Below, piece after piece: positions 1 to 38,863 of a stretch of 38,863 nt of DNA; the first letter of the stretch is position 1; each line of letters opens with the position of its first letter. Origin of the DNA: Pleurocapsales cyanobacterium LEGE 06147 (lineage in GTDB: Bacteria; Cyanobacteriota; Cyanobacteriia; Cyanobacteriales; Xenococcaceae); NCBI GenBank assembly GCA_015207585.1, contig JADEWQ010000051.1, positions 1 through 38,863 on the forward strand, read 5' to 3'. A program made the translations under genes and the position numbers. A model generated the notes under the pieces. The model was not told where the DNA came from and searched no databases. It saw only the letters and a list, made by a program, of their open reading frames with translations.

Positions 1-50
1 TTGACTTCTTGGGGATGTTGCTCTATATATTTCCAGGTGTAATTACTCAT
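1..50 (-). mobile_element. 5' end of a transposase gene running off the left edge
   Basis: Read on the minus strand, an ATG at 50-48 opens a frame that stays open to the window edge and begins MSNYTWKYIEQHPQEV. The YIEQHPQE pattern resembles the first residues of cyanobacterial transposases in which a lysine/asparagine-rich helix precedes the DNA-binding segment. Only about 16 residues are visible, so the IS family cannot be assigned. Its position directly upstream of a YjbQ gene that lacks its normal N-terminus supports an insertion. What is seen is an open frame; the transposase identity is inferred. Confidence 0.4.
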
Positions 51-134
51 TTATTTTGGCTTGTTTGACCAATTTATGCTTGATTTACTTTTTTAATTTT
101 ATTTATAATTGTATTTTGGAGATGTCTGAAGGAA

Positions 135-482
135 GTGAATAAAGTTGTTAAGAATTCGGGCATAAAAACGGGCATAGCCCATATTTTTAATATTGGCAGT
201 ACCGCCGCGATCGGTACAATCGAATTTGAACCAGGACTGCAGCAAGATTTACCAGCCATACTCCATAAATTAATTCCTCCCAGTCGCGACTACGGACACG
301 AACAAACATGGCACGATGGAAACGGTCATTCTCACTTACAAGCTACAATGCTCGGTCCTTCTATTACCGTACCGGTATCGGAGGGTCAGTTAAAACTGGG
401 TACTTGGCAGCAAATTTTTCATCTCGAATGTGATGTCAAACCCCGCCGACGGCAAATTATTATAACTGTATACGGAGATTAA
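135..482 (+). CDS. YjbQ/UPF0047 family protein, probably 5'-truncated
   Basis: This matches the YjbQ (UPF0047, 'secondary thiamine-phosphate synthase') family. The recognisable blocks are STAAIGTIEFEPGLQQDLP, the HDGNGHSHLQA histidine motif, and GTWQQIFHLECD followed by an Arg-rich strand near the C-terminus. Family members usually have about 140 residues; this frame gives 115 from a GTG codon. The open frame reaches back only to about 84 and that stretch (LFIIVFWRC) does not resemble the family N-terminus, so some 20-25 residues appear lost. A transposase gene starts just upstream and is the likely cause. The protein is soluble with no signal peptide. The physiological role of the family is not firmly settled. 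Activity of the truncated product is doubtful. Confidence 0.75.
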   Translation: MNKVVKNSGIKTGIAHIFNIGSTAAIGTIEFEPGLQQDLPAILHKLIPPSRDYGHEQTWHDGNGHSHLQATMLGPSITVPVSEGQLKLGTWQQIFHLECDVKPRRRQIIITVYGD

Positions 483-552
483 CAATTATATAAACTTTTT
501 AACCTCTTATCTACTTAGCGATCGCTCCCCTAAAAAGGTCTCCACCGTTCAA

Positions 553-1200
553 TTAACGCATCGAAAAATATTGTCTCCAACTCGAAGAAAGAAGCGGACA
601 AGCCGCGAGTTGTGCACAACGCCCTTTACGGTGATAAAACGCATGGTTCACCCGTGCAATACTCCACTGAGGCAGGGGGCGCTCGACTAGTAATAACGGC
701 TGTCCACGCTCGACCAAACCTTCGGATAGCACTCGGAAATACCACCCCAATCGACCCGTATCGATCGCTCGCTTCGGTAGATCCTTAATACGCCATCGTC
801 TTGCCAGTTTCCAGCAAGGCTCTCTCGGTTGTGAAACCTGAATCTGGGCTTCACTCACCGCAAAAATGTCCCCAATACAAACATCCGCTTCCGTCTGGCC
901 CGAAACCGTAAAGTTTTCGCCAAATGCTCCGTAAGAAAAGTTGGGTAAATCGAGTTCTTGTTGCCAATGCGGATAGTGGCTCGCAGCATAAGCAAGAACC
1001 GCTTTCTCAGGACCACCATGCAGTACCAGATCTGCCTGTCCATCTCCGACGAGATTTGTTTTTCCAAGATGAATCGTTCCAGTAATTGGCTCTTTAAAAA
1101 ACCCTGTTGTCCAAGGACGATCCATTGGATCGGTCGCGCCTTCCACTCCAAGTTGCTTGGGTAAACCAATTTGAATCGATAGAATGTGGGGAATATCCAT
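553..1200 (-). CDS. MOSC domain-containing protein (YiiM-like)
   Basis: A 215-residue MOSC-domain protein. The N-terminal part contains the family blocks GTIHLGKTNLVGDGQADLVLHGGPEKAVLAY (residues ~40-70, in pieces) and YGAFGENFTVSG. The likely active-site Cys lies in QPREPCWKLARR. The C-terminal ~50 residues resemble the 3-alpha extension found in E. coli YiiM. Family members act on N-hydroxylated substrates with a molybdenum cofactor. The ATG at 1200 is preferred over an in-frame TTG at 1206. It lies just downstream of the thioredoxin-like gene on the same strand, so the two probably form one operon divergent from the HxlR-type regulator, suggesting a thiol or redox stress role (inference). 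Confidence 0.85.
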   Translation of the reverse strand: MDIPHILSIQIGLPKQLGVEGATDPMDRPWTTGFFKEPITGTIHLGKTNLVGDGQADLVLHGGPEKAVLAYAASHYPHWQQELDLPNFSYGAFGENFTVSGQTEADVCIGDIFAVSEAQIQVSQPREPCWKLARRWRIKDLPKRAIDTGRLGWYFRVLSEGLVERGQPLLLVERPLPQWSIARVNHAFYHRKGRCAQLAACPLLSSSWRQYFSMR

Positions 1201-1214
1201 AAGCAAAAGGGAAA

Positions 1215-1457
1215 CTATGCGATCGTGGACAAATCAGCGCCAAAGTTAATATGAAAAACTTGTCCATCCAGAACAAGAGCGGGAACGGTTTTTACCCCTG
1301 CAGACTCTGCCTCTAAAATCCGATTGGGCGTTTCGGTCAAGTCCACATATTCCAAGTTGTATCGGTTTGAATCGAGATGTTGGACAATGGCGCGATCGAC
1401 TTGAATACAAACGCCACAATCACCTCGACCCATGTAAAAAATGCCTTTGCTTTTCAT
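1215..1457 (-). CDS. Small thioredoxin/glutaredoxin-like protein
   Basis: An 80-residue thioredoxin-fold protein with the redox motif CGVC near the N-terminus (GRGDCGVC) after one beta strand (KGIFYMG). It also has the conserved cis-Pro context TVPALVLDG near residue 60, where the fold places the substrate-binding loop. Its length fits a glutaredoxin or a NrdH/thioredoxin-like mini-protein. No signal peptide is present, so it should act in the cytoplasm. It precedes the MOSC gene by 14 bp on the same strand and is divergent from an HxlR-type regulator with two N-terminal cysteines, so joint control by a redox-responsive repressor is plausible but not shown. Confidence 0.8.
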   Translation of the reverse strand: MKSKGIFYMGRGDCGVCIQVDRAIVQHLDSNRYNLEYVDLTETPNRILEAESAGVKTVPALVLDGQVFHINFGADLSTIA

Positions 1458-1525
1458 GTTGTGATTCTCTCGTTGCTATAGTAAGCGATGAAAGAATGAT
1501 AGAAAAATCACCCTCGAACCGCAAG

Positions 1526-1556
1526 CAGGTACTTTTTCGTCAGGTAGGTACGTTTT
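1526..1556. promoter_or_regulatory. Paired AGGTAC motifs, candidate HxlR operator
   Basis: The divergent intergenic region holds AGGTAC twice, at 1527-1532 and 1546-1551, 19 bp apart, each followed by a T-rich stretch. HxlR-family proteins bind as dimers to sites in such divergent promoters, so this is a candidate operator for the adjacent regulator. It is visible as a repeat only; binding is inferred. Confidence 0.35.
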
Positions 1557-1566
1557 GGTTGTAAAT

Positions 1567-1914
1567 ATGAACTCACAAGCTCATCGAAACCAAGAAAAAT
1601 TTTCGGCGGCTTCCAGCAAGCTCATCGAGATGTTTGAAGATTGCATCGGGTGTAAATGGACACTTCACATCTTGAGCCAAATCCGTTGTGGTGTAGATCG
1701 TCCCCGCGCCTTGGTGAAGACGAAAAAAGGACTAACGACCAAGGTGTTAAATGAACGTCTTGCCAAGATGGTTCAGTTTGGCATTCTAGAGAAAATAAGC
1801 TACCCCGAAGTTCCGCCACGAGTCGAGTATCGATTGACTCCTTTTGGACAGGAGTTTCTCGAAATCTTGGATCGCCTTGAAGACTTGTACCTCAAATCGA
1901 TGAGTAACTTGTAG
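1567..1914 (+). CDS. HxlR family winged-helix transcriptional regulator
   Basis: A 115-residue protein matching the HxlR/MarR-like winged helix. CKWTLHILSQIRCGVDRP is followed by KGLTTKVLNERLAKMVQFGILEK (recognition helix region) and the wing PPRVEYRLTPFGQEF. Two cysteines in the N-terminal EDCIGC segment, plus a third in IRCG, are placed like the sensing cysteines of thiol-responsive members such as YodB, HypR and QorR. The ATG at 1567 is preferred over an upstream TTG at 1555 because the extra residues are unlike the family. It is divergent from the thioredoxin-like/MOSC pair and likely represses it (inference). Confidence 0.85.
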   Translation: MNSQAHRNQEKFSAASSKLIEMFEDCIGCKWTLHILSQIRCGVDRPRALVKTKKGLTTKVLNERLAKMVQFGILEKISYPEVPPRVEYRLTPFGQEFLEILDRLEDLYLKSMSNL

Positions 1915-2054
1915 AAACAACTGCATTGTAGAATCAGTCGCGATCGGCCCACCGACAGCTCAAAAAACACGTCTCATCAACCACCTCAAGATAATTGAAT
2001 GCCGCACACTGACAGACAAGCTCTAAACTACTGCCTCAACAGATAACCTAAGCG

Positions 2055-2142
2055 GCATAACGGTTGAACTCACCCGCCGCAGATAACCTCGAACTCCAAC
2101 CGATAACCTCTCAACGGTCGGCGTGCATTGAAATTGTAGGGC
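2055..2142 (-). other. Degenerate attC-like integron recombination site
   Basis: Read on the minus strand this 88-bp segment begins GCCCTACAATTTCAATGC and ends GAGTTCAACCGTTATGC. The layout parallels attC sites: an R'' box, an L'' box (TTTCAATGCACGCCG), a central region, an L' box (CGGCGGGTGAGTTCAA) and an R' core GTTATGC preceded by TCAACC. L'' and L' are imperfect inverted repeats. R'' (GCCCTAC) departs from RYYYAAC, as if one A were lost, and GTTATGC departs from GTTRRRY at one position. It starts 10 bp after the toxin stop codon, the usual cassette arrangement. GATAACCT (plus strand) occurs at 2042, 2082 and 2102, 40 and 20 bp apart. Confidence 0.55.
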
Positions 2143-2152
2143 TGCGCTGTTG

Positions 2153-2536
2153 TTACAGAACACTGACTGAATACACACGAACTGCTGTATCCGCCGTTGC
2201 GATAGTCAGACTATTTTGTAAAGCTTGGCAGATGAGCATCCTGTCAAATGGATCGCGATGTAGTGGTGGTAGTTTAGCGAGTTGAACTACACTGCTTTCA
2301 TCAAGAGCAAGACTGGCAATTTGATGCAGATCGCGCTGTTTGGGTAAATACGTTTCAGGACGCTCCGGCAAAGGTAATTTACCCAACTGGTACTTGACAA
2401 TGCTTTCCCAGACTGAAACTGTACTTAGATACACCTCGTTGTCTGGATCTCGAATAGCATCCCGAACATTTGCTGACAAATGAGTATCGCCACTGATGAA
2501 CCATAAAAAGATATGCGTATCTAGCAGAATCCTCAT
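2153..2536 (-). CDS. vapC: PIN-domain toxin, VapC family
   Basis: A 127-residue PIN-domain protein starting MRILLDTHIFLWF. The four acidic residues expected in the ribonuclease active site are visible: D6 (LLDTHIFLW), E44 (SVWESIVK), D98 (HRDPFDRML) and D116 (ATADTAV). It is predicted to be a type II toxin ribonuclease neutralised by the upstream antitoxin. The start is fixed by the fold and by a 4-bp ATGA overlap with the antitoxin stop, so the longer frame that opens at 2614 is not used. An attC-like site follows within about 10 bp, so the pair may be a cassette passenger. VapC specifically, rather than another PIN toxin, is a family-level call. Confidence 0.88.
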   Translation of the reverse strand: MRILLDTHIFLWFISGDTHLSANVRDAIRDPDNEVYLSTVSVWESIVKYQLGKLPLPERPETYLPKQRDLHQIASLALDESSVVQLAKLPPLHRDPFDRMLICQALQNSLTIATADTAVRVYSVSVL

Positions 2537-2769
2537 TTGCCCTCGAATGCCCTGAGAAGATCTTCCGGCAAAGGAGCATCGAAATCCTCTGGAACAGTAA
2601 ACTCGCCCGCACACAAACCAAATGGTCGTAATTGCTTATTACTAGCAATCGGTCTAAGTTCGGCGATCGGTTTATCTGCTTGCAGGATCACAAAAGTTTC
2701 GCCTGCCTCCACTTGACGCAGGTACTTAGAAGGATCGCGCTGAATTTCATCAACCGTTACGCTTAACAT
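2533..2769 (-). CDS. Phd/YefM family antitoxin
   Basis: A 78-residue antitoxin of the Phd/YefM type. The N-terminus MLSVTVDEIQRDPSKYLRQV, then GETFVILQADKPIAELRP, forms the DNA-binding dimer fold. The C-terminal tail (PEDFDAPLPEDLLRAFEG) is acidic and low-complexity, as expected for the toxin-wrapping segment. It overlaps the PIN toxin start by ATGA, so translation is coupled. Type II antitoxins usually repress their own promoter; no operator was identified in the 21 bp between it and the GNAT remnant, so transcription may start further upstream. Confidence 0.88.
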   Translation of the reverse strand: MLSVTVDEIQRDPSKYLRQVEAGETFVILQADKPIAELRPIASNKQLRPFGLCAGEFTVPEDFDAPLPEDLLRAFEGK

Positions 2770-2790
2770 AAGATAGCCTCGGTATAAGCT

Positions 2791-3188
2791 CTATGGATAA
2801 TACTCCATCTGATTCAATTGTAGATGATGGGTCGTATGCTCCCAACTTGGATGAGTTTTAAATCCCAATTTCTGATAAAACTCATCGGCGGTTAGCGTAT
2901 CGGTTCGCAACGTCAGTAAATGGTAATTCTGACTGGCTTCGTGAATCAGATGAGCGACCAGTAACGCCCTACTCCATGCCTCCGCCAAACTGACTCAACA
3001 TACAAATGGCGCAATCTTCCAACTTTAGGATTTTTAGAATGAGGGTCTCGATTCAGCCTGCCGATTCCAACTACTGCACCTTGGATGATTTCTAAAATCC
3101 GAGCGATGACAACCTGTTCCATAACTCTTGAGGAAAAATTGCGAGATTCAATATAGCTTTGAAATCGATACGCAAAACTGGTGGACAA
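2791..3188 (-). pseudogene. Frameshifted GNAT N-acetyltransferase
   Basis: Two overlapping minus-strand frames together spell a GNAT acetyltransferase. The upstream frame carries VVGIGRLNRDP and PKVGRLRHLYVESVWRRHGVGR, the acetyl-CoA-binding R/Q-x-x-G-x-G/A loop. It then runs into a stop, while the next frame continues ALLVAHLIHEASQNYHLLTLRTDT and DEFYQKLGFKTHPSW. The break lies near 2968-2973 and fits loss of a few bases in a GGGC-rich stretch. The N-terminus is also short: no convincing start exists before an in-frame TTG at 3188, right beside the attC end. GNAT genes are common integron-cassette passengers. Probably non-functional, unless the shift is a sequencing error. Confidence 0.75.
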
Positions 3189-3209
3189 TCACAACCGAAA
3201 CCTCAAGCC

Positions 3210-3270
3210 GCCCAACGTCCGTCATCACGCGCGTGCGTCTTCGCACGTCGCGTGCATGGCTTTGTTGGGC
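3210..3270 (-). other. attC site (59-base element) of an integron gene cassette
   Basis: On the minus strand the 61-bp site starts with R'' GCCCAAC (RYYYAAC) and ends with R' GTTGGGC (GTTRRRY), which are perfect complements. Inside, CATGCACGCG pairs with CGCGTGATG leaving one unpaired G, and CGTGCG pairs with CGCACG leaving one unpaired A; the loop is AAGA. A perfect outer stem, an unpaired central spacer and an L stem with an extrahelical G are the hallmarks by which integron integrases recognise attC hairpins. It begins 14 bp after the SDR stop codon, as expected for a cassette. No integrase gene is visible in the window. Confidence 0.82.
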
Positions 3271-3284
3271 CTGATTGTGTCTCT

Positions 3285-4268
3285 CTACGAGACCGGATAG
3301 GGGCCATCTGCAAACTTACAATCATGGTACCCCTTTGACCCGACCACACGCGCCAAAGGGCTGAACAGGTCATTTCCTGCGCTGAGCAAATCGATGATTT
3401 TCCGGAAGTCGTACTTGAGCTGCCAACCAAGCTCTTTCCGTGCGCGCTCGTTGACGTACACACGCTCAATGCCCGGAAACATCTTCCAATCGCGCCGAGC
3501 GTATTCGGCTGCGTACTGCGGAATTCGCCGTTCCACGACTCGTGGCGCGTTTACGCGCAACTCCGCAAGGTCATTGGGCTGGAATGGCGTAGTCGCGCTG
3601 ATGATGTACCGACCGAAGCCGATCGATGTAGCTCTCTCCAAAGCGAGCAGATGAGCATCAACGACATCTTGCAGATCCGCGCGCCTGTAGAGGTATTCAT
3701 TCGCCTTCACATTGAGGTCTTCGTAGGTCCTCCTGACGCTTGAATCGTCGTCTACCTCCGGGAAAAAGCGCGATGTTCGCAACACGACACACGCGAGCCC
3801 CTGGCGATGATGAAAGAGTTCGCATAGATTCTCGGCTGCGACCTTGGTCACGCCGTATATGTTCTTGGGAGCGGGTTGCACTTCTTCGGTGATCCACGCA
3901 GCCGGGGCTCCGGGAGGCGGTGTCAGCGCCCGCCCAAATGCGCTCGTCGTGCTCGTGAAAATGAAGGACTTCACGCCCGCAACCACTGCCTCTTCAAGAA
4001 GGTTGAGCGTGCCCGTGATATTGGTGTCGATAAATTTCTGACGGCAATGTGTGGCAACATGTGGCTTGTGCAGCGTTGCAGTGTGAATGATGGCATCAAT
4101 GCTGCGTACCCGATCGCGCACGAAGTTACGGTCAGCGATCGTTCCCACGAAGTTGGTAAGGGGACCCGCCTTTCGATCGAGACCCATGACTTCGTGCGCT
4201 CCATTGCGCAAGGTGCGAACCAATCCCTCGCCGAGATGTCCGCTGCTACCAGTCACCAAAATTCTCAT
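3285..4268 (-). CDS. NAD(P)-dependent epimerase/dehydratase (extended SDR), cassette-borne
   Basis: A 327-residue extended short-chain dehydrogenase/reductase. It opens MRILVTGSSGHLGEG with the nucleotide-binding GxxGxxG at residues 7-13. D31 lies at the end of beta-2, and the catalytic YGVTK (YxxxK) is at 138-142 after STTSAFG, which supplies the Ser/Thr. Such enzymes usually act on nucleotide sugars; the substrate here is unknown. Start: the ATG at 4268 with AGGG upstream fits the Rossmann strand, whereas a TTG at 4301 lies exactly on the cassette boundary. The gene is visibly more GC-rich than its AT-rich neighbours, is flanked by an attC downstream and a GTTGGGT core upstream, and so looks horizontally acquired as an integron cassette. 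Confidence 0.88.
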   Translation of the reverse strand: MRILVTGSSGHLGEGLVRTLRNGAHEVMGLDRKAGPLTNFVGTIADRNFVRDRVRSIDAIIHTATLHKPHVATHCRQKFIDTNITGTLNLLEEAVVAGVKSFIFTSTTSAFGRALTPPPGAPAAWITEEVQPAPKNIYGVTKVAAENLCELFHHRQGLACVVLRTSRFFPEVDDDSSVRRTYEDLNVKANEYLYRRADLQDVVDAHLLALERATSIGFGRYIISATTPFQPNDLAELRVNAPRVVERRIPQYAAEYARRDWKMFPGIERVYVNERARKELGWQLKYDFRKIIDLLSAGNDLFSPLARVVGSKGYHDCKFADGPYPVS

Positions 4269-4295
4269 AATGCTAATCCCTGCACGGTCTTGAGG

Positions 4296-4302
4296 ACCCA
4301 AC
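4296..4302 (-). other. Upstream cassette junction, core site GTTGGGT
   Basis: On the minus strand GTTGGGT (GTTRRRY) sits 27 bp upstream of the SDR ATG. In an integrated cassette the first bases after the recombination point (G^TTRRRY) mark its 5' end, and this core matches the attC R' GTTGGGC of the same cassette apart from the last base. The GC-rich cassette starts here and the sequence beyond is abruptly AT-rich. Confidence 0.6.
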
Positions 4303-4307
4303 TATTT

Positions 4308-4313
4308 ATTATA
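4308..4313 (-). promoter_or_regulatory. Candidate -10 box TATAAT at the cassette boundary
   Basis: A perfect minus-strand TATAAT lies 5 bp before the cassette core site. No good -35 hexamer is present at 16-18 bp, so this is a weak candidate for a promoter driving the SDR gene. Confidence 0.25.
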
Positions 4314-4470
4314 CGGAAACTTTCTGTATATCTACCCTATAGAGCATGATATCTAGAATTATTCTTTATACTCACCTTATATAGGATGTTATCCCGAATT
4401 TTTCCGTATATTGTCCTTTATTGGTACATTATGCAGAAATTTTCTAGATATCATACTTTTACTGAGATGT
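4311..4470. repeat. Four degenerate 40-bp tandem repeats
   Basis: Four consecutive units in exact 40-bp register (4311, 4351, 4391 and 4431). All begin AT and share GAAnTTTTC-like and TATA-rich blocks, then CCTTATATAGG-like and GATGTT-like ends. Each unit carries two weak dyads: AGAAATTTTCT in unit 4 and AGAATTATTCT in unit 2, and CCTTATATAGG in unit 2. The units are diverged, so the array is old or constrained. It ends about 9 bp from the integron cassette junction. Confidence 0.65.
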
Positions 4471-4543
4471 CTGGAGGAAGTTGTATTGCTAGAGCATTCA
4501 TTTTCCCAGATTTGTAGATACCAAGCTTAAATCCCAATTAATA

Positions 4544-5137
4544 TCAATCTAGCTCGCGTCTGCCCTCTAATGCTCTTGCTAGGGTTACTTCATCGGCATA
4601 TTCCAAATCGCCACCCATGGGTAAACCAAAGGCAATTCTGGTTACCTTCGTAAATGGTTTTAACAACTGACCTATATAAAGAGTAGTAGTCTCTCCTTCA
4701 ACACTAGGACCGATCGCTAAAATTAATTCTTTTATTTGTTGCCCGGTTACTCGCCGTACCAGCGCATCTATATGCAATTGTTCCGGTCCAATCCCATCCA
4801 TCGGCGAGATAACACCGCCTAGTACGTGATAAAGACCCGAATACTCTCTAGTTTTCTCTAAAGCAATAACATCGCGAGAGTCGGCTACGACACAGACAGT
4901 AAAGCGATCGCGATTGGGGTTGCTACAGATAGAACAAACAGGTTCGGCCGATAGATGAAAGCACTCTTTACACAAACCTACTTGTTTTTTAGCATCGATT
5001 AAAGCTTGGGCTAATGCCTGTACTTCTTTTTCCGAGCGTTTAATCAGGTGAAGTGCTAATCTCTGAGCTGTTTTTGGTCCTACTCCGGGTAATAGCTGCA
5101 GTTGCTCGATCAAACGAGCTAAAGGAGGTGTATAAAT
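4544..5137 (-). CDS. recR: Recombination protein RecR, probable ATT start
   Basis: RecR, which works with RecF and RecO to load RecA at gaps. Visible elements are the helix-hairpin-helix [17 protein letters not shown], the four-cysteine zinc finger CKEC...CSIC, and the Toprim domain ([15 protein letters not shown] to GPSVEGETT). The conserved N-terminus [13 protein letters not shown] is encoded upstream of the first canonical start (TTG at 5113). The frame has no ATG, GTG or TTG between a TAA and that segment; the codon in the Met position is ATT at 5137-5135, about 8 nt after AAAGGGAAG. That start gives 197 residues, the family length. The TTG start would remove eight conserved residues. ATT initiation is inferred; a sequencing error is the alternative. 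Confidence 0.9.
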
Positions 5138-5510
5138 AGCTTTCTTCCCTTTAAATCGTTACTCTACTTAGTGTATCAATTAGCAAACAGAAAGTTGGGG
5201 ATGATTGAAGGAATATAGATAAGCGATTAAGATATCCTAAAATTTAAATAAAAAGAGTCATTCTGACTCCGCCCATAAAGAAATGGAGTTAATAGAAGAA
5301 AAAATTTTCTCTCGGCTCATCCACAAGAGACGAGGCATTAAACCTTGAATCGTTTATTCTGATTTCTGACTTCCGTTTGTAAAAATGGGGAGAGGAGAAA
5401 TGGGGGCTTGGGGAAACAATCATCCTCAATTCCCAAAACCCTAACATCCTATGGCGAAGCCTTGACTCCCGACTCCTGCCTTCTTATTCGTAATCTCGAT
5501 CTAACCTTCC
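5138..5510. other. Intergenic region with no gene seen
   Basis: About 370 bp between the divergent recR and msrP genes. No open frame with family resemblance, RNA gene or strong hairpin was recognised. It should hold both promoters. Confidence 0.5.
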
Positions 5511-6497
5511 ATGAATTTTATTCGCATCCCCAAATCTTGGGAAATTCCCGAACATCAGGTTACTGCTGAAAATGTTTATTTTAATCGTCGTCGTTTTCTG
5601 AAAATTTTAGTAGGTGCGGGGATTGGAGCAAGTATGATACCGATCGCGGGTTGTCAGAAGTCTGCTTCCGAGACAGCCTTAGAGGCTAGTTTAAACTTGC
5701 CGAAAATTGAAAAAGTTCGAGATAATCCCGCTTTTATTAACGCAAACCGACCCGTTACTGAGGAAAAATTAGCCGGACAATACAATAACTTCTATGAATT
5801 TGGCGGAACCAAAAAAATCTGGCTGAATGCCCAAAAACTGCCGACGGAAAACTGGAAAGTAGAAGTAACCGGCTTAGTCAAAAATCCCCGAATTTACGAC
5901 CTTGACGACCTCAAGCAAAAATTTCCCCTCGAAGAGCGCATCTACCGCTTTCGCTGTGTCGAGGCTTGGTCGATGGTCTTGCCGTGGATTGGCTTTCCCA
6001 TGAAAGCATTAATCGAGGCAGTCGAACCAACTTCCCAGGCTAAATTTGTTCGTTTTACTTCTTTCTACGACCCCAATATTACTACCGGTCCTGGCTTTCA
6101 TATCGGTTCCCTTCCCTGGCCTTATACAGAAGGCTTGACCATTGAAGAAATGGCAAATGAGTTGGCTTTTTTTGCTGTAGGTATTTACGGTCACAATTTA
6201 CCCAAACAACACGGCGCACCCGTACGAATGGTAATTCCCTGGAAATATGGTTTTAAAGGAGCAAAATCGATTGTCAAAATCGAGTTTATCGATACTCAGC
6301 CAGCAACTTTTTGGAACACTGTCGTTCCAGGAGAATACGACTTTGAAGCGAATGTCAATCCCAATAAACCTCATCCTCGTTGGTCGCAAGCGACGGAAAA
6401 ATTTATCAGTTCTGGCCCTGGTTTATCCTGGGAAAGAAAAGAGACTCTTCCTTATAATGGCTATGGCGAGTATGTTGCTAGTTTATACGCCGCTTAA
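5511..6497 (+). CDS. msrP: Protein-methionine-sulfoxide reductase catalytic subunit MsrP
   Basis: A 328-residue molybdoenzyme of the sulfite oxidase fold matching MsrP (YedY), which repairs oxidised methionines in envelope proteins. A twin-arginine signal NRRRFLK (residues 25-31) precedes a hydrophobic stretch. IAGC at 45-48 also resembles a lipobox, so the mature protein could be lipid-anchored. The molybdopterin-binding Cys is C149 in YRFRCVEAWSMVLPW. Conserved GFHIGSLPWPYTEGLT and PKQHGAPVRMVIPWKYGFKG follow. The usual membrane heme partner MsrQ is not adjacent. The next gene starts 69 bp downstream on the same strand, but any functional link with that AraC regulator is uncertain. Confidence 0.92.
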   Translation: MNFIRIPKSWEIPEHQVTAENVYFNRRRFLKILVGAGIGASMIPIAGCQKSASETALEASLNLPKIEKVRDNPAFINANRPVTEEKLAGQYNNFYEFGGTKKIWLNAQKLPTENWKVEVTGLVKNPRIYDLDDLKQKFPLEERIYRFRCVEAWSMVLPWIGFPMKALIEAVEPTSQAKFVRFTSFYDPNITTGPGFHIGSLPWPYTEGLTIEEMANELAFFAVGIYGHNLPKQHGAPVRMVIPWKYGFKGAKSIVKIEFIDTQPATFWNTVVPGEYDFEANVNPNKPHPRWSQATEKFISSGPGLSWERKETLPYNGYGEYVASLYAA

Positions 6498-6566
6498 AAG
6501 ACTGTTTGGAAAAGAGTTAATTTAAATAATTAGTCAGTCAAATTAATTGACACGAGCAAAAACCGT

Positions 6567-7529
6567 ATGACGCTCTATCTCCTAGATGCAGAATGTCATG
6601 GATTTCCTGCCAGTCCAGATATAGCTCAACCGGATGTGATTGAAACTGTGCTGACCGACCCCAAGCAACTTAGCCGAGGTTATCAGCGATCGCAAAAATT
6701 CGAGGCTTCGAGCTTGTGTCTCCTCATAGACGATTACACATTACATGAAGACTTGATTCTCCGAGGACCATCTTTGGGATTTTGCAATTATATCGAAGCC
6801 AGTTTCTATCTAGCAGGACATGACGAAGTGAGCGCAGGAGAAAATTTTCTAGCGGCATACCCTGATGATGGAGGCACTAAGCAGGACTTGCCGGCTGGAC
6901 GATTTCTGAAGGTAGATGTTTATACTGAAGCTCGAGCGTTTCAAAAATTGATTGGAGAGCAACTGGTGGATTTGCCTTTGGAGATGAGGCGAGTCATGGA
7001 GGAAAAGAGTGACCAGTGCTTTCAGCACGAGGGACGCATTACTCTGGCAATGCAAGCGGTTTTGTATCAAATTCTCAACTGCCCTTATCAAGGCGCGGTG
7101 CAACGACTGTATCTGGAAGGTAAGGCACTTGAACTGATGGCGTTGGGATTGAAACAGATGAGGGATGACACGCTAAATCCCGCGATTTGCCTCAGTACTA
7201 GCCAGGTCGAGTGCATTTATCACGCCAAAGATTTACTATTGGAATGTCTCGACAATCCGCCTTCGCTCATTAAACTAGCGCGGCAAGTTGGCATAAATCA
7301 TACCCGACTCAATCAGGGCTTTCGTCAGATTTTCGGAACGACGGTGTTTGGCTATTTATATGCCTGCCGGATGGAAAAGGCACGGCAGTTGCTCCTTGAA
7401 GACAGGATGAGCGTGGCAGCCGTTGCCAATGTAGTTGGTTACACTAATCCGGCACAATTTGCCCGTGCCTTCAAGCGCAGATTTGGGATCGCGCCTCGTG
7501 CTTATCGCTCAGGAGAAAAACCGAGGTAA
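6567..7529 (+). CDS. AraC family (PchR-like) transcriptional regulator
   Basis: A 320-residue regulator with an AraC/XylS C-terminal domain (about residues 215-318). The first helix-turn-helix is PSLIKLARQVGINHTRLNQGFRQIFG and the second MSVAAVANVVGYTNPAQFARAFKRRFG, ending APRAYR. The N-terminal half is the variable effector domain with no recognisable cupin motif. In cyanobacteria and pseudomonads PchR-type regulators sit beside TonB-dependent receptor genes and activate them when the cognate siderophore is present. The receptor operon starts 164 bp downstream on the same strand, so it is the likely target (inference). Confidence 0.88.
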   Translation: MTLYLLDAECHGFPASPDIAQPDVIETVLTDPKQLSRGYQRSQKFEASSLCLLIDDYTLHEDLILRGPSLGFCNYIEASFYLAGHDEVSAGENFLAAYPDDGGTKQDLPAGRFLKVDVYTEARAFQKLIGEQLVDLPLEMRRVMEEKSDQCFQHEGRITLAMQAVLYQILNCPYQGAVQRLYLEGKALELMALGLKQMRDDTLNPAICLSTSQVECIYHAKDLLLECLDNPPSLIKLARQVGINHTRLNQGFRQIFGTTVFGYLYACRMEKARQLLLEDRMSVAAVANVVGYTNPAQFARAFKRRFGIAPRAYRSGEKPR

Positions 7530-7606
7530 GTATACAAGCGAGTCGTCTTGGAGTGAAACCAGGTCGTCTGAGAGTGGATTTTAGGCTCGGAAATTTCGTA
7601 ATCTTC

Positions 7607-7635
7607 TTGACAATTAATAATTATTTTTAATAAGA
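7607..7635 (+). promoter_or_regulatory. Putative promoter of the first receptor operon
   Basis: TTGACA at 7607-7612 is followed after 17 bp by ATAAGA (7630-7635) within a very AT-rich stretch. The same TTGACA plus AT-rich spacer arrangement precedes both intact receptor genes on the minus strand. AT-rich boxes of this type could overlap Fur sites, but no clear Fur box was identified. Confidence 0.4.
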
Positions 7636-7693
7636 CTTCGGCAGCACGCGATCGACAGGTCGCTTATGGTGCCCGTGTCGTGTGAGGAGATCT

Positions 7694-10243
7694 ATGAGTC
7701 AACGTCCAAAAATTTTCTTGACCCCTTTGAAATTGATCTTAACTGGAGTGGTGTTTACAGTTCCTTTGGCTAAAGTAGAAGCGAGTCAGGCACAAGTTCC
7801 ACAAACAGCGATCGCTACCTCTGTAACCACGGAAGAATGGCTGTCACAACTGCAAAGTCAGGAGTCAGTAACTCTTGTTCGAATTACGAGTGTCCGTCTC
7901 AATCCTACTGCTGAAGGCTTAGAGATTGCTCTGGAAACTGCAACAGGAAAATTATCTTCTCCCGTAACTTCTATCGTTGGCAACGTCCTGATCGCCGATT
8001 TTCCCAATGCGATATTAGCTTTGCCAGATGGTGAAGAGTTTTTAGCAGCCGAACCAGCCGAGGAAATTGCGTTTCTTTCGGTAACCAATTACCCAGAAAA
8101 TCGAGTACAGGTAGCAATTACTGGTTTGAATGTTCCCCCAACGGCGAAGGTAAGAACGGAAGCACGGGGTTTGGTATTGAGTGTAGTACCTGGAAAAGCA
8201 CAACAGACAGGGGAAGAGGAAGAAGACGAAATTCAGGTGGTGGTTACTGGCGAACCAGCAGAGGATGATTACTACGTTCCGAATGCTACCACTGGAACTA
8301 GAACCGATACTCCAATCCGCGATATTCCCCAATCTATTCAGGTAATTCTTCGGCAGGTGTTGGAGGATCAAGGAATTACCCAAATTGGTGAAGCACTCCG
8401 TAATGTTAGCGGCATTGGGCAACCCAGAACAACTGATCCAGTTTCTGGAGATTATGTTACATTACGCGGTTTTGATCCTGGTAGTGCTTATTTCGTTAAT
8501 GGTCTGAGGAATCCCTTTGGTGGAAACAACATTAATTTGGAAGCGGAAAATATTGAACAAATTGAAGTGTTGAAGGGACCTGCTTCCGTCCTTTACGGTC
8601 AGGTAGAACCGGGCGGAATCATCAATATAACGACGCGGCAACCGCTGTCAGACCCCTACTATGCTTTTGGAGGAACTATTGGTAACTTTGACTTTTACCG
8701 ACCGACGCTGGATTTTTCCGGTCCTCTGAATTCTGAAGAAACCATACTCTATCGTTTAATCGGGGCTTATCAAAACTCAGGAAGCTTTGTCGATTTCATC
8801 GAGCTTGAGAGCTATTTTGTTGCACCCGTTCTCAGTTTCCAATTAGGTAAAAACACAAGGATCGCGCTCGAAGGGCAATACCTCGATCGATCTGGAATTT
8901 CATTCAACGGTTTGCCTGCAAGCGGAACAATCCTCTCTAATCCTTTAGGAGAGCTTCCAAGAGATCGTTTTTTAGGAGATCCAGAAGCGGGGGGGTTACA
9001 AGATCGCCGTTTGGGAAGTATTGGCTATCGGTTAGACCATAAGTTTAGTAAGAATTGGTCAATTCGTAACGCCTTTCGCTTCGATTCTTTACATACTGAT
9101 GAACAATATATTTTCTTCACAGGTCTCGAAGACGATAACCGAACTTTAAACCGTGAAGTCGGTGCTGCGGTTTCGATTAGCGAGAATTACACCCTACAAA
9201 CCGATGCAATCGGTGCATTTAATACAGGAGCAGTCGAACATGATGTCGTCTTTGGTGCAGAACTACGCCGCTACACATATGCTGGCGAATATTCCTCGGC
9301 TGAGGTTGCCCCCATTGATATATTCGCTCCGATCTACGGTATATCACCCGGCGAATTTACATTAGGTTCAGACACTGTTTATCGACAAAATTTGCTGGGA
9401 ATTTATATTCAAGATCTTGTCTCAATTACAGACAATCTCAAGCTCTTGCTGGGTGGACGGTTTGATTTAGTCGATCAACAGACAGATGAAGCAGTAGCGG
9501 ACGACTCATTTAGTCAGGAAGATACGGCATTTAGTCCCCGTATTGGTATTGTCTATCAACCGATTCAGCCGATCTCGTTGTATGCAAACTTCAGCCGCTC
9601 ATTTGTACCCATTACATTTGGTCAGCGAAATGCAGATGGAACCCCTTTTGAGCCAACCACGGGTGAACAGTTTGAAGTCGGCGTGAAAACCGAGTTTCTA
9701 GACGGCAGAGCATTTGCCACCCTAGCTGCTTACGAAATCACAAAACAAAATATCATTAACTCCGATCCCGATCGCCATGGCTTCAGTATCCAAATTGGGG
9801 AACAGCGAAGTCGCGGCATTGAACTGGATGTTGCTGGTGAACTGTTTCCTGGATTCAATCTGATTGCAAATTATGCTTATATCGATGCTGAAATTACCAA
9901 AGACACCAGTGGTATTGAGGGGAATCAACCCGCCAACGTACCTCAGCATAGTGCCAGTTTGTGGGCAACCTATGAAATTCAAGCAGGAGATTTGCAGGGC
10001 TTAGGCTTCGGAACAGGTGTCTTGTTTGTTGGGGAGCGGCAGGGAGATTCAGAGAATACATTTGAAGTGCCAAGTTTTGTCCGCACCGATGCAGCCGTTT
10101 ATTACCGTCGAGACAATTGGAGAGTTGGATTGAACATCAGGAACTTGTTTGATGTGGAATATTTTGAGGGTGCCTTTAGTCCAAATATAGTGTATTACGG
10201 CGCACCCTTCACTATTTTGGGAACCGTTGAAGTCAAGTTTTGA
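7694..10243 (+). CDS. TonB-dependent siderophore receptor with AMIN domain
   Basis: An 849-residue outer-membrane receptor. Order: signal peptide (~1-33, hydrophobic LILTGVVFTVPLA); AMIN domain (~60-165, VTLVRITSVRLNPTAEGLEI to ARGLVLSVVP in pieces); TonB-box-like EIQVVVTG; plug domain with DTPIRDIPQSIQVI and IEVLKGPASVLYGQVEPGGIINI; then a 22-strand barrel ending in FTILGTVEVKF with the C-terminal aromatic residue needed for outer-membrane insertion. It fits the FhuA/ferrichrome-type ferrisiderophore class; the ligand cannot be read from sequence. The ATG at 7694 is chosen over a GTG at 7682 because AGGAGA lies 4 nt before it. A PepSY gene follows after 14 bp, so the two are one operon downstream of the AraC gene. 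Confidence 0.92.
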   Translation: MSQRPKIFLTPLKLILTGVVFTVPLAKVEASQAQVPQTAIATSVTTEEWLSQLQSQESVTLVRITSVRLNPTAEGLEIALETATGKLSSPVTSIVGNVLIADFPNAILALPDGEEFLAAEPAEEIAFLSVTNYPENRVQVAITGLNVPPTAKVRTEARGLVLSVVPGKAQQTGEEEEDEIQVVVTGEPAEDDYYVPNATTGTRTDTPIRDIPQSIQVILRQVLEDQGITQIGEALRNVSGIGQPRTTDPVSGDYVTLRGFDPGSAYFVNGLRNPFGGNNINLEAENIEQIEVLKGPASVLYGQVEPGGIINITTRQPLSDPYYAFGGTIGNFDFYRPTLDFSGPLNSEETILYRLIGAYQNSGSFVDFIELESYFVAPVLSFQLGKNTRIALEGQYLDRSGISFNGLPASGTILSNPLGELPRDRFLGDPEAGGLQDRRLGSIGYRLDHKFSKNWSIRNAFRFDSLHTDEQYIFFTGLEDDNRTLNREVGAAVSISENYTLQTDAIGAFNTGAVEHDVVFGAELRRYTYAGEYSSAEVAPIDIFAPIYGISPGEFTLGSDTVYRQNLLGIYIQDLVSITDNLKLLLGGRFDLVDQQTDEAVADDSFSQEDTAFSPRIGIVYQPIQPISLYANFSRSFVPITFGQRNADGTPFEPTTGEQFEVGVKTEFLDGRAFATLAAYEITKQNIINSDPDRHGFSIQIGEQRSRGIELDVAGELFPGFNLIANYAYIDAEITKDTSGIEGNQPANVPQHSASLWATYEIQAGDLQGLGFGTGVLFVGERQGDSENTFEVPSFVRTDAAVYYRRDNWRVGLNIRNLFDVEYFEGAFSPNIVYYGAPFTILGTVEVKF

Positions 10244-10257
10244 TTGAAGTACCAACC

Positions 10258-11358
10258 ATGAAAGTGAAACGACTCCGTAGCCTCACCTTCTACCTGCATC
10301 GCTACATCAGGTTAGCGGTAGGGTTGATTTTGGTTATTGTTGGTCTTACTGGCAGCATTCTGGTATTCCGAGAAGAAATTGACCATTTTTTGCTGCTCCA
10401 AAGAACTGGCACAATTGTTCCTCAAGGCAATCCGCTGCCGATTCAAACGTTGCTGGAGACGCTTCAGCCACTGGCAGCAAAGCACCCTAACCTTACGATT
10501 AGCGCAGTCAGTTTCTATCCTAAACCTACCGATCCAATCCGCTTTTGGCTCACCGACAATGGCAGATGGGAGATTGCAGCAACGCTCAATCCATATACAG
10601 GTAAACTCCTAGATACCTATAACTTTTGGACAAGTTTCTCTGGGTTCTTCTACAGCCTGCATTATGAACTATTGGCAGGTGAAATTGGGCTGAAGATTGT
10701 TGGCATTGTGGCGTTACTGACATTCGTCTTGAGCTTTACAGGTTTAATTCTCTGGCCCGGTTGGCGCAAGCTGATGGCTGGATTCAAGATCAAGTGGAAC
10801 GCACATCCCAAACGGGTGAATTTTGACATTCACAAGGTTGTTGGGATGATCGCGGCTGTGTTCTTGGCAATGACTGCGTTCACGGGCTTTTGCTGGAATT
10901 TTTATGACGTAACTGTGCCCATCATCTATGCCGCGACCTTCACGCCAGAACCGACTGCGGTGGTTTCTACCCCGATCGCTCATCAAACCCCTATTACTCC
11001 CGATGTCGCTCTACTTAAAGCCAATGCTGCTCTACCGGAAGGACGGGTAACCTATCTGGGGTTACCGACAAAACCCGAAGACACTTACAGCATCTCGAAA
11101 AAACTGCCTAACGAGAATGGCAATAGTTTTGTTTATATCGATCGATATAGCGGTAAAGTGTTACGGGTCGATGATAGCCCCCAGGCAAAGTTGGGCGATC
11201 GCATTCTTAATTCCTTTACTCCCCTACACTATGGCACGTTCGGTGGGTTACTCACACGGATTTTGTATGTGTTTGTAGGGTTAGCTCCAACGATTTTGCT
11301 GATTACGGGTTTTGTCATGTGGCGCTATCGTCGTCGAGTGAAGGGCAATTCTATGTAA
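10258..11358 (+). CDS. PepSY-associated transmembrane protein, probable iron-regulated reductase
   Basis: A 366-residue inner-membrane protein of the PepSY_TM (PiuB-like) family. Transmembrane helices are visible at the N-terminus (LAVGLILVIVGLTGSILVF), after the first periplasmic domain (GLKIVGIVALLTFVLSFTGL), at GMIAAVFLAMTAFTGFCWNF and near the C-terminus (VGLAPTILLITGFVMW). Conserved histidines lie near membrane ends: YLHRYIRL, LHYELLAGE, HPKRVNFDIHKV and PLHYGTFGG. Related FoxB and FpvG proteins are heme-containing ferrisiderophore reductases, so these histidines may bind heme (inference). The ATG at 10258 is used rather than a TTG at 10240 that overlaps the receptor stop. It is co-transcribed with the receptor. 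Confidence 0.88.
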   Translation: MKVKRLRSLTFYLHRYIRLAVGLILVIVGLTGSILVFREEIDHFLLLQRTGTIVPQGNPLPIQTLLETLQPLAAKHPNLTISAVSFYPKPTDPIRFWLTDNGRWEIAATLNPYTGKLLDTYNFWTSFSGFFYSLHYELLAGEIGLKIVGIVALLTFVLSFTGLILWPGWRKLMAGFKIKWNAHPKRVNFDIHKVVGMIAAVFLAMTAFTGFCWNFYDVTVPIIYAATFTPEPTAVVSTPIAHQTPITPDVALLKANAALPEGRVTYLGLPTKPEDTYSISKKLPNENGNSFVYIDRYSGKVLRVDDSPQAKLGDRILNSFTPLHYGTFGGLLTRILYVFVGLAPTILLITGFVMWRYRRRVKGNSM

Positions 11359-11478
11359 AATAGTAAGGGCAGTCGCTCTATCAAAACGAGTTGATTACTA
11401 ACTGACGACTCACCAATTTCCGTTGGATGCACCGATGTAATTTCTGTGTAGCTCCTAAAGTCCCCTAATATTTTAAGT

Positions 11479-12411
11479 ATGAACCTCGATCGCGAATTGC
11501 GGATAGTCTCTCTTCTCCCCAGTGCCACAGAAATTGTAGCTGCTTTGGGACTAACGGATGTTTTGGTAGGAAGGTCACACGAATGCGACTATCCTCCAAT
11601 GGTGCAAAACCTACCTGTTTGTACTACCGCTAGACTAGATACCAACAAACCCAGTTTCAAAATCGATACCGACATACAAACTTTATTAGAATCTGCTCTG
11701 AGTATCTACGGCATCAAATCGGAAGTCTTAGAACAACTACGACCAACCCATATCATTACTCAGGATCAATGCGATGTTTGTGCGGTCAGCTTTGCCGATG
11801 TAAAAAAAGCAGTGGCTCAACTTACCCAAAGCAATCCCCAGGTTATTTCTCTACAACCTAATAAGTTAACAGATGTTTGGGCAGATCTCGAGCGAGTTGC
11901 CCAAGCGTTAGGTGTTGACGAAAAACCCGTTTTAAGTCAGTTGCAATCTCGAATTGAGTTTTGTCGATCTCGCCTTAGTTCTCTTCCAGCAGAATCTTTA
12001 CCTACCGTTGCTGCTATTGAGTGGACAGATCCGATTATGACTAGTGGCAATTGGATTCCCGAACTCATTGAACTAGCTGGAGGTAAAAATTTATTTGGCA
12101 CTGTGGGAGAACATTCTCCTTATATTCAGTGGCAAGAATTGGTAAAAGCAGATCCAGACTGTATTATTATCATGCCTTGCGGTTTCGATTTAGAACGTAC
12201 CCGACAAGAATCTCAATCCTTAACTCAACAGCCTAATTGGTCAAATTTGCAAGCTGTCCAAAAGGGTAAAGTTTTTATTACTGATGGCAATGCTTATTTT
12301 AATCGTCCTGGCCCTAGATTAGTAGATTCTTTAGAAATTTTGGCAGAAATTTTACATCCAGAGTTGTTTGATTTTGGCTACCGAGGAACCGGATGGGAAG
12401 TCTATGCTTAA
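11479..12411 (+). CDS. BtuF-like cobalamin-binding periplasmic-type protein
   Basis: A 310-residue class III substrate-binding protein. The N-terminal strand IVSLLPSATEIVAALG, then GRSHECDYPP, CDVCAVS and the C-terminal YFNRPGPRLVDSLEILAEILHPE match cyanobacterial BtuF-type cobalamin-binding proteins; it lacks any transport permease neighbour. There is no signal peptide or lipobox at the N-terminus, unlike the E. coli protein, so it may be cytoplasmic or exported by another route. It follows the PepSY gene by 120 bp on the same strand. No cobalamin riboswitch elements were found upstream. Ligand assignment (B12, heme or another metal chelate) rests on family resemblance only. Confidence 0.82.
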   Translation: MNLDRELRIVSLLPSATEIVAALGLTDVLVGRSHECDYPPMVQNLPVCTTARLDTNKPSFKIDTDIQTLLESALSIYGIKSEVLEQLRPTHIITQDQCDVCAVSFADVKKAVAQLTQSNPQVISLQPNKLTDVWADLERVAQALGVDEKPVLSQLQSRIEFCRSRLSSLPAESLPTVAAIEWTDPIMTSGNWIPELIELAGGKNLFGTVGEHSPYIQWQELVKADPDCIIIMPCGFDLERTRQESQSLTQQPNWSNLQAVQKGKVFITDGNAYFNRPGPRLVDSLEILAEILHPELFDFGYRGTGWEVYA

Positions 12412-12419
12412 TTGACGCG

Positions 12420-12439
12420 CCCTTCGACCGAGTCGAGGG
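12420..12439 (+). terminator. Hairpin after the BtuF-like gene
   Basis: CCCTTCGAC and GTCGAGGG form a stem with a CGA loop and one bulged base, 8 bp after the stop codon. There is no T-run after it, so intrinsic termination is uncertain. Confidence 0.35.
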
Positions 12440-12474
12440 ATTCTTGGGCTGGGCATTGCCTGTTCGGGTTTCCC

Positions 12475-12555
12475 CTAGTACGGGCGGTTCGCGCTTGCGC
12501 AGCACTGCCGCTCGCCGTAGGCGCAGCAAAGCGAAGGCAGCACCGCCCCTACTGG
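12475..12555. repeat. 81-bp palindromic interspersed element (MITE-like)
   Basis: A GC-rich element bounded by inverted ends AGTACGGGCGGT and ACCGCCCCTACT, complementary at 11 of 12 positions. The internal sequence can also fold (repeated GCGCAGCA and GCGAAGGCAGCA blocks). It looks like one of the short palindromic interspersed elements common in cyanobacterial intergenic DNA. Its reading frames are not genes. The rest of 12412-12896 holds no recognised gene apart from a CCGCA/TGCGG hairpin near 12811-12824, upstream of ndhO. Confidence 0.55.
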
Positions 12556-12896
12556 TCTTACTTCTCAAGCGTGGATTCGGGTGCGCCTCACCCTATTCTC
12601 GTAGAGTTCTGTTTTATTCCAGAATTGATTACTACTCACTCAGTTTCCTACAAGATTTTACCTTTCCACGGAAAGACTGAGACTAATGGAATTGAACCCT
12701 ATATCTTGAATTGTCTAGGTGCGTGATATCGGTTAGATATCTAAGGTTTTTATCCAGGTTGATTACCTTGCCTGTAAGAATATTATATTATTAGTTGTTC
12801 GCTCTCTCACCGCAGGTGTGCGGAGCAACCCCATTACTAGAGGTGAGGGTCTTCCCGCTCACAAAGATAATTTTAGTATTTCTTAAAAATCGAACA

Positions 12897-13115
12897 ATGG
12901 CAGCAAAAATTAAAAAAGGTTCACTAGTACGCGCAGTACGAGAAAAATTAGAAAATAGCCTCGAAGCGAAAGCAAGCGACACTCGCTATCCTCCTTATAT
13001 CTTTGAAAGTAAAGGAGAAATTGTGGATATGAACGATGAATATGCCTTAGTCAAGTTTTACGTACCTACTCCCAATATTTGGTTTCGCCTCGACCAACTA
13101 GAATTAGCCGAATAG
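12897..13115 (+). CDS. ndhO: NAD(P)H-quinone oxidoreductase subunit O
   Basis: A 72-residue protein matching NdhO, a small cyanobacteria- and chloroplast-specific subunit of the photosynthetic NDH-1 complex on the thylakoid membrane. Diagnostic blocks are [40 protein letters not shown] and [12 protein letters not shown] followed by WFRLDQLE. The ATG at 12897 gives the normal family length; the longer upstream frame (from 12795) encodes residues unlike the family. It is a peripheral subunit with no membrane span. It stands alone between a repeat-containing intergenic stretch and a second 400-bp gap. Confidence 0.93.
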
Positions 13116-13525
13116 TACTTGCCATAGTATTTTAAAAAAGGCGATCGCCATCTTTGTTTAGTTGGCTCGATCGCTCTTGTCATCTGAGTTTTTCCAAGTA
13201 AGAATTAATGATTTTTTAAATCATTACAGTTACTTTTGATAAACGAGATAACTTTAAAACAAATTTAATCTTAAGTTACTTGTTTTATAGGTTTGAGTTT
13301 TAGGAATATACCTATCTTTGAATGTAGTTTTTACAGAGGTTTGTTTTCTTTGCTTATTAATTTAGAAAGCGCTCGCGACTGCAAGGAGCGAACCCCTCGG
13401 GAAGAAGTAGAGAAACACAAAAAAAAAGATTTTTGAGCGATAAGCTGCATAAAACTTGACTACGCCTCATATTGATTAGTAACAACAACACAACACTAAT
13501 TCAGTTCACTTAGAGGTCTAGAACA
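13116..13525. other. AT-rich intergenic region without genes
   Basis: About 410 bp with no convincing frame. It contains a HIP1 octamer near 13141, a short GC-rich patch (13366-13402) sharing GAGCGAACCnCTCG with an insertion inside the SNF2 gene at 20186-20199, and a possible -35 TTGACT near 13457 upstream of the secreted-protein gene. Confidence 0.45.
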
Positions 13526-13873
13526 ATGAAAAAATCACTCTCGATTCTCGCTACCGTTGCTTTAGCTTTCTCTCCCGTAGCTGTTTTCGCTCAAGAAGTA
13601 CAAACCAACATTCAAGGTGCTTCTAACTCCGCAGCAGCAGTAGGTCAGGGTAACTTCGTCAATCAAAACATCGACCAAGCCAGCTTCCAAGACCAACTGC
13701 AAGTAGACGGCTACTACTACGGCGCAGACCCTCAAGCACAAATCTCCGTCCAAGATGCGTCTAACTCCGGTGCTGCTGTCGGTACTGATAACTTCGTCAA
13801 TCAAGATATAGACCAACTCAACGGACAAATCCAAACCGATGTAGGTGGCTACGGCTATCACCTGCCCTACTAA
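13526..13873 (+). CDS. Small secreted protein with two curlin-like repeats
   Basis: A 115-residue secreted protein. The signal peptide covers residues 1-22, ending AVFA before QE. The mature part has two 26-residue repeats, at 26-51 and 72-97, with the shared pattern ASNSxAAVG, two residues, then NFVNQxIDQ. The alternating Gln, Asn and small residues resemble curlin (CsgA) repeats that build amyloid beta-solenoids, though spacing differs and only two copies exist. Tyr/Gly-rich linkers (GYYYGAD, GGYGYH) follow each repeat. The start has a strong Shine-Dalgarno GAGGTC 9 nt upstream. No curli export gene (csgG) is nearby. Amyloid formation is inference; identity to a named family is not claimed. 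Confidence 0.75.
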   Translation: MKKSLSILATVALAFSPVAVFAQEVQTNIQGASNSAAAVGQGNFVNQNIDQASFQDQLQVDGYYYGADPQAQISVQDASNSGAAVGTDNFVNQDIDQLNGQIQTDVGGYGYHLPY

Positions 13874-13895
13874 CGAACGTTTCGCGCTTCAAAGA

Positions 13896-13956
13896 TTGTG
13901 GTCATCGATGAAGCGAGAGTTGGGATAATGCCCCACTACTCGCTTATCGCCACAAA
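13896..13956 (+). terminator. Large stem-loop after the curlin-like gene
   Basis: TTGTGG...GATGAAGCGAG pairs with CTCGCTTATCGCCACAA, with the inner segments AGTTGGG and CCCCACT extending the stem around ATAATG. It lies 23 bp after the stop codon. GTTT follows rather than a long T-run, so it may stabilise the 3' end as much as terminate. Confidence 0.5.
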
Positions 13957-14006
13957 GTTTATTGGGAATGTAAGGTCAATTGAAGATGTTCATAATAGAT
14001 TTAATA

Positions 14007-14016
14007 TCTAGACCTC
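14007..14016. promoter_or_regulatory. Exact complement of the shared Shine-Dalgarno motif
   Basis: TCTAGACCTC is the perfect reverse complement of GAGGTCTAGA, which forms the ribosome-binding region of both neighbouring secreted-protein genes (13513-13522 and 14256-14265). If all lie on one transcript, this segment could pair with either site and mask it. Visible as complementarity only. Confidence 0.4.
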
Positions 14017-14050
14017 TGAAGATGACGGGCGACACAAGCCAAGGGGTCGT

Positions 14051-14071
14051 GGGCTGAATCGTATTCAGCCC
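14051..14071. repeat. Perfect 9-bp hairpin
   Basis: GGGCTGAAT, loop CGT, ATTCAGCCC. It lies in the middle of the 400-bp gap between two secreted-protein genes and has no following T-run on either strand. The rest of the gap (13874-14273) shows no gene. Confidence 0.5.
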
Positions 14072-14273
14072 CTTGTGAACCCCGTCTGCCGTGCGACGAC
14101 AGGGACGCGCCCTTACCTTAGCCCAACTAAGTTTCCTCCTAGTCATCGGGTTGAGGTCATTTTTTTACTTTCGACTCTTAAATCAAATATCGTTTTGGTG
14201 TTTGGTTTTTAAGTGCATACTCGTCGCCACACAACAGTAATAGCGATCGACAATTGAGGTCTAGAGAAACATA

Positions 14274-14660
14274 ATGATTAAGAAAGTTAATTTACTCTCT
14301 GCCGCTAGCTTATTATCCCTGTCGGCTCTAATTCCCTTCCTGGCAACCCCTAAAGTTAATGCTTGTGCTACAACTGACGTGCTGACTCAAGTAGCAATTC
14401 ACGGTTCGCAACAACCTGCTACTCAATCGGGTAACTTCAACCAAAGTAGCGATGGCAATTGTCTGGGCAACAGCGTTACTGGCACTACGACTCAACTGTA
14501 TGTGGGTTCAGATCCTGTCGAGCAAACCTATGAGGGCAATCAATTTGTCGGTGGTGAGTTTAATCAAACTGGCGTGAGTTCTCCCGTCATTCAAACTCCA
14601 GTCCACGTACCTGTCGATGTCTACAGTCCCGCTCACGATCCGAGTTTCTTTGGTTTTTAG
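14274..14660 (+). CDS. Small secreted Gln/Asn-rich protein
   Basis: A 128-residue exported protein of unknown function. The signal peptide (~1-30) ends KVNA before CATTD. The mature protein has two cysteines (C31 and one in DGNCLGNS), which could form a disulfide, and a Gln/Asn/Thr/Gly-rich body: TQSGNFNQSS, GNSVTGTTTQLY, GNQFVGGEFNQTG. The xGNxxQ spacing resembles the curlin-like repeats of the gene upstream, but no clean repeat can be drawn. The C-terminus is Pro/Val/His-rich. It has the same ribosome-binding sequence GAGGTCTAGA as the upstream gene, suggesting duplication or common control. Confidence 0.65.
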   Translation: MIKKVNLLSAASLLSLSALIPFLATPKVNACATTDVLTQVAIHGSQQPATQSGNFNQSSDGNCLGNSVTGTTTQLYVGSDPVEQTYEGNQFVGGEFNQTGVSSPVIQTPVHVPVDVYSPAHDPSFFGF

Positions 14661-14729
14661 GAAGGGTGCATAAATTCATCTTGACGCTCGTATTATCTGA
14701 GTGAACCGATTAACTCAGAGGTAAGTAAG

Positions 14730-15176
14730 ATGAAAAGCATTCACCACAACAAAAAATTAACTGCTTCCTTAGCGATCGCCTTAACTGTGAGCATCAGTAC
14801 CTTTTCTACACCCCAACCCGCTTCGGCACAAATTTTACAATTAGCTACTGGAGCGATGAACGCTCTGTTTAACCGTCCTCCCAAACCTCTTGCTAATAGG
14901 AATTACACCTTTGGAGCCAACAATCTCAACGGCAATACCTTCAATCTGTGCTTGTTTCCCTGTACTCCTGGTGGTATGCCTTCTCCGGTTCGCTTTCCTG
15001 TAGGACAAGTACCTTCAGTTTCTTCTAGAGCTATTTCTCCACAAGGCTCTTTTTCCCAAAGTAGAGTTTCTACTCAAACGGGTACTTTGCCTCCAGGGGT
15101 AGTACCGCAACCGACTCCTCCTCGTCCTACTCTAGTCGTTCCTCCTATCAAGTTACCTATTAATTTACCCCTGTAG
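14730..15176 (+). CDS. Secreted proline-rich protein of unknown function
   Basis: A 148-residue exported protein. The N-terminal signal peptide is KLTASLAIALTVSISTFS, with probable cleavage after PASA (residue ~33). The mature region is low-complexity: AMNALFNRPPKP, NNLNGNTFNLCLFPCTPGG (two close cysteines), then Ser/Gln-rich and Pro-rich segments ending PPIKLPINLPL. No enzymatic motif is seen. A GAGG ribosome-binding site lies 8 nt before the ATG. It is the third small secreted gene in a row, only 69 bp after the previous one, so the last two may be co-transcribed. Probably extracellular or surface-associated. Confidence 0.6.
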   Translation: MKSIHHNKKLTASLAIALTVSISTFSTPQPASAQILQLATGAMNALFNRPPKPLANRNYTFGANNLNGNTFNLCLFPCTPGGMPSPVRFPVGQVPSVSSRAISPQGSFSQSRVSTQTGTLPPGVVPQPTPPRPTLVVPPIKLPINLPL

Positions 15177-15388
15177 TAGTTTTCCTCTTGCTTACCTTTT
15201 TGATTGCGCTGTCTAATCTGGGCAGCATGCTTTTCTTGGCAAGTATTTAGAGGTTGCGATCGCTAATCGTATAGGTGCTGTACTCTGACAACTTTGGATA
15301 GTTTATTAGGTAAGGTAAACTGTAATTAATTAGGTTCGGTTAATTTATTTAGTGGAAACGATCGAACTAAAAATATAAAAATATAAGC

Positions 15389-15423
15389 AAAAAAAAGCTC
15401 GCCAGTCTCTTATGGGAGACTGG
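15389..15423 (-). terminator. Rho-independent terminator of the DUF4278 gene
   Basis: On the minus strand CCAGTCTC, loop CCATAA, GAGACTGG is followed by CGAGC and then a run of eight T. It is placed about 50 bp after the DUF4278 stop codon. The remainder of 15177-15475 shows no gene. Confidence 0.8.
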
Positions 15424-15475
15424 TGTTAACTAGGTTAATTAGCTAATTTTTTTCAGACAGAAGTAATAAAGTACC

Positions 15476-15781
15476 CTAAACGAGACCCACTTCATGAGCA
15501 GCACGGCTTAACATCGATGCAGCACGGTTTTTAACGGCTTTTTCTTTATTGAGCATTAGCCATCGGGCTTTTTCTCGAACATCTATGCCTGTATTTACTG
15601 GACGATTAGCATAAGCTACACCACGATAAGTTAAGTTAACGGGTGGTTGCAAAACAGGTGGTTTTTTAAGGTTGTGGAATCGCCAATCTAGTCCGCGAAA
15701 CTTACCCGCAACTGTACCTTCATTTACTGCAACTGTTGGGGGATTATAGTCGTAGCTGACACCGCGATAAGTAAGCTTCAT
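15476..15781 (-). CDS. DUF4278 domain-containing protein
   Basis: A 101-residue protein with the cyanobacterial DUF4278 motif LTYRGVSYDYNPP at its start and a second copy, LTYRGVAYANRP, around residue 50, so the motif is duplicated. Between them lies GKFRGLDWRFHN. The C-terminal half is basic and helical (REKARWLMLNKEKAVKNRAASMLSRAAHE). The family has no established function; members are small stress-associated cyanobacterial proteins. Its ATG overlaps the stop of the upstream small frame by ATGA, and a clear intrinsic terminator follows. Confidence 0.85.
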   Translation of the reverse strand: MKLTYRGVSYDYNPPTVAVNEGTVAGKFRGLDWRFHNLKKPPVLQPPVNLTYRGVAYANRPVNTGIDVREKARWLMLNKEKAVKNRAASMLSRAAHEVGLV

Positions 15782-15966
15782 AATTTCGCCTCCGATAATT
15801 TGTAATTGAGGCGCGTTCCTTCGGGATAGTTCCCTACTTCCGTCTCCCTGTAACGAATGAGAGAGATGAACGATTTACTTTCTGTATCTATTGTTACGGT
15901 TTCTGAAATAAATGTCAAGAGCGAGGCATATTTTTTTTGCTTAATGGTTGATAAAAGTTGATACAA
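15778..15966 (-). CDS. Small hypothetical protein coupled to the DUF4278 gene
   Basis: A possible 62-residue protein starting at a TTG codon and ending in an ATGA overlap with the DUF4278 start, a typical sign of translational coupling. The stretch TVTIDTESKSFISLIRYRETEVGNYPEGTRLNYKLS has a balanced composition and looks coding. No family is recognised and the TTG start is uncertain. It may be a short leader protein of the same operon, or a shadow frame. Confidence 0.45.
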   Translation of the reverse strand: MYQLLSTIKQKKYASLLTFISETVTIDTESKSFISLIRYRETEVGNYPEGTRLNYKLSEAKL

Positions 15967-16156
15967 AAATTTTAGATAGCGAGAGGTTCGCTATCAATGC
16001 TGAATTAGTAGGACATCGATTTAATATAGACATAAAAACAGCAGAAGCGGTCTCGCTCCGCGAGGCACTACGTAAGCGCCGACTAGAAATATTAGTTAGA
16101 TAAAAGCTATGAGTTTAGCAACTAGGGCAAACTTAAAGAGTTTGTCCTACCTTTCT

Positions 16157-17989
16157 CTAGCTTTGAATCTTTACAGGAAATTGTAGAGTAAAGATAGTTT
16201 GATCTTTTTGACTTTCTACTCGAACAGATGCGCCTATAAGTTCCACCAGTTTCTTTACTAAAGCTAATCCTATGCCAGTTCCACCGTATTGCCAAGGGTC
16301 GTGGGTCGGGATGCGATAGAATTTCTCGAAAATACACTTTTGTTCCTCTGGTGTAATCTCAACACCAGAATTACTTACACTCAGAAGAAACATCTCTTCT
16401 GTCGCTGAAGCGGCAACCATAATAGTTTCTCCGGCTGGAGTATACTTACAGGCATTGTTGAGTAGTTCATTTAAAATACGTTCTAGAGTAGCAAGGTCTG
16501 ACTTTATTAAAGGCATTTCCGGAGCGATGTTAATAATTAACTGTTGCTGCTGGTGCCGAATTTGTTCTCTGAAAGGCTCTACTAGCTTGGGAACAAAGAC
16601 TTGTAAGTCAATCCATTCTGGAATGATAGTTACGCTTTCGGCATCTATATAACAGAGGGTTAGCAAGTCGTTAACTAGTTTATTTTGTTGCTGACAAGCA
16701 TTCTTAAAAATCTTAAATATTCGATCGAATCTATGAAACTTACTATCCTGTTTGCTTTCTGTCTCTATCAGTTTTTCTAGAGTTTGAGCGGCGAGGAGAA
16801 TGCTGCTCATAGGTGTACGTAGTTCATGGGAAATAGTTTTGAGGAAGTCGTCTTTAAGAGTGTTGAGTTTTTCGAGTTCTTTAACCTGTACTTGGGAAGC
16901 TTCGTACAGCCGAGCCTGACGAATGGCGATCGCGCACTCGTTAGCTACCTGCTGCACGAGCCGAATCTCGAATTCGTCAAACACTTCTTCTCGGGGTCTG
17001 AGCAACCAGAGATTGCCTAAAATTCCTCGGTCATCAAAAATCGGGCAAACCAATCGGGTAGCTTGAGTTTTCCTGGGACTGAGTTCTGGAATCTTTTCTA
17101 CAAATTGTAGGCTTTGTTTCTGTAACAGCTGCTGATAAATTTCTGGAAAGTCAGCCACTTGTCTGGTCATTCCCTGACAAACGGGCGAGGCAGTCGTATA
17201 TTCATAGGCTATAGTTGTCTTTGTCTGGGAATTATCGTAAAGTTCAATTTTACAGCGTTCGATGTTGAGAACCTGCGCCAATTCCTGAGTAACCGTTTGC
17301 AAGATCTGACTTTCATCCAAGCTATCGCGAACTTTTTCCGTAACGCTCCGCATTAAGGCTTCAAACTTGAGTGCTTTCTGTAACTTAGCCGTGCGCTCTT
17401 TAACCTTCAGTTCGAGATAAGTATTGAGACACCGTACCTGTTGGTAAAGTTCGGCTTGTTGGACGGCAATTCCTACTTGCGTTGCTAGTTGCTCGAGCAG
17501 CTCTATTTCTGACAAATCCCATTGACGGGGATGGCTGCAGTGCTGAGCAATCAAAAGTCCCCATAACTTTTCTTCCGCTACAATCGGAACGACCAAATTT
17601 GCTCTTACCTCAAAATCAGCGAGCAAATCGATGTGACAGGGAGACAATCCGGCAGTATAAATATCTTCTACTACTTGCATGTGTCCCTGCCTGTAGAGTT
17701 CGATGTGATTATCAGTAAAACAAGGGTCTTTGACCTTTGCTCCAAAAACCACTTTCCAAGGACTAACCACAGATTCTGCAACTATAACTCCACTCCAATC
17801 CGGTTCAAAGCGGTAGATTATTACCCGGTCTGTTTGAAGAAATTGCCGAACTTCTGTAACAGTCTGGTTAAGAATGGCTTCTAACTCTAGAGACTGACGA
17901 ATCCGCAGGGCAATTGCTCCTACCAGTTTCTCTCGCTCTGCCTGTAATGGTAGTGTCTGCCTGCTTGCTCGTAAGTCGGGCTTAAGCAA
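16157..17989 (-). CDS. Cyanobacteriochrome-type sensor histidine kinase (DXCF GAF)
   Basis: A 610-residue soluble histidine kinase. The first GAF domain (~25-185) has both cysteines of DXCF cyanobacteriochromes: D88-P89-C90-F91 and the canonical bilin-attachment C118-H119 in IYTAGLSPCHIDLL, followed by RANLVVPI and LWGLLIAQHCS. A linker coiled coil leads to a second GAF (~205-362) lacking these. HisKA has the phosphoacceptor H388 in DFLKTISHELRTP. The HATPase has the N box LNELLNNACKYTP and G boxes up to GGTGIGLALVKKLVELIG. Two-cysteine DXCF domains bind phycoviolobilin or phycocyanobilin and respond to blue/green-type light (family knowledge); colour cannot be read here. It starts at TTG, with no ATG in frame. 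No response regulator is adjacent. Confidence 0.85.
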   Translation of the reverse strand: MLKPDLRASRQTLPLQAEREKLVGAIALRIRQSLELEAILNQTVTEVRQFLQTDRVIIYRFEPDWSGVIVAESVVSPWKVVFGAKVKDPCFTDNHIELYRQGHMQVVEDIYTAGLSPCHIDLLADFEVRANLVVPIVAEEKLWGLLIAQHCSHPRQWDLSEIELLEQLATQVGIAVQQAELYQQVRCLNTYLELKVKERTAKLQKALKFEALMRSVTEKVRDSLDESQILQTVTQELAQVLNIERCKIELYDNSQTKTTIAYEYTTASPVCQGMTRQVADFPEIYQQLLQKQSLQFVEKIPELSPRKTQATRLVCPIFDDRGILGNLWLLRPREEVFDEFEIRLVQQVANECAIAIRQARLYEASQVQVKELEKLNTLKDDFLKTISHELRTPMSSILLAAQTLEKLIETESKQDSKFHRFDRIFKIFKNACQQQNKLVNDLLTLCYIDAESVTIIPEWIDLQVFVPKLVEPFREQIRHQQQQLIINIAPEMPLIKSDLATLERILNELLNNACKYTPAGETIMVAASATEEMFLLSVSNSGVEITPEEQKCIFEKFYRIPTHDPWQYGGTGIGLALVKKLVELIGASVRVESQKDQTIFTLQFPVKIQS

Positions 17990-18232
17990 ATGTAATCACT
18001 CTTTGTTTTTTCTGCTTATGGTAATAAATTAATACTTTTTTTATGTTTGGGTTGAATAGCTTTACAAACTGTTAAATCTATTGCTGCCGCTCCCGTTAAA
18101 ATTATTAATCAAAACTTAATATTTATTAATAAAAGCTTAACCAGGTATTTTAACCTAAAAAAAATATTGTTAAATTTTATTAACTAAAGAGAAGGAGCCA
18201 TGATTTTTAGACAGCCATAGATAACCGAGGTG

Positions 18233-18881
18233 ATGAAAGCAAATGAACTTATTAAGCGATATGCAGTTAGAGAAAGAGACTTTAGAAAAGTCAACCTTAA
18301 CGAAGCAAATTTACGGGAAGTAGATTTGCGAGAAATTAATCTCAGCCAAGCCATCCTAAATTTAGCCGATTTAACAAAATGCTAACTTCAGCGAAGCAAT
18401 TCTGTGCGGAGCTAACCTTGTTGAAGCTAACCTCAGCCAAGCGGTGCTAACTGGAGCTAATTTGATAGGGACAAATTTAAAGAAAGCAATTTTATATAGA
18501 GCTTCCTTGCAGTTGGTTAACTTGAGCCAAGCTATCTTAACCGAAGCCGATCTAAGAGAGGCTAACCTTAGTGAAGCACTTTTATATAAAACTTCTTTGC
18601 CAAAAGCCCAATTGCCGAGAGCAGTCCTTCGTCAAGCCATCCTACAAAGAGCATATCTGCATGGAGCAAATTTGAGTCAAGCTACCTTTTTGGAAGCGAA
18701 TCTGCAAGAAGCAAATCTGACAAATGCAGATTTGTCAGGAGTAAATCTTAGAGGAGCAAATCTAGAGGCAGCGTTTCTGGTAGAGGCCAATTTATTCCAA
18801 GCTTCAGTGGAGGGAGCTAACCTAAATCGAACTATTTTAACAGGAGCAATTATGCCTGATGGAACTATTTATAAATATTAA
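18233..18881 (+). pseudogene. Pentapeptide-repeat protein interrupted by a +1 frameshift
   Basis: The ATG at 18233, with GAGG just upstream, opens a frame of A(N/D)LxxA-type pentapeptide repeats (EANLREVDLREINLSQAIL) that ends at 18385. The same repeat register continues uninterrupted in the next frame to 18881 (LTGANLIGTNLKKAIL, then many EANL and GANL units). The shift falls in a run of four A at 18376-18379: one A fewer would restore TTAACAAATGCTAAC, L-T-N-A-N. The whole would be about 215 residues forming a right-handed quadrilateral beta-helix. It could be a recent pseudogene, a homopolymer sequencing error, or slippage. Function unknown. Confidence 0.8.
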
Positions 18882-18887
18882 TTTTCT

Positions 18888-19865
18888 TTAAGTCCATTTA
18901 CGGAAAAATGCTCCATCTTCCCCAGCATTGACAGTAAGTTGCTCTATAGAAGTCATTTCTGCTTCGGTTAATGGTTGAAAAGCTCGAGCTACCTTAACGT
19001 TTGACTCTAATTGTTCGGGATCTTCGGCAGCGATAACACAAGAATGTACTCCTGGCACGGAGAGAGTATAACCCATCGCTTGTTCCATTCCTTCTAAAAT
19101 ACCGGGTTTGAATAGACGGCCATAGGCGGGTATTTTCATGGTGATAACACCGACGTTTCTTTCTTCGGCTACTGGTAACACTGTAGTAGCAAAAGGACGG
19201 GGATGGTGTATGTCGGCAGCATTAAGGCAGATAAGAGTAGTGTCGAAAGGATAGCGTTGCAATCCCGCTGCAATGACATCGGGTTCGTGGTGTCCGGTAA
19301 TTCCTAAAAACTTGACTAATTTTTGCTCTTTGGCTTCTTCAAACGCTTTAATTGCGCCACCATTACTGAAAATTTGGTCTAATTCTTCGTGAAAAGAAAC
19401 GTGATGTAGTTGCCATCCATCGAGATAATCTGTGTTGAGACGTTTAAGCGATCGCTCTAAATTGCGCCAGGCACCATCGCGATCGCGTGCAGCGGTTTTA
19501 CTATTAAGAAAAATTTCATTCCGGTAGTCGGGTAAAATTTTACCAAAATATTCTTCGCTCGGACCGTAATCGGCGGCAGTATCGTAGTAGCGCACGCCTA
19601 AAGCTAAGGCTCGTTCGACAAGAGCGATCGCTTCTTTTTCTTGTCCTGGTTTGGATAAAGGTGTTTGTCCCGCACCCCCTAAACCAAAGATTGGTAAACT
19701 TATATTTGTCTTACCCATTACCCTTTCTGGCATGGATCTGACGTTGTCCGCGTCCGACTGGGAAATTTTCTGCTGTTGTTGAGACAAAGCTTTAGTGCCA
19801 ACGACTGTAACTGCCGCAGCGGCACTACCAATTAGAAAGGTGCGTCGAGTTGTTTTTTTATCCAT
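18888..19865 (-). CDS. Aldo/keto reductase with twin-arginine signal
   Basis: A 325-residue aldo/keto reductase. The N-terminus KKTTRRTFLIGSAAAAVTVVG is a twin-arginine signal followed by a hydrophobic stretch, so it is probably exported folded to the periplasm or thylakoid lumen. The catalytic tetrad is visible in the usual order: Asp in YYDTAADYG, Tyr in the same block, Lys in FLNSKTA and His in WQLHHV. The C-terminal NADPH-binding part has PGVHSCVIAAEDPEQLESN. Export makes the cofactor supply uncertain. Substrate unknown. It converges with the pentapeptide gene, whose last codon ends 6 bp away. Confidence 0.85.
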   Translation of the reverse strand: MDKKTTRRTFLIGSAAAAVTVVGTKALSQQQQKISQSDADNVRSMPERVMGKTNISLPIFGLGGAGQTPLSKPGQEKEAIALVERALALGVRYYDTAADYGPSEEYFGKILPDYRNEIFLNSKTAARDRDGAWRNLERSLKRLNTDYLDGWQLHHVSFHEELDQIFSNGGAIKAFEEAKEQKLVKFLGITGHHEPDVIAAGLQRYPFDTTLICLNAADIHHPRPFATTVLPVAEERNVGVITMKIPAYGRLFKPGILEGMEQAMGYTLSVPGVHSCVIAAEDPEQLESNVKVARAFQPLTEAEMTSIEQLTVNAGEDGAFFRKWT

Positions 19866-20128
19866 GATTATTCTCGTTTTTTTGGCATTTTAGCGAAGAT
19901 CGCTCGTTCGTTAATTCTCTAGTCAGATAGATTTTTTATGTGAGCGGTTGGTAAATAGTCAACTAGAATATTTTTGGAGAGTATGGTATCGCCAGATACG
20001 CTAGGCTTTGTGTTTGTCATTGCTCAACGTCTGTTTTGAGAACAGCAAAGCTAGTGTTGTTGTCTCTACATATTTTTGATATTTGTCTTCTTGGTTTTCT
20101 GTTGTCAGGTCATTTTCTTTTATAAATT

Positions 20129-23100
20129 ATGTCAATTATTCATGGTAGTTGGATTTTACAGTTAGATGGCAATCGCGAGCGAAGTGAGCGAACCTCTCGC
20201 TTTTTCCTTTGGGGGGAAACTTGGCGTTCTCTAGTTACTGTAGAATCCGATCTTACTTCCGAGGTTATTTCGCTTCATCCTTTTGCTTTGAATCGGCAAG
20301 AATTACTTTCTTTGTTGGCATTGCATAATTTAGCTTGGGATAACTTCGTTAGCGAAACGGTTAATCCAAGCCAAAGATGGACGACGGAAGCGATCGCTTT
20401 ACCCAGTCAAAAAATAGGCAAAAGTAAATCTTTACAACCACTTTTTTCGGGTAATTTACCAGGAGAAATAGAAGCAAATAATTTAATTGAATTACATACT
20501 TGGCAAGTAGAGGGTTTGTGGCTGACAGCAAGAGAAACTATTGATTTTTTGCCAAAATTACCGATTAAATTTCTTCAAGCTAATCTTCCTTATCTCGGAA
20601 CAGATTTACGTTTTTGGTTTCACTTATATCGTTGGAGTTTAGATTTAATTGCTAGAAACAAATTTGTCCCGGGAATCATTCACCAAGCGGACGGACAAAC
20701 AATTAGTATTTGGCAACCTTTGTTAGATAGTACGGTAGATCGAGCTCGTTTGGCGAAATTTAGTCAGTTAATGCCTCCTGCTTGTTTAGCCTATCAATTT
20801 GGCGCTCGCGAAAGCGATCGAACAATACAACCACAGGAATTAATATTAGGATTTTTAAGTAAAATTATCGACCTACAATTACGGGATTGGGTTGACGAGC
20901 CTGTTAACATAGCTAAGGCAGTTACCATTCAGCCTTGGTTGCGATCGCTCTCTACTCCATCATCTTTATTAGAAACAGATACCAAGCAGATTCAAAGGTT
21001 AGAAAATGCCTTATATAACTGGACTTTACCCCTACAAGAATATCTAGTTAACGAGGCTAATAAAAATTTAGGACAGAACCAATATCAAGCTTGTTTTGTT
21101 TTGCAACCGCCAATTAGAGTAGAGGTAGATGGCGAACAAGGTAATTGGCAACTGCAATATTATTTACAAGCCTTAGACGAACCAGAATTTCTTATTGATG
21201 CGGCAACTATTTGGCACCATAAAACCGAATCTTTATCGATTCAGGGAAGAGTTATTGAAAGACCCCAAGAAACTTTGCTTAAAGGATTGGGATTGGCTAC
21301 AAAAATTTATACGCCAATTGCCGATAGTTTACAACAAAGTACACCTACCTATTGTGAATTAAATCCGATTCAGGTTTATGAATTTATTCGCTCTATTGTT
21401 TGGCAATTACAAGATAGAGGATTGGGAGTAATTTTACCCCCTGGATTAGCACTCGGTGAAAGCGAACAACGCTTAGGTATTAAAATAACTGCCGAAGTTA
21501 CTCAAAATAAGAGAGAACGATTAAGCTTACAAAGTTTGCTTAAATATAATTTAGAAATAGCTGTTGGCGAGCATACCGTTTCCCAAAAAGAATTTGAACG
21601 CTTATTGGCACAGAAATCTCCCATAGTAGAAGTTAATGGACAATGGCTTGCTTTACAACCTGCCGATGTCAAAGCCGCACAAGCGGTATTAGATAAATCT
21701 AACGAACAAATCGATTTATCCGTAGAAGATGCACTGCGTCTTGCGACAGGAGATACAAAAACTTTAGCTAAATTACCTGTAGTTAGTTTTAAAGCTACTG
21801 GAGTACTAGAAGAATTAATTAATAACTTAACCGAAAATAAATCGATCGAACCAATCGAACAACCAAAAGGTTTTGTAGGAAAATTACGTCCCTATCAAGC
21901 GCGCGGAGTTGGTTGGTTGGCTTTCTTGGAAAAATGGAGTTTGGGTGCTTGTTTGGCAGATGATATGGGTTTGGGAAAAACTCCCCAGCTAATTGGATTT
22001 CTTTTGAATTTAAAAGAACAAAATGGATTAAATAAACCAACTTTAGTCATCTGTCCTACCTCAGTTTTGAATAACTGGGAAAGAGAAGTGAAAAAATTTG
22101 CGCCTACTTTATCCACTTTAATTCATCATGGCGATAAACGTAGTAAGGGAAAAAGTTTTGCTAAAGAAGTCAAGAATAAAGATTTAGTAATTACCAGCTA
22201 TTCTTTAGTTCATCGGGACTTAAAAACCTTACAAGCAATAGACTGGGAAGGAGTAGTTTTAGATGAAGCACAAAATATTAAAAATCCTGCCGCCAAACAA
22301 TCTCAAGCAGTACGAGAATTAAGAACGGGATTTCGCATAGCTTTAACGGGAACTCCAGTAGAAAACCGCCTATCAGAATTATGGTCGATCCTTGATTTTC
22401 TCAATCCTAATTTTTTAGGAAACCGTACCTTTTTTCAAAAAAGATTTGCAATTCCTATTGAAAAATATGGGGATAGAGATTCTCTGAAGATATTGCGATC
22501 GCTAGTCCAACCTTTTATCCTTCGTCGTCTCAAAACCAATAAAGAAATTATTCAAGATTTGCCAGAAAAACAAGAAATGACTGTCTTCTGTGGTTTGTCT
22601 GGCGAACAAGCAGAAATTTATCAACAATTAGTTGATGAATCTTTGACTAATATTGAAGAAGCAGAAGGCATAAAACGAAAAGGATTAATTCTTACTCTTA
22701 TTTTAAGGTTGAAACAGTTATGTAATCATCCCGAATTGTTAGAAAGTAAAGACAAAAAAGCTCAAGTAACTGCTGCTGATTTTGGTAATCGTTCCGGTAA
22801 ATTATTGCGTCTAAAAGAAATGCTTGAAGAGATAATTGAAGAAGGCGATCGCGCTTTAATTTTTACGCAATTTTCTGAGTGGGGAAAAATGCTCAAACCC
22901 TATTTAGAAAAAAAATTAGGTGAAGAAGTTCTTTTCCTTTATGGTGCTACTCGCCGTCAACAACGACAGGAAATGATCGACCTATTTCAAAACAATCCCA
23001 ACGGACCACAAATATTTATTTTATCTCTCAAAGCTGGCGGTACCGGATTAAATTTAACGAGAGCAAATCACGTTTTTCATATCGATCGCTGGTGGAATCC

Positions 23101-23347
23101 TGCCGTGGAAAATCAAGCAACTGACCGTGCTTTTCGTATCGGTCAAAAGCGCAACGTACAAGTACATAAATTTGTTTGTACGGGTACGTTAGAAGAAAGA
23201 ATTAATGACATTATTGAAAGCAAAAAAGAACTTGCCGAACAAACAGTAGATGCTGGAGAACAATGGTTGACAGAATTAGATACCAATCAATTGCGTAACT
23301 TATTATTATTAGACCGCGATGCCATTATAGACGAAGAAAATAGTTAA
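20129..23347 (+). CDS. SNF2 family DEAD/DEAH-box helicase
   Basis: A 1072-residue SNF2/Rad54-type ATPase. The N-terminal half holds the bacterial SNF2 helicase-associated domain. The ATPase core starts near residue 590: RPYQARGVGWLAFL, Walker A DDMGLGKT, LVICPTSVLNNWE, Walker B DEAQNIKN, then ALTGTPVENRL. The second lobe has ALIFTQFSEWGKML, GGTGLNLTRANHV, DRWWNPAVENQATDRAFRIGQ and the ERI end motif. Such proteins translocate on double-stranded DNA or remodel bound proteins; the bacterial role is poorly defined. Residues ~15-24 (NRERSERTS) are encoded by a short GC-rich insertion. The next gene follows after 67 bp containing a palindromic repeat. Confidence 0.9.
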   Translation: MSIIHGSWILQLDGNRERSERTSRFFLWGETWRSLVTVESDLTSEVISLHPFALNRQELLSLLALHNLAWDNFVSETVNPSQRWTTEAIALPSQKIGKSKSLQPLFSGNLPGEIEANNLIELHTWQVEGLWLTARETIDFLPKLPIKFLQANLPYLGTDLRFWFHLYRWSLDLIARNKFVPGIIHQADGQTISIWQPLLDSTVDRARLAKFSQLMPPACLAYQFGARESDRTIQPQELILGFLSKIIDLQLRDWVDEPVNIAKAVTIQPWLRSLSTPSSLLETDTKQIQRLENALYNWTLPLQEYLVNEANKNLGQNQYQACFVLQPPIRVEVDGEQGNWQLQYYLQALDEPEFLIDAATIWHHKTESLSIQGRVIERPQETLLKGLGLATKIYTPIADSLQQSTPTYCELNPIQVYEFIRSIVWQLQDRGLGVILPPGLALGESEQRLGIKITAEVTQNKRERLSLQSLLKYNLEIAVGEHTVSQKEFERLLAQKSPIVEVNGQWLALQPADVKAAQAVLDKSNEQIDLSVEDALRLATGDTKTLAKLPVVSFKATGVLEELINNLTENKSIEPIEQPKGFVGKLRPYQARGVGWLAFLEKWSLGACLADDMGLGKTPQLIGFLLNLKEQNGLNKPTLVICPTSVLNNWEREVKKFAPTLSTLIHHGDKRSKGKSFAKEVKNKDLVITSYSLVHRDLKTLQAIDWEGVVLDEAQNIKNPAAKQSQAVRELRTGFRIALTGTPVENRLSELWSILDFLNPNFLGNRTFFQKRFAIPIEKYGDRDSLKILRSLVQPFILRRLKTNKEIIQDLPEKQEMTVFCGLSGEQAEIYQQLVDESLTNIEEAEGIKRKGLILTLILRLKQLCNHPELLESKDKKAQVTAADFGNRSGKLLRLKEMLEEIIEEGDRALIFTQFSEWGKMLKPYLEKKLGEEVLFLYGATRRQQRQEMIDLFQNNPNGPQIFILSLKAGGTGLNLTRANHVFHIDRWWNPAVENQATDRAFRIGQKRNVQVHKFVCTGTLEERINDIIESKKELAEQTVDAGEQWLTELDTNQLRNLLLLDRDAIIDEENS
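20171..20200 (+). repeat. Short GC-rich insertion inside the SNF2 reading frame
   Basis: A 30-bp segment with GCGAG at one end and CTCGC at the other interrupts the N-terminal coding region in frame. GAGCGAACCTCTCG (20186-20199) matches the intergenic GAGCGAACCCCTCG at 13386-13399 in 13 of 14 positions. It looks like a short interspersed element that the gene tolerates. Confidence 0.4.
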
Positions 23348-23359
23348 AAAAGTTCTTTC

Positions 23360-23387
23360 GTAGGGACGTAGCATGCTACGTCCGTAC
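23360..23387. repeat. Palindromic interspersed repeat, copy 1
   Basis: GTAGGGACGTAGC and its near-complement GCTACGTCCGTAC form a self-complementary element centred on GCATGC. Related copies lie at 24053-24080 and 27331-27356, all intergenic. Confidence 0.65.
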
Positions 23388-23414
23388 AAATATAAATTCA
23401 TTTAAAAAAACAAA

Positions 23415-24023
23415 ATGACCAAACTTTCAGTTATCGAACCAAATCAGTCTTATATTTTTAGTAACTATTTTGAAATGCAATCTCCGCCTGAAGATATTCT
23501 GGCTTATTTTAACTATTCCTTACAGAAAGCCTATGTCCAACTTCCCTCCAGCGATATCCCCACAGAAGAAGTTAACCTTTTAAAAAACAAGATAACTAAA
23601 CGGCTACCTAAAATTTATTTCGGTACGGAAATAGCCAGAAGAGAAGTCCTCATTTCACCTATTTTGCTGAGCTTAGTAGATTGGTTGGAGATTCAAGTCA
23701 AAATTGAATATCCGCTCAAAATTAACGAACAACTTAAGGGTACTTTAGACTATTACATTAATTCCCAAAAAAACTTTCTGGTAGTGGAAGCTAAGCGAGA
23801 AGATTTGGATAGAGGATTCACTCAACTAGCTGTAGAGCTAATCGCTGTCGCTCAGTGGTTGGAAACAGAGCAAATCTTATATGGAGCAGTGACTACGGGA
23901 AACATTTGGCAGTTTGCGTTTCTCGAACCTCTCTCTAAGCAAATTACTCAGGATTTGCAGCTTTATAGAGTCCCGACAGATTTGGAAGAATTATTTGCTA
24001 TTTTGCTAGGTATTTTAAGCTAA
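23415..24023 (+). CDS. PD-(D/E)XK nuclease-like hypothetical protein
   Basis: A 202-residue soluble protein. The core of a restriction-endonuclease-like fold is suggested by Asp in LKGTLDYYI and, after a short loop, FLVVEAKRED (the D...E-x-K signature), followed by a helix (RGFTQLAVELIAVAQWLE) and a strand (ILYGAVTTGNIWQFAFLE). This resembles cyanobacterial proteins annotated as type I restriction-like or PD-(D/E)XK superfamily members. No methylase or specificity subunit is adjacent, so a restriction system is not supported. It lies 67 bp after the SNF2 gene on the same strand with a repeat between. Function unproven. Confidence 0.6.
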   Translation: MTKLSVIEPNQSYIFSNYFEMQSPPEDILAYFNYSLQKAYVQLPSSDIPTEEVNLLKNKITKRLPKIYFGTEIARREVLISPILLSLVDWLEIQVKIEYPLKINEQLKGTLDYYINSQKNFLVVEAKREDLDRGFTQLAVELIAVAQWLETEQILYGAVTTGNIWQFAFLEPLSKQITQDLQLYRVPTDLEELFAILLGILS

Positions 24024-24052
24024 CAAATTGTGCTCGACTCTTTTAATAACAG

Positions 24053-24080
24053 ATAGGAACGTAGCATGATACGTCTGTAC
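24053..24080. repeat. Palindromic interspersed repeat, copy 2
   Basis: ATAGGAACGTAGCATGATACGTCTGTAC, split as ATAGGAACGTAGC / ATGATACGTCTGTAC, is a diverged copy of the element at 23360-23387. The pair brackets the PD-(D/E)XK-like gene. Confidence 0.6.
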
Positions 24081-24169
24081 AAAGTTCTTGAAAAAACTTA
24101 AATGCAAGTTTAAGAATCCCGCTTCACAGCAAAGCTTGACGAGGGGGTAGATCGATTACATAAGAGCAT

Positions 24170-25510
24170 TTAGCACGGTTCCCCCGTCAAACTAAAAGCA
24201 CGAACTTCGGTAATCTTCACTTTCACGGTCCGTCCTTTTAATTGCTCGATGTTGCCAGAGAAGAAAGTAAGACGGTTTCCTCTGGTTCTACCCATCACCT
24301 GCGAGGGATTTTTCGGATTTTGTTCTTCTACTAATACTTCTTCGATGCGACCCAAATAACGCTGCGATCGCTCGGCTGCTTTTTGGGCAACTAGATGGTT
24401 GAGACGTTGAAGGCGATCGCTTTTTACTTCTTCACTCAGTTGATTATCCCAGATTGCCGCTGGCGTACCCGGACGAGGAGAGTATGCTGCTGTATTTAAC
24501 TGGTCAAATCCAATATCTTCAACCAATTTTAGGGTATTTTCAAACTGTTTTTCCGTTTCTCCGGGAAAACCAACAATTGCATCCGCACTAATCGATGCGT
24601 CGGGCATGTATTCTCGAATTTTATCGATAATGCGGCGATATTTTTCCTGAGTATAACCTCGTTTCATTGCTTTGAGAACTTCGTTGTCTCCCGACTGAAA
24701 AGGGATGTGAAAGTGTTCGCATACCTTCGGCAATTCTTGACAAGCACGAATCAGCCTTTCAGTGAAGTAGCGGGGATGACTGGTGGCAAAGCGAATTCGC
24801 TCAATTTCTGGAACATCGTGAACGTAGTCGAGCAAATCCGTTAGAGTATGCATGTGTCTTCCCGATGGAGTACTTCCTGGTAAATCTCTACCATAAGCAT
24901 CAATATTTTGTCCCAGCAGGGTGACTTCTTTATAACCTTGTCTGCCCAACTCTTCCATTTCCGATCGAATCGCTTCGGGGGTGCGGGATTGCTCCGTTCC
25001 GCGCACGTTTGGGACGACACAATAGGTACAGCGTTCGTTACAGCCATAAATAATATTTACCCAAGCAGTAACAGTACTGTCACGACGAGGTTTAGTGATA
25101 TCTTCGACGATGTGGATTGGTTCGGTGGCAACTACCTGACTGCCATCTAATACCTGTTGCAGCAGATCTTGCAAGCGGTTAGCGTGTTGTGGTCCCATGA
25201 CCAAATCTAATTCTGGCACTCGCCGCAGTAGCTGTTCTCCTTCCTGTTGGGCGACGCAACCAGCAACAATCAGGGTTAAATCTGGTTGTTCGTGTTTTCT
25301 TTTTGCTTGTCTACCCAGGTAAGAATAAACCTTTTGCTCGGCATTATCTCGAATCGTGCAAGTATTATAGAGAATTAGATCTGCCCCATCCGGGTTTTCT
25401 GACCACTCAAAGCCCATATCCTCCAGGATGCCAGCCATGCGTTCCGAGTCGGCTTTATTCATTTGGCAGCCAAAGGTAGTAATATGATATCGGCGTAGTT
25501 TAGTGGTCAT
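24170..25510 (-). CDS. miaB: tRNA-2-methylthio-N6-dimethylallyladenosine synthase
   Basis: A 446-residue radical-SAM methylthiotransferase, MiaB, which methylthiolates i6A37 of tRNAs reading UNN codons. The N-terminal UPF0004 domain has the three cysteines of the auxiliary 4Fe-4S cluster: C15 ([15 protein letters not shown]), C51 ([10 protein letters not shown]) and C85 ([10 protein letters not shown]). The radical-SAM cluster motif CNERCTYC is at 157-164 in [20 protein letters not shown]-terminal TRAM domain ([13 protein letters not shown]...[11 protein letters not shown]...GRTVKVKI) binds tRNA. Length and start (ATG at 25510) match the family. A single housekeeping gene; the M41-like gene upstream on the same strand ends 87 bp away. 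Confidence 0.95.
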
Positions 25511-25596
25511 TGTTTATTAATTACAGTCACGAATGAAAGTGAAAGCTCCAGACTCCTATTATAAATTTTTAACTCAATCTTTGGTGCGTCCTTTCC

Positions 25597-26280
25597 TCAA
25601 CCCTCTTGCTGACAATGTTGCTGAATAGCCTGACAGCATTCTTCGACAGAAGCTCTTGCTTCCATTGCCGCGACTAAGGCTTCATAGGATTTTTGATACT
25701 TTTCTAGGAGAGTGGTAGCTTGCAGTTGTGCCCAACGTTCCTTTTGCGCATACACTTTTTCTGGTAAACCTGCCAGCGTCAAAGCTGCTTTCACTTTTTC
25801 GCGGTCTTCTGCGCCTCCTTCTACATTACCGTAAACTATTTTTTCTGCGGCAATACCCGCCATCCAAACGGTGCAAAATCGCTCTAAGGTTAGACGCATC
25901 TGTTCGAGATTAAAAGGTTTTGCCATCAATGCTTCCGTATCAAATGTGACTCCACCTCTTCCTGGTTGCCCCTGTCGCCAAGCTTCCCAGGCAGTGAGAG
26001 TATAGCCAGTAATAGGAATTCCGAGGAAATAAGCAGCTAAAAAATGACCTGCTTCGTGATGGATGACTCGTTGGCGTTGTTGGGGCGAAGATAGAATATC
26101 TAAAAGTAAAGTAGTCCCGCGGTTTTCCCAACTGAGGGTATCTATAGTAGCCAGTCCCATAATAGTCGCAGTAGCAGCAGCGGGGATAACAGGAGAAATA
26201 TTCAATAATGGTCCTAGCAAGCAAGTAAGGGTCATGGTAAAAACCCCAACGGCAATCAAATTTAAAGCAGATTGCTGCAT
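25597..26280 (-). CDS. FtsH/M41-like zinc metalloprotease domain protein without ATPase
   Basis: A 227-residue membrane protein with the M41 peptidase motif HEAGH (H75, E76, H79) and a possible third ligand Asp in EGGAEDREKV, in the position of the FtsH GAxxD motif. Two hydrophobic segments (residues ~8-30 and ~32-48) precede the motif, so it is probably membrane-anchored. There is no AAA ATPase domain, which separates it from FtsH (~600+ residues). Similar short proteins occur in cyanobacteria and plants. Without an ATPase it cannot unfold substrates by itself; it might act on small or partly unfolded proteins, or be regulatory (inference). Confidence 0.75.
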   Translation of the reverse strand: MQQSALNLIAVGVFTMTLTCLLGPLLNISPVIPAAATATIMGLATIDTLSWENRGTTLLLDILSSPQQRQRVIHHEAGHFLAAYFLGIPITGYTLTAWEAWRQGQPGRGGVTFDTEALMAKPFNLEQMRLTLERFCTVWMAGIAAEKIVYGNVEGGAEDREKVKAALTLAGLPEKVYAQKERWAQLQATTLLEKYQKSYEALVAAMEARASVEECCQAIQQHCQQEG

Positions 26281-26425
26281 CTTAGTTTAGTAATTTATAA
26301 ACGGTCTATATATAGACTTTAGAAAAAAATAGACATAAAAGACATAGGTTGTTTATTCATAAGTAAGTTATTCTCAACTTTGGTTGTTGCACGGAAAGTG
26401 CGATCGCTTTCTTGGTAAAGTCGAG

Positions 26426-27256
26426 CTAAAACTGCCTCTTAATTTTGGTTTCCAGAATTAATGCTGCATTCCGAAGGGGAGGTAACTTGCTAATCCAAGG
26501 TATCCAGCGATATATACCAATACGATGAGGATAACGGCAATTTTCCTGAACTAGCGAGCGCACCTCTACCAAAGTCAATCCCATTTCGGTTAGATCTCGT
26601 TCATTTTTGACAAACCATTGCAGAGGTGCGCCAATGCTAGCTAAAAACTTGGCTGCTTTCCCTTTGGTAACGCCACCAACTACATCAAAAACAAAAGTAG
26701 CACCAGCAAATCGCCGACTTAATTGTTCGATAGACTGTGTGACTTGTTCTGGCTGAAAATACATTAATAATCCTTCAGCAACAAAGAGTATTTTCTCTGG
26801 TGCAGTCGCAGGTATTTCAGCCATCCAGCTAAAATCTAAAACCGAACGAGAGATAAAGCTGTGATGGTTGCTTTCTAGATCTAACTGACGACGTAGATCG
26901 ATTATTTCTGGTAAATCCAACTCAAACCAATGATGGCATTTTTTCCCAACTCGATAATAACGGGTAGATAATCCCGCACCCAATTCAACCACGATTGCAT
27001 CCGGATATTTTTGGAGGTGTTTTTGTACCAGGCGATCGATGATGTGAGCGCGATTTGCCCAAGCAAACTGACCGATTGGGTTATACAAAGGATCTAGTTC
27101 CTCATCCCAAGTTAGAAATTGCCACCATTCAAAAATAGTGGGATCGCTAAACAACCTATTTTGCTGTTGATGTTCGTCTACTCGCGATCGCGTAGTTAAT
27201 AGCATTGTGCGCGGAACGCCAGTTAATTGTAGCTTTAATTGATTAGGCATGGACAT
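26426..27256 (-). CDS. Leucine carboxyl methyltransferase-family SAM methyltransferase
   Basis: A 276-residue SAM-dependent methyltransferase of the LCM/PPM1 type (COG3315). Motif I is VVELGAGLSTRYYRVG, with the family hallmark LGAGLSTR. WFELDLPEIIDLRR provides the acidic ribose-binding residues, and ILFVAEGLLMYFQPEQV is the conserved post-I block. Bacterial relatives methylate carboxylates or hydroxyls in secondary metabolites or proteins; the substrate here is unknown. ATG codons at 27256 and 27250 are both possible starts. It stands alone, with about 400 bp of non-coding DNA upstream. Confidence 0.85.
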   Translation of the reverse strand: MSMPNQLKLQLTGVPRTMLLTTRSRVDEHQQQNRLFSDPTIFEWWQFLTWDEELDPLYNPIGQFAWANRAHIIDRLVQKHLQKYPDAIVVELGAGLSTRYYRVGKKCHHWFELDLPEIIDLRRQLDLESNHHSFISRSVLDFSWMAEIPATAPEKILFVAEGLLMYFQPEQVTQSIEQLSRRFAGATFVFDVVGGVTKGKAAKFLASIGAPLQWFVKNERDLTEMGLTLVEVRSLVQENCRYPHRIGIYRWIPWISKLPPLRNAALILETKIKRQF

Positions 27257-27678
27257 CTATTTTTTTCAAGCACTAATAATTTGTTGAAAATTATTATCAA
27301 TTAATAGAAATAGATTGTAAAGACCCTTGTCCGGACATAGCATGCTACATTCCTAAATGTCAGGATAAGCAGATATATTGTCCCAGTTCTAAACTGTGAA
27401 TAGTTCCAAAAGCCGTTACTAGAATTCCCAAACTAAAAACTATCCAGGCTGCAAGTCTAGTATTAAAGGTAATGGCAATAACTTATAAAAGATATTTTTT
27501 CCTTTGCTTGAACTTCCAGGCTAGATGATAAAGTCCAAGGTACTCTGCCCTGCAAGGGCGGGGACGACCCCTTACTTAATCCCACCTTTATTTGTTGCGC
27601 TAGCACTTGCTTTATTAATAATTATTTGTAATAATTTTCTTGTCTTGACAAAACAAATAAGGCTTGGGAGAAATTACT
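27257..27678. other. Intergenic region without recognised gene
   Basis: About 420 bp. Contains palindromic repeat copy 3 at 27331-27356 and a GC-rich GGGCGGGGACGACCCC patch near 27548. No coding resemblance was found. Confidence 0.45.
27331..27356. repeat. Palindromic interspersed repeat, copy 3
   Basis: CCGGACATAGCATGCTACAT followed by TCCTAA, a further relative of the GTAGCATGCTAC element, with the core TAGCATGCTA conserved. Confidence 0.5.
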
Positions 27679-27819
27679 ATGAGTGTTTATAGCCAGGTTT
27701 TGAGAGCCACTGTTCGGGCAATGGTAGCTCCTAATAAAATTGTCCTGATGATGGATGCGAGTAACTACAAGCAAAACTTTTGGCGAGAAGGTAAGCAAGA
27801 AATAGTAATTATCATTTAG
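27679..27819 (+). CDS. Possible 46-residue small protein
   Basis: A short frame starting MSVYSQVLRATVRAMVAP and ending QEIVIII, with a good Shine-Dalgarno (GGGAG, 8 nt before the ATG). No family is recognised. A second short frame of 37 codons (MKLTIDSDNPSKTLAI...) follows at 27859. Either these are genuine small genes or remnants of a decayed one. Weak evidence. Confidence 0.3.
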   Translation: MSVYSQVLRATVRAMVAPNKIVLMMDASNYKQNFWREGKQEIVIII

Positions 27820-28048
27820 AGCAGCATGCTATTGATAACAGATTAATTTCTTAAACTAATGAAGCTCACGATTGACTCAGACAACCCTTCAAAAACATTA
27901 GCAATAAGTATCAGACTAATTGTTCGTCCAGCTATATTACCTATTCTCAGCATGGGGTTAAATGTCTTATGAAAGTTTGTCCTTGTTGCTCAGATCGGTT
28001 GTTACGTCATCTACGCAGAGAAGAAATCTACTGGTAAGGAGAAAACAG

Positions 28049-28657
28049 ATGCCTTTTAAATTACAATCGCTACCTTACCCCACAGATGCGCTAGAACCAT
28101 ACATTGACTCTCAAACGATGCAAATTCACCACGACTTTCACCATGGAAGTTATGTCAACAATCTCAATAAATACCCAGAATTACAAAATCGCTCTCTCGA
28201 TGACTTAATTCGCAATTTGAACTCTTTGCCAGGAGAAATTCGCACCGCGATTCGCAATCATGGTGGTGGGCATTTTAATCACTCTATCTTTTGGACAATT
28301 ATGTATCCTAATGCAGGTGGTGAACCGACAGGAGAGATCGTCACTGTCATCGACGAAGTTTTTGGTAACTTCGAGAATTTCAAAACCCAGTTTAATGATA
28401 CCGGAGCAAAGCACTTTGGTAGCGGGTTTGTCTGGTTGGTGCGAACCGCTGACGGTAAATTCGAGATCGTTAGTTTACCCAATCAAGATTGTCCTTGGTC
28501 AGATGGACACTATCCGATTTTGTGTAACGATGTTTGGGAACATGCCTATTATCTGACTTATCAAAACCGTCGCCCAGAATATCTCAAACAGTGGTGGAAC
28601 ACCGTAAACTGGGATGCTGTGAATGAGCGCTATGCGATCTCGCAACGCCTCAGCTGA
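28049..28657 (+). CDS. Superoxide dismutase (Mn/Fe family)
   Basis: A 202-residue Fe/Mn superoxide dismutase. Metal ligands are visible: H27 in QIHHDFHHGSYVNNLN, the His of GHFNHSIFW, and Asp and His of DVWEHAYYLTYQNRRPEYL. GSGFVWLV and LPNQDCP are also present; the NQD context leans to the manganese type but does not settle it. The start is the ATG at 28049, preceded by AAGGAG at 7 nt; an upstream in-frame ATG at 27962 would add 29 residues unlike the family. There is no signal peptide, so it is probably cytosolic and detoxifies superoxide. A hairpin follows about 40 bp after the stop codon. Confidence 0.9.
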   Translation: MPFKLQSLPYPTDALEPYIDSQTMQIHHDFHHGSYVNNLNKYPELQNRSLDDLIRNLNSLPGEIRTAIRNHGGGHFNHSIFWTIMYPNAGGEPTGEIVTVIDEVFGNFENFKTQFNDTGAKHFGSGFVWLVRTADGKFEIVSLPNQDCPWSDGHYPILCNDVWEHAYYLTYQNRRPEYLKQWWNTVNWDAVNERYAISQRLS

Positions 28658-28697
28658 GCTTAGATCGCAACTCGCTAGTCGATTCTAAAGAAAGATT

Positions 28698-28727
28698 AGT
28701 CCAAGGTAGGCGGAGCCTGCTTGGACT
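28698..28727 (+). terminator. Hairpin after the superoxide dismutase gene
   Basis: AGTCCAAG pairs with CTTGGACT, with an inner AGGC/GCCT stem across a GGA loop. A weak T-rich stretch (TTCATCTGTTTTG) follows. Probable terminator. Confidence 0.6.
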
Positions 28728-28780
28728 TCATCTGTTTTGACTCTTAATCCTGGTGTGCCTCATAAAGCGCGAAAAATATT

Positions 28781-28912
28781 TTAATGAAGGATAATATATC
28801 TTCTATCTTCTCCAGAAATAATCGCTGGTATTTGTATAATTTCTACAGCTTTTCCTGGTCGGTAAATTTCCACTCTTGCATCTTGAGGATTAATTCTTCT
28901 ATTGAATCTCCC
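28781..28912 (-). pseudogene. Remnant of a Uma2-family endonuclease gene
   Basis: On the minus strand a 43-codon frame ends INPQDARVEIYRPGKAVEII then QIPAIISGED. This matches the C-terminal pattern of Uma2/DUF820 proteins (RVEIYRPGxxVExLxxPxxLSGED). It has no start codon and the catalytic PD-(D/E)XK core is missing, so it is a fragment left beside the decayed receptor gene. Confidence 0.5.
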
Positions 28913-29002
28913 TCATCAATAAGAATCAAATCTTGCAGGGGTTCAAAACTCCAAATCCGCAACCATAAACCATGTCGTAGTTGTAAAAGGCGATCGCCTG
29001 CA

Positions 29003-29932
29003 AAATACAGCCCAAAACGTTATACGTACCAGAAAAAGAATCAAATTCAGCATCGTTAACTCCTGATTCTCTCAAGAAACGACTGATAGGAAGGTCTAAA
29101 AATGTTTCTGATGGGAGTAAACCGCGATCGAAGACATAGTTATAATTTTGATACTCAAATTCGGCAGTTAAATTGGTGCGCGGTCCAATATTCCAAGTCA
29201 GGGCAGGAGCGACAATAAAAAATTGTGGAATAGATAAAATGAGGAGTCGCCAATTGAGTCGAAAGTAAATTGGTTGTACAGATATTCAAAGTTAAAGGTT
29301 AAGGTCGTGCGATCGCTTATATTCCAGCTTAAGGTAGGAGCGACGAGTACCCGTTCGGTAAAATTAAAATCTCGAAAACTTTCAGAATTTTGATAGGCTA
29401 AGTTAAGTCGATATAGTAGCGAGCCATCTACAGTGAGAGGACCAGATAAATCGATGGTAGGGCGATAAAAATTAAAATTGCCCGCAGTAAAGCTTATTGA
29501 ATAGTAAGGTTGGCTCAAAGGCTGTTTGGTGATGATATTAATTATTCCTCCAGGTTCTACCTGACCAAATAAAACCGAAGCCGATCCTTTAAGCACTTCG
29601 ATACGTTCGATGTTAGCAACGTCTGTAATTGAGTAAAATGTATTGTCGCGCAAGCCATTTCTGAAAGTTACCGCCTGAGTAAATCCCCGCAGATTAAATC
29701 CTCCTGCTTCAGTTCCTCCATAATTTCCTTGTTTAGTAACGCCACTAACGTTTTGTAATGCATCCTGAATTCGCTGTGTATTCTGGTCTTCCAAAACTTG
29801 TCGAGGAATAACTTGAATCGACTGGGGAATATCACGAATCGGAGTATCGATTCTGGTTGCTGTTGAGGCTTCAGGAACGTAATAACTCCCTTGTCCCTCA
29901 CCAGTAGCAATCACTTCTATTTTTCCTAACAA
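29003..29932 (-). pseudogene. TonB-dependent receptor remnant, truncated at both ends and chimeric
   Basis: The minus-strand frame from 29932 starts inside a receptor at the TonB-box-like IEVIATGEG and carries the plug (DTPIRDIPQSIQVIPRQVL, IERIEVLKGSASVLFGQ) and the first barrel strands to ERVLVAPTLSWNISDRTTL. It then leaves frame near 29245. The next segment, in another frame, repeats the same region from a different receptor: FFIVAPALTWNIGPRTNLTA, then EFEYQNYNYVFDRGLLPSET and ISRFLRESG, before homology stops near 29000. The signal peptide, AMIN domain and most of the barrel are gone. It is a fusion scar of at least two receptor genes. The first codon lies in frame with the PepSY stop, only a TAG and one codon away. 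Confidence 0.8.
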
Positions 29933-29935
29933 GTT

Positions 29936-31069
29936 CTAATGGGCGATCGGTTGTCTGGGTTCTTCCGTTACCGTTGTGCCTCGACGATGGTAGCGATACA
30001 TCACGAAGCCGGTGATAAAGAGAATAGTAGGTGACAGACCGATAAAGACATAAAGAATACGTGTCGGTAGTCCCCAAAAAGTACCGTAATGCAAAGGAGA
30101 AAAAGCATCTAATACTGCTTCACCTCGAGAGAGCGATCGCACATCTTTGATTCTTAAAACTTCCCCCGTATATTGGTCGAGATAAACTTGGCTGCGTCCC
30201 CAGGCTTCCCTTTCTTGCGGAAATTTTTTGTTGACTCTGTATACCCCATCCGGTTCTGTGGGTATATTCAGATAAGTAGTGGTTGCTCCTGGCAAGGCAG
30301 CATCTGCTCGTTGTAAAATTTCCGTGGGATTCATGGGTTCTTGAGCGGGAATTACCTTGGAAACTGGCTCGACTGGCTTGGGGGTAAAGGTAGCAGCATA
30401 GATAATTGGTTCGGTTTGTTCGTAGAAATTCCAGCAAAATCCTGTAAAAGCTATTATTACCAGAAATACTGCAGAGATAATCCCTGCTACTTTGTGAAGG
30501 TCGAAGTTAACTCTTTTAGGATGAGCATTCCATTTGATTTTGAACCCAGCAATTAATCTACGCCAACCGGGCCAAAGAATTAAACCTGTAACAGACAGGA
30601 TAAATAAGAATAAAGCAGCAATCCCGACAATAACGATTCCTGGTTCACCTGCAAGGAGTTCGTAGTGGAGTCGATAGGTAATCCCAAATAGGCTATTGTC
30701 CCATTGGCGAGTCCCCAAAATCTCATTGGTGTAGGGGTTGACCAGCACTTGCTTCCATTTATCATCTTCGGATTCGAACCATACTGTTGATGGTAAGTCT
30801 GGGGCTGGGTTGAAGTCAATCGAGTCAATTTTTAAGTCGGGTTGGTCTTTGTAGGTTTCTCTCACATTTTGGAGTATCGTTTCTACAGGGACTTGCTGCT
30901 GTTGGGGCGTGAGACGACCGAACTGTTGACCAATTAAGAAGTGGTCGATTTCCCTTTGAAAGACTAGCAAGCTACCACTTAGACCGACAATTATGAGGAT
31001 TAACCCAACAATTAAACCGAGATAGCGGTGTAAGTAAAAAGCTAGGTTTCTTAGTTTTCTGACGTTCAT
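29936..31069 (-). CDS. PepSY-associated transmembrane protein (intact)
   Basis: A 377-residue paralogue of the PepSY protein at 10258-11358. Hydrophobic helices are LGLIVGLILIIVGLSGSLLVF, IVIVGIAALFLFILSVTGLIL, AGIISAVFLVIIAFTGFCWNF and ILYVFIGLSPTILFITGFVMY. Conserved histidines are in FYLHRYLGL, RLHYELLAGE, HPKRVNFDLHKVAG and SPLHYGTFWG, possible heme ligands by analogy with FoxB-type reductases. The ATG at 31069 is preceded by AAAGGA; the frame extends upstream to 31111 but without family resemblance. The receptor gene downstream is a remnant, and the intact receptor upstream (31707-34274) is separated by a small opposite-strand gene. Confidence 0.88.
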   Translation of the reverse strand: MNVRKLRNLAFYLHRYLGLIVGLILIIVGLSGSLLVFQREIDHFLIGQQFGRLTPQQQQVPVETILQNVRETYKDQPDLKIDSIDFNPAPDLPSTVWFESEDDKWKQVLVNPYTNEILGTRQWDNSLFGITYRLHYELLAGEPGIVIVGIAALFLFILSVTGLILWPGWRRLIAGFKIKWNAHPKRVNFDLHKVAGIISAVFLVIIAFTGFCWNFYEQTEPIIYAATFTPKPVEPVSKVIPAQEPMNPTEILQRADAALPGATTTYLNIPTEPDGVYRVNKKFPQEREAWGRSQVYLDQYTGEVLRIKDVRSLSRGEAVLDAFSPLHYGTFWGLPTRILYVFIGLSPTILFITGFVMYRYHRRGTTVTEEPRQPIAH

Positions 31070-31210
31070 ATTTACTGTTCCTTTGAATTTTCTAGAACTT
31101 CTTCCGAACAATCAGTGCGCTCGGACGTTGACATTTAGATCGGTTAAAATTGCTAATTGCATTAGCTTTGATTGAGAAAAGTCGGAAATCTAGATTAAAG
31201 AGCGATCGCC

Positions 31211-31435
31211 ATGACCCCAATTTCCAAGTTTGAACAAGTTTTAGAGAGTGTGGAAACTCTTTCAATTGAAGAACAGGAAGCGCTAATCGATTTAGTACGA
31301 CAGCGATTGAAAGAACGCCGCAGAACCGAAATTGCAGAGAATATTGCTCGCTCTCAACAAGATGATCGAGCAGGAAAGGTGTTTTGCGGAACTGTTGAGC
31401 AAATAATCGCTGAGTTGAATAGACCTCTTGCATAA
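31211..31435 (+). CDS. Small hypothetical protein, possible orphan antitoxin
   Basis: A 74-residue, highly charged helical protein: FEQVLESVETLSIEEQEALIDLVRQRLKERRRTEIAENI in two helices, then a variable tail ending VEQIIAELNRPLA. Similar small cyanobacterial proteins often precede ParE/RelE-type toxins and are treated as antitoxins. Here no toxin frame follows; 31436-31706 shows nothing recognisable. It is the only plus-strand gene in the receptor array, sitting between a receptor and its PepSY partner, so it was probably inserted there or left after toxin loss (inference). Confidence 0.6.
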   Translation: MTPISKFEQVLESVETLSIEEQEALIDLVRQRLKERRRTEIAENIARSQQDDRAGKVFCGTVEQIIAELNRPLA

Positions 31436-31706
31436 GTCGATAACTCATCTATTTCATCTGTGTTTATCTGTATTCATCTGTGGTTTTTCTTCAAACCTTT
31501 GATTTAGGCAAGAGATGCCATGAACTATCGTTCACAACCCAGGAATGAAAATAGAGCCATCGACGAATTTGCGTTATTTCAGCTTCTATTTTCAAGACAG
31601 GTCTAATAAGTGAAAACTTTAGTCTTAACCCCTTCTTTCAAGCGAGCATATAAAAGGTTTCGTAGTTTAATAAATTTCATGGCAAATTCTCCTAAATCAT
31701 TGCTAA

Positions 31707-34274
31707 TTAGAATTTGAGCGATAAAGTGCCCAGCACTGTAAACGGCGCACCAGGAACAACCTGTTCGCGATCTTGCGCGCCTTCAAAAAATTCGATATCA
31801 AACAGATTCTTGAAGTTTAGTGCGGCTCGGAAATTTTCTCGTTCGTAGTAAATCGCAGCATCTACGCGGGTATAGTCGGGAACAAAAAAAGAATTGTCTA
31901 AATCCCCTGCTCGTTCGCTAACATAAAAAACACCTGCACCAAATCCCAAACCTGCCAAAGTTCCACTTTGTAGCGTGTAGGTAGTCCACAGATTAAAATT
32001 ATGCCTTGGTACGTTGTTAAGGCGGTTGCCAACTTCAAAGGTATTATCTTCAGTAATAGTGGCATCGGTATAAGCATAGCCAGCAAAAATATTCCATCCA
32101 GGCAAAATTTCACCAGAAAGATCTAATTCAATTCCTTGACTGTTTTGTTCTCCTGTTTGAATTTCAAATAAATCGTTTTCAGGGTCTGTAGTAAGGACAT
32201 TAGTAAGAGTCGTGTCGTAGAAAGCTAGAGTTGAAAACAGACGGTTTTTGATGATTTCAGTTTTAACCCCTATTTCGTAACCCGTTCCCCGCTGAGGATC
32301 GAATGGCTCGCCACTAGCATCCGTACCGCTTGCTGGGGTAAAGGAGCGAGTATAGCTAGCATAAAGAGAAACTGGTTCTATGGGTTGGTAGACAATGCCG
32401 ACGCGAGGAGAGAAGGCATCAGCTTCCGTTTCAATTGTTTCGCCACCAAAAGTATCTTCACTGCTATAGGTATCAAACCGACCGCCAAGAACCAGTATGA
32501 GATTCTCTAATAAGCTGATTTGATCCTGCCAATAGATCCCAAACGAGTTGAGGCGACCTTCCCCAGAGTCGAAAGCATCAAACTCGCCAAAGGTAAAGTC
32601 ATAGCTGGGATTGAAAATGTCAATCGTCCCCGCAGATCTGCTGTCTCCAAAGAATGAGTTAAATCCTCGACTATATTCCAAGCCAAGCAAAACCGTATGT
32701 TCTACCGAACCCGTACTAAACTTACCAATTAAATCGTTTTGGAAGGTAAGGGTTTCGTAGAATTGATCGCCGATAAAATCCCTCACGGGGAAATTGCGAT
32801 CGTCTTCCGACTCATCAGTAATTTGTAAAGTAGCACCTGGTCCGCTTTCGGTAGAGACGGTGTAGCGGAAGAGAGAACGCAAAGATAAGTTAGGGTTAAA
32901 ATTGTGGTCGAGATAGAGTTCTGTTCGATTTTCTTCAAAATCTTCCCGTTTTTCTGGATCGCCCAGATAGCGACTGATGGGAATGTCGGCAATTTCATTG
33001 TCACTTAATACTACCAATCCGCGATCGACTGGTCGGGTATCGTTTAAATAGGAAAATTCAAGGCTCAATTCTGTATCGGGACTAATTTGCCAAGATAAAG
33101 TCGGTGCGACAAAAAGTCTTTCGGTTTGTACGCCATCGCGAAAACTGCCGGCATTTTCATAAGCAACGTTTAATCTATATGCCAAACTTCCGTCAGCTGT
33201 TAGCGGTCCTGAAAAATCTAAAGTCGGACGATAGAAACTATAATTGCCAGCCGTAAAACTGAGTTCGTAAAAAGGTTCCCGTAACGGCCGTTTGGTAATA
33301 AAGTTAATAATTCCCGAAGGTTCGGCACGTCCGAATAAGACTGAAGCGGGTCCTTTCAACACTTCAACGCGATCGATATTGGCTAACTCGGTTTGAGTGC
33401 GAGCCGTGAAAAAGTCATCGCGAAAGCCATTGCGAAACTGATTTGCTTCAAATCCGCGAATGATGAAAGACTCGTTACGAAATCCAGATGAAGTCGCAAA
33501 GGTGACACCGCTAACATTGCGCACGATTTCTCGAACATTCGTTGCTGCCTGGTCTCTAATTACTTCTTGCGGTACGACCTGAATTGAAGCAGGAATATCG
33601 CGGATAGGAGTATCGGTTTTCGTAGCAGTAGTAGCATCGGGGACAAAATAATTATCTTCTCCTTCACCAGTGGCGATGACTTCTATTTCTTCATCGGCTT
33701 GCGGGGTTGCTGGTGCTTCGGTAGAAGGCTTGACACTCAAAACTAAATTTTGCCTGCTAGGAACTACCTCGGCAGTCGGTACTACTTGCTCTCCTGTTAT
33801 CGTAATGCGGATACTGGTAGCGTCAAGAGCAGTTACCGTAACTTCGTTTATTCCTGCGGCTGGATTGGTTTCCCGAAACTCCTCCCCTTCGGGTAAAGCC
33901 AACACTGCATCGAGAAGATCGATAATCAAAGTTTTGTTGTCAGGGAAAATTAATGGTTGTAGTCTTCCTCCACCAGGAGTTTCTAAGATTACTTGCAAAC
34001 CACTAGGAGTTTCATTGAGTCTGACTCCCGTTACCTGAACGATTGAGGCAGTTTCTTGAGCTAGTAAATCTTTGGCAGAAGTGGAATAAGATTCCGGTAA
34101 TTGTAGGGAAGCTTTTTGAAGATTAATCTCATTTAATTGAGAAGAAGATCTTGTCTGCCTCGAACGAAAAATATCTTTGTCAATAGAAATTATTTCTTTA
34201 GCATAAATAGGTTTAACTGCCAAAATTGTTAGGATTGCGCTTACTGGCAAAAACCAGATATTTTGTAATTTCAT
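31707..34274 (-). CDS. TonB-dependent siderophore receptor with AMIN domain
   Basis: An 855-residue outer-membrane receptor. A signal peptide (~1-25, FLPVSAILTILAVKPIYA) is followed by a charged linker, the AMIN domain (SIVQVTGVRLNETPSGLQVI to RQNLVLSVKP), TonB-box-like EIEVIATGEG, the plug (DTPIRDIPASIQVVPQEVI, DRVEVLKGPASVLFGRAEPSG) and a beta barrel ending FTVLGTLSLKF. The AMIN region is nearly identical in DNA to the receptor at 35677-38265, whereas the barrel differs, so ligand specificity probably differs. The ATG has GAGG 6 nt upstream. The PepSY gene just upstream on the same strand carries a nonsense codon. Ligand unknown. Confidence 0.92.
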   Translation of the reverse strand: MKLQNIWFLPVSAILTILAVKPIYAKEIISIDKDIFRSRQTRSSSQLNEINLQKASLQLPESYSTSAKDLLAQETASIVQVTGVRLNETPSGLQVILETPGGGRLQPLIFPDNKTLIIDLLDAVLALPEGEEFRETNPAAGINEVTVTALDATSIRITITGEQVVPTAEVVPSRQNLVLSVKPSTEAPATPQADEEIEVIATGEGEDNYFVPDATTATKTDTPIRDIPASIQVVPQEVIRDQAATNVREIVRNVSGVTFATSSGFRNESFIIRGFEANQFRNGFRDDFFTARTQTELANIDRVEVLKGPASVLFGRAEPSGIINFITKRPLREPFYELSFTAGNYSFYRPTLDFSGPLTADGSLAYRLNVAYENAGSFRDGVQTERLFVAPTLSWQISPDTELSLEFSYLNDTRPVDRGLVVLSDNEIADIPISRYLGDPEKREDFEENRTELYLDHNFNPNLSLRSLFRYTVSTESGPGATLQITDESEDDRNFPVRDFIGDQFYETLTFQNDLIGKFSTGSVEHTVLLGLEYSRGFNSFFGDSRSAGTIDIFNPSYDFTFGEFDAFDSGEGRLNSFGIYWQDQISLLENLILVLGGRFDTYSSEDTFGGETIETEADAFSPRVGIVYQPIEPVSLYASYTRSFTPASGTDASGEPFDPQRGTGYEIGVKTEIIKNRLFSTLAFYDTTLTNVLTTDPENDLFEIQTGEQNSQGIELDLSGEILPGWNIFAGYAYTDATITEDNTFEVGNRLNNVPRHNFNLWTTYTLQSGTLAGLGFGAGVFYVSERAGDLDNSFFVPDYTRVDAAIYYERENFRAALNFKNLFDIEFFEGAQDREQVVPGAPFTVLGTLSLKF

Positions 34275-34291
34275 TTGTCCTCACACAAAAA

Positions 34292-34320
34292 GTTAAAAGT
34301 AATTGTTTATTTTTTGTCAA
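34292..34320 (-). promoter_or_regulatory. Putative receptor promoter
   Basis: Minus-strand TTGACA (34320-34315), 17-bp AT-rich spacer, TTTAAC (34297-34292), 18 bp before the ATG. It aligns with the promoter-like sequence before the receptor at 38265, including flanking GTCAATTAA. Confidence 0.4.
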
Positions 34321-34417
34321 TTAAAGTGACAGGGTTTTACAAAGTTTTGCATTAGTTAAGGTGCGTGAACTTTCCTCAAATCAATTCATGTCCAATTCAG
34401 AGGTTGCGATAGTTTGA

Positions 34418-35545
34418 CTATCTTTGAATTAATTCTCTGCTAGTTTCTGTAATGGGTTGGCGACGACGACGCAAAAGATACATAACCAAACCAGTTACAA
34501 ACAAAATCGTGGGTGACAAACCAACAAAAACGTAGAGGATACGAGTTACGTTACCGCCAAAAGTACCGTAGTGCATGGGGACAAAAGCATTCAAAATGCG
34601 ATCGCCGATCTTTGCAGTTTTACTATTAACAACATGCAGTACTTCGCCGCTATAGCGATCGATATCTACTTTATTGGCAAAATATTGAGCATCTTGAGGT
34701 TGTTTCATGTAGACGGTAAAGACTCCATCTGGTTTAGTTGGAATAGAAATAAAAGTAGGTGTAGCTTCTGGTATAGTTGCGTTAGCTTGTTGGACTATCT
34801 CAGCGATCGCTAAAGATTCTTTGCTTGTAGCCGTAGAATTAATTTCTGGTGGTTTGGGAGTAAAAGTTAATGCGTAAATTGCTGGTTCTGTCTGTTCGTA
34901 AAAGTTCCAAATAAAGCCAGTAAAACCGGTAAAAAACAAGAAGATCAGGGCAATAATGCCAACAACTTTATGAATGTCAAAATTAAGACGTTTAGTTCTC
35001 GCATTCCACTTGATTTTGAAACCAGCTAGTAAATTTCTCCATCCCGGTCATGAAATTAAGCCAGTTACTGTTAACAAACACATAAATAAAGCTGCAATAC
35101 CAACGATAATAAAGCCAATTTCCCCAGCCAATAAGCCGTAGTGAAGTTCGTATACTCGACTAAAAAAAGTAGTATCTCGCGGGCGATCGCCAAAAATTTG
35201 TCCCGTGTAAGAATTAACAAATACTTCTAAATCTTTATCTTCACTATTTCGCAAACGAACTCGATAAATATCTGGATCGAAATGAAGATCGAATTGAGCA
35301 ATTTGATAATCTGGTTGGTTAGTATAAGTTTGAGTAATGTTATTGGCAACTGCATCTAGAGATAGAGTTTGTTCTTGAGGAATAACCCTCTCAAATCTTT
35401 GTTTAACTAATGCAGCATCAATTTCTTTTTGAAAAACCAGTAAACTACCAGTCAAACCAACAATTACTAAAATTATTCCGACAACTAAACCAATATAACG
35501 GTGTAAAGAAAATGCTAGGTCGCGTATTTTTCTAATAATATTCAT
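34418..35545 (-). pseudogene. PepSY transmembrane protein with one in-frame TGA
   Basis: A full-length PepSY_TM paralogue in a single frame of 376 codons, interrupted once by TGA at 35050-35048. The paralogues read GLILWPGWR here; this copy reads GLIS-stop-PGWR, so TGA replaces the Trp codon TGG (with Leu to Ser just before). Everything else is intact: LGYIGLVVGIILVIVG-like first helix (RYIGLVVGIILVIVGLTGSL), LHYGLLAGEIGFIIVG, KRLNFDIHKVVGIIA and PMHYGTFGG. It lies between two receptors on the same strand. Likely a recent pseudogene producing a 165-residue fragment; a sequencing error or UGA readthrough cannot be excluded. Confidence 0.85.
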
Positions 35546-35676
35546 GGTTAATATTTTCTGTATTTTTTAAAATTGAAGTAGGATATGGAAATTGAAAGTA
35601 ATAATTTAGAGAGCGGAGTTCAAGCTTTAACTTGAATTGATTATTTGCATGATTTCATCTCTATACTTAAAAATGC

Positions 35677-38265
35677 TTAAAACTCTATTGCAAACGACCC
35701 AATGACCGTAAACGGTTGACCAATATTAATACTCGTGCGTCCGCCATCTGAGCCAGTGAAATACGTCTTATCAAATAAATTGCGGATATTAAGACCTGCT
35801 CTCCAATTGTTCCGCCTGTAGAATAAAGCCGCATCAGTCCGGACGTAGCTTGGCAGTACAAAGCTATTATCGATGTCTCCAAAGCGATCGCCGACAAAAT
35901 AAACTCCCAAACCAAACCCTAATCCTTGAAGTCTGCCTTTTTGAATCTCATAAGTCGTCCACAAACTAGCCAGATTTTCAGGTACGTTGTCTCGCCGTTG
36001 TCCTTCGAGTCCAGTCGTATCTTTGCTGATAAAGGCATCGGTGTAGGCATAGGCAGCAATTACATTCCAACCAGGTAAAATTTCCCCCGTAATATCCAAC
36101 TCGACCCCTCTACTAGCTTGTTCGCCAACTTGAATAGAAGCATCCGGATCGGGAGAAGCGGGATCGTCTACGACGATATTTTGTTTGCGCAGATCGTACA
36201 GTGCTAGGGTTGTGCTTAAATTTTGATTGAGTTCAGTTTTTACTCCAACTTCAAACTGTCGTCCCGTCTCGGGTTCAAATGGTTCTCCGCCCACATTGCG
36301 TGAAGTTCCAAAACTAGGTGCAAAGGAGGTGGTATAAGACGCATATAGGGAAATTGGTTCGATAGGTTGATAGACAAGACCAATTCGAGGACTAAAACGG
36401 CGATCGCTTTGCTCGAATTCTTGTCTTTCCTCACCTAAATCTTGTGTGGTGCGCGTTTGCCTGAAAATATCAAAACGACCACCTGCTAAAAGTTTTAGAT
36501 TTGGCAACAATTCTATTTGGTCTTGTAAATAAAATCCGTACTTATCGAGATTATCATCACGGAAAAAGTTTTCGATTTCAGATTTAGGATATCTTAAGCG
36601 AGCATATACAGGATCGAAAATATTAATAGATGGATAAGGTTCAAAGTCTCCAAACGTTCCATCTTCTGTAATTTTGGTATATTCAAATCCCAATAAAAGT
36701 TGATGATTGATCGCTCCTGTAGAAAACCTGCCAATGACATTCGTTTGACTTGAAAAAGCATTATCTTGGCGTTCGGAAAAATAACTCAAACGACTCAGTT
36801 CTCCCGTCTCTTCATCGAGAGAATCGAATAAAGGATAGTATCGCTTGAGGTTAACCCATTGGGCGCGAAATAAATTATTAATAGACCAGCGATCGCTAAA
36901 CTGATGCTCGAGAAAATATCCTAGGTTGACAACATCACTTTCAATATTTTGGAATGGTTCGCCTAAAAAGCGATTGCGGGGTAAATTTGCCGGGCGATTG
37001 CCAATGGCAGGAATTCCATCATCGGCGGTACGGGTTTCATCAGTCCAAGTCAAATCTAGTGTCAGTGCTGTCCTGGGAGTAAGAGCAAACGTTAGGGTAG
37101 GTGCCAAAAATAACCGCTCGTTCGTCACAAAGTCGCGGAAGCTGCCAGCATTTTCGTAGAAGCTGATAAAGCGATAGAGTGCCGTTCTGTTAGGATCTAA
37201 TGGACCTGAAAAATCCAGCGTGCCACGGTAGGTACCGTAGGAACCAATATTTGCTTCAACCGAATAAAATGGATTTTCCAAGGGTCTTTTCGAGACTAAA
37301 TTTACTAATCCTCCTGGCTCGGCATCCCCAAACAGTACAGAAGCAGGTCCTTTTAGTACTTCAATTCGCTCTAAGTTGGCAGTTTCAAGATAGGAAATGT
37401 ATCCATCCACACGAATGCCATCCCGAAACGTGTTGGCAGGAAAACCGCGTATTTCAAAATTCTCGGAAAACCCTTGATAGCCCCCGCGATCGTGTGCCCC
37501 ACTAACATTTTGCAATACATCTCCAACTCGAATTACTCTCCGATCGCGCCATACCTGTTCGGGAATCACCTGAATAGACTGAGGAATATCTCTGAGTGGA
37601 GTGTCAGTTTTAGTAGCAGTAGTAGCATCGGGAACAAAATAACTTGCTTCTCCCTCACCAGTGGCAATCACTTCTATTTCTTCATCGGCTTGCGGAGTTT
37701 GTGGTGTTTCTGTAGAAGGCTCGACACTCAAAACTAAATTTTGCCTGCTAGGAACTACCTCGGCAGTCGGTACTACTTGCTCTCCCGTTATCGTAATGCG
37801 GATACTAGTAGCATCTAAAGGTCTGACTGTAACTTCGCTTATCCCTTCTGCGGGATTGGTTTGCCGAAACTCTTCGCTTTCAGGTAAAGCCAATACTGCA
37901 TCGAGAAGATCGATAATCAAAGTTTTGTTGTCAGGGAAAATTAATGGTTGTAGTCTTCCTCCACCAGGAGTTTCTAAGATTACTTGCAAACTACTAGGAG
38001 TTTCATTCAGTCTGACTCCCGTTACCCGAACGATCGAGGTAGTTTCCTGAGCCAGCAAATCTTTAGCAGAAGTAGAGTAAGATTCTGTAAAATTACCAGG
38101 AGCTTTTTGAAAATTAAGCTCATTTAATTGAAAAGAAGAATTCGCCTGTTTCTGCTCCAAGATTTCTTCATCGAGAGCAATTAGTTCTTCGGCACAAGCA
38201 GGTTGAACCCATAAAAATGGCAAGATTACAATTAATTGAACAAACCAAACATTTTTAAATTGCAT
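35677..38265 (-). CDS. TonB-dependent siderophore receptor with AMIN domain
   Basis: An 862-residue outer-membrane receptor with the same architecture as its neighbour: signal peptide (~1-25, VQLIVILPFLWVQPACA), AMIN domain (SIVRVTGVRLNETPSSLQVI onward), EIEVIATGEG, plug (DTPLRDIPQSIQVIPEQVW, ERIEVLKGPASVLFGDAEPGG) and a barrel ending FTVIGSFAIEF with C-terminal Phe. The plug and barrel diverge from the 31707-34274 receptor while the AMIN module is almost the same. The PepSY gene downstream, 131 bp away, carries a nonsense codon. Upstream lies a receptor C-terminus cut by an IS. Ligand unknown; ferric siderophore is inferred from family and context. Confidence 0.92.
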   Translation of the reverse strand: MQFKNVWFVQLIVILPFLWVQPACAEELIALDEEILEQKQANSSFQLNELNFQKAPGNFTESYSTSAKDLLAQETTSIVRVTGVRLNETPSSLQVILETPGGGRLQPLIFPDNKTLIIDLLDAVLALPESEEFRQTNPAEGISEVTVRPLDATSIRITITGEQVVPTAEVVPSRQNLVLSVEPSTETPQTPQADEEIEVIATGEGEASYFVPDATTATKTDTPLRDIPQSIQVIPEQVWRDRRVIRVGDVLQNVSGAHDRGGYQGFSENFEIRGFPANTFRDGIRVDGYISYLETANLERIEVLKGPASVLFGDAEPGGLVNLVSKRPLENPFYSVEANIGSYGTYRGTLDFSGPLDPNRTALYRFISFYENAGSFRDFVTNERLFLAPTLTFALTPRTALTLDLTWTDETRTADDGIPAIGNRPANLPRNRFLGEPFQNIESDVVNLGYFLEHQFSDRWSINNLFRAQWVNLKRYYPLFDSLDEETGELSRLSYFSERQDNAFSSQTNVIGRFSTGAINHQLLLGFEYTKITEDGTFGDFEPYPSINIFDPVYARLRYPKSEIENFFRDDNLDKYGFYLQDQIELLPNLKLLAGGRFDIFRQTRTTQDLGEERQEFEQSDRRFSPRIGLVYQPIEPISLYASYTTSFAPSFGTSRNVGGEPFEPETGRQFEVGVKTELNQNLSTTLALYDLRKQNIVVDDPASPDPDASIQVGEQASRGVELDITGEILPGWNVIAAYAYTDAFISKDTTGLEGQRRDNVPENLASLWTTYEIQKGRLQGLGFGLGVYFVGDRFGDIDNSFVLPSYVRTDAALFYRRNNWRAGLNIRNLFDKTYFTGSDGGRTSINIGQPFTVIGSFAIEF

Positions 38266-38283
38266 TCGTTTTCAGCTAAAAAA

Positions 38284-38312
38284 CTAAAATTAATTACTTA
38301 CTTTTCTGTCAA
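38284..38312 (-). promoter_or_regulatory. Putative receptor promoter
   Basis: Minus-strand TTGACA (38312-38307), 17-bp AT-rich spacer, TTTTAG (38289-38284), 18 bp before the ATG. Same arrangement as at 34292-34320. Confidence 0.4.
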
Positions 38313-38442
38313 TTAAGGAAAAATACTTTAAAAAAATTTGTATTAATTAGGTGATATAAATTTTCCTCAGCTAAATTCAAAAGGTTTTTGATTGCTATGA
38401 AAGGTAGCTATAACCTGGGTTTAAGGTAAAAGTGAATTCATC

Positions 38443-38738
38443 TTAAAAATCCAAGGAAAATGTCCCTAAAACGGTAAAAGGTGCTTCGGGAGTGACAAAA
38501 AATCCTTGAGTGCTGTAGTATTCGGTGTCGGTAATATTTTTTAAATTGAGAGCGAATTGGTAATTGAATCGCCGATAGAAAATAGCGGCATCTGCTCTGA
38601 CATAGGAGGGAAGGTCGATAGTATTGGGTAGTTGTACAGGGCGATCGCCAACAAAATAAACTCCAAAACCAAAGCCCAAACCTTGCAAATCACCCTCTTG
38701 AATTTCGTAAATCGTCCAGAGGCTGGCACTGTTTTTAT
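38443..38738 (-). pseudogene. C-terminal fragment of a TonB-dependent receptor cut by an IS
   Basis: The last ~98 residues of a receptor: NSASLWTIYEIQEGDLQGLG then GVYFVGDR, PSYVRADAAIFYRR, LNLKNITDTEYY and the terminal FTVLGTFSLDF. Homology to the neighbouring receptors begins abruptly at the Asn of NSASLW (about 38735). Immediately beyond lies AT-rich DNA and a transposase start on the opposite strand, so the gene was interrupted by an insertion element and the rest is outside or lost. Confidence 0.8.
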
Positions 38739-38739
38739 A

Positions 38740-38863
38740 TGAAATAGAAAAAAGAATGCTACAAATAGTTAAAGAATAGTTAGCACTAAAAAAATGTCAG
38801 GAGTAGTCCGCATAGAAATAGCCGAATCAGAATCAAGCCTGAAAAAACTCTTAAAACAGCAAA
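38740..38863 (+). mobile_element. Left end of an IS630-like element with transposase start
   Basis: An ATG at 38794 opens a plus-strand frame to the window edge: MSGVVRIEIAESESSLKKLL then KQQ. This matches the N-terminus of cyanobacterial IS630-family transposases (GVxKIEIxESxEELKKLLKQQ). The approximate element end is placed at 38740, where receptor homology stops next to TATA, compatible with the TA target of IS630. The terminal inverted repeat cannot be verified because the other end is outside the window. Confidence 0.65.

What the first reader, a model, noticed from the sequence alone, without database searches (positions are those of the whole stretch)
13526..15176. Three consecutive small secreted proteins, the first with curlin-like repeats
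The first protein has two near-identical 26-residue Gln/Asn repeats (ASNSxAAVG..NFVNQxIDQ) like amyloid curlin units; the second is Gln/Asn/Gly-rich with two cysteines; the third is proline-rich. All have signal peptides and short spacing. They could form an extracellular fibre or sheath set that standard annotation would call hypothetical.
Basis: partly seen in the sequence, partly recalled or inferred. Interest (0 to 1): 0.55.

Follow-up and report, generated by a model that had tools for sequence, protein, structure and literature searches.

The report
Secreted repeat proteins with matching sRNA
Three small secreted cyanobacterial proteins, one of them a curli-like but non-curli repeat protein present in many copies per genome, share one unusual promoter-like sequence, and two of the three families also carry a leader sequence that exactly matches an uncatalogued small-RNA-like gene, which suggests that their making is switched as a set.

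Summary
The three ORFs are real, but they are neither curli nor an operon. Gene 1 is two 46-residue Q/N/G repeats; AlphaFold2 gives two long beta-arches at moderate confidence. The curli unit QxGxxN occurs in 0 of 63 homologues, Curlin_rpt and CsgG are not found in this genome. Gene 1 belongs to a dispersed family (8-15 match places per genome in the seven richest genomes), almost confined to Xenococcaceae.

What unites the trio is regulation. TGCATA-N15-17-CNTA precedes 61 of 63 gene-1, 9 of 13 gene-2 and 19 of 19 gene-3 homologues but 0 of 334 neighbouring ORFs. A leader motif, GAGGTCTAGA (up to two mismatches), precedes 57 of 63 gene-1 and 10 of 13 gene-2 homologues, 0 of 19 gene-3 and 0 of 334 controls. 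Its exact complement is the invariant unpaired stretch of a small-RNA-like gene with a covarying terminator and no Rfam match, found in 7 of 8 gene-1-rich genomes and, with altered seed, in 1 of 19 other family genomes.

Most likely: a co-expressed set of secreted matrix or fibre proteins whose translation an anti-Shine-Dalgarno sRNA holds off. Export, fibre formation, transcription of the RNA and repression are inferred. Against it: pgr5 carries the motif too, and pairing is weaker in one genus.

The parts
13446..13471 (+). promoter-like element of gene 1: TGCATA (13446-13451), 16 bp, CATA (13468-13471)
   Evidence: TGCATA before 61 of 63 gene-1 homologues; two-box form in 61 of 63 against 0 of 334 controls
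13513..13522 (+). GAGGTCTAGA leader motif over the ribosome-binding site of gene 1
   Evidence: exact in 29, within two mismatches in 57 of 63 homologues; 0 of 334 controls
13526..13873 (+). gene 1, 115 aa: signal peptide plus two 46-residue Q/N/G repeats
14007..14016 (+). TCTAGACCTC, exact complement of the leader motif, in a broken remnant of the sRNA unit
   Evidence: the model gives only 15.8 bits, E 1.4, to 13993-14176, so the remnant is not supported by the model alone
14023..14150 (.). hairpin-rich segment that appears to interrupt the sRNA unit between its seed and a GGTTGAGGTCATTTTTTT end
   Evidence: 95.5% identical over 112 bases to a segment beside the C93 copy
14214..14219 (+). 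TGCATA upstream of gene 2 (second box imperfect, AGTA)
   Evidence: TGCATA before 12 of 13 gene-2 homologues; two-box form in 9 of 13, the window copy not among them
14256..14265 (+). GAGGTCTAGA leader motif of gene 2
   Evidence: exact in 6, within two mismatches in 10 of 13 homologues
14274..14660 (+). gene 2, 128 aa: secreted, two invariant Cys, predicted all-beta (mean pLDDT 81)
14667..14692 (+). promoter-like element of gene 3: TGCATA (14667-14672), 16 bp, CGTA (14689-14692)
   Evidence: two-box form in 19 of 19 gene-3 homologues
14730..15176 (+). gene 3, 148 aa: secreted, proline-rich

Best explanation
Genes 1-3 belong to three families of small secreted proteins that Xenococcaceae cyanobacteria express as one regulon from many separate genes. 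Each gene has its own promoter of an unrecognised type, TGCATA-N15-17-CNTA, probably read by an alternative sigma factor. Gene 1 is the many-copy structural subunit: a signal peptide plus two 46-residue repeats that fold as stacked long beta-arches with a G-x-x-N turn and Gln/Asn ladders, and it works like a functional-amyloid or fibre subunit of the envelope or colony matrix. Gene 2 (two cysteines, all-beta) and gene 3 (proline-rich) are accessory matrix proteins. A small RNA of about 80 nt, with a single-stranded seed around UCUAGACCUC near its 5' end and a strong terminator, pairs with GAGGUCUAGA at the ribosome-binding site of gene-1 and many gene-2 mRNAs and blocks their translation in trans, so that one RNA silences the dispersed copies. 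In the two genomes of genus g2 the RNA gene has been copied behind several gene-1 copies, in places between gene 1 and gene 3. Shown: the families, the shared promoter-like element, the complementarity, the covarying terminator, the co-occurrence. Inferred: export, fibre formation, sigma factor, transcription of the RNA, repression.
For: Repeat with invariant Q, N and G positions; four predicted long strands; dN/dS 0.08-0.30 in eight pairs. Two-box promoter element in 61 of 63, 9 of 13 and 19 of 19 against 0 of 334. Leader motif within two mismatches in 57 of 63 gene-1, 10 of 13 gene-2, 0 of 19 gene-3, 0 of 334 controls. sRNA unit: ten invariant bases and 4 of 8 stem pairs changed on both sides in 12 sequences, 0 of 500 shuffles reach the covariation score; no Rfam match to the unit at E<=1; present in 7 of 8 gene-1-rich genomes and 1 of 19 other family genomes. 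Pairing stronger than any control leader for 46 of 61 gene-1, 9 of 13 gene-2 and 0 of 19 gene-3 leaders.
Against: pgr5 carries the same motif at 7 places in 6 genomes, two of which (G002, G009) show no sRNA, so the motif can exist without it. In genus g8 many gene-1 leaders have drifted by one or two bases while the RNA seed has not. In four gene-2 genes of genus g2 the motif lies 27-35 nt upstream, apart from a nearer GAGGT, so pairing there would not cover the ribosome-binding site itself. G016 has gene 1 but no sRNA hit (76% complete). The energy test is partly circular because the RNA was found through the motif. AlphaFold2 confidence is moderate, three of five models are near 51-54, and no structure match is significant. 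No export system was identified; CsgG is absent.
Confidence: 0.5

Rival explanations
1. Genes 1-3 are true curli (CsgA/CsgB-like) or Fap members that the models miss.
For: Q/N/G repeats with a G-x-x-N step; FapC, two CsgA entries and HET-s are among the seven weak Foldseek matches of gene 1, and two FapC entries among the 13 of gene 2.
Against: QxGxxN in 0 of 63 homologues; no PF07012 match in the genome or in 55 members at E<=1; CsgG absent from the own genome and from 7 of the 8 gene-1-rich genomes; the Foldseek matches are not significant and VIA gives none at Z>=2.
Confidence: 0.07
2. The leader motif is only a strong ribosome-binding site of these cyanobacteria (SD plus CTAGA), and the sRNA-like units match it by descent or chance.
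For: pgr5, one psaL-like and one Hlip-like gene share it in some genomes; two genomes with the pgr5 motif have no sRNA hit.
Against: 0 of 334 neighbouring ORFs carry it within two mismatches; the units combine exact complementarity in the pairing orientation, an invariant seed and a covarying terminator in three genera; they follow gene-1 presence in the family.
Confidence: 0.2
3. The proteins are not fibre subunits but ordinary small periplasmic or surface proteins (for example adhesins or stress proteins) that happen to be co-regulated.
For: No fibre, dye or localisation data; moderate structure confidence; no export system identified.
Against: Invariant in-register Q/N/G repeat, many copies under purifying selection, long-strand prediction.
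Confidence: 0.2
4. Gene 1 with its flanking GAGGTCTAGA...TCTAGACCTC is a small mobile unit, and the inverted motif is a terminal repeat.
For: Many dispersed copies; the complement lies behind 9 of 35 gene-1 genes in G000, G001 and G008; some copies sit at one-sided breaks in gene order.
Against: 26 of those 35 lack the inverted motif; the promoter lies outside it; 13 of 19 family loci of G001 have two or more neighbour orthologues near a family member in G008; stand-alone sRNA units exist away from gene 1.
Confidence: 0.03

Closest known systems
Curli subunits CsgA/CsgB (Pfam PF07012)
   Same: small secreted repeat protein rich in Q, N and G; strand-turn-strand repeat with G-x-x-N
   Different: 46-residue unit with strands of about 16 residues; no QxGxxN; no csg genes nearby, no CsgG in the genome; many scattered single genes instead of one operon
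FapC/FapB functional amyloid of Pseudomonas
   Same: weak, non-significant resemblance of the predicted models
   Different: no Fap-like operon seen in the neighbourhoods; no significant sequence or structure match
Cyanobacterial trans-acting sRNAs such as ApcZ (PMC8136909, passages seen)
   Same: small RNA next to a coding gene, acting on another mRNA to lower its translation (for ApcZ shown by experiment)
   Different: no Rfam family; here an exact 10-nt anti-Shine-Dalgarno seed against a multi-copy family; stand-alone gene in three genera, behind gene 1 only in some genomes; no experiment
Alternative sigma regulons of cyanobacteria (SigJ J-box; SigF)
   Same: a regulon-specific promoter linked to surface or developmental genes
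   Different: the J-box is GGGaAtacT (PMC6495340, passages seen); here TGCATA-N15-17-CNTA; the SigF core sequence was not printed in the passages seen (PMC2758279), so it was not compared

Membership tests
Curli (CsgA/B) | minimal curli repeat X6QXGX2NX10 (as given in PMC3521004, passages seen) | tested here: not met
   core QxGxxN in 0 of 63 homologues
Curli (CsgA/B) | match to Pfam PF07012 | tested here: not met
   no match in the genome, E. coli control rings; none among 55 members at E<=1
Curli (CsgA/B) | CsgG export pore in the genome | tested here: not met
   no PF03783 match in G000; 16 of 80 genomes have one, of the eight gene-1-rich ones only G016
Curli (CsgA/B) | CsgE and CsgF in the genome | not tested
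   no search was made with PF10627 or PF10614
Curli (CsgA/B) | amyloid fibre formation | not testable with these tools
   needs protein work
Fap | sequence or structure match to FapB/FapC | tested here: inconclusive
   FapC among weak Foldseek matches (E 2.2-3.2 for gene 1 list rank 2, 0.72 and 2.3 for gene 2); none at Z>=2; no PDB sequence match for gene 1
Trans-acting sRNA | conserved seed, independent terminator | tested here: met
Trans-acting sRNA | transcribed, and alters target expression | not testable with these tools
   no expression data held
Trans-acting sRNA | member of a known Rfam family | tested here: not met
   no match to the unit at E<=1 in 16 loci
SigJ regulon | J-box GGGaAtacT at the -10 | tested here: not met
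   position profiles of 61 gene-1, 9 gene-2 and 18 gene-3 promoters show TGCATA and CNTA, no GGG

The most novel reading that the evidence does not exclude
A lineage-specific functional-amyloid matrix, separate from curli and Fap, built from many scattered paralogues per genome, with its own promoter class and its own anti-Shine-Dalgarno RNA. The RNA, whose single-stranded seed is kept identical across three genera, is one off-switch for the whole matrix, perhaps between colony and dispersal (baeocyte) stages.
Probability: 0.3. Interest if true: 0.82.

Novelty: new variant of a known kind. Interest (0 to 1): 0.62.

Why it matters
Multiple-fission cyanobacteria build tight colonies, but in the paper listings seen here nothing describes their fibre or matrix proteins. 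This gives concrete candidates, a promoter sequence with which to find the sigma factor, and an RNA with an exact, directly testable target. A dispersed paralogous family tied to one RNA through a conserved 10-nt stretch would be a clean case of sRNA-target co-conservation, and the repeat would be a beta-arch design distinct from CsgA.

Tried and rejected
Curli membership: rejected on repeat pattern, Pfam and CsgG. Operon or conserved neighbourhood: clustering of 819 nearby ORFs gave no shared partner gene; the largest cluster outside the three families was a 16-member kinase-like mix. Mobile element: weakened by shared gene order. GAGGTCTAGA as a finding in the window alone: 3 matches at up to one mismatch were reached by 20 of 100 shuffles, so the weight comes from the other genomes. 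Structure second look: no match at Z>=2 for either model. PDB sequence search: none for gene 1; three weak hits, E 0.69-1.4, for gene 2, disregarded. Genome-contig scan with gene 1 alone found nothing; with an alignment it found 5 loci, which gave organism names. Pattern test for a matched target in G007, whose RNA has an altered seed: none. A first reading of the C12 motif hit as a 12-aa gene start was wrong; it is the antisense of the stand-alone sRNA unit. Paper searches showed no description of this family or RNA in the listings seen; subscription papers are not held.

Rows dropped: of 67 gene-1 profile rows in the eight genomes, 63 with a placeable start were counted; fragments, and copies that were found but never fetched, were left out. 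Four gene-3 starts were re-set by hand; one search had used the earlier starts and gave the same 0 of 19. Control ORFs start at the first ATG of the open frame, which may be wrong for some.

Full report
What is there. The window is contig 36 of a 6.23-Mb cyanobacterial genome (NdhO at 12894-13115 and DUF4278 at 15476-15781). G001 and G008 (genus g2) have chromosomes of 5,041,209 and 5,319,768 bases; I recall these sizes as Stanieria PCC 7437 and NIES-3757, which no call confirmed.

Gene 1. The mature protein is two 46-residue repeats (24 identities at offset 46; 0 of 20,000 shuffles reach it). In 16 relatives the invariant positions recur in step: Q26, Q30, N34, G40, Q47, Q55, Q57 and Q72, Q76, N80, G86, N89, Q93, with N43, Q101 and Q103 nearly invariant. 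AlphaFold2 on 55 sequences gives four strands (4-19, 22-38, 50-65, 68-84), mean pLDDT 69, three of the five models near 51-54. Foldseek returns seven matches, none significant (E 2.2-9.6); four of them are amyloids (FapC, two CsgA, HET-s). The VIA second look gives nothing at Z>=2. I treat this as a lead, not proof. Gene 2 is predicted all-beta (mean pLDDT 81), again with only weak matches, FapC among them, and none at Z>=2.

Not curli. The core of the minimal curli repeat, QxGxxN (PMC3521004, passages seen), occurs in 0 of 63 homologues from eight genomes. Curlin_rpt is not found in the genome, while the E. coli control rings, nor in 55 members at E<=1. CsgG occurs in 16 of 80 genomes, but of the eight gene-1-rich ones only in G016.

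Families and distribution. Gene 1 matches 14 of 80 genomes as a single sequence and 16 of 291 of the order as a profile. Eight genomes have a strong match (E<1e-20): G000, G001, G008, G015, G016, G019, G020, G026. Match places are 9, 15, 15, 8, 2, 9, 8 and 10, fragments and distant types included. Gene 2 matches 26 of 80 and gene 3 9 of 80. Gene 1 adjoins gene 3 at two places each in G001 and G008; it adjoins gene 2 in the own genome (C36, C217, and divergently on C13); a gene-1-like protein lies beside gene 2 in G054, G077 and G068. Seven pairs judged orthologous between G001 and G008 and one paralogous pair have dN/dS 0.08-0.30.

Shared promoter-like element. In the eight genomes TGCATA lies within 220 bp upstream of 61 of 63 gene-1, 12 of 13 gene-2 and 19 of 19 gene-3 homologues, but of 2 of 334 neighbouring ORFs. 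A second box, CNTA, follows 15-17 bp later in 61 of 63, 9 of 13, 19 of 19 and 0 of 334. Gene-1 copies inherit it from each other, but three families without detected sequence relation share it. A genome-wide pattern (TGCATAA, 42-72 bp, GAGGT, ATG) has 52 matches in five genomes. By place or translation I assign 44 to gene-1 or gene-3 loci and 8 to others; the reversed pattern gives 4. It is unlike the SigJ J-box (PMC6495340, passages seen). None of six stand-alone sRNA loci has TGCATA within about 200 bp, so the RNA seems to be under separate control.

Leader motif and small RNA. GAGGTCTAGA sits at about -13 of most gene-1 starts: exact in 29, within one mismatch in 49, within two in 57 of 63. 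For gene 2 the counts are 6, 9 and 10 of 13; for gene 3 0 of 19; for controls 0 of 334. The exact 10-mer occurs 18, 24 and 18 times in G000, G001 and G008 (reversed control 7, 4, 4); by place I assign 8, 13 and 10 to gene-1 or gene-2 leaders. Behind 9 of 35 gene-1 copies in these genomes lies the complement TCTAGACCTC (7 exact, 2 with one mismatch), against 1 of the 36 other copies examined. In 7 of the 9 it is followed by a hairpin and T run; the window and C93 copies are interrupted. The same unit stands alone, one hit each, in G015, G019, G020, G026 and in the own genome at C12. In G015 and G019 it lies about 0.1-0.4 kb downstream of tmRNA. In 12 aligned units the ten bases are invariant while 4 of 8 stem pairs change on both sides; 95.8% of cells pair, and 0 of 500 shuffles reach the covariation score (that test does not remove relatedness). 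No Rfam family matches the unit at E<=1 in 16 loci.

Specificity and co-occurrence. The seed pairs with the leader better than with any of 14-101 control leaders per genome in 46 of 61 gene-1, 9 of 13 gene-2 and 0 of 19 gene-3 cases. Mean energies on gene-1 leaders beat the best of 300 shuffled seeds in 7 of 7 genomes (z -4.9 to -7.0). This is partly circular, since the RNA was found through the motif. Model R1 hits 8 of 80 genomes at E<=0.1. Among the 27 family genomes it is in 7 of 8 with strong gene 1 (the miss, G016, is 76% complete) and in 1 of 19 others. That one, G007, reads TATAGACC in place of TCTAGACC and has no gene-1 match. G017 has a hit at E 0.67, disregarded. The model was built from gene-1-rich genomes, and the genomes share ancestry, so this supports rather than proves.

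Against the reading. A 65-aa gene, PGR5 by NCBIfam (one sequence scanned, E 1.2e-37), has the motif at 7 places in 6 genomes, five by translation and two by an identical 21-nt string. Two of those genomes, G002 and G009, show no sRNA. In genus g8 many gene-1 leaders have drifted by one or two bases without a matching change in the RNA. Four gene-2 leaders of genus g2 carry the motif 27-35 nt upstream, apart from a nearer GAGGT. In the window the RNA unit is interrupted and scores only 15.8 bits, less than the antisense of the gene-2 leader at 19.8, so in this genome the working copy would be C12. No expression, export or fibre data exist here.

Conclusion. The trio is best read as part of a regulon of secreted envelope or matrix proteins. 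As judgements I put the shared promoter at about 0.9, sRNA-target pairing at about 0.7 and fibre formation by gene 1 at about 0.5. The likeness to curli is one of working principle at most, not membership.

Noticed in passing
L048, L049, L050 (G057, G041, G068): Away from this family, gene 2 sits in clusters of small secreted proteins: another Q/N repeat protein (ITGDGNSATQ), a Cys-rich one, an Ig-like one (Big_7, E 1e-4, just under cut-off) and a 170-185-aa protein. Possibly an older form of the same set.
   Followed up: partly
G001/G008 (L068, L069, L087, L088, L090 and two unfetched places): pgr5, a cyclic electron transport gene, carries the same GAGGTCTAGA leader in six genomes; a psaL-like (L089) and an Hlip-like (L077) gene do too.
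   Followed up: partly
L205 and L207: The stand-alone sRNA unit lies just downstream of tmRNA in G019 and G015.
   Followed up: no
G001:C1:33611 and 127617 against G008:C1:4225099: The two sides of one G008 gene-1 copy match two different G001 copies, as if recombination between gene-1 copies had rearranged the chromosome.
   Followed up: no
window 14023-14150: Hairpin-rich segment interrupting the sRNA remnant, also beside the C93 copy; it may be a small insertion element.
   Followed up: partly
window 15476-15781 (-): DUF4278 gene whose C-terminus resembles glutamine synthetase inactivation factor IF7A below cut-off; similar small genes lie near gene-1 or gene-3 copies on C93, C80 and C225.
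   Followed up: no
window 7682-12411: ORFs that look like a TonB-dependent receptor, a PepSY-like membrane protein and a periplasmic binding protein, perhaps iron-siderophore uptake; read from the translations, not searched.
   Followed up: no
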